64,000 bases of DNA from positions 1-64,000 of the forward strand of contig NZ_VIKW01000081.1 in assembly GCF_009711975.1 (NCBI RefSeq), read 5' to 3'. Shown one piece after another: positions 1 to 64,000 of this stretch. Each line of letters opens with the position of its first letter. Position 1 is the stretch's first letter. The stretch comes from Anabaena sp. UHCC 0204. Lineage in GTDB: Bacteria > Cyanobacteriota > Cyanobacteriia > Cyanobacteriales > Nostocaceae. Position numbers and translations under genes: made by a program. The notes below the pieces were generated by a model, which saw only the letters and a program-made list of their open reading frames with translations, was not told where the DNA came from and searched no databases.

Positions 1-1796
1 GTATCGGCTCAATAAGTAGGGGTAACAGAGGAAAATAAGTGCAACGAGGTACACACAGTGTCATAGAATAGGAGACATGAAGCAAAAAAATATTGAGAGT
101 GACAAATCAATATCAGATTTACTGCAAACCATCGAGCCAAAAGGGATTGCAGACGAATCAATGCGTCATACAGTAGAGGTATTACTGAATCTAATAGAGC
201 AATTAGAATTAAAAGTCAAAGGCTTAGAGTCAGAAAATCAACGGTTAAAAGATGAAAACAACCGCTTGAAGGGAGAACAAGGTCAGCCAGACATAAAAGC
301 CAAGAATAAGAAAGGGTTTGAGAATAAGCACTCATCAGAACAAGAAAGAAAAACCCCAAAAAAGCACTCCAAGGGCAGTAAAAATCAAGCCATTAAAATA
401 AACAGAGAAGAAATATTAGAATACCCCCAAGACAAACTACCAGCAGACGCAAAGTTTAAAGGGTATGAAGAAGTAATCGTCCAAGACATCATCCTAACAA
501 CCGACAACGTACTATTCCGAAAAGAGAAATACTACTCACCCTTAGAAAAGAAAACCTATTTGGCAGAACTGCCAAGCGGTTATGAAGGAGAATTTGGTCC
601 AGGAATAAAAACCTTAGTTATCAGCTTGTACTACGGGGGCAACATGACCCAAGGCAAGTTGTTAGAATTCTTAGAGGATATTGGTATTTCCATGTCAGCG
701 GGGTATTTATCTAATCTACTGATTAAGAACCACACTGGTTTTGAAAGTGAGAAAACAGAGGTATATTCGGCAGGACTAGAGAGTAGTCCTTGGCAACACT
801 TTGACCAAACTGCTGCCCGCGTTGGTGGGGTCAACCATACCACTAATGTCATCTGTAACCCTTTATATACAGTCTACTTGACAACTCCCAAGAAAGACCG
901 ATTGACCGTACTCAAAGGCTTGCAGAATAACAAAGAACTGGAGTTTATTTTCAATCAATTTACATACGAGTTGCTGATAAATTTCCCACTACCAAATAAA
1001 TATAAAGACGCTCTCCAACTATTACCGCAAGAAACTGTGTTGAACTCCGAACAGTTCCATGCCCTACTGGATACCTATCTACCCAAACTGGGTTCTCAAC
1101 AACGAACTCGAATCACCGAAGCAGCGGCTATTGCTTTCTATCATCAACAAACTAATTGGCCAGTGGTGCAAACTCTCGTCTGTGATGATGCTCCCCAATT
1201 CAAGTTACTAACTGATAATATTGCTTTGTGTTGGGTGCATGAGGGACGACATTATAAGAAATTAAGTCCGTTTATTGCTTGTCACCAAAAGATAATAGAA
1301 GAATTTCTGGATGATTTCTGGAATTACTACCGAGACTTACTCGCTTACAAAGATTCTCCCAGTCAACAAACCGCAGAAAAACTCCGGTCTGAGTTTTGGA
1401 AACTTTTTTCCCTTCAAAGTGGTTATGAACAGTTGGATGAGCGAAAACAATTAACACGGATGAAAATTTCTGAGTTGCTTTTAGTATTAGAGCATCCTGA
1501 ATTGCCTTTGCACAATAATCCGGCGGAGTTAGCTGCTAGGACGATGGTGCAACGACGTAATATTAGTTATGCCACTCAAACTATTGAAGGTACTCAAGCT
1601 TGGGATACTTTTATGTCTCTTGTTGCTACTACTCGTCAGTTGGGAATTAGTTTTTTTGAATATATCCGTGACCGCATTTCTCAGGTGGGAAATATTCCTT
1701 CTTTGGCAACTATTATTCGGGAAAAATCTGCTCTCAATTCTTTTGGTTTGTCATGGATGCCTGAATAACTCTTTCCCCGATATATTGAGGGGATAC
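1..1796 (+). mobile_element. IS66-like insertion sequence
   Basis: A single transposase gene lies between imperfect terminal inverted repeats. The first 13 bases (gtatcggctcaat) match the reverse complement of 1784-1796 (attgaggggatac) at 11 of 13 positions. The left end falls at or just before the window start, so the target-site duplication cannot be checked. The right end lies 28 bp past the transposase stop, and an unrelated helicase reading frame resumes directly after it. The family call rests on the transposase; the exact end positions are inferred from the repeat match. Confidence 0.7.
77..1768 (+). CDS. IS66-like transposase
   Basis: This 563-residue protein should catalyse cut-and-paste movement of the element that encodes it. 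An N-terminal coiled coil (about residues 35-75, heptads of Leu and Glu) is followed by a Lys-rich linker, typical of IS66-type transposases. The catalytic core shows WQHFDQTAARVGG (first Asp, about residue 243), LVCDDAPQF, the CWVHEGRHYKK segment and, near the C terminus, the HNNPAELAARTMVQRRN region holding the conserved Glu. The frame is intact and the length is normal, so the enzyme may be active. The ATG at 77 follows a purine-rich AGGAGA (70-75). No accessory tnpA/tnpB genes are seen, as is usual for the single-ORF relatives of IS66. Confidence 0.8.
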   Translation: MKQKNIESDKSISDLLQTIEPKGIADESMRHTVEVLLNLIEQLELKVKGLESENQRLKDENNRLKGEQGQPDIKAKNKKGFENKHSSEQERKTPKKHSKGSKNQAIKINREEILEYPQDKLPADAKFKGYEEVIVQDIILTTDNVLFRKEKYYSPLEKKTYLAELPSGYEGEFGPGIKTLVISLYYGGNMTQGKLLEFLEDIGISMSAGYLSNLLIKNHTGFESEKTEVYSAGLESSPWQHFDQTAARVGGVNHTTNVICNPLYTVYLTTPKKDRLTVLKGLQNNKELEFIFNQFTYELLINFPLPNKYKDALQLLPQETVLNSEQFHALLDTYLPKLGSQQRTRITEAAAIAFYHQQTNWPVVQTLVCDDAPQFKLLTDNIALCWVHEGRHYKKLSPFIACHQKIIEEFLDDFWNYYRDLLAYKDSPSQQTAEKLRSEFWKLFSLQSGYEQLDERKQLTRMKISELLLVLEHPELPLHNNPAELAARTMVQRRNISYATQTIEGTQAWDTFMSLVATTRQLGISFFEYIRDRISQVGNIPSLATIIREKSALNSFGLSWMPE

Positions 1797-3055
1797 AAGA
1801 TAACTTTAGCAAAAATGTCCATTATCTAGAAATACACGCAAATATATCTGAATACGAAAAACAAGAAATTAAAAAATATCAAGAAACCGTTAAAGTCATT
1901 TTCATGACAGCTTCAGGAAGTCGCGGTTTATCTTTCCCCAAAGCTAAACATATCTTGGTAGAAATCCCCAAGTTTGAAATTGAGAAAAACCTCATGGAAA
2001 TAATTCAGGTAATTTATCGAGGAAGGGGAAATGATATCATAGATGATCAAGATAAATACTTAACTTTCTATTTAGCTGAACGTTCAATTTATTATCAGGA
2101 TAACCCCCAACTTTCTGTACAGGAAAGTGTTTTAAGTTTATTAAATCTTCTCTTAGTTCTCAAAGCATCAATTATGACCAGAATTCAAGGTTATGGGATA
2201 ATTGGGAGGAAAAAATATATTCTCATTCCCATTGGGGGAAAATCGGTTTTAGCTGCTGGAGAAACCTTTTCTGGTCAAATTGCAAGTTTAATTAACCAAC
2301 TTAAAAAAGAATATAATATCAACAAAAGTCATAAATTATTAAAACAAGTCTACATGAGTTTAGAAAAACTCATGGGAGATGGTGATTTTGAAGTTGAAAA
2401 AAATCACAATACAGCAGCAAGTTATTTAACTATCCGTGAAAATTTCAACAACAAATTTTTAGCTGTAGCGAAAACTTTTGATAAATTACTTGATTTCAAA
2501 CCATTGGAGTTAGGTTATATTAGTGGTGGTTTATTAATAGTACCCAGTAAAAATATCGAAGAATCATATCAAATGCGATTATTAGATATGCAAAAATATG
2601 CAAATGCAGAATTATGGGAAAACCTGAAAAGCATCAGTAGAAATAAAACTTATCCAGAAAGTCTCACTTATGCGGTGAAAAATGCCATAGAATTAGTTGA
2701 AAGACTCAGAAATGCAACACCAAAAACGCAGAATTTTATCCAGAAAAGTCAACACACAGATCAATATTATGCTTTACCATTATTTGCATTTATTAGTGGT
2801 AAAGTCATGAAAAAATATTTTGAAAATGATCCAGAAGAACCAGAAGATCAACGTTTCAAAGATATTCTCTCTACCTACATCCGTTTATTATATCCTGTCA
2901 GTAACATTTTACCAATTGGTCACAATTATCAAGAATTTCCCTTTGTGGTATTTAGAAGTTATAGCTTAGAAGAAATTAGAAACAAAGTTTTTACAGAAAA
3001 GTATCTATTGAATTCTCATGAATTAAACGTTCTCAATTTAATTCTTTCTCGATAA
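1797..3055 (+). pseudogene. Helicase C-terminal fragment cut by the IS element
   Basis: Open reading continues from the right end of the insertion sequence (first clear residues DNFSKNVHYLEIH) to a stop at 3053, giving about 418 residues without an N terminus. Superfamily 2 helicase motif V (MTASGSRGLSF) and motif VI (QVIYRGRG) are near the start, so the missing upstream part would have held the Walker A and DExH motifs. The remaining 300 residues match nothing I can name. An internal ATG at 1904 could allow translation of a remnant, but the ATPase core would be absent. It lies next to a toxin-antitoxin pair, and the intact gene may have belonged to a defence module; that is inference. Confidence 0.6.
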
Positions 3056-3297
3056 CCTCAATTAACAAAGAAAATATTTTCGCATTTTAAGAGTTAAGGG
3101 TATTGACTGGCATCCCAAAACCTGATAAGCTTAATCTTGATGAGGAAGAACCATCTTTGTCGCATAAGCATATTAAAACATAACAAATTTTAAATATAAT
3201 TGACATACTTTTGCTTATATACTGATAAGATATCGAAAATTTTGATGCTTGTGTGATAACATTAAATTAGACGCAAATTTAGTGCGGAGTAATTCTC

Positions 3298-3588
3298 ATG
3301 ATTAATTTAAGTCGAGATATTCAGTCACTCTCAACCTTTAAACGCAATACGAATGAACTGATTAGTCAGATGAAAGAAACTGGAAATCCTATAGTTTTAA
3401 CAGTTAACGGAAAAGCAGAATTAGTGGTACAAGATGCTGTTGCTTATCAACAATTACTTGATACTTTGGAAAAGTTAGAAACTCTCATCGGTATAAAGAA
3501 AGGATTAGAAGACATAGCAACAGGTAACACACAATCTCTAAATCAGTTTATTGAAGAAATGCACCAAAAACATGGAATTTCAGGTTAA
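3298..3588 (+). CDS. Type II antitoxin, Phd/YefM family
   Basis: This 96-residue protein should bind and neutralise the toxin encoded directly after it and repress their shared promoter. The N-terminal half (INLSRDIQSLSTFKRN, then IVLTVNGKAELVVQD) has the Phd/YefM fold pattern; the C-terminal half is helical and would wrap the toxin. The ATG at 3298 follows GCGGAGTAATTCTC, a usable ribosome-binding site. The upstream spacer holds an isolated TTGACA (3200-3205) but no convincing -10 box at 17 bp. The toxin start lies inside the end of this gene, implying translational coupling. Confidence 0.85.
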   Translation: MINLSRDIQSLSTFKRNTNELISQMKETGNPIVLTVNGKAELVVQDAVAYQQLLDTLEKLETLIGIKKGLEDIATGNTQSLNQFIEEMHQKHGISG

Positions 3589-3898
3589 ATTAACTGGTAA
3601 TGCCAAACTAGAAATAGAAGCTGCATATCTTTGGCTAAAACAAGATAATCCTGATTATGCGGATCAATGGTTTAGGAATCTAATGGATACTATTGCTACT
3701 TTACAAGATAAACCTAATCGTTGTGCTTTCGCTAGGGAAAATGATGATTTTCCTGAAGAAATAAGACAACTTTTATATGGAAAAGGAAGAAATAAATATC
3801 GTGTAATTTTTACTGTTGAAGAAGATATTGTCTATATTCTCTATGTTCGTCATAGCGCACAATCTTCAATAACATTCAATCCTCTTGATTTTGAGTAA
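3572..3898 (+). CDS. Type II toxin, RelE/ParE family
   Basis: This 108-residue protein has the ParE/RelE pattern: an N-terminal strand (MEFQVKLTGNAKLEIEAAYLW), two helices, then the FPEEIRQLLYGKGRNKYRVIF and DIVYILYVRHSAQ strands typical of plasmid-stabilisation toxins. Family members inhibit translation or gyrase; which applies here cannot be told. I chose the ATG at 3572 rather than an in-frame ATG 21 bases earlier because it begins at the conserved first strand. It overlaps the antitoxin stop by 17 bases. The frame is intact, so the pair may be functional. Confidence 0.82.
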   Translation: MEFQVKLTGNAKLEIEAAYLWLKQDNPDYADQWFRNLMDTIATLQDKPNRCAFARENDDFPEEIRQLLYGKGRNKYRVIFTVEEDIVYILYVRHSAQSSITFNPLDFE

Positions 3899-3993
3899 AA
3901 AACTTGGTTTGTGCTTATTTCAGAGTTTATTGGGGAAGGTAGCAGCTAAAATCAGAAAAGCGTAACCACTGGGGAAGCAAGCTATTAGCAGGA

Positions 3994-4146
3994 ATGAAGT
4001 TGAAAAGGAAGCCGAATAAAAAAAAGACATCACCAGGACAAATGAGTCTTCCTTGGAATGAGTGGGAAGCAACAGACCCAGAAATTAAGGAAGTAGCTGA
4101 TAAATTTATCACAGGGGGGAGTGCCTCGACAACCCGGAAACCTTGA
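3994..4146 (+). CDS. Small basic ORF, possible gene remnant
   Basis: This 50-residue frame starts with a Lys/Arg-rich stretch (MKLKRKPNKKKTSPG) and continues into an acidic segment (LPWNEWEATDPEIKEVADKF). The frame stays open upstream to about 3949 without another good start, so it could be the 3' end of a decayed gene. There is no clear ribosome-binding site and I do not recognise the family. It sits between the toxin gene and the oppositely oriented NACHT gene. Confidence 0.3.
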   Translation: MKLKRKPNKKKTSPGQMSLPWNEWEATDPEIKEVADKFITGGSASTTRKP

Positions 4147-4198
4147 AACTTCGTAGGAAAGGCCTTGATAAGAAATGTTTATAGATTGGCTGAAAGCT

Positions 4199-6823
4199 TT
4201 ATAGATTACACTTTACAAGTCTCTGCACAAGAGAAGAGAGACTTTTGTCCCGTTTTTGTACGTATCTGACTATATTACCATCTTTCAACAGAATTCGTCT
4301 CGTTTTTGCACTCGATGGGGCTGCATGGGGTAGGTGTCCACTAGGCGCTGTTATGCTATAAATTGCGCTTGACCACTTTAATGCGCTGTACATTTTTTCC
4401 CAGTCTTTCCCTTGCGCTTCATAGATACGCTTTTGGACACTAAAACCAAAGCGACCATCACTATATTGTACCCAAAGTTGGTCAATCGTGCGGAGGTCAG
4501 AACAAGGAAATTTTTCAATAGCATCAACATCTAAGTAGCCTTGACTTTCTCGGTTAGCTACATTGAGCATCATTTTTGCTGTTTCCTCATCAGCCTCACG
4601 CCAATTTCCAGCGGCTAAATGTTCTAAAAGTTGTCTGTATTGTTGTGGACATTGGTCTTTGCAAACTCTAATTCCTTCCCCATCATTTCTATTTTCCTGA
4701 GTCCAACAAGTAAGATGTTTATTATCATTTGCTGGATACTGTTTTGCTTCTGCTTCTGTTGGTAATCTATAACGAATTAGGTTGTTGTCAAAATTAGAAT
4801 TTAAACTCAACCAAACACAAAACCTATTAGCAGCTTGAAAACTAATTCTAGTAACAGGTTGAGTAGGAGAAATATTATTGACATCAGCCGGTAAAAAACC
4901 TTGTTCAACAGTATTTGTTCCAAAGGTATCTTTGATAAACTCCTGATACTCTGCCCAAGTAATATAACTTTGATCGATTTCTTGGGTTTCATCAATTCTT
5001 AATAAGCCATTTAACCTTCTAACTATTTTCACCTGTGCTGCTAGTTGGGCAATTTTCGGATCTGTAGATGACAAACCAGCTTCCAGAATATTTTCTAGTT
5101 GGATCTGTGTTTGTGGTTCTACTCTTTTACTTTCTTTCAAACAATCATAAGCTAGAGTTAAGGAAGCAACAGTTGACCTTTGTAAAGCTGCTTGAATCAA
5201 ACTTGTCGCATCACTTTGAGCAGCATAAAGGCGAATTGTTTCAGCCCACCAAGAATTACCAAAGTTATCAATTAATATTTTTTCTTGCTGCAACTCTTTC
5301 ACCTCAGCCGCAGCTAAATATTCCTGAAAACTCAAATGAGCAAATTCAAAAATACCTTGTTCTCTTTCAACTATCAAACCACTAACATCTTTAATTTGTT
5401 CTAAAAATTCTTCTGGCGTTAGTGTAATATTCACTATTGTTTGTAGTTCACTAGCAATTAAAGTCTCAACTTCTGCTAGTTCAAAAGTGCGAGTTTCCTT
5501 TTGCATCAAATCCAGTGCCAAAACTTGCAATACTGATTTATTTTGTTCAGATGTCAGAGGCGCTTTAATTTTCTTAGCTGCTTGTCGTGTTCCCAAAAGT
5601 AAATCACAAATTTTCTGATACAGTTCTACTCTGCGTCCTGGTAATGCACTACCGCTATAATGAACAGTAGCAATCATTGTCACCAAAAGCGGATTTGTTG
5701 CCATATCAGCAATAGCACGATTATTAATAATCCGCTCAATTAAATCTTCTGCATTTTTCTTAGCTTCCGCCTTTACTGCTTGATTATTTTTGCCAGCGCG
5801 ACTTCTGATTTCAGTTTGCAGATACCAACTATTAATAAATAGTTTCATCTGTTCTAGAGTGAAGGGTAGAACTTTCAGGATAACTCCTACCTCATCCACA
5901 GGCGCACTACTATAACCATAAGGACGAGAAGTAATGATAAAAGCTGTTTGGCGATAAGTTGCCATTTGCTTATTTACCCATTCACTTACCTGCAAACGTT
6001 CATGACTATCAGCAACTTCATCCAGTCCATCCAACATTACTAAACATTTGCCATTTTTTAACTGTTGATTAAACCAGTCTATTTGTGGATTGAGTTCAGC
6101 AAAAGCAGGTTGCGTTTTCAGGTGATTGGTAATTAATTCTGGCAGAGTAGGAGGTTGTGGACTGGTAATTTCTTCGCGGCTATCGCGCAGATACAATAAC
6201 ACTGGTAATAATTTGGGTGCTTTATATTTGCTATGACCATTTTTGGCATACGTCAAAGTCAAATGCTTTAACAGGGTTGTTTTGCCATATCCTGGGGGAG
6301 CAATAACAGCCATACAGCGATAACTGTCTTCTTTAGAAATAGCAGCTAAGAAATTCCAAATTTCTTGATTTTCAGTATGATGAATGGTGTGTTGATTAGA
6401 AACCATTGCACCAGAAATATTTTCTAAATTACCTGTTTCAACTTTTAGCGGTACAAAGACATCTTCTAAATCCAACACGGGTAAACCAAATCTAAATCCT
6501 TCTGTTTTATAGTCACAATAAATATCAACTAATAACCTTTCATATTTACTCTGAAATCCTGAAATACTTTTAATAACTTTACTCGGTAAATCGTCTACTT
6601 GTTTACCAACCCACTGTCCGGTTTGTTCACCTTTCTCCTCTGCCTTTTTTTCTACGGTTTCCATAAATTTGCCGCTAAACTTTACCCAGATAGAAGAAGC
6701 AGCGGTGAGAAAGGTAGAAATTCCAGCTTGTGTCCATTGGTGACTAAGGAGAAAATGACCCGTTACACCGATTCCAGTTCCTGTAGGTAGCCATTTAACT
6801 AATTCCTGTGTAATATTTCCCAT
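4199..6823 (-). CDS. NACHT NTPase with C-terminal GUN4 domain
   Basis: This 874-residue STAND NTPase is probably an NLR-like signalling or defence protein. The N terminus has a hydrophobic stretch (about 15-48) and an amphipathic helix. The NACHT core follows: Walker A APPGYGKT (175-182), Walker B LVMLDGLDEV (261-270) and the ITSRP sensor (297-301). Helical winged-helix-like regions lead into a segment resembling a formylglycine-enzyme/sulfatase-modifying fold (TWAEYQEFIKD, then RYRLPTEAEA). The last 150 residues are a clear GUN4 domain: LAAGNWREADEET, FPCSDLRTIDQLW, SDGRFGFSVQK and APSGHLPH. GUN4 binds porphyrins and stimulates Mg-chelatase in its stand-alone form; what it senses here is unknown. 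The gene stands alone, near a toxin-antitoxin pair and a broken helicase gene. Confidence 0.85.
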   Translation of the reverse strand: MGNITQELVKWLPTGTGIGVTGHFLLSHQWTQAGISTFLTAASSIWVKFSGKFMETVEKKAEEKGEQTGQWVGKQVDDLPSKVIKSISGFQSKYERLLVDIYCDYKTEGFRFGLPVLDLEDVFVPLKVETGNLENISGAMVSNQHTIHHTENQEIWNFLAAISKEDSYRCMAVIAPPGYGKTTLLKHLTLTYAKNGHSKYKAPKLLPVLLYLRDSREEITSPQPPTLPELITNHLKTQPAFAELNPQIDWFNQQLKNGKCLVMLDGLDEVADSHERLQVSEWVNKQMATYRQTAFIITSRPYGYSSAPVDEVGVILKVLPFTLEQMKLFINSWYLQTEIRSRAGKNNQAVKAEAKKNAEDLIERIINNRAIADMATNPLLVTMIATVHYSGSALPGRRVELYQKICDLLLGTRQAAKKIKAPLTSEQNKSVLQVLALDLMQKETRTFELAEVETLIASELQTIVNITLTPEEFLEQIKDVSGLIVEREQGIFEFAHLSFQEYLAAAEVKELQQEKILIDNFGNSWWAETIRLYAAQSDATSLIQAALQRSTVASLTLAYDCLKESKRVEPQTQIQLENILEAGLSSTDPKIAQLAAQVKIVRRLNGLLRIDETQEIDQSYITWAEYQEFIKDTFGTNTVEQGFLPADVNNISPTQPVTRISFQAANRFCVWLSLNSNFDNNLIRYRLPTEAEAKQYPANDNKHLTCWTQENRNDGEGIRVCKDQCPQQYRQLLEHLAAGNWREADEETAKMMLNVANRESQGYLDVDAIEKFPCSDLRTIDQLWVQYSDGRFGFSVQKRIYEAQGKDWEKMYSALKWSSAIYSITAPSGHLPHAAPSSAKTRRILLKDGNIVRYVQKRDKSLSSLVQRLVKCNL

Positions 6824-6942
6824 CTACCGGACTCCAATTAAGTATTTATACAAATATAATTAAATACATTTTAATACAAAACTTTGCGTCTTTGCTCCTT
6901 TGTGCCTACCCTGCGGGATCTCTAAGAGAGATTGCGCGAAAC

Positions 6943-8454
6943 TCACCTTAAACAACGAATTGCTTCTAATAACCCTCTAGCTTTATTCAGAGTTTCCTCA
7001 TATTCCTTTTCCGGGTCAGAATCAGCCACCAAACCTGCACCAGCTTGGACAGTCACAGTCTGATTATGTAATACCATAGTTCTAATTGCGATCGCACTAT
7101 TCAATTGTCCTTCAAAATCATAATACCCATACACACCAGAATACACACCCCGGCGACTCGGTTCTAACTCATTGATAATTTCCATCGCCCTGATTTTAGG
7201 CGCACCGCTGACAGTCCCCGCCGGAAAACAAGCTTTGAGTAAATCCCATGCAGTTTTACCAGGTGCTAACTTACCCACCACATTACTAACAATGTGCATA
7301 ACATGAGAGTAGCGTTCAATCACCATTAATACATCAACCTTAACACTACCGCTGCTGCACACCCGACCCAAATCATTACGTCCTAAATCTACTAACATCA
7401 CGTGTTCGGCGACTTCCTTGGGGTCTTGAAGTAAATCTTCCGCAAAAGCCGCATCTTCTTGAGTTGTCTTCCCTCTGGGTCTAGTTCCCGCAATGGGACG
7501 GACTGTAGCGATAATTTCCCCCTCATCATTGCATTCTGCCTTTACCATAACTTCGGGACTAGAACCGATAATTTGCCAGTCTTGGAAGTTAAAATAAGCC
7601 ATGTAAGGCGAAGGATTGATTTGCCGCAGAGAACGATATAAGGCGAAGGGATTGCCAGTGTATTCTGTGGATAAGCGTTGAGAAATAACTACTTGGAAAA
7701 TATCACCAGCTTTGATATGTGCTTTGGCCTTTTCCACACTGGCGCAAAATTCTGGGCGGGTAAAGTTGCTTATATATTCCTCTATTCCCGCTTTTGGCTT
7801 GTTTCCAGGGGCTGTCCAGGATAATTTGGTGTTTTCTGGTGATAAGGGCAAAGATAGCTTCTGCACCATTTCCTGAATGCGATCGCTCGCTTTTTGATAT
7901 GCTACCTCTAACCCGGCTGGATCACGTAAATCTGCATAAGCGATCGCCCAAATTTTCCGTTTTACCTGGTCAAATACCAACAAATGATCTACCTGCATCC
8001 ATAACCCATCAGGGATATTTCGCTCATCTTGGGCATGAATTGGCACACGCGACTCAATCCAATTTATTAATTCATAGCCCCAAAACCCAAATAAACCGCC
8101 AATTCCAGAAGGTAATTCTGGTAATTTTACTGGGTGATAAGGTGCTAAACATTCAGATAAAGTAATAAACGGATCACCTGTAAAAACTTGTTGAGAACCA
8201 TCTCGATGAGTTTGGGTAGTTTGATCACCCCGTGCTTCCAAAATCCACAAAGGATCACAACCCAATAAACTATAACGTCCTACAGTTTCTCCACCTTCCA
8301 CCGATTCCAGCAAAAAGCTATAAGGTTGATCTGCACAAACTTTATACCAAGCAGATACAGGTGTATCCAAGTCTGCTATCCATTCTTGGTAAACTGGCAC
8401 AAAATTACCTTTTATAGCAAGTTTTTGAAACTGGTCGAAATCGGGGAAAATCAT
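6943..8454 (-). CDS. trpE: Anthranilate synthase component I
   Basis: This 503-residue enzyme converts chorismate and glutamine-derived ammonia to anthranilate, the first committed step of tryptophan synthesis. The N-terminal domain carries the LLESVEGG motif of the tryptophan feedback site. The chorismate-binding domain is complete: IFQVVISQRL, GSSPEVMV, RPIAGTRPRG, HVMLVDLGRNDLGRV, and the PAGTVSGAPKIRAMEII region. Length is normal. No trpG is adjacent, so the glutaminase subunit must be encoded elsewhere. The start ATG at 8454 is the only good one. A transcript could run from the psaD side, but the 125-bp spacer contains repeat DNA. Confidence 0.95.
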   Translation of the reverse strand: MIFPDFDQFQKLAIKGNFVPVYQEWIADLDTPVSAWYKVCADQPYSFLLESVEGGETVGRYSLLGCDPLWILEARGDQTTQTHRDGSQQVFTGDPFITLSECLAPYHPVKLPELPSGIGGLFGFWGYELINWIESRVPIHAQDERNIPDGLWMQVDHLLVFDQVKRKIWAIAYADLRDPAGLEVAYQKASDRIQEMVQKLSLPLSPENTKLSWTAPGNKPKAGIEEYISNFTRPEFCASVEKAKAHIKAGDIFQVVISQRLSTEYTGNPFALYRSLRQINPSPYMAYFNFQDWQIIGSSPEVMVKAECNDEGEIIATVRPIAGTRPRGKTTQEDAAFAEDLLQDPKEVAEHVMLVDLGRNDLGRVCSSGSVKVDVLMVIERYSHVMHIVSNVVGKLAPGKTAWDLLKACFPAGTVSGAPKIRAMEIINELEPSRRGVYSGVYGYYDFEGQLNSAIAIRTMVLHNQTVTVQAGAGLVADSDPEKEYEETLNKARGLLEAIRCLR

Positions 8455-8525
8455 AAATAATTAAAAATAGACAATTAAAAATTAAACCGGAGTTTTTGGT
8501 AATGGGTAATTGGGCAAAGTTTTGT

Positions 8526-8576
8526 CTTCCCCATTACCCATTACCTATCACCCATTACCTATCACCCATTACCTAA
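8526..8576. repeat. Heptamer-like tandem repeats
   Basis: Five or so copies of a unit reading ACCCATTACCTATC, or its half, lie in the psaD-trpE spacer. Short tandem repeats of this kind recur in many spacers of the window and are known from heterocystous cyanobacteria as STRR sequences. Confidence 0.7.
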
Positions 8577-8579
8577 CGA

Positions 8580-8996
8580 TTAAGCATCGTAAGTAGCTTT
8601 ACCACTGAACTTGATTTGTGCAGGATTAGGGTTTTGACCAATTCTGCGGGGTACGAAACGAACTTGCTCACGACCAGCATTGACCTTTTCAGGGAAGACA
8701 CCATCAGCAGGGTGAATCATTGAAGTTTCGCCACCAGGGAGAATGCGGTAAATCTTGTAGTCGGTAATTTTAAATTTGCGAAGTTGAGCGCCTAAAGCAA
8801 TACCATACTCTTTGCGAGCAATGTAAAGTAGGTTTTCGCCTTTTACCATTTTAGCCGCGCCACCAGTGGGCATTTCAAAGACTTGCTCTTTGGGGCTTGT
8901 CCAGGTGATAGCGTACTTTTCTTCTACATCAGCTTTTGTGAGTAGACCACCAGTGCTGCCACCAAAGATTGGGGTTTTTCCAGTCAAAGTTGCCAT
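8580..8996 (-). CDS. psaD: Photosystem I reaction center subunit II
   Basis: This 138-residue peripheral subunit sits on the stromal (cytoplasmic) side of photosystem I and forms the docking site for ferredoxin. The start [17 protein letters not shown] and the segments [41 protein letters not shown] and [12 protein letters not shown] are the classic PsaD sequence. A longer frame begins 12 codons upstream, but the ATG at 8996 gives the conserved N terminus and has GAGAGA just before it, so I use that start. The 221-bp upstream region should hold a strong light-regulated promoter; I could not identify a convincing RpaB (HLR1) box in it. Confidence 0.97.
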
Positions 8997-9217
8997 AAAC
9001 TCTCTCTCAAGGTTTTTACGGCATACTAACATTGGAACTTAACTTATGTTGCGATCGCGTTATAGACTGTAACAGTTTTTAGTGATTGCGTCTAGCATCA
9101 TATTTCAAAACCATTCCCAAAATATCATCAAGCATCCATTATTTATAGCATATACGCATAATTGTATATACACGAAGTTAGGACAGAATTAATCACAAAA
9201 CTGATTTTTCTGTTCAT

Positions 9218-9883
9218 CTACTTAAATATTTGATTCCAGAGTTGAGAAATTAACTCATCAAATCCCAAACGGTAAAATAGACTGCGAATACATGTGTGAG
9301 GATTAATTGATTCAATATAATATTGAATCATTGTTGGTAACATGATCAAATAATACAGAGATAACGCAAAAATTGCCCCGGCTAGATAAAATAAACTAGC
9401 CACAGGATTATCTTGTATATAGTAAAATTGAAATGAGGACTTATTAGCATCATTAATTAAACTATTAATTTGTGATTCTACAGCTTTTAATTTAGGCTTA
9501 TATTCTTCTTCATGTCCAAAATGAAATCTCCCATTACGAGAATGTAATCTAATTCGATAAGAGACTGTAGTCACGGTTCTATATTCTTCTTTATCTTTTT
9601 TACTACTATCTGTAGTGTCTCTCTTCTTCACACGCTCCTTACTGGTACTAACATGAGTGCGTATCGTAGCTCTTTCTAATCCTTGAATGTCTTCTTGCCA
9701 AATTCGCTTTTCATATAATATATGTTCTAAAACACAATTAAGACCAATAGATTGAACTCGTTGACAACTAAGATTTTTATCCGCAAACTCAAGCATGGTC
9801 ACAAACACTGGGAGAATAATTAAGAAGACTAATATAATTGCAGCAATACAATCTATAAAACCTGAACGCAAAGATTTCCACAT
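9218..9883 (-). CDS. Membrane protein of unknown function
   Basis: This 221-residue protein has a hydrophobic segment near the N terminus (about 10-32, IDCIAAIILVFLIILPVFV) and another near residues 163-190 (ASLFYLAGAIFALSLYYLIM). The loop between them is highly charged (KERVKKRDTTDSSKKDKEEYR) and followed by a predicted beta-rich region. I do not recognise the family. It is flanked by spacers on both sides, so it is probably transcribed alone. The ATG at 9883 has no strong ribosome-binding site. Confidence 0.6.
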   Translation of the reverse strand: MWKSLRSGFIDCIAAIILVFLIILPVFVTMLEFADKNLSCQRVQSIGLNCVLEHILYEKRIWQEDIQGLERATIRTHVSTSKERVKKRDTTDSSKKDKEEYRTVTTVSYRIRLHSRNGRFHFGHEEEYKPKLKAVESQINSLINDANKSSFQFYYIQDNPVASLFYLAGAIFALSLYYLIMLPTMIQYYIESINPHTCIRSLFYRLGFDELISQLWNQIFK

Positions 9884-9973
9884 ATATTTTAGCGATCATT
9901 AAAGTGAAGGCATTACTTTTTAAGGGAGATTAGAAAATATTAAATACACAATCAAGGAAGTTTAAAACATCCT

Positions 9974-10028
9974 CTGAGACTCTGCGCCTCTGCGTGAGGT
10001 AAAATCATATTCTTACTCAGCAACACCC
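9974..10028. repeat. Interspersed repeat, copy A
   Basis: The core ACTCTGCGCCTCTGCGTGA is followed by TAAAATCATATTCTTACTC and AGCAACACC. Copy B at 42261-42316 matches over nearly the whole length, and shorter copies occur at 33522-33552, 39360-39390 and 39597-39642. It is non-coding here. Confidence 0.75.
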
Positions 10029-10072
10029 GCAATTTAAGAATACCTGCCTCACGAGCATGATAACAGCTATAC

Positions 10073-10504
10073 TTATAATATACTTACTTGTCCATCATTG
10101 CGAATATAAAGAGAGCGATCGCCTGGATAATTCCGACTATTAGGACGAATTTCTAAAACCAAAGTCCCAAAATTCGGTTTAGATACAACACCTTTTACAA
10201 ACCTTCCCCCATCATCCCAAAACATGAGGGTAAACTCATCTAAATTTCCCCCCTCCAAGTCAAATTGGAATTTTTCTCCATGCTGTAAAGTCTTTTTTCT
10301 CATGACTGGTAACTGTTCTAATCTCACAGCCCCATAACTGCGATTTATAACTTGCACCCGTATATATTGCCCTGGTGTAAACTGAAGTGGAGCAGGACCA
10401 CAATTAGAAGCACAAGTTTGGGCTAATGTTTCTTGAGAGTTAATTGGTGTTAATAGTAAAGTTGTAGTCAACAATGTGGCAGAAATAGCAAATTTAATAT
10501 TCAT
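10073..10504 (-). CDS. Secreted protein of unknown function
   Basis: A 143-residue protein with a typical signal peptide (MNIKFAISATLLTTTLLLTP, cleavage likely after SQETLAQ or nearby). The mature part is beta-rich and has one short Cys pair (TCASNCGP). A GTG three codons upstream could also serve, but AGGG sits about 8 bases before the ATG at 10504, which also gives the best signal peptide. I do not recognise the family. It is directly upstream of nothing cotranscribed except possibly the membrane-protein gene across a 189-bp repeat-containing spacer. Confidence 0.6.
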   Translation of the reverse strand: MNIKFAISATLLTTTLLLTPINSQETLAQTCASNCGPAPLQFTPGQYIRVQVINRSYGAVRLEQLPVMRKKTLQHGEKFQFDLEGGNLDEFTLMFWDDGGRFVKGVVSKPNFGTLVLEIRPNSRNYPGDRSLYIRNDGQVSIL

Positions 10505-10526
10505 TTTTTGCACCCTGTTGTATTCT

Positions 10527-10799
10527 TCAAATATTCTTTAAAAACTCAATTTCCGGTAATAAAGGATCATTAACAATCCCCACACCAGCAAAACCCCAAC
10601 GTTTGAGTAAACCGCCTACCTGTGTACTAGGAACTGATTCTACAGTCAAGCGGCTGGCTAAATCAGCAGCATGGGTATTTAGATAACTCAAAGCCTCAAA
10701 ATCTTCTTTAAACAATAATAAGTATCCTGATGTCCCATCATCCACACGGGCTGTAAGATATTTACCATCTGTCCTGGAACGGATAATATAATAAACCAT
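10527..10799 (-). CDS. Small conserved-looking protein, unknown function
   Basis: A 90-residue protein beginning MVYYIIRSRTDGKYLTARV, with a mixed alpha/beta pattern and no membrane segment. The longer frame begins with TTG two codons earlier; the ATG at 10799 is preferred. It lies 22 bp upstream of the secreted-protein gene on the same strand, so the two may be cotranscribed. I cannot name a family. Confidence 0.55.
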   Translation of the reverse strand: MVYYIIRSRTDGKYLTARVDDGTSGYLLLFKEDFEALSYLNTHAADLASRLTVESVPSTQVGGLLKRWGFAGVGIVNDPLLPEIEFLKNI

Positions 10800-10847
10800 T
10801 GGCAATTGGTGATTTTATTCTTAATTATTATTATTCTTTTTTCTCCT

Positions 10848-10920
10848 GTAGGGGCGAAGCATTCGGGCGATTAATTATCGGTTTTTTCCCAAATTTATCT
10901 TCCGAATGCTTCGCCCCTAC
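10848..10920. repeat. Palindromic element with 19-bp perfect arms
   Basis: The arms GTAGGGGCGAAGCATTCGG (10848-10866) and its exact reverse complement (10902-10920) flank a 35-bp centre. The GTAGGGGCG tip recurs in the palindromes at 14985-15007 and 50437-50459, so this looks like a dispersed repetitive extragenic palindrome. It lies just beyond the 3' end of the permease gene and before a small gene on the same strand, where it could also act in RNA processing or termination. Confidence 0.75.
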
Positions 10921-10940
10921 TAATCCTGACTCCTTTTTCC

Positions 10941-11987
10941 TTAATTCAAATCTTCCAACTTAATTCTTGGATCTGCGGCTTTTAAGATCAAGTCAGCAAT
11001 TAGATTACCAATAATTAATAATACTGCACTCATTACCAAACTCGCCATCACCAAATATTGATCTTTAGCTAAAACAGCTTGTAGCGTTAACTTTCCTAAA
11101 CCAGGCCAGTTGAAGAAATTTTCCGTAATAAATGCACCACTCAACAAACCCGCTAATTCAAAACCTAATAAAGTAATTAATGGGTTAATAGCATTTCGCA
11201 AAGCATGAATATAAATAACGCGGTTTTCTGGAAGTCCTTTAGCGCGGGCAGTTTGAATATAATCTTGGCGTAAAACATCCAATAATTGACCACGCATAAT
11301 GCGTTGTAAGCCAGCAAAACTGGTAATACTCAGAGCAATCAATGGTAAAATTGCGTGCCAACCGACATCTATAATTTTACCTAGCCATGTCAGTTCTGAA
11401 TGATCAATACTAGTCATATTACCCACTGGAAAGAGTGGGGTAGTAATCTGAGCAAAAAATAGCAGAAATAAGACAGTGATAAAACTAGGAACACCTTGAC
11501 CAGCATAACTAACTATCTGTAAAACCTTGTCAGTAGTACGATTTTGTTTCACAGCAGCGAGAATACCCAAAGGGATAGCGATCGCCCATGTTGTAATTAA
11601 AGAAGCGATCGCTAATAATAAAGTAGCTGGTACTCTCTCCCATAACAACGACGATACAGAACGTTGATAAACAAAACTTGTCCCAAAATCACCCCTCGTC
11701 ACAATTCTCTGTAACCAAAACCCAAACTGTTCTGGCCAAGACTTATCTAAACCAAATTGTTGTCTAATTTCCTCAATGCGTTCCGGCGAAATTTTCGGAT
11801 TTTGTCGCAAGGTATCAACATAATCTCCCGGAGACAACTTCATAATAAAAAATGACAAAGCAGACGCTAAAAAAATTGTCAACAGCGCCTGCAAAAGCCG
11901 TTTGATTACATAAACGAAAGTCTCACTTGTAACTAGCTTCATCAGCCAGTTGCGACTCGTTTCCAATGTCATTTTTGTATTGGTCAT
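10941..11987 (-). CDS. ABC transporter permease, DppB/OppB type
   Basis: This 348-residue inner-membrane protein is the first-permease type of peptide/nickel importers. It has a long N-terminal helix (VIKRLLQALLTIFLASALSFFIMKL), the SPGDYVDTLR segment typical of DppB proteins, about six membrane helices and the EAA loop near GQLLDVLRQDYIQTARAKG. The second permease, the ATPases and the binding protein are not in the window, so the transporter is split across the genome, and the substrate cannot be told. The start at 11987 gives a slightly long N terminus; an ATG five codons later is also possible. apt follows 16 bp upstream on the same strand. Confidence 0.85.
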   Translation of the reverse strand: MTNTKMTLETSRNWLMKLVTSETFVYVIKRLLQALLTIFLASALSFFIMKLSPGDYVDTLRQNPKISPERIEEIRQQFGLDKSWPEQFGFWLQRIVTRGDFGTSFVYQRSVSSLLWERVPATLLLAIASLITTWAIAIPLGILAAVKQNRTTDKVLQIVSYAGQGVPSFITVLFLLFFAQITTPLFPVGNMTSIDHSELTWLGKIIDVGWHAILPLIALSITSFAGLQRIMRGQLLDVLRQDYIQTARAKGLPENRVIYIHALRNAINPLITLLGFELAGLLSGAFITENFFNWPGLGKLTLQAVLAKDQYLVMASLVMSAVLLIIGNLIADLILKAADPRIKLEDLN

Positions 11988-12003
11988 TAGTCAATTATAT
12001 TTC

Positions 12004-12522
12004 CTAATATTCAACTAGGGAAATAATTGGGACATCAGGTAAATGCTTCCGTCCTTGCAAATCCCGTAGCTCGATGATAAACCCAAACCCAACAAGTTCA
12101 CAGTCAATCTTCTGTACCAACTTTGCTGTTGCACTTGCAGTTCCACCAGTAGCAATCAAATCATCCACGATCAAAACCTTGCTACCAGGCACTAAAGCAT
12201 CCTGATGTACTTCTAAGGTATCTGTACCATACTCTAATTGATATTCAATTGAATGAACTGCTGCTGGTAACTTTCCTTTTTTGCGAACAGGAATAAAACC
12301 AGCACCTAATTTATAAGCCACAGGCGCACCAAAAATGAATCCCCGCGACTCCATCCCAATAATGTAATCTACCTGAATTTCAATTTCTGAGCATTTTTGT
12401 GCTAAAAAGTCAATAGTATAACGCAATCCAGCCGGATCGCTTAACAAAGTAGTGACATCCCGAAATAAAATTCCCGGCTTAGGAAAGTCTGGTATATCAC
12501 GAATCAGAGACTTTAAATCCAT
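12004..12522 (-). CDS. apt: Adenine phosphoribosyltransferase
   Basis: This 172-residue cytoplasmic enzyme salvages adenine to AMP using PRPP. The N terminus [20 protein letters not shown] and the PRPP-binding loop [14 protein letters not shown] are diagnostic, as is the [13 protein letters not shown] segment. The frame is open for ten codons further upstream, but the ATG at 12522 gives the conserved start. It lies 16 bp upstream of the permease gene on the same strand and may share its transcript. Confidence 0.95.
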
Positions 12523-12817
12523 ATTTGTGTCACATAAGAAAACAACGGTCAAGAGGCAATAATTTTCCCCAATCCCTGAAAAATCCTACACTATAATGTC
12601 ATACCCTGGAGACTAGAACTTTTGATTGATCATCTTATTCCCAATCCCCAATCCCTGCTATAGATGAATTAACGCCTGAAAAATTTATGGTATGTGGAAA
12701 CATTTGGGTAGAAAAACTAAGTAATGTATATAATTGAACTGCCATATCGCGCCAGCGATTAGCAAGTTGGAGGATAATGTTAATAACTTTATTGGAAACG
12801 CACAAGGTATTTAGAGA

Positions 12818-13444
12818 ATGAATGTCTCCGCTAGTGTCACACCTTTGAACAGCCAGAATTTTCAGGGAACGCCCATGATTTTGGATACTTTACCAGATCC
12901 AGCGATCGCTGGGCAGGTATGTCCACCCAGAACAAGATTGCAAATAGACCTCATGTTATTAGCCATTGAAGCCTTAGAACTGGGCGGTTCTGAAGCATTC
13001 TTGTCCTTTGCTGAAGAATTAGACCTCAAAGGCATTATCAAAAATCGGGTAAACTTATGGCGGATGCGAGCCTCTAACCCCATGCGGAGAGCGCATAGTC
13101 GTCGCCCCCTAGATATTTTAGAAGCCAAAGCCTTAGTAGTCATCGCTTGCTACATCGCTCGGCGTTTAACAGTTGTCATTCGGCAACTACTCACCATATA
13201 TCAACAACTGGCAGAAAAACAAATTCCCCCAGAACAAAATTTAAGATTAGCTAATTACCTAGAAAGGTTTAGAGCGCATTTTAAAAGTCGTATGAATTCT
13301 CGTCGCTCCGGTGTACTAGCATTAACTTCTGATGAAAAAATAGATGAACTAGCTATAGAGTTATTAGGAAAATTACTATTCTGTACAGGTACAGCGGGAA
13401 TGCAGCGATACTGGATTTCTCTTTTTGATGGTGAAGTTGAGTAA
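12818..13444 (+). CDS. DUF3038-like cyanobacterial protein
   Basis: A 208-residue cytoplasmic, helical protein of the cyanobacterial family annotated as DUF3038; function unknown. The core LQIDLMLLAIEALELGGSEA and the Arg-rich segment NRVNLWRMRASNPMRRAHSRR are recognisable. A Met at codon 20 (MILDTLPDP) is an alternative start. The gene is followed after 18 bp by a DUF4335-like gene; the two families are regularly adjacent in cyanobacteria, which suggests a joint role. Confidence 0.75.
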   Translation: MNVSASVTPLNSQNFQGTPMILDTLPDPAIAGQVCPPRTRLQIDLMLLAIEALELGGSEAFLSFAEELDLKGIIKNRVNLWRMRASNPMRRAHSRRPLDILEAKALVVIACYIARRLTVVIRQLLTIYQQLAEKQIPPEQNLRLANYLERFRAHFKSRMNSRRSGVLALTSDEKIDELAIELLGKLLFCTGTAGMQRYWISLFDGEVE

Positions 13445-13462
13445 AGTAAATAAAAATAAATA

Positions 13463-14917
13463 ATGAATATCCAACGTAAGTATAGTTTACCGAATTGTAC
13501 CCTGCTCCTAGAAGGGTTAAGTGACATGACACGAACTACTAACTTTCAAGAACTGCGTCCAGAACTATCTATATTAGTGAATGCAGAATGCTATTTATCT
13601 AGTTACACTCAACCCATAACTGGGGGAAGAGAATTTTTTGAAAGCTTAGTGAGAGCCGTCAGCACTTACGCCCAAGAAGTTTTAAGTAACATTCCCAACC
13701 CCGCCCAAAAAAAGGTTGAAAATCAAAATTACGAATCAGAATTAGTAGAATTACAGAAAATTGATAGCAACAGACATAGATTAATTGTTCACTCAGAAGT
13801 GACAGGAGAGAACATTGGGGGGAATACCAACCCAGAACAACAGTCAACAATTCAAATAGACTTAAATACAGTCCAATTATTTGATTTAGTTGAAGCCGTA
13901 GATCAGTTTTTTGCAGATAGCCAAACTTTACCAGAATTATCACTAGAACTACACCCAGTTACTCGCAGCTATGGTGGTTCAAATCAAGCCCTACTCAAAC
14001 AAGCAATCCCCGCTACAGTAGGTGTATCCAGCCTAGCTGTAGCAGCCTTGGCCTTTAGTTTAATTCCTGCCCCCCAATTGCGTCCACCTGATACCCAACC
14101 AGAGGAACAGTCCAGCACTACCATACCTAGCGTCACACCAGAAGCATCAGCCTCTATTACTCCCACAGCAGCAGCAACCCCCACAAGCACACCTACAGGC
14201 ACACCTGAAGCAGCAACATCTGTCGCAGTTAAAGATTTAGAAACACTTTTAAAGACAGTTCCAGAAATTACAGATCCATCCCAGTTACGGGCATTAAATC
14301 GCCAAGTTTATAATCAAATTCATCCAGTTTGGGAAAATCGCTCCGCACTACCAGAGGATTTAGTTTATCGCTTAGGCGTGGCTGCTGATGGTAGTATCGT
14401 GGGTTATAAAGCCGTCAATACAAAAGCCAGCGATGCGATCGCCAAAACACCACTACCTAAACTGCTCTATAATCCTGGCGATCGCACCACTAATGAACCC
14501 ATTGCTCAATTCAAGGTCGTCTTTACTCAAAAAGGTGTTCTCGAAATTAGTCCTTGGCGAGGATACGCTAAAACACCAGAAGTAATTGGTGCAAAAATCA
14601 CTGATGCCAGTAAAATCAAAGACCTAAATCAAAAGCTATATAGTACAATTCGTCAAAATTGGAGTGTTACTCCTACCTTTGCCAACGAGTTAAAATATCG
14701 GGTAGCAGTGAACAAAGAAGGTGTGATTGCTGACTATGAACCACTTAACCAAGTCGCTTTCGACTATTTCCGGGAAACACCTCTTCCCCAGATGTTCCAG
14801 TCGGTTTACGGCTCAAATATAGCTCCACCAGAAAATAAAGAACCCCTGGCACATTTTCAAGTAGTATTCACACCCAAAGGTGAATTAGAAGTTAATCCTT
14901 GGAAGGGATACAAATAA
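13463..14917 (+). CDS. DUF4335-like single-pass membrane protein
   Basis: A 484-residue protein. The N-terminal region (MNIQRKYSLPNCTLLLEGL) is the DUF4335 domain. One membrane helix lies at about 183-200 (VGVSSLAVAALAFSLIPA), followed by a Pro/Thr/Ser-rich linker of about 50 residues. The C-terminal part is two copies of a domain of about 110 residues: compare LRALNRQVYNQIHPVWENR with IKDLNQKLYSTIRQNWSVT, and FKVVFTQKGVLEISPWRGY with FQVVFTPKGELEVNPWKGY. The linker and repeats would be on one side of the membrane, the DUF4335 domain on the other. Function unknown. Confidence 0.75.
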   Translation: MNIQRKYSLPNCTLLLEGLSDMTRTTNFQELRPELSILVNAECYLSSYTQPITGGREFFESLVRAVSTYAQEVLSNIPNPAQKKVENQNYESELVELQKIDSNRHRLIVHSEVTGENIGGNTNPEQQSTIQIDLNTVQLFDLVEAVDQFFADSQTLPELSLELHPVTRSYGGSNQALLKQAIPATVGVSSLAVAALAFSLIPAPQLRPPDTQPEEQSSTTIPSVTPEASASITPTAAATPTSTPTGTPEAATSVAVKDLETLLKTVPEITDPSQLRALNRQVYNQIHPVWENRSALPEDLVYRLGVAADGSIVGYKAVNTKASDAIAKTPLPKLLYNPGDRTTNEPIAQFKVVFTQKGVLEISPWRGYAKTPEVIGAKITDASKIKDLNQKLYSTIRQNWSVTPTFANELKYRVAVNKEGVIADYEPLNQVAFDYFRETPLPQMFQSVYGSNIAPPENKEPLAHFQVVFTPKGELEVNPWKGYK

Positions 14918-14984
14918 TTGTCAGTTGTCAGTTGTCAGTAGAAAACATATTCTCCCCTGCTCCCCTGACTCCTGACTCCTGACT

Positions 14985-15007
14985 GGGCGCAGGCCCTGCG
15001 CCCCTAC
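14985..15007. repeat. Short GC-rich palindrome
   Basis: GGGCGCAGG and CCTGCGCCC form a near-contiguous palindrome ending in CTAC, in the reverse orientation to the copy at 50437-50459. It lies between convergent genes, 12 bp beyond the end of the PBP gene, where a transcription terminator would be expected; there is no T tract on either side. Confidence 0.6.
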
Positions 15008-15018
15008 CTCCTCGACTC

Positions 15019-17289
15019 CTATTTAGCAATTTTCTTCATATAAGTACCCCATAGCTGTGCGGCTTGGGCGCTGCTGCCAGATGTAGGGGAATTATTGTCG
15101 TTTCCTAGCCAAATACCAGTGACAAGTTGACGACTGGGAATAAAGCCAATAAACCATAAATCAACATTTTTATCCGTTGTCCCAGTTTTACCTGCTTCCC
15201 CTAAACCAATCCTGGCACTGCCACCTGTACCATTAGTAATTACACCTTGCATTAAAGTCGTCATTTGATTAGCAATTTCTGTTTTTAGAACTTTTTTGTT
15301 ACCATCGGGATCTTGATCAAAGGAATAAATCACACGACAGGTTTGTAAATCTTTGATATCTTTACAGTCACTACTATCTATAATTCTACTGATAGCATGG
15401 GGAGGATTCCACACTCCACGGTTGCCGATCGCCCCAAAAGCACCAGTCATTTCTAAAACACTAACTACACTCTGACCTAGTATCAAGCCTGGTACTGCCT
15501 CCAGATCAGATTTAACACCCAAACGCTGGGCCATCTCCACTACTTTATTTAAGCCCACATCCTGGGCTACTCTCAAAGCGATGGGATTTTCTGAAAGTGC
15601 CAAACCTGCTACGAGATTGAAACTACCACCAGCACCAGCACGACAGGGTTTATACGTAAAGCCTTGCCAGGTTAAAGGACTGCATGAATAACTTCTGAAT
15701 TGGGAAATACCCCTTTCTAATGCGGCTGCGTAAGCAAAAATTTTAAAAGTAGATCCTGGCTGTCGTTTGGCTTGAACAGCGCGATTAAACTGGCTTTTTC
15801 GATAATCATTCCCCCCCACCATGGCCACAATACTCCCCGTTTTCGAGTCGAGAGTTACCATCCCCCCTTGAGAAAAACCAAAGGTTGAGCCAGCTTGAGT
15901 TATAGAATTTTTTAACGCGGTTTCAGCTTGACTTTGGATAGTTGGATCTAGTTGAGTTTCAATGATATAGTTACCTTCTCTGGCAGCTTCTGGTCCCAAA
16001 ATTGATGTCAGTTCTTGAAAGACGTAATCATAAAAATAGGGCGCAATGGTATTGGCTTGTCTCTCGCAGACTTTGGGATTAACTTGGACGGTAGAACGTC
16101 GAGCGCGATTGGCTTCTTCTTGGGTGATTTTGCCCATTTCTAGCATTCGCTTAATGACTCGATTCCGGTAATCGGCTGCTCCGAGTTTCCGCGGACCATC
16201 CCCACAAAAATCAAAGGCATTGGGAGCAGGTAAAATTCCTACTAAGGTGGCTGCTTCGGCTAGAGTTAATTCTTTGGCTGATTTATTGAAGTAATATTTA
16301 GCAGCATCCTCAAAGCCGGAAGTATCTGCACCCAAAAATACCCGATTTAAGTACGTCAGCAAAATATCATCTTTGCTATAAAAGGTTTCTAGTTTGAGGG
16401 AGACGACTGCTTCTTTTACTTTCCGTCCGAGAGAGTCTTGACTACCTACATATTCACGGAATAAACTCCGAGCTACTTGTTGAGTAACTGTACTTGCTCC
16501 TTGTTGAACATCACCACTACGAGTATTAATCAGTACGGCTCGCAATACACCCAAGGGATCTACCCCAAAGTGCCAATAATAACGACTGTCTTCGGAAGCT
16601 ATCACAGCAGAAGCTAAGTAGGGACCAAAGTCTGATAACTGTTTCAAATCTATGTGAGCGATATTTCGAGGTTCACGGAGTGGGGTTGAACCATCACGAG
16701 CATATATAACTACAGGGGCGCGAGTAGCTGTAGGTAAGGGTCTAACGGTAAATTTCAGCCATTGAACACCTATGGCTAAGGCAACAAGAGCAGTAACACC
16801 ACCGATGGCCACTACTGAGACGTTAGCAGCTTTTACATACCAGGCTGGTGGATCAATGTATTGGAGACGGACAGAAGCTGCGAGTTCTGGCGGACCCAAT
16901 GTGATCACATCACCATGGCGCAGTTCTAGCGAATTTATGCGTCTTTTGCCTAGATAAATACCGTTGGTGGAGTTTTCATCCTTGATGGTAAAAACGGGAG
17001 TGTGCTGGGTGGAATCCCGTGACAATGAGAGGTGAATTTGGCTGACTACTTGGTTACGGACGACGATATCACAGGATTTAGAGCTACGTCCAAGAATATA
17101 GCGATCGCCTAATAACGGATATTCTTCTGCCTGATTCGTCCCTGCATCATGTACTAATAGCTCTGGGACTTTGGCATTAGGCTTGAGCGCCAGTTTGGAA
17201 AAATCAACTCTAGCTTGAATGGTATTTACTGCTTGAGTCAGTTGACCAAGTAAGGTTTGTGGCTTTTGAGGAGGTTGGGGGGAACTCAT
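15019..17289 (-). CDS. Class A penicillin-binding protein with FHA domain
   Basis: This 756-residue bifunctional peptidoglycan synthase polymerises and crosslinks cell-wall glycan in the periplasm. An FHA domain occupies about residues 57-145 (YILGRSSKSCDIVVRN, VVSQIHLSL, NGIYLG), a phosphothreonine-binding fold that would lie in the cytoplasm. A membrane helix follows (about 160-182). The GT51 domain shows EDSRYYWHFGVDP and QQGASTVTQQVAR; the transpeptidase shows SxxK (GSTFKIF), SEN and KTGTT. The start ATG at 17289 is preferred over a TTG six codons earlier. The FHA fusion implies that Ser/Thr phosphorylation may control this synthase. lspA follows upstream after 135 bp. Confidence 0.9.
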   Translation of the reverse strand: MSSPQPPQKPQTLLGQLTQAVNTIQARVDFSKLALKPNAKVPELLVHDAGTNQAEEYPLLGDRYILGRSSKSCDIVVRNQVVSQIHLSLSRDSTQHTPVFTIKDENSTNGIYLGKRRINSLELRHGDVITLGPPELAASVRLQYIDPPAWYVKAANVSVVAIGGVTALVALAIGVQWLKFTVRPLPTATRAPVVIYARDGSTPLREPRNIAHIDLKQLSDFGPYLASAVIASEDSRYYWHFGVDPLGVLRAVLINTRSGDVQQGASTVTQQVARSLFREYVGSQDSLGRKVKEAVVSLKLETFYSKDDILLTYLNRVFLGADTSGFEDAAKYYFNKSAKELTLAEAATLVGILPAPNAFDFCGDGPRKLGAADYRNRVIKRMLEMGKITQEEANRARRSTVQVNPKVCERQANTIAPYFYDYVFQELTSILGPEAAREGNYIIETQLDPTIQSQAETALKNSITQAGSTFGFSQGGMVTLDSKTGSIVAMVGGNDYRKSQFNRAVQAKRQPGSTFKIFAYAAALERGISQFRSYSCSPLTWQGFTYKPCRAGAGGSFNLVAGLALSENPIALRVAQDVGLNKVVEMAQRLGVKSDLEAVPGLILGQSVVSVLEMTGAFGAIGNRGVWNPPHAISRIIDSSDCKDIKDLQTCRVIYSFDQDPDGNKKVLKTEIANQMTTLMQGVITNGTGGSARIGLGEAGKTGTTDKNVDLWFIGFIPSRQLVTGIWLGNDNNSPTSGSSAQAAQLWGTYMKKIAK

Positions 17290-17424
17290 AAACAATTCAC
17301 AATTCAAAATAGTGCTTACAGCAGGCTACCGCCAACAAAATTCAAATTTTAAAAGGAGCAAGAAGGATGGAAAAATTCAAAATACTATTCACAAGTGAAG
17401 AAGTAATGATTTAATTTGGCATTT

Positions 17425-17886
17425 TTAATTATTTGGTGTTTTTTGCCAGGAGGCAATTAACAGGCAGACAATTCCTATACTAATAAAAGAATCTGCCATA
17501 TTAAATACGGCAAAGTTAATCAAACGAAAATCCAGAAAGTCAATTACATATCCTAATGCAAATCTATCAATACCATTGCCTATCGCTCCTCCTAAAATCA
17601 AACCATAACCCAACTGATCCCAAAAATTTAACAGGGGTCCAAACCATGCAATACTCATTAATACTAAACTGACTCCCAAAGAAAGCCACCTTAACCACTC
17701 TACTTTGCCGCTTAATAGACTAAAAGCTGCACCTGTATTAGTAACATAGGTAAAATGAAATATCCCTGGTAGTAATGGCAGTGTTTGTCCCAAGGCGAAA
17801 GTTTGGACTACCCAGTATTTTGTCATTTGGTCGAATAAAAATGCTATCAAAGCAACAATCCAGAAAAGGCGATTTTTTATACGCAT
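17425..17886 (-). CDS. lspA: Lipoprotein signal peptidase
   Basis: This 153-residue inner-membrane aspartyl protease removes signal peptides from prolipoproteins after diacylglyceryl transfer. It has four membrane helices and the two conserved motifs holding the catalytic aspartates: GGAIGNGIDRF and YVIDFLDF. The TNTGAAFSLL segment is also typical. Likely substrates in this window are PstS, the sulfate-binding protein and the alpha-2-macroglobulin-like lipoprotein, all with lipobox cysteines. bioY is 112 bp upstream across a heptamer-repeat spacer. Confidence 0.94.
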   Translation of the reverse strand: MRIKNRLFWIVALIAFLFDQMTKYWVVQTFALGQTLPLLPGIFHFTYVTNTGAAFSLLSGKVEWLRWLSLGVSLVLMSIAWFGPLLNFWDQLGYGLILGGAIGNGIDRFALGYVIDFLDFRLINFAVFNMADSFISIGIVCLLIASWQKTPNN

Positions 17887-17892
17887 GATAAA

Positions 17893-17962
17893 TTTGTCAG
17901 TTGTCAGTTGTCAGTTGTTCTTTGTTAGTTGTCAGGTGTTCTTTGTCAGTTGTTTTTGATTT
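17893..17962. repeat. GTTGTCA heptamer repeats
   Basis: Degenerate copies of TCAGTTG/GTTGTCA fill the spacer between lspA and bioY, interrupted by GTTCTTTG segments. The same heptamer appears at 14919-14940. Confidence 0.65.
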
Positions 17963-17998
17963 GCTACTGACTATTAACTACTGACCAATGACCACTGA

Positions 17999-18586
17999 CT
18001 AATAAAACATTATATGTCGTAGCACGTAAGCTATTATGGTGACAGCACAAACAACTACTAGTTGTCCTGGTAGTGCAAAGCAGGAGTATTTGAGGATGGC
18101 TTGAATCAGAGATAAATTTTCTGTTCTTGTCCAAGGCAAAACATAACTAATAATTAAATAAGCAATACCGCAGACGTGAACAGTGAACAAACCACAAATA
18201 CAACTAAAAGCGAGAGTTTCTAGGCGAGGTCTAGCTTTAAAGGCTAAATAACCACAAATCCAAGCTCCGGGAATAAAACCCAGCAAATAGCCAAACTGAG
18301 ATAGTTTAACATAACCAATACCGCCACCTTCGGCAAATACAGGTAATAGAGTTAATCCCATCACTAAGTAAGCAATTTGTGAGAGCGCCCCAGCATTTTG
18401 ACCTCCTAAACAACCTACCAGTAGCACTGCACCAATTTGATAGCTGACACCCAATGAAAGGGTTTGAATTCCATGCTGACTCCAATTCCAAGGAGAGGTA
18501 ACACCATAAGCTTCTAGGAAAGTACCACCCATTGTCAGGAGCAAGCCTATCATAGACCATAGTAGTTGATTCGACGCAGCAAACAT
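17999..18586 (-). CDS. bioY: Biotin uptake protein
   Basis: This 195-residue membrane protein is the substrate-binding (S) component of an ECF-type biotin transporter. It has about six hydrophobic segments and the BioY-type pattern around GALSQIAYLVMGLTLLPVF and GYLLGFIPGAWICGYLA. No bioM/bioN energy-coupling genes are near, which is common: many BioY proteins work alone or with a shared ECF module. The neighbour lspA on the same strand may be cotranscribed. Confidence 0.88.
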   Translation of the reverse strand: MFAASNQLLWSMIGLLLTMGGTFLEAYGVTSPWNWSQHGIQTLSLGVSYQIGAVLLVGCLGGQNAGALSQIAYLVMGLTLLPVFAEGGGIGYVKLSQFGYLLGFIPGAWICGYLAFKARPRLETLAFSCICGLFTVHVCGIAYLIISYVLPWTRTENLSLIQAILKYSCFALPGQLVVVCAVTIIAYVLRHIMFY

Positions 18587-18818
18587 TTATTAGGCGCAAG
18601 GGAAAAAGCAATAGGGAACAATAATAGCAATAAGTATAGGCGAATTAAGTGGGTAAATAGGGAGTGGGGAACAGGGAGTAAGGGACTTCAAAAAAAAATA
18701 CCCAATCGCTTTTAGGGCAGGGGGCAGGGAGCAGGGGGCGGAAAAGTCGTTTTGATTGGAGTGAAATTGCGTAATTTATTTTTTTGTGTTCCCTGAGAGA
18801 ATAGGGCTTTTTTTGTTT

Positions 18819-18848
18819 CTTAACCTATTGTTTACCTACACAGTTATT
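18819..18848 (+). promoter_or_regulatory. Pho box upstream of pstS
   Basis: Three 8-bp direct repeats with 3-bp spacers and exact 11-bp spacing: CTTAACCT (18819), GTTTACCT (18830) and CAGTTATT (18841). The first two match the cyanobacterial Pho-box consensus closely, the third less well. A possible -10 box, TATCTT (18858-18863), lies 9 bp after the last repeat, and the pstS start is 53 bp after the box. This predicts activation by the PhoB-type (SphR) response regulator during phosphate starvation. The rest of the spacer 18587-18818 holds only purine-rich repeat DNA. Confidence 0.8.
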
Positions 18849-18901
18849 CTTTAGGTGTATCTTAGAGACGTTTATATAAAAATTAGCCAAACTTAACAAT
18901 C

Positions 18902-20062
18902 ATGCTATCACGCCTAACAGCAAGAACAAATAATCGCCTGACAACTTCAATTTCTGTATTGGCGCTGGCAATTAGTTTATCTGCTTGTGGGGAAACTAGC
19001 CCAACTAATCCAACTACTAGCGAATCTCCTGTTGGTACTACAACCACTCCTGCTAAGACATTAGACTTAGGAGGTACTGTGGAGTTAATCGGTGCTGGTG
19101 CTTCTTTTCCTTCACCACTTTATCAAACTTGGTTTGCGGAATTAAACAAAAAATATCCTAATTTAAAAGTCAATTATCAGTCAGTTGGTAGTGGTGCTGG
19201 TGTTGAGCAGTTTACGAAAGGAACCGTAGACTTTGGTGCTAGTGATGTAGCAATGAAGGATGAAGAAATTCAGAAGATCCCCGCAGACAAAGGGGTATTA
19301 TTACTGCCTGTAACTGCTGGTAGTATTGTCATAACTTATAACTTAGCCGATGTGCCTGAACTTAAACTCCCACGGGAAGTTTATACTGGTATTCTACTGG
19401 GTAAAATTACATCTTGGGATGATGCCGCGATCGCTCAAGCTAATCCTGGCGCGAAATTACCAAAAGAGCCAATCAAAGTTATCTATCGTGCAGACGGTAG
19501 CGGAACTACAGGTGTTTTCACTAAGCACTTGAGTGCCATTAGTCCAGAATGGAAAACTAAAGTCGGTGAGGGTAAAAGTGTAAAATGGCCTGTAGGTGTT
19601 GGTGCTAAGGGTAATGAAGGTGTCACCGCCCAAATTCAACAAACTCCAGGTGCTATTGGTTATGTTGAATATGGCTACGCTAAAGAAAATAAGCTCAATT
19701 TTGCGTCTTTAGAAAATAAATCAAAACAATTTGTGGCCGCTACTCCAGAATCGGCAGCGAAAACCTTAGCAGCAGTGACTTTACCGGAAAATCTTCGCGC
19801 TTTTATTTCTGATCCAGAAGGTGCGGAATCTTACCCAATTGTTACTTACACTTGGATTCTGGCTTATAAGAAATATGCTGATGCTAACAAAGCTAAGGCA
19901 ATGGAAGCAACTATTGAGTATGCTTTAACTGATGGACAAAAGTTAGCAACTGAATTAGGGTATGTTCCTTTACCAGCGAATGTAGTTACCAAAGTGGCTG
20001 CTGCGGCTGATCAAATCAGTCCTGATTATAAGATTTCTGTTGGCGCTGATACTAGCAAATAA
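18902..20062 (+). CDS. pstS: Phosphate-binding lipoprotein of ABC transporter
   Basis: This 386-residue periplasmic protein captures phosphate and delivers it to PstC/PstA. It has a lipoprotein signal (LALAISLSAC, Cys at about 28), a Thr/Ser/Pro linker, and the PstS core: LIGAGASFPSPLYQTWF, YQSVGSGAGVEQF, DFGASDVAM and YRADGSGTTGVFT, which line the phosphate site. It is the first gene of a pstSCAB operon headed by a Pho box. Start ATG at 18902. Confidence 0.96.
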   Translation: MLSRLTARTNNRLTTSISVLALAISLSACGETSPTNPTTSESPVGTTTTPAKTLDLGGTVELIGAGASFPSPLYQTWFAELNKKYPNLKVNYQSVGSGAGVEQFTKGTVDFGASDVAMKDEEIQKIPADKGVLLLPVTAGSIVITYNLADVPELKLPREVYTGILLGKITSWDDAAIAQANPGAKLPKEPIKVIYRADGSGTTGVFTKHLSAISPEWKTKVGEGKSVKWPVGVGAKGNEGVTAQIQQTPGAIGYVEYGYAKENKLNFASLENKSKQFVAATPESAAKTLAAVTLPENLRAFISDPEGAESYPIVTYTWILAYKKYADANKAKAMEATIEYALTDGQKLATELGYVPLPANVVTKVAAAADQISPDYKISVGADTSK

Positions 20063-20159
20063 GTGACATCAAGTGACAGGTGACAGGTGACAGGCATTAA
20101 TTAACCAATCACCAATCACCTATTAATTTTTGCTGATTAAACCTTTACAGTCAGTATTC

Positions 20160-21113
20160 ATGACTACAAATTTTTCAGAAACATCATCGCTAATGAAAAG
20201 TCGCTCTGAAATGGATAGAAATCTAGATCGGAGCTTTATTTGGTTAACTCGGATTTTTGCATTAGCGATCGCTGCTACTTTATTATGGATTGCCCTACAA
20301 GTTGCCATTGGTGCTTGGCCAGCAATTCAAAAATTCGGGATCGGTTTTCTATTTACAAGTGATTGGAACCCTGTTAACAGTCAATATGGGGTGCTACCTG
20401 CGATTTATGGAACTCTGATGAGTTCTTTAATTGGACTACTTTTAGCTATTCCTATTGGTGTAGGAACGGCGATTTTGTTGAGTGAGGATTTTCTCCCCTC
20501 TCAAGTCAAGTTAGTTCTAGTATTTTTAGTAGAACTACTGGCCGCTATTCCCAGTGTCGTTTATGGCATCTGGGGAATTTTCGTTTTAGTGCCAATTATC
20601 ACGAATTTGGGAAAATGGTTACACACCTACTTAGGCTGGATACCATTTTTTAGCTCTCCACCTACAGGTCCAGGAATGTTACCTGCGGGGGTGATATTAG
20701 CAATTATGACTTTGCCAATTATCACCGCTATATCCCGTGATGCTTTGATTTCTGTACCCTCTAGTTTGCGTCAAGCTGCCTTGGGAATCGGTGCAACCCG
20801 TTGGGAAACTATTTTCCAAATTCTCATTCCTGCTGCTTTTTCTGGGATTGTCAGTGCGGTAATGTTGGCACTTGGTAGAGCAATGGGGGAAACAATGGCT
20901 GTGACAATGTTAATAGGTAATGCCAATAACATTAATATCTCCCTCTTAGCACCATCTAATACCATTTCTTCTTTACTGGCTAATCAATTTGCTGAAGCTA
21001 ATGGATTACAAGTTGCGGCTTTAATGTATGCGGCTTTAGTCCTATTTGCATTGACTCTGATAGTCAATATTTTGGCAGAGTTTGTTGTTGCTAGAGTTCA
21101 ACGTCTGTATTGA
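20160..21113 (+). CDS. pstC: Phosphate ABC transporter permease PstC
   Basis: A 317-residue inner-membrane permease with six hydrophobic segments; it pairs with PstA. The DWNPVNSQYGVLPAIYGTL segment and the EAA loop (RQAALGIGATRWETIFQILIP) are typical. The frame opens with a TTG at 20130, but the ATG at 20160 is preferred. The spacer after pstS carries short GTGACAGG repeats. The stop overlaps the upstream part of the pstA frame; the true pstA start is 12 bp downstream. Confidence 0.94.
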   Translation: MTTNFSETSSLMKSRSEMDRNLDRSFIWLTRIFALAIAATLLWIALQVAIGAWPAIQKFGIGFLFTSDWNPVNSQYGVLPAIYGTLMSSLIGLLLAIPIGVGTAILLSEDFLPSQVKLVLVFLVELLAAIPSVVYGIWGIFVLVPIITNLGKWLHTYLGWIPFFSSPPTGPGMLPAGVILAIMTLPIITAISRDALISVPSSLRQAALGIGATRWETIFQILIPAAFSGIVSAVMLALGRAMGETMAVTMLIGNANNINISLLAPSNTISSLLANQFAEANGLQVAALMYAALVLFALTLIVNILAEFVVARVQRLY

Positions 21114-21124
21114 TAGGTGAAATT

Positions 21125-22006
21125 ATGACTTCTTATTTTCCGCAAAGAAGCCTGACTCGTTCCTCTTCATCTCCCCGGACGTTGTTTAATACAGCGATGA
21201 CTGTATTAGCTTTTGTCTGTGGAGCATTGGCACTTGTCCCTTTATTGGCAGTTCTTTCTTATGTAATTATCAAAGGTTTTGGTAGTCTAAGTTTGAATGT
21301 TTTGACCCAGTTACCACCTGCTCCTTTTGGGAAAAATGGTGGTTTTGGTAATGCTATTTTGGGAACACTTCTCATGGTAGGGATTGCAGCGATAATGAGC
21401 ATTCCCTTTGGTGTGATGGCCGCAATTTATTTAACTGAGTTTAGTTCCCACAAAGTCGCTAGATGGATACGTTTTGCTACTAATGTTCTCAGTGGTGTCC
21501 CCTCGATTATTGCCGGGGTATTTGCCTATGGGATTGTGGTTTTGACGTTGTTAAAGCTAAACTTAGGCTCTTATTCAGCTTTGGGCGGTGGATTCGCACT
21601 AGCAATTTTAATGTTACCGATTATTGTGCGAACTACAGATGAATCTTTGCAGTTAGTATCTCAAGATTTACGTCAAGCTGCGGTGGGATTAGGTGCAACT
21701 AATTTTCAAACGGTGACACAGGTGGTACTACCGGCAGCTTTACCGGCTATTGTAACTGGTTCTACTCTAGCGATCGCTCGCGCGGCTGGAGAAACAGCAC
21801 CATTACTATTTACGGCTCTTTTCTCTTCTTTTTGGCCGGATAGCATCCTCAAACCTACTGCTTCTCTGGCAGTTTTAGTTTACAACTTTGCGATTTCTCC
21901 CTTTCAGACTTGGCAATCTCTAGCTTGGGCTGCTTCTTTAATCTTAGTATTGATGGTTTTGATTACTAGTATTATTTCTCGCTGGGCAACTAGAGAAAAG
22001 GCTTAG
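21125..22006 (+). CDS. pstA: Phosphate ABC transporter permease PstA
   Basis: A 293-residue inner-membrane permease, partner of PstC. It shows the PstA pattern: APFGKNGGFGNAILGT, AAIYLTEFSSH, SGVPSIIAGVFAYG and the EAA loop RQAAVGLGATNFQTVTQVVLP. A frame opens at a TTG overlapping the pstC stop, but the ATG at 21125 is preceded by AGGTGA at 5 bp and is chosen. Third gene of the pst operon. Confidence 0.94.
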   Translation: MTSYFPQRSLTRSSSSPRTLFNTAMTVLAFVCGALALVPLLAVLSYVIIKGFGSLSLNVLTQLPPAPFGKNGGFGNAILGTLLMVGIAAIMSIPFGVMAAIYLTEFSSHKVARWIRFATNVLSGVPSIIAGVFAYGIVVLTLLKLNLGSYSALGGGFALAILMLPIIVRTTDESLQLVSQDLRQAAVGLGATNFQTVTQVVLPAALPAIVTGSTLAIARAAGETAPLLFTALFSSFWPDSILKPTASLAVLVYNFAISPFQTWQSLAWAASLILVLMVLITSIISRWATREKA

Positions 22007-22058
22007 TAATGGCTATTAATTCCAATTAAAACCTATCCAGAACAACTTCCTGACAAAT

Positions 22059-22865
22059 ATGGCTACTAACATTAGTACAAACAATGAAACTGAAGCGGTT
22101 TTACGGACAGAAAACCTGAATATCTACTATGGCAATTTCTTGGCTGTACAGAATGTTTGGCTAGATATTCCTAAAAATCGAGTTACGGCTTTTATCGGAC
22201 CATCTGGTTGTGGTAAAAGTACATTGCTGCGATGTTATAATCGTCTGAATGATTTAATTGAATCATTTAGAGCCGAAGGTAAGGTTTATTTCGGCGACAA
22301 AAATCTTTATGCACCTGATATTGATCCTGTAGAGGTGCGAAGACGAATTGGTATGGTATTCCAAAGACCAAATCCATTTCCCAAGTCAATTTATGAAAAT
22401 ATTGCTTTTGGGGCAAAAATCAATGGCTTCAAAGGTGATATGAATGAATTGGTAGAAAGAAGTTTGCGACAAGCGGCTTTGTGGGATGAAGTCAAGGATA
22501 AATTGCGACAAAGTGGTTTATCTTTATCCGGTGGACAACAACAGCGGTTATGTATTGCCCGGGCGATCGCTGTCCAACCAGAAGTTATATTAATGGATGA
22601 ACCATGTTCGGCTCTTGATCCTATTTCTACTTTGCGGGTTGAAGAACTAATTCACAAACTTAAAGAGGAATATACTATCGTTATTGTTACTCACAATATG
22701 CAGCAAGCATCACGGGTATCCGATAAAACGGCATTTTTTAATGTCAAAACTTCGGAAACTGGTGGACGTAGTGGTTATTTAGTAGAGTACAATTCCACAG
22801 AACTAATTTTTAGCGATCCTCAACAGGAGGACACCAAAGCTTACATTAGCGGCAGATTTGGTTAG
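22059..22865 (+). CDS. pstB: Phosphate ABC transporter ATPase
   Basis: A 268-residue cytoplasmic ATPase that powers phosphate import. Walker [10 protein letters not shown], signature [15 protein letters not shown] and Walker [13 protein letters not shown] are all present, with the PstB-type [18 protein letters not shown] segment. Length is normal. Last gene of the pst operon; no phoU follows. The next feature is a tRNA on the other strand. Confidence 0.96.
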
Positions 22866-22879
22866 TTCTGTACAGATAA

Positions 22880-22950
22880 AGCGGGTGGCGGGAATCGAAC
22901 CCGCATTATTAGCTTGGAAGGCTAAAGTTTTACCACTAAACTACACCCGC
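22880..22950 (-). tRNA. tRNA-Gly(UCC)
   Basis: A 71-nt cloverleaf read on the minus strand. The acceptor stem is GCGGGTG paired with CACCCGC, the anticodon stem is TTAGC/GCTAA around the loop CTTCCAA (anticodon TCC), and the T arm is GCGGGTTCGATTCCCGC. The discriminator base is U; CCA is not encoded. It lies between pstB and the TonB-like gene, which is on the same strand as the tRNA. Confidence 0.95.
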
Positions 22951-22998
22951 ATTTCCAATTGAATCAGTATAACATGGCTTTTATAAAAACGCAAGCAT

Positions 22999-24195
22999 TT
23001 ATGGAGAATTTATCGGTTGGATTTTGAGACGAATATATAAATTGCTCAAATCTGGTTTTGATCCGTCTTGATTATAAGCAGCGAGAAAGTTTTCCTGTTG
23101 AAACATCTGGTTAATTGCTTGCTCATAAATGCTTATTTGGCTGCGGAGTGCGGCTGGTTCAATGGTGAGAACTATCGCTTGTTGAAAGTTGCCATTTTTA
23201 TCAATTATTAAACTAGCCAGTATATTTGCTGGTTTAATATCTTCTTCGCTGGGAAGAACACTAGGCTCTAATTCCTTTTCTAAGCTACCTTTATATTCAG
23301 CCAGAACATCTGGTAAATCATTAGCTCGAAGTTGTTTTTGTTGGATTAATGCAATAACTTCTTCTTTAAAAATAGGATTGACGGTAGCGATCGCACCACC
23401 TCTATTAGAAGTTGGAGCAGGTTCTGGGGTAGGATTTACAGAAGGTTCTGTTGTAGGAGTTGGGGATTCAGCGGGAATTTCTTGGGGTAGGGGAGTTCCC
23501 TTTCCTAGTCTAACTTCTTGACGACGATTCCAAGGAAGCTCACTTTCTGGAATTATTGGTGTTGTTTGTGGTGTTGGGTTGGTGGGATAAGATTGTTGTC
23601 TAACTGGTGGTTTTTCAACTTCAGATTTTTTAACTTCAGGTTTTTCAACTTCAGATTTTTTAACTTCAGGTTTTTCAACTTCGGTTTTTTTAACTTCAGA
23701 TTTTTCAACTTCGAGTTTTTTAACTTCGGGTTTGATAACTTCGGGTTTGATAACTTCGGTTTTTTTAACTTCGGTTTTTTTAACTTCGAGTTTTTTGATT
23801 TCAGGTTTGATAACTTCAGGTTTTTGAGTTTGCTCCTGTTGTTGTAAATTAACCCTAGAAACTATCTCATTATCTTCAATGTTGGGTGTAATAGGAGCTA
23901 ATTTTGGTGAAGATGAAAAAGAAGATTGTGATTTAATCTTTGGGGTTGTTGGTTGTGGTTTGATTGGAGATTTTGGTTCAACAGCAATCTCGATAAAGTC
24001 AATAGGAATAGAACTTTGGTTAGATTGGGGAAACCAAGGCTGGAAATTATCAGACGAACGTATTAACCAAAATACTAACAAGTGAAGAGACACAGAACTA
24101 ATAGATACAACAATCCATAACCAAGCAGGATCAGTATGTCCTCTGAAACTTTGAGATGTAATTAAACTCTTATTTGAATGATTATTTGTAATCAT
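22999..24195 (-). CDS. TonB-like protein with tandem pentapeptide repeats
   Basis: A 398-residue protein with one N-terminal membrane helix (about 28-45, [19 protein letters not shown]) and a long periplasmic part. Residues about 125-200 are some 15 copies of a pentapeptide of the form K-P/S/T/L-E-V-K/E/I, giving a rigid, highly charged rod. A Pro/Thr-rich segment and a C-terminal domain (about 275-398, [33 protein letters not shown]) follow. The layout matches TonB-type energy transducers, which span the periplasm to drive outer-membrane receptors; the C-terminal domain is only weakly TonB-like to my eye. exbB/exbD are not adjacent. A TonB-dependent receptor is encoded at 57882-59972. Confidence 0.65.
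23615..23835 (-). repeat. 15-bp in-frame tandem repeat
   Basis: About 15 units reading TTTTTAACTTCAGGT or TTTTTCAACTTCGGT on the plus strand, each coding one pentapeptide of the TonB-like protein. Neighbouring units are nearly identical, in places as 30-bp pairs, suggesting recent duplication by slippage or unequal exchange. Copy number is likely to vary between strains. Confidence 0.85.
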
Positions 24196-24357
24196 TAGTA
24201 TTATGTTATGTCAGGGAACTAGGAATAGGGAAGAAATTTCTTTCTTCTTTCTTCCTCTTGATAGCACAACCTAAACAACCTAAATAAAAATTAAATGTAC
24301 GTTATCTGAGTCCTTTTCTAGTTACTGACGAATTATTCATAACCTTTTTTTAGAAAT

Positions 24358-27300
24358 TTATTTCACAGGTTCGGGTGTGACCATAAAAGTTAGAACTGTT
24401 TCATCTATACCTTTTAATTCTAAGGGACTACCTTTAGTAATTTCTTCTTCTTGTAAATAGTCTGCCACAGCAGCGGAGACTAGGATAGTACCAGGAACAG
24501 CGGCAGCTTGCAAGCGGGCAGCAATATTCACACTTGGACCAATGGCTGTATAGTCAGCACGTTCGGCGCTACCAAACATTCCGACAACGGCCGTACCTTG
24601 GTGGATACCACAGCGAAATTGTACGCCATCACGTCCATCTGTTTCAAAGATACCTTGCGATCGCCAGCGAAGATTTAATGTCTTCAATGCGCGTTGCATG
24701 GCTCTAGCTGTGTTAATGGCACGTCGGACTTGTTCATTGGGTGTCAGGTCTTCTGGCGCTCCATATAAAGCTAAGATAGCATCTCCCATAAATTTATCCA
24801 CCGTACCGCCATTCTCAAACACAACTTTAGTCATGGCTTCTAAATATTCATTCAATATTTCTGCCACTTTTCGGGATCTGAGGGTATTAGATAGTTGAGT
24901 AAAGCCCACAATGTCGCTAAATAGAACTGTCACTAAACGCGGTTCTGGTTGTAAATCTAGTGTCAACGTTCCCGTTGCGGCTTTTCTGACTAATGCTGTG
25001 GGTAAAAAGCGTCTGAGTACGGATTCTGTGAGATAGTAGTTTAACTCCAAGGTGCGTTTTTCATTTTCCTTCAAAGCTAAAAGATTCCGTGCTTCGGCCA
25101 GGAGTTCTCGATCATTAAAAGGTTTGGCTAAATAAGCATCTGCACCCTTTTCTGTGCCTTGAATCCGGGTTTCCTCATCCACTTTGGCTGTGAGGAGAAT
25201 AATAGGTATACCTTTTAAATCTTCTTCATTGCGAACCATTTTAATCATTTCCAATCCTGTCACTACGGGCATCATTAAGTCAGTGATAATTAAACTGGGT
25301 TTGATGCGTTGTGCAAGAATATATCCTTCATTCCCATTGCGGGCTGTATCTACTTTATAACCATTGCGACGGAGAATATCCGAGACATAGACTCGTAAAT
25401 CGGGATTATCATCAACAACTAAAATTGAGTGTCCAGTCCCTGGGGCTGTAATACTCATAAGTTGAGCATCTTTAATTTCTGGATTTGCTAATGTGTCTAT
25501 TGTCTGAGCCAAATCTTCTATATCTAAATCAACTTGTTCTAAATCAGCTAATTCCACACTAGCGCGACTAATATTCAAATCAGCGACAGTATCTAAAATT
25601 CTATCTGTAGGTAGGTGAGATGAACCGATCAAAAGCTGTAAGGTAAATGTAGTTCCCTGACCATAAATAGACTCAACTGTGACTTTACCTCCGTGTAATT
25701 CTACTAATTCTTTCACGAGGGACAAACCCAAACCACTACCTTCGTAGGTGCGATTTTCTGAACCTTCGGCTTGACGGAATCGTTCAAATAGATAGGGTAT
25801 TTGTTGGGGAAGAATACCAATCCCTGAATCTTGAACTTGCAAGATACAATTATTCCCTGCTGTAGCTAGTCTAATGGTGATTGTCCCATTTTCAGGGGTA
25901 AATTTCATGGCGTTTGACAAAAGGTTATAAATCACTTTGTCAAATTTTTCTATATCTAAATAGACTGTGGGACAGGTAAGCAAATCGGTATTGACTTGGA
26001 GTCCCTTTTTCTCGCAGTAAGGACGAAAAGAGTCAACAATTTGGGTAACAAATTCGACCAGATCACAAGGACGGAAACTGGGCTGCATTCTCCCTGCGTC
26101 GAGACGTTGTAAATCGAGGAGTTGATTGACTAATCGTAGTAACCGACGGGAATTGCGGAGAGCGATAATACTTTGAGAATGGGATAAGCCTTCACCTGAA
26201 TTGACTGCGGATTCTAGGGGTCCTTGGATGAGGGTAATGGGAGTCCGGAACTCATGGGAGATATTTTGGAAAAATTCAGTTTTTTGTTTGTCTAGTTCTA
26301 GTAAGCGTTCTGCTTGTTCGCGGGTTTTTTGGTATAAGCGCGATTGTTGGACAGCGATCGCGGCTTGGGAAGCGACTGATTTAGCTAATTCAATTTCTGA
26401 GGATAGCCATCGTCTAGCTTTGCTACCTTCCCGCAGAGTAATACTACCAATACATTTACCATCAGCTAGTAAAGGGACAACTATGAGCGATCGCACTGGC
26501 ATTTTCAAAGGTAAATCAAAACCCTGAACATCAGCCGAACAATGGGTAATATCAGCAATTACTACTGGTTCTTCTGTTCGCAATAATTCTTGCAACACCG
26601 GATTATCCTGAATTCTCACTTGGGAATCAGGTAATTGATGATGCCAAATATTCGCCAAAGAATGTCCTACAGTATCAGAACTATCATACAAACCTACACA
26701 ATGAACAAATTCATCCTCCTGAGTCCACAAAGACAACACACAACCATCAACTTGTAAAGCCTGTCCTAACTGTTGAGTAATCGCTGCAAAAATATCTTCG
26801 GGATCAAGACTAGAACGAATGGCGCTAGTAATTGTATTAATCAAAGCTTCCCGTTTCGCTAAAGCCCGCACTTGTTCATAAGCATAGGTTTGCGACAAAG
26901 CCAAAGCCGCTTGATCTGCCACCACCAAAACCAACTGGATCTCATCTTCTGCCCAAATCCGGACTTGCGATCGCTGATGTAGAGCCAATACCGCCATCAA
27001 TTTTTGTTGCCAAATCAAAGGAACAACTAAGCTAGAACAAATATTAGCCGCCGCAAAAGCATTAGCCCGACTAATGTTTTCATCATCGCTTTGAATCCGC
27101 TCATCATCAGCAACATTATTAATTACCTGTAATTCGCGGGTTTCCCAGACTGTCTGTACCAAAATAGGCAAAGAGATACTTCTTGCTTCTGAAGTCTCCT
27201 GTTGGCTATCCTCACCAGAGCTAATCGCTTTTTGGTAAATAAATCCTTCATCTGTCAACTGCTGATCTTGAAAAGGACGTAATAAACAAACATCTACTTC

Positions 27301-27828
27301 CAAAATATGTCCGACAGTATCAACAATAGTTTGTAAAACTTGCCGATAATTGAGGGCGCTACGAATCGTATTGGTAATGGTATTCAGCAGCGATTCTTGG
27401 CGGAGTGTGCGGGTAAGTTCCCTAGTTCTAGCCTTGAGGACATTGTGAGTGTCCATAGCTTGACGAACCACTGCTTTTAGTTCTTCAGATTCCCAGGGTT
27501 TAGTTACATATTTGAATACCTTGCCAGAGTTAATAGCATCTACCAAGTCTTCAACATCGGTGTAGCCAGTTAAAATAATGCGAATAATATCTGGATATTG
27601 GGTAGCTGTGAGGCTTAAAAATTCTGTACCACTCATCATCGGCATCCGCTGATCGGAAATGATGACTGAGATATCACCCTCTTGAGCCAGTAGTTCCAGC
27701 GCCGCCGGTCCAGAATTTGCCCGTAGCACCTTATAGTCACGATAAAAGGTGCGATAAAGCAAGTCAAGGTTGTCGGGTTCATCATCAACAACCAAAATTT
27801 TCGGCTTACTGTTTGCTTGTGATATCAT
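24358..27828 (-). CDS. cyaC: CyaC-type hybrid histidine kinase/adenylate cyclase
   Basis: This 1156-residue protein should make cAMP under two-component control. Domains in order: receiver R1 (1-125, phosphoacceptor Asp59 in ISDQRMPM), two GAF domains (about 150-320 and 340-500), histidine kinase (His about 526 in NISHEFRTP; ATP site with GIGILPQQIPYLFERF and EGSGLGLSLVKELVELHGG), receiver R2 (Asp about 851 in IITDLMMPV), and a class III cyclase (from about 965, LFSDIVGFTQLS, VDKFMGDAILALYG). The order and length match CyaC of Anabaena and Spirulina, known from the literature as a bicarbonate-responsive cyclase. The first metal-binding Asp of the cyclase (SDIVG) and the second (GDAIL) are present. 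The gene appears monocistronic; a 1-kb non-coding region lies upstream. Confidence 0.88.
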   Translation of the reverse strand: MISQANSKPKILVVDDEPDNLDLLYRTFYRDYKVLRANSGPAALELLAQEGDISVIISDQRMPMMSGTEFLSLTATQYPDIIRIILTGYTDVEDLVDAINSGKVFKYVTKPWESEELKAVVRQAMDTHNVLKARTRELTRTLRQESLLNTITNTIRSALNYRQVLQTIVDTVGHILEVDVCLLRPFQDQQLTDEGFIYQKAISSGEDSQQETSEARSISLPILVQTVWETRELQVINNVADDERIQSDDENISRANAFAAANICSSLVVPLIWQQKLMAVLALHQRSQVRIWAEDEIQLVLVVADQAALALSQTYAYEQVRALAKREALINTITSAIRSSLDPEDIFAAITQQLGQALQVDGCVLSLWTQEDEFVHCVGLYDSSDTVGHSLANIWHHQLPDSQVRIQDNPVLQELLRTEEPVVIADITHCSADVQGFDLPLKMPVRSLIVVPLLADGKCIGSITLREGSKARRWLSSEIELAKSVASQAAIAVQQSRLYQKTREQAERLLELDKQKTEFFQNISHEFRTPITLIQGPLESAVNSGEGLSHSQSIIALRNSRRLLRLVNQLLDLQRLDAGRMQPSFRPCDLVEFVTQIVDSFRPYCEKKGLQVNTDLLTCPTVYLDIEKFDKVIYNLLSNAMKFTPENGTITIRLATAGNNCILQVQDSGIGILPQQIPYLFERFRQAEGSENRTYEGSGLGLSLVKELVELHGGKVTVESIYGQGTTFTLQLLIGSSHLPTDRILDTVADLNISRASVELADLEQVDLDIEDLAQTIDTLANPEIKDAQLMSITAPGTGHSILVVDDNPDLRVYVSDILRRNGYKVDTARNGNEGYILAQRIKPSLIITDLMMPVVTGLEMIKMVRNEEDLKGIPIILLTAKVDEETRIQGTEKGADAYLAKPFNDRELLAEARNLLALKENEKRTLELNYYLTESVLRRFLPTALVRKAATGTLTLDLQPEPRLVTVLFSDIVGFTQLSNTLRSRKVAEILNEYLEAMTKVVFENGGTVDKFMGDAILALYGAPEDLTPNEQVRRAINTARAMQRALKTLNLRWRSQGIFETDGRDGVQFRCGIHQGTAVVGMFGSAERADYTAIGPSVNIAARLQAAAVPGTILVSAAVADYLQEEEITKGSPLELKGIDETVLTFMVTPEPVK

Positions 27829-28623
27829 GCACCGCTTTGCTGCTGCAATGGCAGTCGGATAAAGAATAAAATGTTCAAGTAGAGAATATGTATGAGTCAG
27901 GTAAGCTCAGGTTATTTCGACCAATAACTGACTGTTTGGTTACATGACAAGGGAATTTACCCTTGGGCAGAAATTCCAGGGTTTAACACCCCTAAACTCA
28001 GGGATCTTTTTACAGACTGGGATCTGAATTGTTAAGAAAAGTTTTCGGCATGACTGTCTTTGATTTTGAATTGTTTATTTTGGATCTTACTCCCTCACAG
28101 TAGTTGCTGATACATAAATTACTATCGGGATGGTGAATACGTGGAATGAAGCTATACATTAAGTTTTCTCATTTCAGCATTTGTACTAGCACTTTTAGGT
28201 TAATTGCATTTTTAGTAGATATGGTAGCGTTATGAATAATACATCACTCTGACTTACAGGCAAAGTATACTATTAAACAAATACCTGATTCTAATTTAGC
28301 AATCAGAACTAATACTAAAGCAAGTCGTAGTTTTAGGTAACTTTTCCATGAAGAATTGAGTATTTTTATAGGTTCTTCTCCCAGTATCCATTACTCAGTA
28401 CCTATAGCACCAGTCTCTTTCGTTGCCAATTAGGGTAATTTTTAACTCTAATAGGCTAGGATAATTCATTTAGATAGGTTTTACTACCTTGACGGTAAGT
28501 TACCTTAGCTATAACTGTTTGTTTTTTTAACAACACGCTGACAATCCCCAGGTTTTCTGGTAATATATTCGGGTCTTGACCACCAATGCCGTAAGCGAAA
28601 ATCACTAGCTTTTAGGTAAGTAT
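27829..28623. other. Long non-coding spacer upstream of cyaC
   Basis: I see no gene on either strand. A small hairpin (CAAGGG-N6-CCCTTG) lies at about 27950-27967. The spacer is AT-rich and should contain the cyaC promoter, but no clear promoter boxes were identified. Confidence 0.4.
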
Positions 28624-28790
28624 CGCCAGAGAACCCTGAGCGTAGCCGAAGGGTAAAAGATTTGAGTCTTGGGAATCAGGACTCCTGCCCTTGGAGAAAA
28701 TGTTAAACCAATAGAACTATGGAGTTCTGGCGGCTATTCCCGATGAATTGGGAAGCTCCGTCCATCTGACTGCGGAGTAGTTCACGATAC
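28600..28790 (+). ncRNA. Structured region resembling a detached IS200/IS605 right end
   Basis: This GC-richer block inside AT-rich spacer has nested pairing. CGCCAGAGAAC near 28623 can pair with GTTCTGGCG near 28725; inside it, GAGTC and GACTC (28663-28683) form a hairpin. Next, TTCCCGATGAATTGGGAA (28737-28754) folds, and GCTCCGTCC pairs partly with CTGCGGAGTAG (28754-28780). The string GGGAAGCTCCGTCC...GGAGTAGTTCAC is, from memory, the typical right end of cyanobacterial tnpB-carrying elements, the region transcribed as omega RNA. No tnpB lies upstream. Function is unproven; it may simply be a relic. Confidence 0.4.
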
Positions 28791-28857
28791 CATTCAGTTA
28801 TAACTGGCAAAGATACTGGGAAAATATCTTTTAAATTACATTAATCCCCAACTAGCT

Positions 28858-29454
28858 TTGAAATCCTGGTTTTTTGATCCAACTCACCCCAAAGCAAGCC
28901 CAGAAACTGATACTCTATCTGTTGGGCATCTGCAAATTCGCGTAGCTACACCTGATGATTTGATGATGATTGCCCAAATCGTGACTGAAAGCTTTCACTC
29001 CCAAGATGGTTTATGGGGTTGGGCTTTTCCCTTATTTCGTTTGGGTATTTATGAGGATCTCCGCCATCGTCTGAAGTTTCCCTTATCTCATCATGTTTGT
29101 TTGGTTGCTGTTGATGCTGATACAGAAGATCATCAAATTGTGGGAACTATAGAAATGGGTGTCAAATTCAGCGATTCTTGGGATTATGTTAGTCAATGTT
29201 TTCCTTATCTATCTAATTTAGCTGTTCACCCCAGTTATCGGCGGCAGGGAGTCGCTTCTGGGTTATTGATTCGCTGTGAGCAAATTTCCCAAGAATGGGG
29301 ATTTCAAGATTTATATCTTCATGTTTTGGAAAGTAATCATCAAGCCCGTCAACTTTATTTTAAGTTGGCATATCGTGTGTATAAAGTCGAATCTCCCTGG
29401 AATGCAATTCTCCTAAATCGTTCACGCCAGATATTACTACATAAACACATATAA
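28858..29454 (+). CDS. GNAT-family N-acetyltransferase
   Basis: A 198-residue cytoplasmic acetyltransferase; the substrate is unknown. The GNAT core is visible: LQIRVATPDDLMMIAQIV at the start, the LSNLAVHPSYRRQGVASGLL acetyl-CoA loop (about residues 120-140) and the C-terminal LHVLESNHQARQLYFKLAY motif. There is no ATG before the conserved N-terminal region, so translation probably begins at the TTG at 28858; the frame is closed by a stop at 28801. It follows the structured non-coding block and stands alone. Confidence 0.8.
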   Translation: MKSWFFDPTHPKASPETDTLSVGHLQIRVATPDDLMMIAQIVTESFHSQDGLWGWAFPLFRLGIYEDLRHRLKFPLSHHVCLVAVDADTEDHQIVGTIEMGVKFSDSWDYVSQCFPYLSNLAVHPSYRRQGVASGLLIRCEQISQEWGFQDLYLHVLESNHQARQLYFKLAYRVYKVESPWNAILLNRSRQILLHKHI

Positions 29455-29492
29455 GTACCTGAGCAAAATTAATTGCATATTTTTGGAACAAA

Positions 29493-29589
29493 TCCCTGTT
29501 CCCTATTCCCTGTTCCCTATTCCCTATTCCCTGTTCCCTATTCCCTATTCCCTGTTCCCTATTCCCTGTTCCCTGTTCCCTGTTCCCTC
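29493..29589. repeat. TTCCCTA/TTCCCTG heptamer array
   Basis: About 13 near-perfect tandem copies of a 7-bp unit alternating between TTCCCTA and TTCCCTG. This is a typical STRR-type array of heterocystous cyanobacteria and not a CRISPR. The rest of the spacer 29455-29845 holds no gene that I can support. Confidence 0.9.
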
Positions 29590-29845
29590 TTAACAGGAAT
29601 TGGAGAGCGGAAACTTCAACTTTACAAAAACTTTAGATAAAGACTGCTCTAGATTGAGATAAAGCTGGAGTTCATCCCCTAGAATAGGATAATTAAAATA
29701 ACTGAACAGTGCGTATTTATTCCTAAAATAAATTATACTGTTCAGGATAACGTTGATAAAGGAAAATTCACAATTTCTCAATTCAATAGCAATTTTTGCT
29801 TTGAAGAGTACACCTGTAATAATATCGTGAGAAGTTTAACAAAAC

Positions 29846-30388
29846 ATGGATAGCGACAAGCGTAGACGCTACCAAACAGCTATGGTATCAAATGACTGCG
29901 CTGATAATAGTGTTATTAACCAAATGATCATGCCAGATGGAACTGAGCAATTAGAAAGCTCTGATATTCTAGCACGGCTTCAAACCGGCAAGGTTCTCGT
30001 GGTTAATAGTCGAAAAAGAAATGGGTTAATACTCTTTAAACACTACCATGCAGAGTTTGCAGGACCTGGAGCAGTGATTGGTGGAGATTATGATAGTGAT
30101 TGCCAAGGGACTTTACCCATCGGCAATCTATCTTTATTGACTCCAGAATCTCATCAAGATCGTCAAACCGCTTACTTGATTAGGCGGCAATGGATTCGCT
30201 TAATTAAGCAAATCACAGAAAGTCCTGTCGCTCAACAACGAGTCCAAAAAATTCTTGATCAATTTGAAGTATTTTTTCCCGCTGAGATAGTGGCTAATAT
30301 CCCAGATGAGGCTTTTGCTATGTTGGTGGGTGTGTTACCACAAACAGTAACAATAGTCCGCCGGGTGGGTATTGATCTAGATAATTAG
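29846..30388 (+). CDS. Cytoplasmic protein of unknown function
   Basis: A 180-residue soluble protein. The central part (LARLQTGKVLVVNSRKRNG) is beta-rich and followed by a glycine-rich loop (AGPGAVIGGDYDSD); the C-terminal half is helical (YLIRRQWIRLIKQITESPVA). No signal peptide or membrane segment. I do not recognise the family. The ATG at 29846 follows GAGAAG about 14 bases upstream. Base composition matches its neighbours. Confidence 0.6.
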   Translation: MDSDKRRRYQTAMVSNDCADNSVINQMIMPDGTEQLESSDILARLQTGKVLVVNSRKRNGLILFKHYHAEFAGPGAVIGGDYDSDCQGTLPIGNLSLLTPESHQDRQTAYLIRRQWIRLIKQITESPVAQQRVQKILDQFEVFFPAEIVANIPDEAFAMLVGVLPQTVTIVRRVGIDLDN

Positions 30389-30431
30389 TGTCCAGTAGGT
30401 TACAGGGTTGAAAGTCTATTTATTTTACTAA

Positions 30432-31577
30432 TTATTGTACTAAACTAGCTTGTATCCGTTGTAGAGTACGAGAATTTTCTTCGGGTGTACCGATGGTGAT
30501 TCTTAAACCGTGAGGTAGAAGTCTAATCAGAGTACCCTGGCTTCTAAGTTTTTGGTTAAGACTTGTTAAAACGGCATCTGGTGAATGAGAGTCATTAGTT
30601 TTAACACACAGATATATAAAGTTAGTGGCGCTAGGTGTAATTTCTAAGCTGGGGTGTGCTGATAAAGCTGTGATCAGTTTGCTTCTTTCATTGAGGGTTT
30701 GGGGAATGGATTCTAGTAAAAGTTGACGATTTTCCAAAGCAATGAGGGCAGCGGCGATGGAAAAGCTGGGAAGATTGTAAGGGAGACGGACTTTTTCTAA
30801 AATAGCGATCGCCTGTGGATGAGCGATACAATAACCTACACGCATGGCTGCTAGACGGAAGGCTTTGGAAAAAGTCCGTAAAATTACCCAATTAGGACGT
30901 TGTAATAATTCCCCTACTAAGCTAGTTTGACTAAATTCAAAGTAAGCTTCGTCAATAACTACTAAAATTTCTTCTGGTAAACTTTTTAACCAATCTATTT
31001 CCGCTGCTGTTAAACAATTGGCGGTGGGGGAATTGGGATGAACGACAAAAACGGCACGAATGGGCGGATTTTGAGTTTGAGTAATGGCAGCTTGGGCGGC
31101 GGTTAAATCAGTTTCAAAGTTACTTTTATCTCTACCCACTGTCACCACAGAAATGCCCAAAGTCTGGGCTAAAATTCCGTACATAGAAAAAGTGGGGTTG
31201 GCGACTAAGATAGAACCTTCTCTGCCTAGACAAGTGGCAATTAATAGAGAACGAATCAGTTCATCAGAACCACTACCGACGGAAATATTCGCAGCGGTGA
31301 AAGTTGAATTTGCCAAGTTTGCAGATTCATTCACATATTGGGCGATCGCATTTTTAAGTGTTTCATGTCCACCATCAGGATAACGATTTGTTTCAATAAC
31401 TTGCTGATAAGTCCAAGCTAACTTTTCTTTAATTTCCGGTGGTAAATCTAATGGACTTTCATTAGTATCTAAGCGATCAAATTGAGTTGCAACAGGTTCG
31501 GCGCTATCACTACCAGGATGAGGTTTATACGCGTTAAGTTGAGATAAATCGGAACGAATAAATTTAAGATTGGTCAT
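30432..31577 (-). CDS. hisC: Histidinol-phosphate aminotransferase
   Basis: This 381-residue PLP enzyme transfers an amino group between histidinol phosphate and 2-oxoglutarate in histidine synthesis. It has the class I/II aminotransferase pattern: [49 protein letters not shown] and the PLP lysine in [17 protein letters not shown]. The frame stays open for 46 codons upstream, but that stretch encodes spacer repeats (GGTAATGGGTGATT); the ATG at 31577 gives the normal N terminus. No other his genes are adjacent. Confidence 0.88.
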
Positions 31578-31644
31578 TGGTAATGGGTGATTGGTAATGG
31601 GTGATTGGTAATTGGGAAAACTTGTCTTTGTTGGCTTTTGCTTT

Positions 31645-32280
31645 TTACGATAAATGGCAAAATGTGGAAATTGCTTGCCAAATTTCAGGGGTGACATTTC
31701 CCAAACCATGATCACTATTGAATTCTATTAATTCTACCCAAGGACGGGTACAGGCGAAATCTCGGCTGGATTGAATGGGGATAACTTCATCATGTTTCCC
31801 GTGGAGAATCAAAGTCGGAATGGGGCGTTGTAACAAATTTTCTTGGTATTTCTTAGCATCGGTAACAAAATTGTAACTTAGGGGTAGCAATTGTTTTTGC
31901 CCATAATGATATACCATCATATATTTTGTGCGTTGCCATAGGTTTAAACCTATTGTTCCGAATTTTGGCAACCAATGTCCTAAAAACCCAAATGCAGGTG
32001 CTAGTAAAATTAGGCGTTGTACTTGTAAATGTTGTTGTGCTAAATGGGCAGATGTCAAACCGCCTAAACTAGAACCTATGAGGGTGACTGGTTGAGAATT
32101 TTGGGAAAATTCAGCAGCGACTTGATTTAATTGGCGCGTGATTGTCAAATGAGAAAAATCACCAGCGTTCAAATCGGGAATTTGCATTGATATTTGTAGT
32201 TGAGAAAAGCGATCGCTAATATCCTGAGCTTTGCTAGACTGAGGACTAGAAGCAAAACCGTGAAGATAAACATAATTCAT
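31645..32280 (-). CDS. YqiA-like alpha/beta hydrolase
   Basis: A 211-residue esterase-type hydrolase. The catalytic triad is visible: Ser in [11 protein letters not shown] (nucleophile elbow), Asp in [11 protein letters not shown] and His in FNSDHGLGN. The N terminus [19 protein letters not shown] is typical of the YqiA/YcfP family. The frame is open for 11 codons further upstream; the ATG at 32280 is chosen for the conserved start. Natural substrate unknown. hisC follows on the same strand after 67 bp. Confidence 0.85.
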
Positions 32281-32368
32281 AACTTTGTCATTCTCAAAAT
32301 TGATGAACCTCACTTATCTACGATATCTAATGTTCTTGGGCATATTTGAGATGTAGCTTTGCTTAAGT

Positions 32369-32457
32369 AGGACTTACGCAAAATATCTCTGAAACCTCTT
32401 TTCTATCCCTAACGGGACGCTGCGCGAACGTTCTTTCGTGATTCGTGCATAAGTCTT
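32369..32457. repeat. MITE-like element, copy 1
   Basis: An 89-bp block bounded by imperfect 12-bp inverted repeats, AGGACTTACGCA and TGCATAAGTCTT. The first 30 bp are nearly identical to the copy at 48570-48660 (AGGACTTACGCAAAATATCT), and the centre is diverged. There is no coding capacity. Confidence 0.7.
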
Positions 32458-32561
32458 GTTAAGTATTTTTAATGTTTATTAACAATTCTTGCTACAAACT
32501 AAATAGTATTTTCATGTAGAATCAACCTTGGTATAAAATTTCAATTACCAGGTAATTTATC

Positions 32562-33449
32562 ATGAGAAATTGGCAGCACAAATTATTTGCAGGCTTGGTT
32601 TGCTGTGCATTGTTAGTTTTTGGATGGCAAAATAAAGTATTAGCTGAAGAAACTACTGGTTATAGTACCCCCATACCAAAGGCGCAAATAGCCCAATTAG
32701 AAGTAACTCAAAACGTCTATGATTATCTCTTGCAATATCAACCAGAAACTTATAATTTTCTGACAAAAGCATTAGCAGAAAGTGTTGAAGATGCCAAAGA
32801 ACCACTAGCAGATGAAGTAGTAAATAATCTTTGGGCTTTATCTCCAAATAATCCCCAAGTTAAATGGAGAGAAAATAATGGCAAAGTAGAATATTTGATG
32901 TCAACTTGGAAATATACAAGTAACCCCAATACAGATTGGCCAATCGGTACAAAAAAAGTTTTACCTTATCAAACTTGGTTTACCGCAGCATCACAAGTGA
33001 AAGAATTTTGTCAGCAATATCAAGCCATTGATAGCAATATTCCTGATGATATTGAACTTTCATTGCGGTTACAACAGTATTTGGGGTTGATTTTAAATAA
33101 ATATTCCACTAAAACCCATTTTGTCGAACTATGGGTAAAAGCTGAAGATTTAATTAGACCATGTATTGATGCCGAAATTGACGATTCTAGCTGTAATCTT
33201 TTACCTTTACCTGTTCCTGATAGCAGTCCTGTTATCAAGGCAATATACACCAATTCTTACTCCAATGCGAAACAAGAATATTATCCTTGGTCTGGTTTAG
33301 GTTACACTTATGATTGGGGTAATTCTCAAAAACCTCATCAAGGTCCGAGTGAGTTTATTATTAACCCTACTCCTGAAAAACCTGTGGAAGTGGAAGTTGT
33401 TTCTGTGACACCGACGCAAGAATATTGTCGGAATCAGATTGTGCAGTAA
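32562..33449 (+). CDS. Secreted protein of unknown function
   Basis: A 295-residue protein with a signal peptide (KLFAGLVCCALLVFGWQNKVLAEE, cleavage after VLA). The mature protein is acidic, contains several aromatic-rich segments (YYPWSGLGYTYDWG) and four Cys. I do not recognise the family. It is divergent from the hydrolase gene and convergent with the large alpha-2-macroglobulin-like gene. The ATG at 32562 has a weak Shine-Dalgarno sequence. Confidence 0.6.
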   Translation: MRNWQHKLFAGLVCCALLVFGWQNKVLAEETTGYSTPIPKAQIAQLEVTQNVYDYLLQYQPETYNFLTKALAESVEDAKEPLADEVVNNLWALSPNNPQVKWRENNGKVEYLMSTWKYTSNPNTDWPIGTKKVLPYQTWFTAASQVKEFCQQYQAIDSNIPDDIELSLRLQQYLGLILNKYSTKTHFVELWVKAEDLIRPCIDAEIDDSSCNLLPLPVPDSSPVIKAIYTNSYSNAKQEYYPWSGLGYTYDWGNSQKPHQGPSEFIINPTPEKPVEVEVVSVTPTQEYCRNQIVQ

Positions 33450-33521
33450 GGTTTTTTTTAATAGCAAATATCTCATTTGTCGGGTGGGTTATGCTACCGC
33501 TAACTCACCTTTTTAAACTCT

Positions 33522-33552
33522 TACTCTCTGTGACTCTGCGTCTCTGCGTGAA
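33522..33552. repeat. Interspersed repeat, copy C
   Basis: A short copy (ACTCTGCGTCTCTGCGTGAA) of the repeat described at 9974-10028, in the spacer between two convergent genes. Confidence 0.6.
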
Positions 33553-33571
33553 AAAAAAGCATACATAAAAC

Positions 33572-36500
33572 TCACTTTTCCAAGATATTTAAAGTAGAAT
33601 CAGCACTACGTCCAAATTCTTCTGGTGCATATTGAAGATGTACTTCTGCACCAGGCCAAATGAATGTTCCTGGAGTTACAGAACGGACTAAATAATGTAA
33701 GCTGTAAACGCCTGGTTCGAGATGATCTGCATAGGAAATTATTCGATCTTTATAGATAGTTTTATATCCTAATTGCCAATTATCGGCTTTTGCTTGTAAT
33801 GCTGGTGTTGCTGTTTGAAAACTATCATCTACTGCTTCAAAACCTGCGGGTAAGGGGTCTTTAATCACGACATGATCTACAGGATGATCTGTAATTACTT
33901 CTAAACCAATATCAAAGACTTGTCCAGGTTGTAAAGTCAAAGGTTTATCAAAAGCATACATTCCGGTTTTTTGGATAACTTTCTCTTCGTTGACTTTACT
34001 AATTTCTCGCGTTACTCGTAAACCGTTAAATCTTCCTGGCTGATTTCCTTGTAAACGGTATTTGTAAGCAACTAAATAATGTAATCTGCCTTTTCCAGAT
34101 TTTTGTAAGAGTAAATCATGATTACGTTGAGGTAATTTATTCATGGGAACATTTACTGCAAAGCTAGGATTTTTATAGCCATTAAAACGGATTTCTCCTA
34201 ATTTCTGATTTCCTAATTTTACCGTAGTCATAAAATTAGGTAGTGTGGGTTGAAGTTGGCTATATTCGACTAAAGCTGTGAGGGCTTGGGCGTTATTATA
34301 ACTAGATTCCCATGTTCCATCTCTGCGTAAATTGAGAAGACTTTGCAGTAATTTATCAATGATTTCTGGGTTGCTTTTTTGGTCAATAAATAGCCGTAAA
34401 GCTTGGGATTGGGTGGTGGTATTGGAACTCATCCAACTCCAAGTTTTTGGTAAGTTGACAACTGCGGTACGTCCAGTTTCATAGATATTTTTTTGGAACT
34501 GTACTCGCATAATTTGGGCTTCATTTTGCCATTCAGGAAATTGATATAAATATCGCGCTAATTTGATTTGAGTGACTAGATCAAAATCATTGCGTTGTTG
34601 ATAAATATCTGATAAAAAACTATTGCGTTTATCTCCTAATTGTGCTAAGGCAATTAAAGAATTTAGTTGTAGTTGCGATTTACAAAGTTTCTGTTTACAA
34701 AAGTCGTATTGTCCAGGGTTAGCGAGAACTTTTTGCAGATAAGTTTTTAGATTAGAGATGATTTTGTTATCAACTAAACCAGGAAAGCTTTGATTAGCTG
34801 TAACTAAAGATTCTACAGCATAAGTAGAAACCCAAGGATCTGATTTTTCTTGTTCTGGAAATGCTGCAAAACCACCATCTGCTATTTGCAGTTTTTGTAA
34901 TTGTGAAATTGCTAATTTTGCTTGTTGTTGAGGATTAAATTCAGTAAATGTCTGATTATATTTTTGGGTGAGAGTTTGCAGATTTGCAGCAATTAATAAT
35001 TGACTTGCGGCTGGTTCTGCAAATGGTAAATCATTATTTTCTAAAACTTGTTTTGCGGGGGCTTTAATTTCAGGAATTAAGGTACTGGCTAATTGAATAT
35101 CTAAACCTCCGGCTTCGCGGAAGGTATTTTTATCAATATTGACGGGAATTTTTACTTGTTTTTCACTAACACCAGTTTCAACAACTTGTTCTGTAATTTC
35201 TAAAGGTTTGATTTCCAAAGGAACAGTAAAAGCATCCGCGATATTATTTAATTGTGTAGTAAATGTGACTTTACCTTCGCCCACATTACCCGCTACCATT
35301 GGGAAACGATAAGCTTGGGTGGCTGATTCGGCTTTTGGTTGTAATGTAGTGGTTTTGGGGTTATTTTCAGCGAAGTTGAGAGAACCGCTAAGTTCACCGT
35401 TAATAATCAGATTTCCGGTGTTTGTGGTGGTGTTGGTGACAGATAAACCTGCTAAAATGCGATCGCCTGTGCGGGCAAATTGTGGCAAAATAGCATTAGT
35501 TATTAATGGCTTTGTCGTGATAAATGTTGCGTCACTATTCCCAAACCGCAAATTTCCATCTGTAGCTACTACCATTATCCGCCATGTTGTTAAATTATCG
35601 GGTAATTTAAAGGTGATTTTCGCCTTACCATGATCATCACTAATTACCGCACCATTGTAATAAGCTAAAGCTTGAAAATCTTGGCGAATACGAGTATTTG
35701 CTAAAGCATTTGATAAGCCACCACCATAACCCCAACCTTTAGGTAAACTTGTCGGTAATGGGGTTAATTTAACATCACGACGATTATCACTAAATCGAGT
35801 CGCAATTGGTTGTTCTGCATAAACAGTATCTACCAAATTTGGCGGACGATAACCAGTTAATTGTAACACCGCTTCATTCACCACCATGACAGTAAATTGT
35901 CCTTTGGTGGGGTTTCCTTGATGATCTTTTAATTCCAATTCTACAGTTTCTTCTTTTCCTGGTTCTAAAGATTTTTCAACTGGGTTAATTTGTACCTTTA
36001 AATATTTATCTGCTAAGTCAACTTTAAAATCTGCAAACCCAATTTTGGCTAAATTTTCTAAACTTCCTAGTTTTATTTGATTCAGTGGTTTACCTTGTCT
36101 AACTAATACCGCTTGTACTGCTGCATTAGGTAACATTTCTGGAGTAACTGTAAACTGAATTTGGGGCGCACCTCCTTTAATTTTGATTACTTGTTGATAG
36201 AGAGGTTTATCTTTAATGACTGCAAAATATAATTCTCCTTCTGGGTAGGGAGATTGAATTAAAGCTGTGGCTGTATCTCCAGGTTTAAATTCTTTTTGAT
36301 TTAATTTAACTTCTAATTGATCTTTTTCTTCTCCACCCCAAAATACTTGATTTTCTCCTGTTACCCAAATTTGTAAATCTGTGGCTGTAATTTCATCTCT
36401 ATTATCACTAAAATTAGCGCGAATTCGATATGAACCGGATACACTAGGTTTCAAATTGACTGTTTGGGAAGTATTCTTAGAGGTAATATCTGTTTTCGCA

Positions 36501-39277
36501 ACTGTTTGATATTCAACTTGATTTTGTGGCGTTTTACTACCTTCCACAATTTTAGTAACGCTGCTATATTTCATCTGTTGTAATTCCAGATGTACTCGTT
36601 TATTTTCTAGAGGTTTTCCCGTTGCGTCTGTGACAATCAATTCTACAGGAAAATTCTTACCAGCGTTAGCAACAAAATTACTTTTTAAACCAATAATTCG
36701 GTTACTGGGTAAAGCAGTAAAACTTTGGGAATTAGCAACCGATAAATTAGAAATATCACTAATTTGCACATCTACCCGATAAGTCATGGGGTAGGGTAAA
36801 TCTTTAGCTACAGTTACAGTTTGATTACTTTTCCCATTAGGATCTAATTTGGTGTTAGTTTGTAAAACATCATTAGGAACATTGGGACTTTCTTCAGGCC
36901 AAAACCATTGTCTCCCAAAACTAAATTCTTCCCAACCTTTGGGGATAAAATTAGTCTGTTGACGAGTGACAAAATATTTGGCTTCTCCCCCTTCCACAGG
37001 TGAACCAAATAAGTAATTACTTCCTACCTGCACATCAATTTTGTCATTAATTAATGCAAATTCTTTATTTAGCTGTAAATCAACTTTAAAATTTGGGGGT
37101 TTAAATTCTGATATCCGAAACTCTCCAGAAATTTCTTTGCCATTTTTACCTTTAGCTTGAATAGTATAATAGCCTAAAGGCTGATTTTTGGAAATTGGTA
37201 ACTCTAAAGAAAATGTACTAAATTCGTTAGTCGTTTTTGTTCCTAAATCTGTATTTTGTCCATTCGGACTGACTAAAGTTAATTTATAGTCGGAATTTTT
37301 ATCTTCTTGAATTTCACCCTTTTCTAAATAATCTGCAAAAGCAGTAAAAGCTGCTTTTTCTCCTGGTTGATATAATTGTCTATCAGAAAATATTGTCCCT
37401 CTCGATTCTGGTTTTTCAGCTTCCCAACCAGCATCAATTCCATAACCATAAGCACCACTATATTCTTCAGTTCTCGCAAATGCCCAATCTTGATTTTCAC
37501 TGGCAATTACTAATAATTGCGGTAGACTAGATTTCAATTTAGGATAACATTGTGTTAATTGATTATTCTCAATGATCAAAATTCCCTTTTCATCAGTTTT
37601 TCCGGTTGCACAGGGTACAGGTTGAGGACGAGATTTTTCTGCTAATTTTGATTGATAAATTTCAATATTTGCCCCTTTAACTGGTGAACCATTACTAAGA
37701 TGATGAACTCGAATTAAACCCGATTCTGGAAACCATTGAGAAAAGACACCTAAATTAGTTAATTGTACCATGCCATAAGTTGTCGGTTCTCTCCACAATT
37801 GTTTACCGTCTTCTTGATATTTGTGAGTTCGTGCTTGCACTCCATAGGCTAACATTCCCTGAGTAGTACCTAATTTTTCTTTCAGGGGAACATTGATATT
37901 GACTGAATGATTTTGCTTATTCCTAATTTTGAAACTTTGCCATTTAGTAGGTTGGGGTAATAACTCATTAGCAGTATTTGTATAAACTAAATCTGTTGGT
38001 TTAACAATGCGATAAGCTGCTTGATATTTTGAATCTGGTAAATTAATGGTATCAATATTAATTTGTAAGTCTTTATCTGTAGGAAAAATATTTAACTCGG
38101 AAGGGGCTGAAATATTCCCAGCTATATCACCAGTATCATATTTAATTGTGAGTGGTTTATCTAAATTTTGTCCAAATTTATCTTTGATATTTCTCTCAAT
38201 ATTAATTGTATAAGTAGTAGCTGGTTCTAAAGCATAAGGATTAATGCTGACAATTCTATCTTCTTCGGAAATTTGCAAGACATTATCAATGTTTTTCGGT
38301 GCTGGCTTAATTTTAATATTTTCCTTCGCTGAATCTGCTAATAAGACATTATTAAATTCTAACTGGGGACTACCTTTAATAAATCTGCCATAAGTTCCAC
38401 CTGAATCTGGTTCTCCATAAGGTTTAATTCCCACAAATTTTAAAGGTGAATAAGTCGCCAATTTACTGACAAATTCCTTTTGACTGGGTAAATTTCCATT
38501 AGCAGGAAGAATCCCAGGAGAAAATGTTAACCGGTAAGATGTAGCTTTTTCTAACTTTTGTACAGGAGTAAGATCATAAACCCAATTTCGGGCTGAAGCA
38601 TCAAATTTTGCAAAAGGATCTAAATTATCTGGTGTTTCTTCCTGCGCTAATTTCACATTCAAACCCACACCTTGAGTCTTACCTTGAGGAACTAACAATA
38701 AATGCTTACGTACAGAATCTATATCTAATTCTAAATTTGAAGTAAATTGTAAATTTGGTTTTAAATCAATGGGTTCAAATTCCGCATTTTCAATTGGGTT
38801 AACTCCTGGTAAATTAGTAATTAAAACAGGTTCTGTATTAAAAGTCCAAGCTAAATCCTCATTTAAACGATGTTTTTTTAAATCTGCTAAACCCGCTTTC
38901 AGAGTAACTTGAACTCGCGTCGCTTGCGGTATAGCTTTATCAGCTTGAAAACCTACCATACGGGGAGTTAAAAAGCGAAATTGTCCCGGTAAAGGAGGCC
39001 AAATCTCAAATTTAGTTAATAAACTTTGCTGTTGGGGACTATCAAGACTTTCCACAGGAATTAAAGCCTCTTTAAAACGGATACGAATTTGACTAATAGG
39101 TTTTGCGTCTCCCAAAGGACTAATTTGTTCTATCCAATCTGGTAACTTTGGCGTTATTAACGACTCAACAATTGGTAACTTTTCCTTCCCTGATTTAATA
39201 CCAATAAAATTACAACCCGTCATTCCTAATACAAGAGTGACAATAACCAGGAACTTAAAGATTTTTCTAATCATCAT
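33572..39277 (-). CDS. Alpha-2-macroglobulin-like lipoprotein lacking the thioester
   Basis: A 1901-residue periplasmic lipoprotein of the bacterial alpha-2-macroglobulin (YfhM/ECAM) family, which trap proteases and often work with PBP1C in envelope defence. The signal peptide ends in a lipobox (VLGMTGC). MG domains follow, with the bait and MG7-type region around PKGWGYGGGLSNAL and LPDNLTTWRIMVVATDG, and the helical TED domain (GGFAAFPEQEKSDPWVSTYAV). Where thioester family members have a Cys-x-Glu-Gln motif (about residue 1420), this protein reads LPFAEPAASQLL, so covalent trapping should be impossible. The ATG at 39277 is chosen over an upstream TTG. The divergent neighbour is PBP1C. Confidence 0.85.
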   Translation of the reverse strand: MMIRKIFKFLVIVTLVLGMTGCNFIGIKSGKEKLPIVESLITPKLPDWIEQISPLGDAKPISQIRIRFKEALIPVESLDSPQQQSLLTKFEIWPPLPGQFRFLTPRMVGFQADKAIPQATRVQVTLKAGLADLKKHRLNEDLAWTFNTEPVLITNLPGVNPIENAEFEPIDLKPNLQFTSNLELDIDSVRKHLLLVPQGKTQGVGLNVKLAQEETPDNLDPFAKFDASARNWVYDLTPVQKLEKATSYRLTFSPGILPANGNLPSQKEFVSKLATYSPLKFVGIKPYGEPDSGGTYGRFIKGSPQLEFNNVLLADSAKENIKIKPAPKNIDNVLQISEEDRIVSINPYALEPATTYTINIERNIKDKFGQNLDKPLTIKYDTGDIAGNISAPSELNIFPTDKDLQINIDTINLPDSKYQAAYRIVKPTDLVYTNTANELLPQPTKWQSFKIRNKQNHSVNINVPLKEKLGTTQGMLAYGVQARTHKYQEDGKQLWREPTTYGMVQLTNLGVFSQWFPESGLIRVHHLSNGSPVKGANIEIYQSKLAEKSRPQPVPCATGKTDEKGILIIENNQLTQCYPKLKSSLPQLLVIASENQDWAFARTEEYSGAYGYGIDAGWEAEKPESRGTIFSDRQLYQPGEKAAFTAFADYLEKGEIQEDKNSDYKLTLVSPNGQNTDLGTKTTNEFSTFSLELPISKNQPLGYYTIQAKGKNGKEISGEFRISEFKPPNFKVDLQLNKEFALINDKIDVQVGSNYLFGSPVEGGEAKYFVTRQQTNFIPKGWEEFSFGRQWFWPEESPNVPNDVLQTNTKLDPNGKSNQTVTVAKDLPYPMTYRVDVQISDISNLSVANSQSFTALPSNRIIGLKSNFVANAGKNFPVELIVTDATGKPLENKRVHLELQQMKYSSVTKIVEGSKTPQNQVEYQTVAKTDITSKNTSQTVNLKPSVSGSYRIRANFSDNRDEITATDLQIWVTGENQVFWGGEEKDQLEVKLNQKEFKPGDTATALIQSPYPEGELYFAVIKDKPLYQQVIKIKGGAPQIQFTVTPEMLPNAAVQAVLVRQGKPLNQIKLGSLENLAKIGFADFKVDLADKYLKVQINPVEKSLEPGKEETVELELKDHQGNPTKGQFTVMVVNEAVLQLTGYRPPNLVDTVYAEQPIATRFSDNRRDVKLTPLPTSLPKGWGYGGGLSNALANTRIRQDFQALAYYNGAVISDDHGKAKITFKLPDNLTTWRIMVVATDGNLRFGNSDATFITTKPLITNAILPQFARTGDRILAGLSVTNTTTNTGNLIINGELSGSLNFAENNPKTTTLQPKAESATQAYRFPMVAGNVGEGKVTFTTQLNNIADAFTVPLEIKPLEITEQVVETGVSEKQVKIPVNIDKNTFREAGGLDIQLASTLIPEIKAPAKQVLENNDLPFAEPAASQLLIAANLQTLTQKYNQTFTEFNPQQQAKLAISQLQKLQIADGGFAAFPEQEKSDPWVSTYAVESLVTANQSFPGLVDNKIISNLKTYLQKVLANPGQYDFCKQKLCKSQLQLNSLIALAQLGDKRNSFLSDIYQQRNDFDLVTQIKLARYLYQFPEWQNEAQIMRVQFQKNIYETGRTAVVNLPKTWSWMSSNTTTQSQALRLFIDQKSNPEIIDKLLQSLLNLRRDGTWESSYNNAQALTALVEYSQLQPTLPNFMTTVKLGNQKLGEIRFNGYKNPSFAVNVPMNKLPQRNHDLLLQKSGKGRLHYLVAYKYRLQGNQPGRFNGLRVTREISKVNEEKVIQKTGMYAFDKPLTLQPGQVFDIGLEVITDHPVDHVVIKDPLPAGFEAVDDSFQTATPALQAKADNWQLGYKTIYKDRIISYADHLEPGVYSLHYLVRSVTPGTFIWPGAEVHLQYAPEEFGRSADSTLNILEK

Positions 39278-39359
39278 ATTAAATAAATGCAAAAAATATC
39301 AAAAGCAATTAGCTACAGTAAATAAAGCAATCCTAAATAAAACGTAAATATCTCCTTCC

Positions 39360-39390
39360 TCTGTGTTCTCTGCGCCTCTGCGGTTCGTTA
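39360..39390. repeat. Interspersed repeat, copy D
   Basis: A partial copy (CTCTGCGCCTCTGCGGTTCG) of the repeat described at 9974-10028, upstream of both divergent genes. Confidence 0.55.
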
Positions 39391-39427
39391 AAAAATCTTA
39401 TTCCTAGTAGCTTGGATTTCCTTATGT

Positions 39428-39460
39428 CAACCCAATATTATCAAAACTTTTGTTGGGTTG
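39428..39460. repeat. Short inverted repeat in the A2M-PBP1C spacer
   Basis: CAACCCAA and TTGGGTTG flank a 17-bp centre. The surrounding words (TTTCCTT, GTCAACC, AACCCAACCTAC) recur around 57806-57880, suggesting one dispersed family. Confidence 0.5.
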
Positions 39461-39569
39461 CGCTGTCACTTAACCCAACCTACTTTTTTCTTACTTGAAC
39501 CGTATTGGTATATAGATAACTAATCCATTATGACAATTCCCAAAAAAGCATACAATTCTTAACATTGTG

Positions 39570-41939
39570 ATGAATTTACCCACACGACTCCTAAAAACTC
39601 TGACTCTTTGCGCCTCCGCGTCTCTGCGTGAGATAAAATCATATAAATTGCAGCTAAAGCGCAACTACAAACTAAATAAAATAATTTTCTCCTTCATATT
39701 AATCTGTTTATTAATCCGATTATGTCCTTATTTTGCACCTATTCATAGTATAGATATTGCCCAGCATCAATTAGCAATAGAGTTTACAGATCGTAATGGT
39801 TTACCATTAGGAACTATATTAACTACAGATCAAGAAAATACCTCAGTTGTGAAATTAAATCAAGTTTCACCACAATTTATTAATGCAATTTTAGCTGCTG
39901 AAGATAGTAACTTTTATCAACATGGGGCGTTAGATTTAAAAGCAATTGTTCGGGCTATTAAAGAAGCAATAGAGAATAGAAAAATTGTTTCTGGTGCGTC
40001 CACAATTACCATGCAGTTAGCGAGAATGTTGGACAATTCACCTCGGACAATAACTGCAAAATTAAAAGAGGTTTGGTTATCTTGGCGATTAGTTGCGGGA
40101 ATGAGTAAAGATGAGATTCTTGCTGCTTATATCAATCGTTTACCAATGGGTGGAAATATTTATGGTGTGGAAGCTGCGGCGCGAATTTACTTTTCTATTC
40201 CTGCGAGTGATTTAAACTTAGCCCAAGCTTCTTTCCTAGCAGCAATTCCTAATAATCCCACTTATTTTAATCCTTATCAACATCGAGAAAGATTACAACA
40301 AAGACAGAAATATGTTTTAAACAGAATGGTAAAGGAAAAATATATTTCTGATGCTGACGCGCAACAAATATATCAAGAAAAAGTTATATTTCAAACTCGT
40401 CAACAGGGAATTATTGCTGCGCCACATTTTTTATTTTGGTTGGCGACAAAAAACAATACACCCAACCTAGAATCATCACCTATTCGCACTACGATAAATC
40501 GCCCTTTACAGCAATTTGTAGAAACACAAGTAAAACAAGTAATTGCTTCTTTAAAGGCTAACAATGTTCATGATGCAGCAGCGGTGATAATTGACAACTC
40601 CACTGGGGAAGTTTTAAGTTATGTCGGTTCGCCTGATTATTTTAATGAAGTGCAATTAGGACGAAATGACGGAGTACAAGCGTTGCGTCAACCTGGTTCT
40701 ACCTTAAAGCCTTTTGTGTATGAATTAGCTTTAGAAAAAGGAGTAATTAGTCCTCATAGTATTTTGCCAGATGTGCCTACTCATTATGCAATTCCGGGAG
40801 CAAAATTATATAGTCCTACAGATTATACTAACACCTTTCTTGGTCCGGTACGAGTTAGAGTTGCTTTGGCAAATTCTTTAAATATACCTGCGGTAAAGGT
40901 ATTAGAAAAAGTGGGAGTCGAAACTTTCTTAAATCGGTTGCGTGAGTTGGGCTTTGCACATCTCAATCAAAGTGCTGAATATTACGGTTTGGGTTTGACT
41001 TTGGGAAGTGGTGAAGTGAATTTATGGGAACTCGCTAGGGCTTATTTAACTATGGCTAATCTGGGGAAAAGTCAACCATTGGTAACAACATTAAATAGTT
41101 CCCCAAGTTCCAATTCTCAAACTTTAGTTTCCCATAATTGGCGATTAATTATTGATATGTTAAGCGATCGCTATGCCCGATCTACAGCTTTTGGTGTAGA
41201 CTCAGTGTTAAATTTGCCCTTTCCCGTCGCTGTCAAAACTGGTACTTCTTCAAATTATCGTGATACCTGGACAGTCGGCTTTAGCAGTGATTATACTGTA
41301 GCTACTTGGGTAGGTAATTTCAACGGTGAACCCATGCGTCAGGTTTCCGGTGTAACAGGGGCTGCACCTTTATGGAACAGAATTATGTTACATCTGCATG
41401 AACATCAAGCCCCTGCTGATTTTCCGCCTCTAGAAGGTATGGTAAAATTACCAATCTGCGCTACTACAGGGTTAAAACCTACACCTGATTGTAATTCTGT
41501 AGTTCAGGAATATTTCTCTTTCCAAGATCAAATTGCTTATGAAAAATCTACTGATTCCTATTTATCACCTGTGTATGATGAATGGTTAGCAAAACAGCCA
41601 CAATTGAATTTTAATGCTGATAATTTCCGGATTATATCTCCTCGGAATGGGGATTTATTTCTGCTGTATTCCGGTGGAGAGGGACACCAAAAACTAGAAT
41701 TTAAAGCCAGTGGAACATTAAATCAGCCTGTGGAATGGTGGCTAAATAATAGGCATTTATCTACACAGTCAAATGATGCGATATTTTGGCATTTACGCCC
41801 TGGTAATTGGCAGCTGGAAGCCAGAATTGGTAAGCTACACGACCAAATAAACTTTCAAGTGGAGTTGGGAAATATTCAACCAACAAAGCCAGGGTTTTCT
41901 GTAGCAAATCCCACTAAAGTTCCAAAAGTTATAGATTGA
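39570..41939 (+). CDS. pbpC: Penicillin-binding protein 1C
   Basis: A 789-residue class A peptidoglycan synthase. After a membrane helix (IIFSFILICLLIRLCPYF) come the GT51 domain (AAEDSNFYQHGALD, SGASTITMQLARML), the transpeptidase (SxxK in RQPGSTLKPFVYELALEKG, SLN in LANSLNIPAVKV, KTGTSSNYRDTW) and a C-terminal biPBP_C-type domain (FRIISPRNGDLFLL). This architecture is PBP1C. In many bacteria pbpC is paired with an alpha-2-macroglobulin gene, and here the pair is divergent. The first 30 codons run through an interspersed repeat, so the real start may be the in-frame TTG near 39648. The ATG at 39570 is used as the outermost start. Confidence 0.88.
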   Translation: MNLPTRLLKTLTLCASASLREIKSYKLQLKRNYKLNKIIFSFILICLLIRLCPYFAPIHSIDIAQHQLAIEFTDRNGLPLGTILTTDQENTSVVKLNQVSPQFINAILAAEDSNFYQHGALDLKAIVRAIKEAIENRKIVSGASTITMQLARMLDNSPRTITAKLKEVWLSWRLVAGMSKDEILAAYINRLPMGGNIYGVEAAARIYFSIPASDLNLAQASFLAAIPNNPTYFNPYQHRERLQQRQKYVLNRMVKEKYISDADAQQIYQEKVIFQTRQQGIIAAPHFLFWLATKNNTPNLESSPIRTTINRPLQQFVETQVKQVIASLKANNVHDAAAVIIDNSTGEVLSYVGSPDYFNEVQLGRNDGVQALRQPGSTLKPFVYELALEKGVISPHSILPDVPTHYAIPGAKLYSPTDYTNTFLGPVRVRVALANSLNIPAVKVLEKVGVETFLNRLRELGFAHLNQSAEYYGLGLTLGSGEVNLWELARAYLTMANLGKSQPLVTTLNSSPSSNSQTLVSHNWRLIIDMLSDRYARSTAFGVDSVLNLPFPVAVKTGTSSNYRDTWTVGFSSDYTVATWVGNFNGEPMRQVSGVTGAAPLWNRIMLHLHEHQAPADFPPLEGMVKLPICATTGLKPTPDCNSVVQEYFSFQDQIAYEKSTDSYLSPVYDEWLAKQPQLNFNADNFRIISPRNGDLFLLYSGGEGHQKLEFKASGTLNQPVEWWLNNRHLSTQSNDAIFWHLRPGNWQLEARIGKLHDQINFQVELGNIQPTKPGFSVANPTKVPKVID
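39597..39642. repeat. Interspersed repeat, copy E, within the 5' end of pbpC
   Basis: The repeat core appears as ACTCTTTGCGCCTCCGCGTC followed by TCTGCGTGAGATAAAATCAT. Its remaining copies are intergenic, so the annotated N-terminal residues of PBP1C here are probably either non-coding or a recently gained extension. Confidence 0.65.
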
Positions 41940-42041
41940 TAAATTTTTAATACTAAACTCAATCTTTTGTCCGGGATTTTTTCAATCAAAGTTGATAATG
42001 AATATAAATGGGGTTGAAAGTTTTAAGGAAGTGAAATAGTC

Positions 42042-42188
42042 ATGAGTAATACAAAAGAACGCAAGTCTGCTAAAAAGAAACAGTCTTTTCCGGCTGTTGA
42101 TATTGGTACTCCTAAAGTACCCATTCGTAAAACCAAAGCTAAAAATCAACCATCTGAATCTCTCAGTGACTGGGAACACGCTAGTTAA
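42042..42188 (+). CDS. Small basic protein
   Basis: A 48-residue frame, MSNTKERKSAKKKQSFPAVD to SLSDWEHAS, rich in Lys and Ser and likely unstructured. AAGGAAG lies 11 bases before the ATG, a plausible ribosome-binding site. It follows pbpC by 102 bp on the same strand. I do not recognise a family; the good start signal and unbroken frame are the only support. Confidence 0.45.
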   Translation: MSNTKERKSAKKKQSFPAVDIGTPKVPIRKTKAKNQPSESLSDWEHAS

Positions 42189-42260
42189 TGGCGTTAGGAA
42201 GAAGGGCGTTGCTGAATTAGGGTAGGAAATTCAAAAATCAATGATTTCAAACTCTTACTC

Positions 42261-42316
42261 TCTGTAGACTCTGCGCCTCTGCGTGAAACAAAATCATACT
42301 CTTAATCAGCAACACC
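42261..42316. repeat. Interspersed repeat, copy B
   Basis: Near full-length match to copy A at 9974-10028, including the TCTTAATCAGCAACACC tail. Confidence 0.75.
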
Positions 42317-42412
42317 GGAAGAAGGAATCAGGAGTCAGGAATTTAGGAAGAAGAAAGTTGAATTATTGGTACAGTAGTGATGCTGACAGATAGGTTATGA
42401 ACCAAAATCACA

Positions 42413-43012
42413 ATGAAATCTCTGCACCGTCCTAATTTATATAGCTGGTCCTGCTTCAATCCCGCCAGAAACATTGATTTTAATGGCTTTGCCTGGATTC
42501 GTCCAGAGGGTAATATTTTGATTGATCCAGTGGCTTTATCAAATCATGACTGGAATCACTTGGAATCTTTGGGTGGTGTTGCTTGGATTATTGTGACAAA
42601 TTCTGATCATCTGCGTTCAGCGAAGGAAATTGCCAATCAAACATACTCAAAAATTGCCGGACCTGCGGGAGAGAAGGAGTATTTTCCAATTGTGTGCGAT
42701 CGCTGGTTAACTGATGGTGAGGAGTTTGTCCCAGGACTCAAGGTAATCGCAATGCAAGGTTCTAAAACTCCCGGTGAGTTGGCTTTGCTATTGGAGGAAA
42801 CTACGTTAATTACTGGGGATTTGGTGCGATCGCGTTCAGCCGGTAGCTTGACTATGTTACCAGAGGAAAAGCTGCTAAATCGGGAAGAGGCGATCGCTTC
42901 TATTCGTAGATTGGCAGGTTTGGAGAAGGTGGAAGCGGTACTAGTCGGTGATGGTTGGTCTGTTTTTCGGAATGGTAGGGAACGGTTGCAGGAATTGGTG
43001 GGGACACTTTAA
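42413..43012 (+). CDS. Metallo-beta-lactamase-fold-like protein
   Basis: A 199-residue protein with the MBL-fold rhythm: an initial strand set (GFAWIRPEGNILIDPVAL), then a loop where active enzymes have HxHxDH but which here reads TNSDHLRS, then ALLLEETTLITGDLV and AVLVGDGWSVF. Only part of the metal site remains, so it may be non-hydrolytic or bind a different metal set. The start ATG at 42413 lies 33 bp past a TAGGT. The 3' end overlaps the stop of the oppositely oriented STAND-nuclease gene by 4 bp; the genes are convergent. Confidence 0.65.
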   Translation: MKSLHRPNLYSWSCFNPARNIDFNGFAWIRPEGNILIDPVALSNHDWNHLESLGGVAWIIVTNSDHLRSAKEIANQTYSKIAGPAGEKEYFPIVCDRWLTDGEEFVPGLKVIAMQGSKTPGELALLLEETTLITGDLVRSRSAGSLTMLPEEKLLNREEAIASIRRLAGLEKVEAVLVGDGWSVFRNGRERLQELVGTL

Positions 43013-46000
43013 GAATAAAAATCCCTATATGTTTTTATCTGCTGGAATACTTTATAGTATTCATTCTGTGCTGCAAACGTATCTAGTTGACTTCTATCTC
43101 CATTAAACATTCTCTCACCCCAAATTGCCCAAATTAGCTCATTATCTGTTTCTGATAAAAACTTTTCTAATAAATCCATGCGTAAATAGGTAAAATATTG
43201 GGTTGTTTTTTTGTCCTCACTGTAGTGAAAGGTTATTGATGCTCGTTTACCATTTTTCTCAAAAAGGTCATAAGTTTGGGGTTGACTACATAAATTTAGG
43301 TGCTGTGTAATCTCTTTAGCAGGAGTAGCAACATTTTGACCTGGAGTGATTGAGCTATGATAGCCTTCCCAACTATTATTTCTAACTGGAATTAAGACCT
43401 CAAATGTTTCAGGAGATTCAAGTTGTGCTATTTCTTCATCACTTGTTTCTAGTATTTCTAACCCACTTTCTCTAATTGCAGCTTCTAGAACATCTTCATC
43501 ATTTATATCTAGTAAATGTGCAATACTCTTAATAAATTCTCTCCCTTCTTCTTCAGATATTGGTTGACCATTTCTGAAAAGTCCAAACATAATTTTAAAA
43601 CTTAACTCAGCATAACCATTTAGAGGATAAGTATCACACCAAGGTATTTCTCCTGCATAGGTATAGTAATCATTTAGAATTTCGGGCAACCATCTACTAC
43701 CAAAATTCTGATTTTCTAGTCTGTTTAAAAGAGATGCTACTGTTTTAGTATTAACAACTAAGCCTCTGAAAAAAGTAAATCTATCACGCTTTAATTGAGA
43801 ATCTTCCTGATTGATATAGCCATCTAAGAGAACCCATTTTCCTCGTTCGCCTAACAGTTCATCAATTATTAAATATGGCTGAAAATCTGGATCTTCACCC
43901 TGCAAAATCCATTCATGAACAGGTGTATCACGATTTCCTAGCAAGTTTTCTTGAACAAGGTTATTCTCTTGAAGCTTGATTGGAAAACTCGGCTCAATAT
44001 CCGATAGTGAGGGACGTTTATTATTTTCATAAAGTTCACTACTTTGATTATTTAATAAATGTATATCATCTCTATAGCCTATTAGCTCATAAGCAGCAAT
44101 CAAGCAGTATTTTCTCCCGTAATGATCTGAATATAGTTCTTTGTCATAAGAAGTTCTCAAGTAATTAAAGTTAACTATTGATTTATCAACCTCACCAAAC
44201 TTTTCTAAGGAGTAGCCAAGATTGTAAATTCGCCACCAAATATTAGCTTTTGCTTGTAGATATTCTGGAGTTGTTGTATCATATCTCGATATTGGTTGTC
44301 CCAACCATCCCATTGGATCATCATCACTAAAACCAAACGGGTAATTGCCATCTCGATACTCTCCTTTATTTTTATCTTCACTTTTACCCCAATCTCGAAT
44401 ACCACCTCCTTTAAGTGGTGGTGTAATTCTTAGCTTTTCTTCTTGGTTTAGCAGATTTGGATGATGAAGTAAACTAATATCAATTGTGCGTCTAGCATAA
44501 TCACGAGCAAAAATATGTGTCGTAGAATAAGGTGCATTAGGTTGAAACATTTCCTCATATAGCCTGCGACCATATAAGGTAAGAATATCTTCTGCAAAAC
44601 TAGCATCATTAAAATCGTATTGACGAGCCATAGCTACACCATAGGTAGCAGCGAGCATTCTTTCAGAAACATAAGGATCATTAATTTTTAGCGATTCCAA
44701 AACCAAATCTAAAAACTTTCCAGGCTGTCTACGTCCATACCAATACAATGCGTGTGTTGCTTGATCTCTTAATAGTCTTACAGTTGATGTCAATACCCAC
44801 ATGATATATACAGCTAGGAGGTCTAACCGTTTCTCCATGATTTCGGATGAAGATTCTTGATTTTGACAATTTCGTTCAAATTGGGTTATGGTCTTTTCAA
44901 ATTGTTCGATATTATATCTTATATATTCTGTCCAGCTAATATCTCTGTTTGGCATCTCTAATAATTTAAATTGCTCAGACCAGAATATTGCATTGAACGG
45001 GTGGTGAACGTGCGCGATAGTAGAGATTGCTAAATCTAGAAGCCGTACACGGTTATTTAAACAAGTGAATAATTTTGCTACAAGATTGATGCACTCTTGA
45101 TTTATTTGATTAGGGCTAATTTCAAATAATGCTCTGATAGATAGACCATAGGCTTCTGAATTATCAATTATGTTATGTATATATAAACCTGTTCTTACTG
45201 GAATTAAGGCAGCTAAACAACGTCCAATGTCACTGTATAACGGATGCAATTCTTGAAAATCATCATTGAATAATGCCTTAGTAAGCTTTTCAGATTGTAC
45301 CAGTGATTGAATATCATCACCAGCTTCTTCCATAAGATGCCTAGCAATTAAGTATCCACATAGTAAATCATAAGTGAAATAAACAACTTCTTGATTTTTA
45401 CCCCAATCACGACAAATTAAAAGACCTTCATCTAAGATTGCTTTCGTCTTCGACTTTTCCCATTTAATCTCACCAAAAGGTTTATCATCATCTATAATTT
45501 CAAATAATTTTATAAAATCAATACTACGATTCCTTGAGTTCCAAAGTTCTTTAGCTATCTTAGTTAAAGATTGAATAACTATAACTGTTTTATGATGAAG
45601 ACCAAGCTTTTTACAAATAACTTGATTACATTGATTCAGATATTCATCAAATACCTCGAATAAAGTTTTCGCTCCAACATAAATATATTTTTCTTGTTGT
45701 CTTTTAATGTTTTTACTTTTACAAAATATTTGCAGATATATAGGATGACGAAATTGTTCAAGAGGAATTGCGGTTAAATCTGCTTTGATTTTGTAAAATC
45801 TGAAGTATTTTTCAACAACTTCTTCTAGATTGTCCATATCAAAACCGTAAACATATCTAATATTTTTAGGTAAATTATCATCCCAAATTTCTTTTTTATA
45901 TGTCTTTCGGCAAGTTGTAATAAGAACTACATTTTTGAATTTTCCAATTTCTTGAACTAACCCAGGTAAACCTTGCCAAACTTTTGAAAATGCTCCGTTG

Positions 46001-47382
46001 TGAGTTGCTTCATTCAAAGCATCAATCACAAGCGGAATCCTTGTCCGGTATGCTTCAGCAGCAGCATCTAGAGCTTGAAGGAAGTCATTCCAGCTATAGA
46101 TACGTGGAATATCTAAAATTCCCAGTAGTTGTTGTTCTAGAGGCAATTCATTTGTAAAACGACTACCCATCACTAATAAAGCAGGTAAACCAGAATCTAA
46201 CCGCTCATAACATATATTGCTCACAATATGAGTTTTACCAAAACCTGCATTACCTAGAATATGTACATCTACTTGATTAATAGAATTTATTTGCTCAAAT
46301 ATTTCTGTAAGTGTAGACATTAACCTATATGACAACCATAAAGGCTGAAATGCTGTGTTTCTAGCATCACGGAATATTCTGTCTTTATCTTCCTCTTTTC
46401 CAGTATAAGGAAGACTCCAAATATCAAGTTTTTGTTCTAAACTTTGATTTTGTAACTGAGCTTCATATAATCTAGTTTTGATTGCTTGCAAATCTAAGCA
46501 ACGCACATCATCATATAAATTTGAATACAAAGAATTTTTTACTTTATTTAGCTGCTCAAATACCTGAGATATTAATTCATTTAAAGCAGTACATAAAGTA
46601 AGTATTTCCGATTTAATATCGTTCCATGAATTATTTTCAAATTCTTTGATTTTATTTTTATTTTCTAATTTGCTAACATATTCATAATATTCATTTATTT
46701 CTATTTGAATTACATCTGTTTTTTTGTCAATATATAAAGCAAAATTTTTATCGCCTATAATTTGATGAATGTCAAAATCAATATCTGTTTCTGTGTGTAA
46801 TACTGGATTAAATTTATTAACAACACTAGCTAGTTGTTTATCAAATTGAGTACGAAACCATTCAAGATTAAGTTCTAATTCTCCAAAGAAATAATTTTTC
46901 TTACCGCTAAATCGTGGTTCACTTAGCCAGTTCTTAAAATCACTAACACCCCAATGAATAATCTCCACTTCCATATTTGCTGGAATTGAGTTTATAAGTA
47001 TTTCATCAAACCACTGCTGTTCACCCTCTTGATTTTTATTTTTTACAATTTTACTAGGTGTGAAGTTTGTTGGAGTACATAAAAACCATTTCTTCAGCAA
47101 TGGATGTACATTACAAGCTTTTTTTAAAGAATCTTGGATTGAAGACTTACGATTACTAACTTGGAGACGTAGTTCAGGAAAATAAAACTTTGCTTGCCAT
47201 CCCCATTGATCACCATTAGGTAAAGTCATGTAAAACTCTACTCCATCTCCACCACCACTATCATCTATTGAAGTAAAGCGTCCTTCGTGACCATACAGAC
47301 CTTTGGCAATCTGAAAGCATAGCTCCTCAAAGCTTTTAGCCTTGTTATTATCGTATGGCTTTAACTTTGACCAATCAATCAT
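43009..47382 (-). CDS. Nuclease-STAND NTPase resembling Avs antiviral sensors
   Basis: A 1457-residue protein. Residues 1-165 look like a PD-(D/E)xK nuclease: SFEELCFQIAKGLYG (first helix), GGGDGVEF (Asp46) and GWQAKFY (Gln63, Lys65). A linker (170-370) includes a FNPVLHTETDIDF segment like the one preceding the NTPase in Avs proteins. The STAND NTPase has Walker A LGNAGFGKTH (376-385), Walker B PLVIDALNEA (450-459) and the LITTCRKTY sensor (488-495). The remaining 900 residues are helical repeat-like, the usual ligand-sensing part. Avs proteins recognise phage terminase or portal and activate an N-terminal effector nuclease; this protein fits that plan, but membership in a particular Avs type is not established. 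It is AT-rich. Confidence 0.75.
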   Translation of the reverse strand: MIDWSKLKPYDNNKAKSFEELCFQIAKGLYGHEGRFTSIDDSGGGDGVEFYMTLPNGDQWGWQAKFYFPELRLQVSNRKSSIQDSLKKACNVHPLLKKWFLCTPTNFTPSKIVKNKNQEGEQQWFDEILINSIPANMEVEIIHWGVSDFKNWLSEPRFSGKKNYFFGELELNLEWFRTQFDKQLASVVNKFNPVLHTETDIDFDIHQIIGDKNFALYIDKKTDVIQIEINEYYEYVSKLENKNKIKEFENNSWNDIKSEILTLCTALNELISQVFEQLNKVKNSLYSNLYDDVRCLDLQAIKTRLYEAQLQNQSLEQKLDIWSLPYTGKEEDKDRIFRDARNTAFQPLWLSYRLMSTLTEIFEQINSINQVDVHILGNAGFGKTHIVSNICYERLDSGLPALLVMGSRFTNELPLEQQLLGILDIPRIYSWNDFLQALDAAAEAYRTRIPLVIDALNEATHNGAFSKVWQGLPGLVQEIGKFKNVVLITTCRKTYKKEIWDDNLPKNIRYVYGFDMDNLEEVVEKYFRFYKIKADLTAIPLEQFRHPIYLQIFCKSKNIKRQQEKYIYVGAKTLFEVFDEYLNQCNQVICKKLGLHHKTVIVIQSLTKIAKELWNSRNRSIDFIKLFEIIDDDKPFGEIKWEKSKTKAILDEGLLICRDWGKNQEVVYFTYDLLCGYLIARHLMEEAGDDIQSLVQSEKLTKALFNDDFQELHPLYSDIGRCLAALIPVRTGLYIHNIIDNSEAYGLSIRALFEISPNQINQECINLVAKLFTCLNNRVRLLDLAISTIAHVHHPFNAIFWSEQFKLLEMPNRDISWTEYIRYNIEQFEKTITQFERNCQNQESSSEIMEKRLDLLAVYIMWVLTSTVRLLRDQATHALYWYGRRQPGKFLDLVLESLKINDPYVSERMLAATYGVAMARQYDFNDASFAEDILTLYGRRLYEEMFQPNAPYSTTHIFARDYARRTIDISLLHHPNLLNQEEKLRITPPLKGGGIRDWGKSEDKNKGEYRDGNYPFGFSDDDPMGWLGQPISRYDTTTPEYLQAKANIWWRIYNLGYSLEKFGEVDKSIVNFNYLRTSYDKELYSDHYGRKYCLIAAYELIGYRDDIHLLNNQSSELYENNKRPSLSDIEPSFPIKLQENNLVQENLLGNRDTPVHEWILQGEDPDFQPYLIIDELLGERGKWVLLDGYINQEDSQLKRDRFTFFRGLVVNTKTVASLLNRLENQNFGSRWLPEILNDYYTYAGEIPWCDTYPLNGYAELSFKIMFGLFRNGQPISEEEGREFIKSIAHLLDINDEDVLEAAIRESGLEILETSDEEIAQLESPETFEVLIPVRNNSWEGYHSSITPGQNVATPAKEITQHLNLCSQPQTYDLFEKNGKRASITFHYSEDKKTTQYFTYLRMDLLEKFLSETDNELIWAIWGERMFNGDRSQLDTFAAQNEYYKVFQQIKTYRDFYS

Positions 47383-47516
47383 ACTTTGACTTTTAGGGTA
47401 ATAGAGTGTAGAAACTAATATAAGTTTCTACTAGTCTAACTGATAATTTTATGCGAAAATTCACAGAATATGCACTAGGTTAAGCTCAAACATCACAATG
47501 TTCAAGCTAAAACCCT

Positions 47517-47855
47517 TTACAATTCAATCAACTTAAAACCCCAAATTTTCAGAACAGCACCTGCTATTTCTGGATCTACACCATCATAAGCCTCCCATTC
47601 GGACTGCGGATCTTTAGGATGTCCCTCACCTACATGGCCTGCAACTTTAATCACCGGAATATTCACTACGTAATCACGTTCCATCCCTTTAGGGATAGCT
47701 AATTGGATTCTGCGGCCTACGAACTTCGAGCCACTGGATTTAGCCACAGACTCACGAACTAAACAAATATCACCAGCAGTCCCCCAAGTAGTTTGGTAGG
47801 TGTAGAGAAACGAGATATAACTCTCTGGCTTGATGGATCTTTTGAGAACTTGCAT
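47517..47855 (-). CDS. Small protein of unknown function
   Basis: A 112-residue soluble protein beginning MQVLKRSIKPESYISFLYTY. It contains a GSKFVGRRIQLAIPKGMERD segment and a conserved-looking HVGEGHPKDPQSEWEAYDGV motif. I do not recognise the family. It lies 134 bp upstream of the STAND-nuclease gene on the same strand, with a spacer between, so a shared transcript is possible but unproven. Confidence 0.5.
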   Translation of the reverse strand: MQVLKRSIKPESYISFLYTYQTTWGTAGDICLVRESVAKSSGSKFVGRRIQLAIPKGMERDYVVNIPVIKVAGHVGEGHPKDPQSEWEAYDGVDPEIAGAVLKIWGFKLIEL

Positions 47856-47935
47856 TATTTAATCCTTACTTATCCTTTTTTCCAACAATTTCATTTAAAT
47901 ACTACCTGCTATATATAATTTCCTGCTTTTGAGAG

Positions 47936-47963
47936 AATAAAACAAGGGGTTTGCACCCCTTGT
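47936..47963 (-). terminator. Rho-independent terminator after msrB
   Basis: Read on the minus strand, ACAAGGGG and CCCCTTGT form an 8-bp stem with a 6-base loop, followed directly by TTTTATT. It lies 32 bp past the msrB stop, the expected position. Confidence 0.85.
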
Positions 47964-47994
47964 CAGAGTTTAAAAAGTGAACCGTATTAGTAAT

Positions 47995-48489
47995 CTACGC
48001 AGGAGTGAACTGTAAAGATACACCATTCATACAGTAGCGGAGACCAGTGGGTTTAGGTCCATCATTGAATACATGGCCTAAATGACCACCACAATTACTA
48101 CAATGAACTTCCGTCCTCGTCATGAAAAAGGTGCGATCTGTAGTAGTAGCGATCGCTCCCTCAATTGGCTTAAAAAAGCTCGGCCAGCCAGTCCGACTAT
48201 CAAATTTAGTATCTGAAGTAAACAAAGCCTGTCCACAACCAGCGCAGACATAAGTACCCGGTTCATATACTTTATCGAGAGGACTGGTATGGGATGGTTC
48301 TGTACCGTGTTTCCGCAACACCCGAAACTGTTCTGGTGTCAGGATACTCTTCCACTCTTCTTCGGTTTTGGTAACTGCAAACTCTGTATTAGAAAGTGCC
48401 ATCGTTTCTGAACTCCAATTGATATAGCGGGAAAAAAAAGCTGTACCGACTAAGACGGCACTGATTTGCAAAAAATAGCGTTTGTCCAT
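47995..48489 (-). CDS. msrB: Peptide methionine (R)-S-oxide reductase
   Basis: A 164-residue enzyme reducing methionine-R-sulfoxide in proteins. It has two zinc-binding CxxC pairs (CAGCG and CSNCGG), the KFDSRTGWPSFFKP motif, and the catalytic Cys in LRYCMNGVSLQF. The first 25 residues (ISAVLVGTAFF) form a hydrophobic segment, so this form is probably membrane-anchored or exported. Length is normal apart from that extension. It is followed by a good terminator. Confidence 0.93.
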   Translation of the reverse strand: MDKRYFLQISAVLVGTAFFSRYINWSSETMALSNTEFAVTKTEEEWKSILTPEQFRVLRKHGTEPSHTSPLDKVYEPGTYVCAGCGQALFTSDTKFDSRTGWPSFFKPIEGAIATTTDRTFFMTRTEVHCSNCGGHLGHVFNDGPKPTGLRYCMNGVSLQFTPA

Positions 48490-48569
48490 AATTTATTATT
48501 TGCTATTTTTCCCTGACTCGGCCAACCAACTCTGGCAAGTTTCTAAATTCTTCCTTTCCTGTTCCTCTC

Positions 48570-48660
48570 AGGACTTACGCAAAATATCTCTCAAACCCTA
48601 TTCCCTTCGTGTTCTTCGTTTCTTCGTGGTTCATTATTCCGTGACTTGTGCGTAAGTCCT
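48570..48660. repeat. MITE-like element, copy 2
   Basis: A 91-bp block with perfect 12-bp terminal inverted repeats, AGGACTTACGCA and TGCGTAAGTCCT. The left 30 bp match the copy at 32369-32457. It lies immediately downstream of the FAD-Rieske gene, four bases from its stop. Confidence 0.8.
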
Positions 48661-48664
48661 ACCT

Positions 48665-50170
48665 CTAAAACTGCTTTAAATCTTTGACTGTTGGACCATG
48701 TAGAACTTCACCATTGCAATTAAAACGCGAACCGTGACAAGGACAGTCCCAACTTTTTTCACCACTATTCCAAGCAACAACGCAACCTAAGTGAGAACAA
48801 ACCGCCGAAACAGCGTGTATTTCTCCTGTTTCATCGCGGTAAGCAGCTACCTTATCACCATGGACAGTGACTATTTTCCCTTCACCAATTGCCACATCTT
48901 CTAGGGATTTATTCAATCCCTTGAGACGAGATCCCAGCCAATGAGTACCAACTTGCAAGTTTTGTTTGATACTTTGTGGGCGGAGAAAAGGAGTAGCGCG
49001 GGTAGCATCATACAAATCAGCCGCTGGATTTTTAATCCCTAAAATAGAATCTGCAAGTATCATTCCCGCCAGAGTTCCTTTCGTCATCCCCCATAAACTA
49101 AACCCAGTTGCTACAAAAGTATGTTTGCTTAAAGGAGTTAATTTTCCTATATAGGGTAGCCGATCAAAAGATACAAAATCCTGAGTAGACCAACGATAGT
49201 CAATGGACTCAACACCAAAGCGAGAACGGGCATAATTTTCTAAATCTAAATATTTTTCCTCTGTATTTTCCACTGTTCCCACTTTATGCCCACCACCACC
49301 AACCAGCAGCAATAATCCACCATTGACAGGAGTAGTCCGAATAGAATAATATTTTTCTCCTGAACCTATGTACATTCCTTGCGGGGCTTTATCCTTGGCA
49401 ATCCGCGCATCAATGATATAAGAACGTTTCGGGTAAGTTTTAGCAAAAAATAATCCCTCATCGGTAATAGGAATATTTGTTGCAACTATCACATCTTGTG
49501 CTTGAATAATTCCCTGATTGGTAATGACTTGACAAAAATCATTTTCCTTGACTTGTTCCACTCTTGTATTTTCAAATACGTAACTTCCATCACCAGAAAT
49601 TTGCTTGATTAGATGTAATAGATATTTACGACAATGAAATTGTGCTTGGTGATCAAATTTAACAGCACCAACAATAGGAAAAGGAAGAGAAGTTTCCCGC
49701 ACAAATGTGGCAGGTAGTCCAATTTTTAGTGCTGCTTCGACTTCTTTTTCAATATCTTGGAGATTATCTTCAGTCTCTGTGAAAGTATAGGCACTTTGAC
49801 GGCTAAAATCACAGTCAATTTGTTCTTCTGCAACGGTTTTAGCCACAAATTCTATTGCTGCTTGATTTGATTGTGCATATAGACGTGCTTTTTCTTCACC
49901 ATGATTTTTAATCAAATCGGCATAAATTAATTGATGAAGGGAGGTAAGTTTGGCTGTAGTATGTCCGCTCACACCGGTAGATATTTGTTGCGATTCAATT
50001 ATAGCCACGGTTTTACCTGCACGTTTCAATAATGTCGCAGCAGTGATCGCCGTAATACCTGCACCGACAATTGCCACATCTACAGATAGATTATTGCTAA
50101 GTGCTGGAAAATTGGCTGTGGGTGTGGAGTCAATCCAGTAAGAAATGTGTTTTCCTGATAGACTAGCCAT
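48665..50170 (-). CDS. FAD-dependent oxidoreductase with C-terminal Rieske domain
   Basis: A 501-residue protein. The DAO-type flavin domain has the dinucleotide motif VAIVGAGITAITAATLLKRAG near residue 30, and the C-terminal Rieske [2Fe-2S] domain has both ligand pairs: CSHLGC and CPCHGSRF. It should couple substrate oxidation to the iron-sulfur centre; the substrate is unknown. Fusions of this layout occur across cyanobacteria. The start at 50170 gives the standard N terminus. The 538-bp spacer upstream contains only repeats. Confidence 0.85.
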   Translation of the reverse strand: MASLSGKHISYWIDSTPTANFPALSNNLSVDVAIVGAGITAITAATLLKRAGKTVAIIESQQISTGVSGHTTAKLTSLHQLIYADLIKNHGEEKARLYAQSNQAAIEFVAKTVAEEQIDCDFSRQSAYTFTETEDNLQDIEKEVEAALKIGLPATFVRETSLPFPIVGAVKFDHQAQFHCRKYLLHLIKQISGDGSYVFENTRVEQVKENDFCQVITNQGIIQAQDVIVATNIPITDEGLFFAKTYPKRSYIIDARIAKDKAPQGMYIGSGEKYYSIRTTPVNGGLLLLVGGGGHKVGTVENTEEKYLDLENYARSRFGVESIDYRWSTQDFVSFDRLPYIGKLTPLSKHTFVATGFSLWGMTKGTLAGMILADSILGIKNPAADLYDATRATPFLRPQSIKQNLQVGTHWLGSRLKGLNKSLEDVAIGEGKIVTVHGDKVAAYRDETGEIHAVSAVCSHLGCVVAWNSGEKSWDCPCHGSRFNCNGEVLHGPTVKDLKQF

Positions 50171-50708
50171 ATTTTTCGATCTTTTGATAATAGAGTTGTT
50201 CTTGAATAACCAGATGTTTAAACCTAGTTTTGCTTGCTTGATTTATTACTAGCAATTAGTCATTTTCTGATTTTAAAATGTGCGTTTCCCATAAATAAAA
50301 CTTCTAATTAAATTAGACTTTTAAGCTATAAAATAAAACTATCTCTCGGATAATTTTAATTATCCAATTAGCAGTTATATATTAGCCATAAGGTATAGAA
50401 CAAAATCGGTTATTACTTACAGCCGGAGTCAAGAGGTAGGGGCGCAGTCCCCGCGCCCAGTCAGGAGTCAGCAGCAAGAAGGAGTAAATTGTCAATTATC
50501 AATACCAGACATGATCCGCAAACGCCTTGCCGACTTGAGTAAAATATGTAATACTTCTAAAATAAATTAAAATACGGTATCTCTATGGAGTTATCGGCAT
50601 TAACATTTCTAAGATTGTATCGGCAATTTTGTATCTCCACTCGATAATGCTACCTGCTTATTACCGGACTACTGATAGTTGAATGCCTACTACAAATTAA
50701 AAATTACC
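50171..50708. other. Spacer without genes
   Basis: No coding frame on either strand is convincing. It includes one GC-rich palindrome (50437-50459) and AT-rich DNA that should hold the divergent promoters of the FAD-Rieske gene and the small gene at 50709. Confidence 0.5.
50437..50459. repeat. GC-rich palindrome
   Basis: GTAGGGGCGCAG and the following CCCCGCGCCC form a short hairpin; it is the inverse-oriented relative of 14985-15007, and its GTAGGGGCG tip is shared with 10848-10920. Confidence 0.6.
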
Positions 50709-50954
50709 ATGAGAAAAGAATCTGATTTACTATCTGAGCTATGTGATTTCCTGTATCCTCGCAGTTCATATTATGGTCAGTTTAAACCGGAATATTTAGT
50801 TTTTAATGCTAGTCTCCAGGAATTTGCTCAACGGGTAAGCTATATTTGTAACTTACAAACAGGTGGTAAGATATCTCCAGAGGAAGCTTACAAACAAATT
50901 CATGGCTTGTGGAAACAATTGAAACAGGCTAAAAAACAACTAGAAATTAAATAA
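50709..50954 (+). CDS. Small helical protein (DUF7219-like)
   Basis: An 81-residue protein starting MRKESDLLSELCDFLYPRSS, mostly alpha-helical, with the ASLQEFAQRVSYICNLQTGG segment of a small cyanobacterial family that I believe is DUF7219. A TTG 10 codons upstream also opens the frame, but the ATG at 50709 is the natural start. It ends 9 bp before the flavoprotein gene, so the two are probably cotranscribed. Function unknown. Confidence 0.65.
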   Translation: MRKESDLLSELCDFLYPRSSYYGQFKPEYLVFNASLQEFAQRVSYICNLQTGGKISPEEAYKQIHGLWKQLKQAKKQLEIK

Positions 50955-50963
50955 AGATTTTGA

Positions 50964-52145
50964 ATGGGAAATAATTTTGAATTAGAGTCCAAAGATTACT
51001 TTATTTTAGCTCAGTCTTTAGCAGAGGAATTTGCCCAAACTGCGATAGAAAGAGATGCTCAAGGAGGTACACCAAAACGAGAGCGCGATCGCTTGCGACA
51101 AAGCAATTTACTCAAACTTATCATTCCCAAAGAATATGGGGGAATCGGTGCAAACTGGATTACCACATTCAAAATAATTCGGGAATTTGCCAAGGTTGAT
51201 AGTTCCTTAGCTCACGTCTTTTCATACCATCAAATCGGCGTAGTTATTCCCCATATTTTTGGCACAACTGAGCAAAAACAACATTACTACCAAGAAACTG
51301 CCCAGCATAATTGGTTTTGGTGTAATGCTCTTAATCCTAGAGACAAAAGTGCAACTATTACAACTCAAGAAAATCATTTTTTACTCAATGGTAGTAAAAG
51401 CTTTTGTTCTGGTTCTGTAGATTCTGATATTTTACCAATTTCCGCGATTGAGCAAACAACAGGAGAAGTAGTTATCTTAGTAATTCCCAGTCAGCGAACA
51501 GGGGTAAAAATTAACGCTGATTGGGATAGTATGGGACAACGCCAAACCGATAGTGGTAACATTAATTTTGACAACGTAATCGTTTATCCCCAGGAAATTA
51601 TCGGCGTTAGATACAATCAAGATTCTATTTTCACTACTATTCGTTCTTGCCTAACTCAACTCAATTTAGCCAATATCTATTTAGGCATTGCTGAAGGTGC
51701 TTTTGCAGCCGCTAAAAACTATACACAAACTTACAAAAAACCTTGGTTAACATCAGAGGTAAAAAGTGTTAGTCAAGATCCTTTTATTCTTCACCACTAC
51801 GGTACTATGTGGGTAGACTTACAAGGGACAAATGCCTTAATCAACCAAGCCATCGAATTACTACAAGCAGCTTGGGAACAGGAACACAACCTCACCCCAG
51901 AACAGAGGGGAGAATGTATGATTGCTGTCAATACTGCTAAAGTCGCGGCCACCAAAGTAGGTTTAGATATTACTAACCGCATTTTTGAAGTTATGGGCGC
52001 ACGGGCTACCAGTCAAAAATATGGTTTTGACCGTTATTGGCGCAATATGCGGACTTTCACCCTCCATGATCCTGTTGATTATAGACTGCGGGAAATTGGC
52101 AAATGGGCGCTAAATGATGAATTTCCCCACACAGGGGCGTATTAA
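50964..52145 (+). CDS. Acyl-CoA-dehydrogenase-like flavoprotein (SfnB/DszC-like)
   Basis: A 393-residue FAD/FMN-dependent enzyme with the acyl-CoA dehydrogenase fold. Visible segments are LLKLIIPKEYGGIGANW, VDSSLAHVFSYHQIG, FLLNGSKSFCSGS, and the C-terminal GARATSQKYGFDRYWRNMRTFTLHDPVDY, the last being typical of the monooxygenase branch (DszC/SfnB, acting on organosulfur compounds). A role in sulfur scavenging is therefore possible, and a sulfate uptake operon lies 2.7 kb downstream, but this is inference. It follows a small gene by 9 bp. Confidence 0.75.
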   Translation: MGNNFELESKDYFILAQSLAEEFAQTAIERDAQGGTPKRERDRLRQSNLLKLIIPKEYGGIGANWITTFKIIREFAKVDSSLAHVFSYHQIGVVIPHIFGTTEQKQHYYQETAQHNWFWCNALNPRDKSATITTQENHFLLNGSKSFCSGSVDSDILPISAIEQTTGEVVILVIPSQRTGVKINADWDSMGQRQTDSGNINFDNVIVYPQEIIGVRYNQDSIFTTIRSCLTQLNLANIYLGIAEGAFAAAKNYTQTYKKPWLTSEVKSVSQDPFILHHYGTMWVDLQGTNALINQAIELLQAAWEQEHNLTPEQRGECMIAVNTAKVAATKVGLDITNRIFEVMGARATSQKYGFDRYWRNMRTFTLHDPVDYRLREIGKWALNDEFPHTGAY

Positions 52146-52150
52146 GTAGG

Positions 52151-52259
52151 CAGGGGAGCAGGGGAGCAGGGGAGCAGGGGAGCAGAAATAAGTTTCCCAA
52201 TTACCAATCACCAATCACCAATCACCAATCACCAATTACCAATTACCAATTACCAATTA
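52151..52259. repeat. Two adjacent short tandem arrays
   Basis: First, four copies of the 9-bp unit AGGGGAGCA (52153-52185); then about eight copies of ACCAATC/ACCAATT (52203-52259). Both lie between the flavoprotein and glutamine amidotransferase genes. Confidence 0.85.
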
Positions 52260-52263
52260 ACTA

Positions 52264-53037
52264 ATGTGCCAACTTCTAGGAATGAACTGCAACATACCCA
52301 CAGACATTTGCTTTTCCTTTGAAGGTTTCTCAGCACGAGGGGGGAAAACAGATGAACATAGCGACGGTTGGGGAATTGCTTTTTTTCAAGGGAAAGGATG
52401 TCGGCTTTTTTTAGATGCAGAAGCTTCTATAGATTCGCCAATCGCCGATTTTGTGCGTCAATATCCTATTCATTCTACCCATGTTATCGCTCATATTCGT
52501 AAAGCAACTCAAGGTGAAATAGCTTTAGAAAACTGTCATCCTTTCCGTCGGGAACTGTGGGGAAGATATTGGGTATTTGCTCACAATGGTAATTTGCCAG
52601 ATTTTAATCCAGAAAACAATGGTGTTTTTCAACCAGTGGGTACTACAGACAGCGAAAAAGCATTTTGCTTAATACTTAATAGTATGCGATCGCATTACCC
52701 TGAAGGACAACCCTCTCTCAAGGAACTTTATCAGACATTACACATAATTACTAAAGAAATAGCATCTTTCGGTGTTTTCAATTATATACTTTCCGACGGT
52801 GAACATTTTTTTACTTATTGTTCAACTAAACTTTGCTACATTATCAGACAAGCGCCCTTTGCTGCTGCTCACTTAATTGATGAAGAGATGACTGTAGATT
52901 TTAGTGAATTGACTACATCAAGCGATCGCGTTGCTGTGATTGTGACTACACCCTTAACTGATAACGAAGTTTGGACACAAATTGAACCGGGAGAATTACT
53001 AGTATTTCAGGATGGTTTACCCATAAAATACACATAA
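52264..53037 (+). CDS. Class II glutamine amidotransferase (YafJ-like)
   Basis: A 257-residue protein with the N-terminal nucleophile Cys2 exposed after Met removal (MCQLLGMNCN). The glutaminase fold is clear: DGWGIAFFQGKGC, IAHIRKATQGE, ENCHPFRRELWGRYWVFAHNG and PVGTTDSEKAFC. It is similar to YafJ/EgtC-type proteins, whose partners vary; the acceptor reaction here is unknown. It starts 4 bp after the AATT-rich repeat array, so its ribosome-binding site is not evident. Confidence 0.8.
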   Translation: MCQLLGMNCNIPTDICFSFEGFSARGGKTDEHSDGWGIAFFQGKGCRLFLDAEASIDSPIADFVRQYPIHSTHVIAHIRKATQGEIALENCHPFRRELWGRYWVFAHNGNLPDFNPENNGVFQPVGTTDSEKAFCLILNSMRSHYPEGQPSLKELYQTLHIITKEIASFGVFNYILSDGEHFFTYCSTKLCYIIRQAPFAAAHLIDEEMTVDFSELTTSSDRVAVIVTTPLTDNEVWTQIEPGELLVFQDGLPIKYT

Positions 53038-53056
53038 ATTTTTGATCACGAGTCTG

Positions 53057-54232
53057 CTAATAAGACCAAGCCAAATTTTGTGGAGGCTGTGTTTCATTCC
53101 TTTGCAAATACTTGTCCAATATTCCCATTAACCGCTCTTTCTCTACAGGCTTGTTAATAAAATCCGTTGCCCCAAATACCTTAGCCCGAACTCGATCAAA
53201 CACTCCATCACTACTTGTTAATATAATAATTGGTGTTTTTGTAAAAAAAGAAATATGCCGTAATTGTTCACAAATTTGATAACCATTAACCACTGGCATA
53301 ATCAAATCCAAAAAAATCAAATCGGGCTTACTTTCAATTAATATAGGTAAAGCCTGTAAAGGATCTTGAATACCAATAAACATCATTCCTTCCGATGTAA
53401 CCATCTTCTCCAGAATTTTAGACATTTGTAGACTATCATCAATACAAGCAATCAGATAATAGTTATTCTTTTTTCCAGATTTAACTTCAGCTTTTTGCCT
53501 AACTTTAATTATTGATAATTCTACATCAGATACTTCGATAAATTCTGCAATTCCTTTATTAATAAAAGGACGTAATGAGTTAGTTACAGCCAAAACATTT
53601 TGCTGCATTTTTGCAGCTAAATCCCATAAAGTATGTTTACCATTAATCAACCGTTCAAAGTTTTTATAGACAGTCATATTTACTAATTGTCTCAGCTTTT
53701 CTGGTTGCTTTAAAACTGGTGATAAGTGTGGAGAAAAACTTGCTAAACCTGCTTGTGACCAATTCTCCCAGGAATTTTGCATTTCCTGAAGAAACATATT
53801 TGTACTTGTAGAACCCAGAATAGCAGTTAAAAGAGTATCTTGAGTAAGTTCCCAACTCAAATTACTAATATTTACCTGTTGTGCTAAATCAAATAACTGT
53901 TCCTCAAGGGTTTTTACTACAAAGTCATTAAATTGTGTCTGGGTTATTTCCTGTCTGTGATATAAATTTTCTAGCAGTAAATAATCCCAATAATCTATTA
54001 AAATATCTTCGTCTCGGAGGAGGAGTTTATTAATATCAATCTTTGGACAAATTAAAGCTATATTTCTCAGCCAACGTCTATGAGGATGAATCCCTCCTGT
54101 AGCCCATACCATTTGTCCAAGGTGATAATAAAAAGCCCACTCATTTCCTGCTGTATCTTTAATATGAAGTTTACCGTTGTATTGCAGTTGAATACATTGA
54201 TTAAACTCTCTCAATAAAATATCTAAGTTCAT
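53057..54232 (-). CDS. PatA-type response regulator
   Basis: A 391-residue regulator with an N-terminal PATAN/DUF4388-type region (residues 1-250, KLHIKDTAGNEWAFYYHLGQM, WDLAAKMQQ) and a C-terminal receiver domain (about 258-380: LIACIDDSLQMSKIL, phosphoacceptor Asp in DLIFLDLIMPVVNG, TSSD, NKPVEKERL). It has no DNA-binding domain. Relatives include PatA (heterocyst patterning) and the PixG/PilG-type regulators of phototaxis. The gene stands alone; no kinase is nearby. Start ATG at 54232. Confidence 0.82.
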   Translation of the reverse strand: MNLDILLREFNQCIQLQYNGKLHIKDTAGNEWAFYYHLGQMVWATGGIHPHRRWLRNIALICPKIDINKLLLRDEDILIDYWDYLLLENLYHRQEITQTQFNDFVVKTLEEQLFDLAQQVNISNLSWELTQDTLLTAILGSTSTNMFLQEMQNSWENWSQAGLASFSPHLSPVLKQPEKLRQLVNMTVYKNFERLINGKHTLWDLAAKMQQNVLAVTNSLRPFINKGIAEFIEVSDVELSIIKVRQKAEVKSGKKNNYYLIACIDDSLQMSKILEKMVTSEGMMFIGIQDPLQALPILIESKPDLIFLDLIMPVVNGYQICEQLRHISFFTKTPIIILTSSDGVFDRVRAKVFGATDFINKPVEKERLMGILDKYLQRNETQPPQNLAWSY

Positions 54233-54858
54233 AACTATTGATTGAATTACAACTTGATTACGTATATCATTTAATCAATTAAATTTCAGTATTAACTATA
54301 GATGAGGTTATTAGTATATCAATACACTGTAGCTAAAAACTATACACAATACTTGTTAGATTTAAATCTAGGTTAAGTATTGATTTTGTAATAATTATAC
54401 ATTTTCTGCTGTAAATTTTCATAAACTGAAATAAATATATCATAATACCCGATTTCTTTGCGAAGTAAGGAATCTGCACTCACAATCTACAGTTTATCTA
54501 TCAAATATTAGATGTATTGTAAATAACTCTAGGTTATCCTTTTGAAAATTCATGTAATTATCTGTAGATGCTTTTTGACAAGACTTTTTGAAAAAAAGCT
54601 GTTATTTTTTCGTGTATTTAAGCGAAATACTTAGTTAAAATCATTACGGTGGCTAACATAAACTTTCTATATAAACACAGAACAGAGATGATTAAATATT
54701 GATACTTGCCATTTAGAGGTGTTGTAATTTTCACTGAAACTGGTACAATCTCCATATTCCCTATCGTTAATATGCAGTTTTAACTGGAGTTGATGATCCA
54801 GATACCTGTAATAATGCTATTCCCGTCAATTAACTGTAGTTTCACAGGAGGAAAAATC
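54233..54858. other. Spacer upstream of sbpA
   Basis: No gene is supported. The AT-rich 626-bp region should hold the promoters of the PatA-type gene and the sulfate uptake operon. An AGGAGG ribosome-binding site lies at 54846-54851. No sulfur-responsive operator could be recognised. Confidence 0.5.
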
Positions 54859-55968
54859 ATGAATTTGTGGCAGCGATCGCTCAAAGAACTACAATTTAAG
54901 TTCAAAGTAAATTCATTGAAGGGATTTGTATCCTTTTTCCTAATAGGGACGCTATTAAGTGTATCCCTAGCTGCTTGCTCCGGTGCAAACAATAGTAGTT
55001 CCTCTGGAACAAATACTGGTACGGGTAAAAAACCAAATGTAGAGTTAACCCTTGTATCTTTTGCTGTCACTAAAGCCGCTCACGCAGCTATTATTCCCAA
55101 ATTTGTAGAAAAATGGCAACGGGAACAAAACCAAACTGTAATTTTTAAACAAAGCTATGGCGGTTCTGGTACTCAAACTCGTGCTGTTGTTGATGGTTTG
55201 CGAGCAGATGTTGTTCATTTAGCACTAGCTTTAGATACCCAAAAGATTGAAAAAGCAGGATTAATTCAACCGGGGTGGGAGAAAAAATTTCCTAATAATA
55301 GCATTGTCACTAAGTCTGTAGCAGCTTTAGTAACTCGTGAAGGCAACCCCAAAGGTATCAAAACTTGGGCTGATTTAGCCAAAGACGATGTTAGAGTAAT
55401 TACCGCAGATCCCAAAACCTCCGGGGTAGCACGTTGGAACTTCATCGCACTTTGGAATTCAGTCATTAAAACTGGTGGAGATGAAACAAAAGCAACTGAG
55501 TTTGTGACTAAAGTTTATAAGAACGTTCCTGTGTTAACTAAAGATGCTCGTGAAGCTACAGACGCATTTTTTAAACAAGGACAAGGTGATGCTTTAATCA
55601 ACTATGAAAACGAAATTGTCTTAGCAGTACAGAAGGGTAAAAAAACTAATTATATTCTCCCTGAAGTAAATATCTCCATTGATAATCCTATTGCTGTTGT
55701 TGATAAGAATGTTGAAAAACATGGTAATCGTGAGGTAGTGGAAGCTTTCGTTAAATACTTGTTTACGCCGGAAGCACAACAGGAATTTGCTAAAGTTGGA
55801 TTTCGTCCTGTAGATGAAACAGTCGCTAAAACTAAAGAATTTGCTGAAAAATATCCGCCAATAAAAAATTTAAGTACGATTCAAGAATTAGGTGGTTGGG
55901 ATGCGGCTCAGAAAAAGTTCTTTAATGATGGGGCAATTTTTGACCAAATTCAAACTAAGAAAAATTGA
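54859..55968 (+). CDS. sbpA: Sulfate-binding lipoprotein of ABC transporter
   Basis: A 369-residue periplasmic sulfate/thiosulfate-binding protein. It has a lipoprotein signal (SVSLAAC) and the Sbp/CysP core: LTLVSFAVTKAAHAAIIPKF, KQSYGGSGTQTRAVVDGL, ADVVHLALALD, KTSGVARWNFIALW. A frame opens 23 codons upstream, but the ATG at 54859 has an excellent ribosome-binding site (AGGAGG, 7-bp spacing) and the natural signal peptide. It heads an operon with the two permeases. Confidence 0.94.
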   Translation: MNLWQRSLKELQFKFKVNSLKGFVSFFLIGTLLSVSLAACSGANNSSSSGTNTGTGKKPNVELTLVSFAVTKAAHAAIIPKFVEKWQREQNQTVIFKQSYGGSGTQTRAVVDGLRADVVHLALALDTQKIEKAGLIQPGWEKKFPNNSIVTKSVAALVTREGNPKGIKTWADLAKDDVRVITADPKTSGVARWNFIALWNSVIKTGGDETKATEFVTKVYKNVPVLTKDAREATDAFFKQGQGDALINYENEIVLAVQKGKKTNYILPEVNISIDNPIAVVDKNVEKHGNREVVEAFVKYLFTPEAQQEFAKVGFRPVDETVAKTKEFAEKYPPIKNLSTIQELGGWDAAQKKFFNDGAIFDQIQTKKN

Positions 55969-56024
55969 CAATTGACAATTGACAACTAAGAATTAAGAAC
56001 TAACAACTGACAACTGACCAAATT

Positions 56025-56894
56025 ATGAGTGTATCTCGTGCTGTTGAAAATAATATTAAACCGCCCATTTGGAAGGTTTTTATAGATAATTTGATTAGCC
56101 TTCCTTGGACCTGGCGGATTACTTTGGGATATCTAACTGTAATGTTATTTATTCCCATTGTGGCGATGTTCCTCAAGGCTGGTACATTATCCCCTGGGAA
56201 GTTTTGGGAAATTGCGACTAGTGAATTAGCATTGTCAACTTACAATGTTACGTTTGTAACTTCATTATTTGCGGCTTTACTCAATGGTGTATTTGGAACT
56301 CTAATTGCTTGGGTATTAGTGCGTTACGATTTTCCTTTCAAACGGATTATTGATGCGACAGTAGATTTACCTTTTGCTTTACCAACTTCGGTAGCAGGTT
56401 TAACACTGGCAACAGTTTACAGTGATAATGGTTGGATAGGTTCACTTTTATCACCACTGGGGATTAAGGTATCCTTCACTCGTGCGGGTTTAGGAGTAGC
56501 AATGATATTTATATCTTTACCTTTTGTAGTGAGAACTGTACAACCTGTACTTCAGGAAATGGAATCGGAAATTGAAGAAGCTGCTTGGAGTTTAGGTGCT
56601 TCCCAATGGCAAACTTTTTGGAAAGTGATTTTACCTCCTTTATTTCCGACAATTTTAACTGGTGTAGCTTTGGGTTTTTCCCGCGCGGTGGGGGAGTATG
56701 GTTCAACAGTGATTATTGCTTCTAATACACCGTTTCAAGATTTGATTGCACCTGTGTTAATTTTCCAACGTTTAGAACAGTATGACTATGCTGGTGCAAC
56801 AGTTATTGGTGTAGTTTTATTAGGAATTTCCTTGGTGATGTTATTAGCAATTAATTTTTTACAAGCTTGGGCGAGAAGATATGACAATAGATAA
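56025..56894 (+). CDS. cysT: Sulfate ABC transporter permease CysT
   Basis: A 289-residue inner-membrane permease with six helices and the EAA loop [21 protein letters not shown]. Segments [14 protein letters not shown] and [17 protein letters not shown] are typical of CysT (CysU). It pairs with CysW to import sulfate or thiosulfate. A 56-bp spacer of TTGACAA-type repeats separates it from sbpA; cysW overlaps its end by 14 bp. Confidence 0.93.
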
Positions 56895-57720
56895 AGTAAA
56901 AAATCCCAGAAAACAAAGTTGGGTCCCCGCAGTTTTAATTGGGATTGCGATCGCCTACTTATTTCTGGTTCAATATATTCCAGCTATTAATGTTTTTTTT
57001 GCAGCTTTCAAAAATGGATTTGCACCATTTTTATCTAACTTCACAAAACCGGAATTTCTCCATGCAGCTTGGTTAACTCTATTGCTGGCTGTAATTTCTA
57101 TACCTATTAATGCAATATTTGGTTTATGTGCGGCTTGGGCGATCGCTCGTCATCAATTCCCCGGACGCACTATAGTTCTCAGTATCATTGATTTGCCCTT
57201 TTCTATCTCCCCCGTTGTCGCAGGTTTAATGATTGTCCTCTTGTATGGTAGAGAAGGCTGGTTTGGTCCTTGGCTACAAGAGCATAATATCCAAATCATC
57301 TTTGCTTTTCCAGGGATGCTTATGGCTACCGCTTTTGTGAGTATGCCCTTTGTCGCCAGAGAAGTCATTCCCATTTTAGAGGAATTTGGTAAAGATCAGG
57401 AAGAAGCAGCTAGGACATTAGGCGCAAACGACTGGCAAACTTTTTGGCGTGTCACTTTACCGAGTATTCGTTGGGGTTTACTCTACGGTTTAATCTTAAC
57501 TAATGCCAGAGCAATGGGTGAATTTGGTGCAGTTTCTGTAGTATCTGGTAACATTGCAAATAGAACCCAAACTTTACCACTATTTGTAGAAGAAGCTTAC
57601 AAACAATATGAAACGGAAGCTGCTTTTTCTGCGGCTGTATTGTTAGCATTTCTGGCAGTAATCACCCTGATACTCAAGGAGATTGTAGAACGCAAAACCG
57701 AGATTAAGGAAGTTGAGTAA
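56881..57720 (+). CDS. cysW: Sulfate ABC transporter permease CysW
   Basis: A 279-residue permease, partner of CysT. It shows [36 protein letters not shown], the EAA loop [21 protein letters not shown] and [17 protein letters not shown]. The start overlaps the cysT stop by 14 bp, so the two are translationally coupled. No cysA ATPase follows: the next gene is a TonB-dependent receptor on the other strand. Confidence 0.93.
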
Positions 57721-57723
57721 ATT

Positions 57724-57759
57724 GACAATTAACAATTGACAATTGACAATTGACAATTA
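57724..57759. repeat. AATTGAC tandem repeats
   Basis: Five copies of ACAATTG/AATTGAC directly after the cysW stop, of the same type as 55968-55986 after sbpA. Confidence 0.7.
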
Positions 57760-57805
57760 TTAATGGGTAATGGGTAATTGGTGAAAAAAACCGTAGCGAC
57801 AGCAC

Positions 57806-57858
57806 AACCCAACATTTTTTAGAAATCAAACCCATGATTTGGATGAAAATGTTGGGTT
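57806..57858. repeat. 13-bp perfect inverted repeat between convergent genes
   Basis: AACCCAACATTTT (57806-57818) and AAAATGTTGGGTT (57846-57858) flank a 27-base loop. It could terminate both convergent transcripts, but there is no long T tract, and words from it recur at 39428-39482, so a dispersed repeat is equally likely. Confidence 0.65.
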
Positions 57859-57881
57859 TCCTTGCGTCAACCTAACCTACA

Positions 57882-59972
57882 TTATAAACTAGAAGTTAAA
57901 CCCACCCGGAAAGTAAAACCAGGGCTATAGATACGATTAACTCGTTCATATTGTTCACCGAGAATATTTTCTAAGTAAAAAGTTAGCCCCAAATTTTTAT
58001 TTACAGGAATCCGTCCACTAAAATCTAAATTGAAGAAAGACGGCGCAAAATCTGTACTTCTTTCTCCCGGTATATTTCTACTAAAAATAGAACGACGAGA
58101 ACCACTATTATAAGTAGCATATAAATTAGCTTGCCATCCATTATTTTGATATCCAATACCAGTTTGTAGTAAAGAGTAAGGAATTAAGCCTAACTGTAAT
58201 CCTTTTTCTGTACCAGTTTTGATTTGAGCATCTGTATAAGTGTAGTTGAGAAAAGTTGACCACTCACGGGCAATTTTTAATTGCAATGCTGCTTCTAAAC
58301 CATTAGTATCTACTAAACCAATATTTTCCCATTTACCATTAATTACTCCCAAACGATTATCTAAACTATTCCCAAAATAAGTAAATTGTCCTAATAGATT
58401 TTGTGACAATTTAACATCTACTCCCGCAGTCCAAGTTGAACCTGTTTCTGGTTTTAAATCGGGGTTAGGATTCCAATTATGAACTGTGTCAAAAACATAT
58501 AATTGATCTAAACCAGGATTACGCTGCGCCCCCGCCCAACTTCCACGTACTGCGACGGCTGGATTAACAGCATAACGTAAACCAAAACTAGGATTAAAAT
58601 AACTCCCAAATTGACTATCAAAGTTTTGTCTTACTCCTAAATCTGCTTGCAAAGCATCGTTAATTTTCCAAGTATTGACAGCAAATAAAGCTGTATTAAA
58701 TACACTTCTATCTTCTTTTTCATTTTTAGCAATTAGGCTAGGATTTGTACTCAAAACATCACCAATTAAATCGGTATTTTTTAAATCTAACCCCCAGCGT
58801 AATTGATTATTAGGGGTCATTTTCCATTCATGATCTATCCGAGTTTTGAATTGTTGGGTATCTAAAACTCCGGTTCGGTAAAATGTTGCGCCTGTTGGAC
58901 CGTATGTACTAAAATAATCGCGGTTGTAACCCAATGTAGTTGTTAAGTTGGAATTTTCTCCTTTACCGAGTCGAGTTTTCCAAGATAAACCAATATTCAA
59001 ACCATCATGATCTAATCTATCTCGTTGTAAAGGAAAACCAAAATAAATTAAACCCCGCCGACTGCTGAGTGCAGTTACATCTAAATTCAAAGAGTTTTTA
59101 GGATCTAAATCTACACCTATACTCCCAAAATAAGTGCTAGTAGCTGTATCTGCATTAGATAAAAATCCCTGAGAATCACGATTTGCTGCACCTACAGGTA
59201 CACTATACCGATTATCTATAAAAAATCTTTCAAAGCTAAAGTTGTATTTTACATTATTAGCTGAACCACCATAAGTTATCTGTTGATTATTTAAATTCAA
59301 TGAGCCAAATTCTGCACTAGCATTTAATTTTGGTTTACCATAACCTGCTTTGGTAATGATATTAACAACCCCTCCAAATGCTGAAGAACCATATAAAGAA
59401 GAAGCTGTACCGCTATATAATTCGACTCGTTCTATCGCCTCGATAGGAATACTGTTTAAATCAGTTCCACCGTGATAAGTGCTAATATTAGTATTAATTG
59501 GTCTACCATTAATCAAAAATACAGATTGATTAATTGATGCACCACGATAATATGTACCTGTGTGAATATCTGCACCATGTCCGACATCATTAATAGCAAA
59601 ACCGGGCATTCTTTTTAAAACATCTGCAACGCTGGTTGCACCCTGTTTTTGAATTTCTTCTTGTTCAATGACATAAGTGGGAGTAGATTCGGGGAGAATG
59701 TCTTTTTCGCCAATCACTTCTATAGAAATATCTGCATCATCTGCATCATTTACAGGAGTTATATCTTCCTCTAATTCAGGTTCTTGCTCAACTTCATTTT
59801 CTGCTGGTTGTTGAGTTAATAATTCAGCATTTGTGGCGGGTAATTCAATTTCTTTTAAATTAAGAATATCTGAATTTACTGAATTTTTATCATGTTCATT
59901 TTCAGCAGCCAAGACAGGAAATGCTACCAGTAAACCTAGTAAAGACACTGGTAATAAAAAAATTTTATTCAT
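57882..59972 (-). CDS. TonB-dependent outer-membrane receptor
   Basis: A 696-residue outer-membrane protein importing an unknown ligand (siderophore, cobalamin or similar). After a signal peptide (FLLPVSLLGLLVAFPVLAAEN) there is an acidic linker of about 70 residues, the plug domain (ESTPTYVIEQEEIQKQGATS, VADVLKRMPGF, SASLYGSSAFGGVVNIITK) and a 22-strand barrel ending in a C-terminal aromatic strand (YSPGFTFRVGLTSSL). An upstream in-frame ATG adds 11 residues; the start at 59972 gives the better signal peptide. No iron or cobalamin genes flank it. Confidence 0.87.
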   Translation of the reverse strand: MNKIFLLPVSLLGLLVAFPVLAAENEHDKNSVNSDILNLKEIELPATNAELLTQQPAENEVEQEPELEEDITPVNDADDADISIEVIGEKDILPESTPTYVIEQEEIQKQGATSVADVLKRMPGFAINDVGHGADIHTGTYYRGASINQSVFLINGRPINTNISTYHGGTDLNSIPIEAIERVELYSGTASSLYGSSAFGGVVNIITKAGYGKPKLNASAEFGSLNLNNQQITYGGSANNVKYNFSFERFFIDNRYSVPVGAANRDSQGFLSNADTATSTYFGSIGVDLDPKNSLNLDVTALSSRRGLIYFGFPLQRDRLDHDGLNIGLSWKTRLGKGENSNLTTTLGYNRDYFSTYGPTGATFYRTGVLDTQQFKTRIDHEWKMTPNNQLRWGLDLKNTDLIGDVLSTNPSLIAKNEKEDRSVFNTALFAVNTWKINDALQADLGVRQNFDSQFGSYFNPSFGLRYAVNPAVAVRGSWAGAQRNPGLDQLYVFDTVHNWNPNPDLKPETGSTWTAGVDVKLSQNLLGQFTYFGNSLDNRLGVINGKWENIGLVDTNGLEAALQLKIAREWSTFLNYTYTDAQIKTGTEKGLQLGLIPYSLLQTGIGYQNNGWQANLYATYNSGSRRSIFSRNIPGERSTDFAPSFFNLDFSGRIPVNKNLGLTFYLENILGEQYERVNRIYSPGFTFRVGLTSSL

Positions 59973-60251
59973 CTTTCTGAACTCACACCCGGTAAAAACA
60001 ATCACTTATTGGGATTTTCCCTATTAATAGCAATAGTGTCAAAAGACAGGCTGTCATAGTTAAATTAATCAAGGATTAGATACCGGATTTTTTGTATTTA
60101 CTAAATAAGTAATTCAAGTAGGTGGGGGGAAATTTTATAACTATGTCATTGCGAATATAACGTAGTGAAATATAGCAATTGCAAGGGTTTTGAGGTTTTT
60201 ACATTTCGTTACATAGTTCGGTTGATTTCAGCCAACCTACTTATGAAAATA

Positions 60252-61181
60252 TTAAAGAGAAGCAATTTCCCAGACTGATGAGATTTCTTTTTGAACACGT
60301 TTTAATAAATCTAAGGTTCTTTGATAAGCAAGTATTTGTTTTTGCTGTCCAAAATATACCGATGCTTTTTGGAAATCAGATATGGCTATTTGGTAGTATC
60401 CTAAGTTATAGTTTGCTACTCCCCGGTTCACATAAGCCTGAGCATTACTAGGATTTAGCCTAATCACTTGGGAAAAATCACGCTTTGCACAAAAATTATC
60501 CCCATTCCTTCCACAAATGCAACCCCGGTTAAAATATGCTCTATCATCATCAGGATTAAAATGAATGGCAAAATGAAAATCATTCATAGCTGCTTCCATA
60601 TTTTGCAACTCAAAATGCGCTAAACCTCGGTCATTATGTATATCTGCTAATCGTAAAGTATTAGTTGAAGGAACTTTAGTTAATGCGAGATTATAATCAA
60701 TTATAGCTTGGGAATAATTACCGTCTCCAGCTAAGGCTATACCCCGGTTATAGTAAGCACGGAAATTATCGGGTTTGAGAGCAATTACTTGATTATAATC
60801 GGCAATAGCATCTAAGTAATTTCCCTGTCTATATTGTGCTATTCCTCGGTTGAGATAAGCCTCTGTATTATCAGGTGCTAAATTTAGTGCTTGAGTGCAA
60901 TCAGCGATCGCTTGATGGTAATCTTGAATTTGTAAATATGCTAAACAGCGATTACTATAAGCTGCACTCCAGTCACTTTGCATTTGAATAGCCAAACTAA
61001 AATTTTCAATTGCTTTTTGGTAACTTTTTTGGTGCATTTGCTTTACACCCAACTGAAAAAAGTCACTGACTGTAACTTGAGTTTCCGCAAGCAATGATGA
61101 GTTTACACTTGGGTCTAAAAAAGCGCAAACAAAAGCTATGATGAAACTGATGATTAATCGCCAGAAATAAGTCATAAACAT
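60252..61181 (-). CDS. Secreted TPR-repeat protein
   Basis: A 309-residue protein with an N-terminal hydrophobic segment (FWRLIISFIIAFVCAFL) that is a signal peptide or anchor, followed by about six to seven TPR units (AYSNRCLAYLQIQDYHQAIAD, AYLNRGIAQYRQGNYLDAIAD, and so on). TPR proteins mediate protein assembly; the partner is unknown. Two ATGs (61181, 61175) are possible; AAGAGA precedes the first. petJ is the next gene upstream on the same strand, 83 bp away. Confidence 0.8.
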   Translation of the reverse strand: MFMTYFWRLIISFIIAFVCAFLDPSVNSSLLAETQVTVSDFFQLGVKQMHQKSYQKAIENFSLAIQMQSDWSAAYSNRCLAYLQIQDYHQAIADCTQALNLAPDNTEAYLNRGIAQYRQGNYLDAIADYNQVIALKPDNFRAYYNRGIALAGDGNYSQAIIDYNLALTKVPSTNTLRLADIHNDRGLAHFELQNMEAAMNDFHFAIHFNPDDDRAYFNRGCICGRNGDNFCAKRDFSQVIRLNPSNAQAYVNRGVANYNLGYYQIAISDFQKASVYFGQQKQILAYQRTLDLLKRVQKEISSVWEIASL

Positions 61182-61264
61182 CTCTTTTGATCATTTCAGC
61201 AGTATAAATACTTGGCGGGACAAAAAGCCCCGCACATAGTTAAGTCATCAAATTAGATGTAAAC

Positions 61265-61603
61265 TTACTTCTTCCAGTCTTTATCAGCTTGTTCTAGTAC
61301 ATAAGCAGCTACATCTTCAGCCTGGGATAATTTTAAACGGCCTTGAAAAGCAGGCATAGCATTTTTACCATTAGTAACTTGGGCAATAATAGCTTCTGCT
61401 GAGTACATACCGTATTTTTCCAAATCTGCTTTTTTCAGGCTTTTGGCAGCATTAACTAAATTTCTGCCACCCGCATGACAAGAAGCACAATTAGCACTAA
61501 ATATTTTAGCTCCACTGGCTGCGTCTGCGGCCAAAGCGGGACTACTGAAGGCAAAGGTGAAGATAGCTACGCTTAACAGTAATACTGAGATAATTCTTTT
61601 CAT
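61265..61603 (-). CDS. petJ: Cytochrome c6
   Basis: A 112-residue thylakoid-lumen electron carrier between the cytochrome b6f complex and photosystem I. It has a Sec signal peptide cleaved after SSPALA, the heme motif CASCH, the axial Met in [11 protein letters not shown] and the C-terminal helix [11 protein letters not shown]. Length is normal. In many cyanobacteria it is induced by copper shortage in place of plastocyanin. The TPR gene follows downstream. Confidence 0.95.
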
Positions 61604-62109
61604 CTGGTGTTCTCTCTACAACAATTGTGGAAACTGTGCAAATATCCTTTCTAATTCTGATTTGATCTGGTAGGATTAGTCAAACGACAGGCTGTAAAAC
61701 TTGGCTTGAATACTCAATTATTCAAGGTCAATTGATTGTGATACAAAGGATCGAGGAAAAATATAAAATTAATATGATCCAATCTTGTGGCATGGGCATA
61801 CTATGGCTAACGCCACTCTATGCTATCGACAAGCTCAGTACAAGTCCTGCCTGTCCTTGTATTATTGTTCAATAATAATAATATTAGCTAAAACACACAG
61901 ATAATATTTTTTGTCAAGCGGTAAGTCCTGGTTAATCGTGAACACAAGTAAGGTTGTAAATTGATACTGTGTACGTAAATTATTATATAAATCTAAAGAC
62001 GATTGTAATAAGCAAGCTATTAATGTTTAAAGCTAATTCTTAATAAATATTTAGAAAATATTTAGAAAATAATGCAACAAGAAAGAACAAATATATGGTA
62101 TAAATTTCT
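61604..62109. other. Spacer between petJ and the halogenase-like gene
   Basis: No gene is supported. It must hold divergent promoters for petJ and the halogenase-like gene. The half nearest 62109 is very AT-rich, with short repeats of ATATTTAGAAA (62047-62068). No regulator site could be named. Confidence 0.45.
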
Positions 62110-62907
62110 ATGTATATTTACTCACATGGTGAAATGACAAATTTTACAAAAGTGAACGTCTGGGAAGAAGAAATTCAACAAAATATTGCTAATAATTTCT
62201 CCGAATCATCTTTAACATTTCTCTCTCACCAGTTTAAGCGTGATGGGTTTCTTAAAGTTCCTCAAATCATGCCTCTCCAGATCCGTCAAGAAATGAAACA
62301 AGAGGCTCTAAGATTGTTAGAATTGCACTCTGAACGACGTGATTTAAAACTAGCAACAACGGGAAATACTCCCAGAAATATGAGTGTAGTAACCAGCGAA
62401 AACATTGCTGAAAGCAGTGAATTTGTTAATACTATCTATAGATCCGAAGCACTGAAAAATATACTAGAAAAATTGGCTGGTGAACCTTTCTTAGCTTGTC
62501 CATCAAAAGATGAAGAATTTTTGATTACCAGACATGAAAAAAGCGGAGATACCCACGGTTGGCACTGGGGAGATTATCGTTATGCGCTAATTTGGATTTT
62601 AGAAACTCCACCTATCGAACATGGTGGAATGTTGCAATGTGTTCCTCATACCAGTTGGGATAAAACTAATCCAAGAATTCATGAGTATCTGTGTGAGAAT
62701 CCTATCAGCACCTATGGTTTTGTTACTAGTGACATTTACTTGTTGAAGTCAGATACAACTCTTCATCGAACAGTTCCCTTAAATCGTGATTCTACACGCA
62801 TTATGCTCAATATGACTTGGGGATGTCTTGATGATCAGAAAAGAAATCTCAATGAGAATGATCGTTGGTGGGCAGAGAAAGAAGTAGTAGCTGGTAATTA
62901 CAGCTAA
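62110..62907 (+). CDS. Fe(II)/2-oxoglutarate enzyme, BesD/HalD-type halogenase candidate
   Basis: A 265-residue cytoplasmic enzyme with the double-stranded beta-helix fold. The metal site reads THGWHWGDY: His152-Trp-Gly154, where hydroxylases of the same fold have His-x-Asp. The distal ligand is His219 (TTLHRTVPL), followed 11 residues later by Arg230, which would bind 2-oxoglutarate. A Gly in place of the carboxylate is the mark of radical halogenases (WelO5, BesD), leaving room for chloride. The overall sequence resembles the free-lysine halogenases of the BesD family. The substrate is not proven. Met1 at 62110 has no good ribosome-binding site; Met9 (62134) is an alternative. The next gene is a BesC-like oxidase 127 bp downstream. 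Confidence 0.75.
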   Translation: MYIYSHGEMTNFTKVNVWEEEIQQNIANNFSESSLTFLSHQFKRDGFLKVPQIMPLQIRQEMKQEALRLLELHSERRDLKLATTGNTPRNMSVVTSENIAESSEFVNTIYRSEALKNILEKLAGEPFLACPSKDEEFLITRHEKSGDTHGWHWGDYRYALIWILETPPIEHGGMLQCVPHTSWDKTNPRIHEYLCENPISTYGFVTSDIYLLKSDTTLHRTVPLNRDSTRIMLNMTWGCLDDQKRNLNENDRWWAEKEVVAGNYS

Positions 62908-63034
62908 ATTTTAGCTGTGTCAGCATGAGATTTGATATTTTTTAAACATCACCTGTCAAAATGTTAGAAAATTGCCAAAAAGCAATGCAAACATCTTCTC
63001 AAAAATGTAATCTATCTGTGTAGGAGAACCGAAA

Positions 63035-63778
63035 ATGACAGCTTTACAAGTACAAGAATTTGAGAAAATCCAAGATCCAAATGTTCGTCAACGCTTAGAT
63101 GTTGATGGCCCAGAGATCAAAGACTATTTGAACGGGAAGATGGAGTATATTCTCAATCACCGCGCAGTCCAACATCCTCTGCTCAATTACTATCGCAAAA
63201 ACGCATTTACTAAAGAACAAGAAAAGAAATTCTACCTGGAAACTTGGTATTACTTTAAAAACGAACCTTTCTATATTACGAGTATGGCAGTAAATACTCG
63301 TGATTATAAAGTATTGAAGGAAATTATCCTCAATGTTTATGATGAAGTGGCTGGAAAAGTAACCCATGAAACTTTGTTTCGTGAACAACTGAATGCTATG
63401 GGGATTACTGATGAAGAAATTGCTAATCATCAATGTTTGCCTAGCACTACAGCTATTAATAAAGGTGCAGAAAAACTTTATTGTGAACCCCCAATTGAAA
63501 GAAACTTAGGGGCGTTCTATGCTGATGAAACTATGTCAGCAGTATTGTCAACTCAATTCAATGATGCCTTGCTGAATCAAGGATATGACAAGAACGTGAG
63601 AAAGCATTGGATAATGCACGTAAATGTAGAAATTAGCCATAGCAATAATGCTTTTAATGCGATCGCACCCTATTTGGTTAATCAAGAGGGACGAGACTTA
63701 TTTGAAGAAGGCATCAATACATATCTACAACTATTGGAAACCTATTGGGACGGCGTTGATGCCATTGTCAGAGGATAA
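63035..63778 (+). CDS. Heme-oxygenase-like diiron oxidase, BesC-like
   Basis: A 247-residue helical enzyme of the heme-oxygenase-like diiron oxidase (HDO) superfamily. All six expected iron ligands appear with the right spacing: Glu104 and His111 (DEVAGKVTHET), Glu165 (YADETMS), and His195, Glu199, His202 (MHVNVEISH). BesC, in the Streptomyces beta-ethynylserine pathway, uses this fold to cleave 4-chlorolysine to an alkene amino acid, directly after the halogenase BesD. The pairing here with a His-x-Gly enzyme is therefore suggestive. Other HDO activities (UndA-type decarboxylation, N-oxygenation, CADD-type chemistry) remain possible. AGGAG lies 9 bp before the ATG. Confidence 0.8.
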   Translation: MTALQVQEFEKIQDPNVRQRLDVDGPEIKDYLNGKMEYILNHRAVQHPLLNYYRKNAFTKEQEKKFYLETWYYFKNEPFYITSMAVNTRDYKVLKEIILNVYDEVAGKVTHETLFREQLNAMGITDEEIANHQCLPSTTAINKGAEKLYCEPPIERNLGAFYADETMSAVLSTQFNDALLNQGYDKNVRKHWIMHVNVEISHSNNAFNAIAPYLVNQEGRDLFEEGINTYLQLLETYWDGVDAIVRG

Positions 63779-63781
63779 AAA

Positions 63782-63886
63782 ACTAGTACCGCACGGCGTA
63801 AATAAACCAACCATTCTTAATCGCCAAAAAGCTTGCTGAATATTACTTTTGACTTTTGACTTCCGCCTTGCGATACTAGTACCGCA
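63782..63886. repeat. 12-bp direct repeat after the HDO gene
   Basis: ACTAGTACCGCA occurs at 63782-63793 and 63875-63886. The stretch between them has no gene and includes a short TTTTGACTT repeat. Confidence 0.6.
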
Positions 63887-63989
63887 GTGTGGAATTGATA
63901 ATTAAAAATTAAGAAAGCAGATTCTACAAGCTTTTGGTGAAATTTTTAATAGTTGGTTAACGAAGGAAATAAATTTTTTAAACTAATGC

Positions 63990-63996
63990 AGGAGAG
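63990..63996 (+). promoter_or_regulatory. Likely ribosome-binding site of the next gene
   Basis: AGGAGAG followed by ATAA at the window edge. An ATG within the next few bases outside the window would start the third gene of the halogenase/HDO locus. Confidence 0.4.
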
Positions 63997-64000
63997 ATAA

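Follow-up and report, generated by a model that had tools for sequence, protein, structure and literature searches.

Does a cyanobacterium carry the BesD–BesC enzyme pair of the Streptomyces alkyne pathway, and which amino acid would it make with it? The window analyzed here comprises bases 1–64000 of contig C79 (120,966 bases) from a genome of 5.74 Mb; positions past the window end are given in the numbering of the contig, which is continuous with that of the window. ORF1 (62110–62907, plus strand, probable start 62134) is assigned as a BesD-type Fe/2OG lysine halogenase by its HalD and BesD matches, its place in the tree, and its model matches. ORF2 (63035–63778), which follows on the same strand after 127 bases, is assigned as a BesC-type heme-oxygenase-like diiron oxidase (HDO) of 247 amino acids by its BesC match, six ligands, and model. 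A preliminary description of the locus had given the coordinates and motifs of both genes correctly, and its claim that a cyanobacterium carries a BesD-type halogenase next to a BesC-type HDO is borne out by homology and residues. We consider it likely that these genes form part of a transferable cassette for making a small chlorinated amino acid: lysine would be converted to 4-chlorolysine and then to 4-chloroallylglycine, followed by amidino transfer and export, with the chlorine probably kept.

ORF1 matches the Pfam family HalD (PF23169) at 4.2e-92 and with 308.1 bits, passing the cut-off of 26. Among the solved structures, phmmer places BesD (6nie, 3.6e-82) first, followed by HalA (9oer), HalB, a lysine hydroxylase, and HalD; identity with BesD is 54% (52% by tblastn with S. 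cattleya). Two outcomes named beforehand as damaging to the assignment did not materialize. The nearest solved relatives are not hydroxylases but the lysine halogenases 6nie and 9oer and then HalB, with the lysine hydroxylase 7jsd scoring lower, and Gly154 does not fall outside the metal site but aligns with the Gly of BesD both in phmmer and in the 53-row alignment. The Fe/2OG motif reported for the 265-residue ORF1, H152-W153-G154 with H219, is aligned without gaps to the H, G, and H of BesD (6nie), which we take to be its metal-site residues. Thus, His-X-Gly and the distal His are present, and the Gly position holds neither Asp nor Glu. A chance match is excluded by the E-values, and, as judged from its sequence, ORF1 is a BesD-type halogenase. 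With 331.9 bits it stays below the cut-off of the BesD equivalog NF042920 of NCBIfam (450 bits), which S. cattleya BesD passes (474.4 bits). The predicted model of ORF1 (17 sequences, pLDDT 77.0) matches HalB, BesD, and HalA first, with TM 0.78–0.86 and rmsd 2.7–4.9. Homologues begin at an ATG equivalent to 62134; the Cuspidothrix sequence (L016), read by eye, has a TAG in frame at 10016, just upstream of its equivalent ATG. Hence, 62134 is the probable start, giving 257 amino acids, and with it the motif is probably to be renumbered to H144-W-G146 with H211.

ORF1 is identical to both BesD and HalA (9oer) at all 14 positions checked: R89, E135, H149, H152, G154, D155, H219, T221, R230, N234, T236, D251, W253, and W254. 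Six of them are the lysine contacts named below; the other eight were chosen from general knowledge, for the roles that we presume them to have. The full set is common to 20 of the 48 relatives in the halogenase alignment, whose 53 rows include these 48 out of 54 relatives fetched (L025, L048, L054, L033, L034, and L066 are absent). In BesD simulations, E123, D143, and D239 form salt bridges to the amino group of lysine, while R77, H137, and W241 contact its carboxylate (available part of PMC13244439, in its numbering); with an offset of 12, all six contacts are kept in ORF1, as E135, D155, D251, R89, H149, and W253, respectively. Free lysine is most likely the substrate, as far as these residues indicate. 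Specificity of the HalB or HalD type was considered for ORF1 and rejected: both differ at position 236, and HalD also at 221, the HalB and HalD segments compared ending before 251–254.

In the halogenase tree, calculated after removal of four short rows (L046, L050, L060, and L065) from the alignment, ORF1 belongs to the BesD clade (support 100/99), inside which the seven cyanobacterial rows are united in a clade of their own (100/99). That ORF1 is a lysine hydroxylase instead is barely credible: 7jsd, of the same family, does match it at 1.9e-69, but ORF1 has Gly (G154) at the carboxylate position, where Asp is found in the cyanobacterial relatives L013 and L014, and it falls in the clade of BesD and HalA. 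BesC has no match in the genomes of L013 and L014.

ORF2 matches BesC (7twa) at 1e-72 with 49% identity, the next HDO being far behind at 2.5e-08. The six diiron ligands proposed for it, E104, H111, E165, H195, E199, and H202, hold throughout, being kept in 13 of 13 rows, BesC 7twa among them. The predicted model (10 sequences, pLDDT 83.7) has 7twa as its best match (TM 0.80–0.81/0.89, rmsd 2.0–2.3); it is weak at residues 81–104, and helix 3 of BesC is described as flexible in the part of the literature available to us. Hence, ORF2 shows the fold, the E-H-E-H-E-H ligands, and the adjoining BesD-type halogenase that characterize a BesC-type HDO; its score of 287.1 bits is below the cut-off of the BesC equivalog NF042919 of NCBIfam (500 bits). 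A plasmid home for BesC relatives was considered and discarded: two of 72,556 plasmid records match at E ≤ 1e-20, both from S. cattleya. In comparisons with Cuspidothrix, Brasilonema, and Kamptonema (three per gene; synonymous sites are saturated with respect to Oscillatoria), dN/dS is 0.08–0.14 for ORF1 and 0.07–0.09 for ORF2, and therefore selection keeps both proteins.

In S. cattleya, the BesD–BesC pair serves an alkyne pathway with chlorine as the leaving group (PMC10187165, in the part available), and BesB lies directly downstream of the pair, which would favor cryptic chlorination in the cyanobacteria as well: an unrelated enzyme would remove HCl, and propargylglycine or a further alkyne would be made as in Streptomyces. 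We regard this as very improbable. At E ≤ 1e-5, none of the seven pair-bearing cyanobacterial genomes, the window genome included, yields a BesB match, yet the same model picks up PLP relatives in 13 of the 14 control genomes as well as in the two proteobacterial pair-bearing genomes searched; moreover, none of the five cassette genes encodes a PLP enzyme. Likewise, tblastn with BesA and BesB gave no match in the 18 locus stretches searched. Since BesB is without a match in 7/7 genomes, the pathway is unlikely to end in an alkyne, and the product should retain its chlorine if no unrelated enzyme takes it off. Of the products suggested in the preliminary description, a chlorinated or alkenyl amino acid remains likely, and the alkynyl one is not supported.

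The genes downstream, which might have been unrelated to amino-acid metabolism, encode an EamA exporter and an arginine amidinotransferase. Past the window end, the contig carries a predicted EamA exporter (64012–64965, minus strand), an AGAT-type amidinotransferase (65075–66169, plus), a GNAT that is a member of the cassette (66278–66745, plus), and a second GNAT (66809–67300, minus). A short dispersed repeat (63775–63962), between BesC and the exporter, accounts for 56 of 57 own-genome matches of the query (query positions 1876–2063), in both orientations, and is not thought to belong to the pathway; an inverted-repeat element beside BesC was also considered, but a repeat search over 63700–64000 gave nothing.

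The amidinotransferase is 53% identical to human AGAT and keeps the catalytic Asp, His, and Cys; its D198, H247, and C349 align with human D254, H303, and C407 and are presumably the equivalents of the catalytic triad of the AGAT family. Its 300-flap is DQSAM, identical in all five orthologues checked, unlike the flaps of human AGAT (DPNPM), AmtA (DMHPM), and CyrA (DIFPS), as given in the available part of PMC4887976, or the printed flaps of SxtG and HsvA. SxtG was rejected as the identity of this protein, the closest SxtG-type relative being only 55% identical; CyrA was compared by its published flap alone. The flap Met, which AmtA needs for transfer to lysine, a substrate that human AGAT also accepts (same source, same part), is retained. 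Because this Met is as in the lysine-using AmtA and human AGAT, action of this AGAT on the lysine side is conceivable, and AGAT might even act first, converting lysine to homoarginine, as AmtA does, with the halogenase and HDO then acting on homoarginine or its chloro form and releasing a guanidine-type fragment. This order would also fit the agmatinase-family gene that accompanies the pair in three of the seven pair-bearing genomes. However, the lysine contacts of BesD are all unchanged in ORF1, which argues for lysine itself, and the window genome lacks any match to the agmatinase-like gene; hence, we find a start with AGAT quite improbable.

The likely pathway, with the halogenase acting first, can be formulated as follows. 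With an active site equal to that of BesD where checked, and with Gly154 leaving room for the halide, the halogenase would chlorinate free L-lysine at C4, using Fe(II), 2-oxoglutarate, O2, and chloride. The diiron oxidase, by its homology to BesC and its ligands, would then remove C6 together with its amine from 4-chlorolysine, yielding 4-chloroallylglycine (2-amino-4-chloropent-4-enoate). The AGAT-type enzyme may use arginine to amidinate one of the pathway's amines, the best candidate being the alpha-amine of the chloroalkenyl amino acid, either as part of the product or for self-protection. The place of AGAT, which we infer, is the weakest step of the pathway. The EamA protein would export the product, and the GNAT may, at a guess, protect the producer.

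Is this set of genes a unit at all? A scan with one genome per species found 52 halogenase relatives, and a BesC-like gene lies beside the halogenase in at least 12 of 55 clustered loci, the window included, a lower bound since another frame was picked at some loci. These are seven cyanobacteria, one gammaproteobacterial MAG, two Marinobacter, and two Pseudomonas. The cyanobacteria are the window genome, Anabaena UHCC 0187, Cuspidothrix issatschenkoi, Brasilonema, Kamptonema, a Microcoleaceae MAG, and Oscillatoria, and in all seven, that is, wherever BesC was found, BesD and BesC are adjacent. Among 386 sampled cyanobacteria, the halogenase has a match (E ≤ 1e-10) in four, two of them of the Asp type, and BesC in two, the window genome and Anabaena UHCC 0187 (the latter identified by its coordinates).

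An AGAT orthologue (80–100%) is present in six of the seven pair-bearing genomes, the window genome included, with a 3.0 Mb MAG as the exception, and absent from the two halogenase-only cyanobacteria searched; the pair and AGAT are co-inherited. In the 386 sampled cyanobacteria, AGAT has matches at E ≤ 1e-80 in six, of which only the two BesC-bearing ones reach 80%; the other four are 47–55% identical, the one at 55% being SxtG. EamA orthologues (at least 72%) occur in five of the seven pair-bearing genomes, with no match in Oscillatoria and the MAG, and the cassette GNAT turned up in the two Anabaena-type genomes and Cuspidothrix alone. Methyltransferase orthologues were found in three of nine genomes searched, the window genome not being one of the three, and agmatinase-like orthologues (at least 79%) in three of 11, with none in the window genome. 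Limited to three genomes each and absent from the window genome, neither was accepted as a core part; a SnoaL-like protein is common to two genomes. Given this patchy distribution of the methyltransferase, agmatinase-like, and SnoaL-like genes, the end product may vary by strain.

The gene order around the pair varies among strains. In Oscillatoria, a run of four genes with the same orientation reads BesD, BesC, methyltransferase, AGAT. Kamptonema has AGAT on the BesC contig, at a distance of about 10 kb, whereas Cuspidothrix and Brasilonema carry AGAT and EamA as a divergent pair on a contig other than that of BesD–BesC. In both trees, Brasilonema groups with Kamptonema, a member of a different family (support 87/73 and 96/92), suggesting horizontal transfer within the phylum. 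The two trees disagree on locus L023: for the halogenase it is the sister of the cyanobacteria, for BesC it groups with S. cattleya. Outside the cyanobacteria, the histories of the two genes may therefore differ. Both trees are flagged for long branches that meet, the one for BesC also at the branch to the cyanobacteria.

The segment 61500–67249 (5.75 kb) differs from Anabaena UHCC 0187 by one mismatch and ten gap columns, while the pieces flanking it are 76–90% identical. The identity begins at the gene of a cytochrome c-type protein of 112 amino acids (61265–61603, minus strand; named from its own sequence and outside the pathway), which is the left border of the insertion, and fades at the right edge (67250–68750) through 2–12% mismatches. 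The right border is the second GNAT, a core gene present in 16 of 16 genomes of the genus, beyond which lie genes resembling a sigma factor and PriA. In the four cassette-free members of the genus read, sigma factor, GNAT, and cytochrome c stand in a row; the gap between GNAT and cytochrome c is below 300 bases in three of them and about 2.9 kb in the fourth, where by eye it holds an amino-acid ABC transporter. Cuspidothrix retains both borders on separate contigs, one where cytochrome c adjoins BesD and one where the two GNATs adjoin AGAT. The position between cytochrome c and GNAT, and a single mismatch against diverged flanks, indicate a recently exchanged cassette; from the insertion site and the near-identity, BesD, BesC, EamA, AGAT, and a single GNAT were transferred together between the two Anabaena-type genomes.

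A shared insertion site might also collect passengers, and AGAT, the exporter, and the GNAT could be such, with BesD–BesC alone giving chloroallylglycine as a free antimetabolite. In line with this, AGAT and EamA are not on the contig of the pair in Cuspidothrix and Brasilonema, and sightings of the cassette GNAT are restricted to the two Anabaena-type genomes and Cuspidothrix. Against it, AGAT accompanies the pair in 6/7 genomes from several families, lies on the strand of the pair and within its run in Oscillatoria, and reaches at least 80% in only 2/386 sampled cyanobacteria. We therefore think it rather unlikely that AGAT and its neighbors are bystanders, and retain the five-gene cassette with amidino transfer. 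In its fullest form, this reading would have a lysine halogenase, a diiron oxidase that cuts carbon, and an arginine amidinotransferase build a new class of natural products for export, amidinated amino acids with a vinyl chloride, here a guanidino derivative of chloroallylglycine; the cassette would have spread horizontally among cyanobacterial families and, within the Anabaena group, through recombination at one fixed site of the chromosome. We put this forward tentatively, as possible rather than probable.

No lysine halogenase in cyanobacteria was found in the open-licence literature, nor was the combination of propargylglycine, lysine, and halogenase in cyanobacteria; the available part of PMC8407142 has no cyanobacterial BesD, and the main text of the halogenase survey PMC12871659 contains neither BesD nor lysine. 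Open-licence literature on BesC, heme-oxygenase-like proteins, and cyanobacteria concerns, in the parts available, FlcD. Anabaena UHCC 0187, which carries the same cassette as the window genome, is reported to be without known biosynthetic clusters (PMC7232259, in the part available), an example of how small cassettes of this kind escape cluster mining. In the literature available, BesD–BesC chemistry belongs to one Streptomyces pathway, with chlorine as the leaving group for the alkyne (PMC10187165); the cyanobacterial version seems to keep the chlorine and has AGAT as a nearly constant partner, and would be a variant of bes chemistry. It predicts chlorinated non-protein amino acids from cyanobacteria, pointing to a metabolite so far not sought, and makes the cassette enzymes new candidates for C–H chlorination of free amino acids.

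Among known systems, the bes cluster of Streptomyces (Streptantibioticus) cattleya resembles the window genome in having a BesD-type gene followed by a BesC-type gene on one strand, and an EamA-family transporter, there a few kb away. It has BesD, BesC, BesB (959.9 bits), and BesA (881.6 bits), whereas the window genome has no BesB match and carries AGAT and GNAT instead; conversely, a search of the 16.7 kb around S. cattleya BesC for the EamA, AGAT, and GNATs of the window genome's locus gave nothing at E ≤ 1e-3. The HalA (9oer)-type lysine halogenases of Pseudomonas and Legionella have the same 14 residues and belong to the same large clade as ORF1; at the loci scanned (L021 and L028), the halogenase is accompanied by an SHMT-family PLP protein and a LysE-type exporter and, unlike in the window, by no BesC-like cluster member. 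The HalD-type loci of Marinobacter and Pseudomonas share with the window genome a halogenase adjoining a BesC-like HDO and an EamA protein, but their halogenase falls in another clade and differs from ORF1 at residues 221, 236, 251, and 253; the HalD-type locus scanned (L036) has a semialdehyde-dehydrogenase family gene where the window genome has AGAT. Finally, compared with the members of its own family (human AGAT, AmtA, CyrA, SxtG, and HsvA), the AGAT of the cassette differs in being linked to a halogenase.

The slot between the cytochrome c and core GNAT genes, where the halogenase cassette is inserted in the window genome, holds two other genes at a locus of a cassette-free member of the same genus (L126, 3904–6461), judged by eye to encode an amino-acid ABC transporter. 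A transporter similar to this pair is seen near BesD in Cuspidothrix (L016, analyzed by domain scan) and in Kamptonema; therefore, this site is possibly a hotspot of exchange. BesC and the exporter gene are separated by a short dispersed repeat (window 63775–63962), for which genome self-comparison gives 56 other matches, in either orientation and at 68–90% identity.

Kamptonema and Brasilonema have in common large proteins encoded near BesD or the amidinotransferase AGAT (L092, 8184–13861; L093, 3806–7629; L091, 1017–2537). Domain scans of three of these proteins gave no Pfam hit at E ≤ 0.001. One kind starts with a twin-arginine-like stretch.

Two cyanobacterial family members (L013 and L014, from genomes G385 and G213) align with Asp at the metal-site position occupied by Gly in the halogenases, and hence, judging by sequence, are probably hydroxylases. 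BesC has no match in either of these genomes.

HalA-type halogenases of Pseudomonas and Legionella (L021, 10775–12742; L028, 10737–12683) are adjoined by an SHMT-family PLP protein and a LysE-type exporter. Neighbourhood clustering yields a halogenase with a common gene row at nine Pseudomonas loci (L038–L043, L046, L047, and L063); in the scanned example (L040, 9944–17208), the row includes another heme-oxygenase-like protein, an ATP-grasp ligase, and a sodium/hydrogen-type antiporter, and appears to be an additional amino-acid or dipeptide pathway. In Marinobacter and Pseudomonas, HalD-type halogenases are adjoined by a BesC-like HDO, an EamA protein, and a semialdehyde-dehydrogenase family protein (L036, 9962–13415; also L037, L049, and L056; gene sets from neighbourhood clustering, domain scan of L036). 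These loci point to a second, different halogenase–BesC pathway, possibly with ornithine as its substrate.
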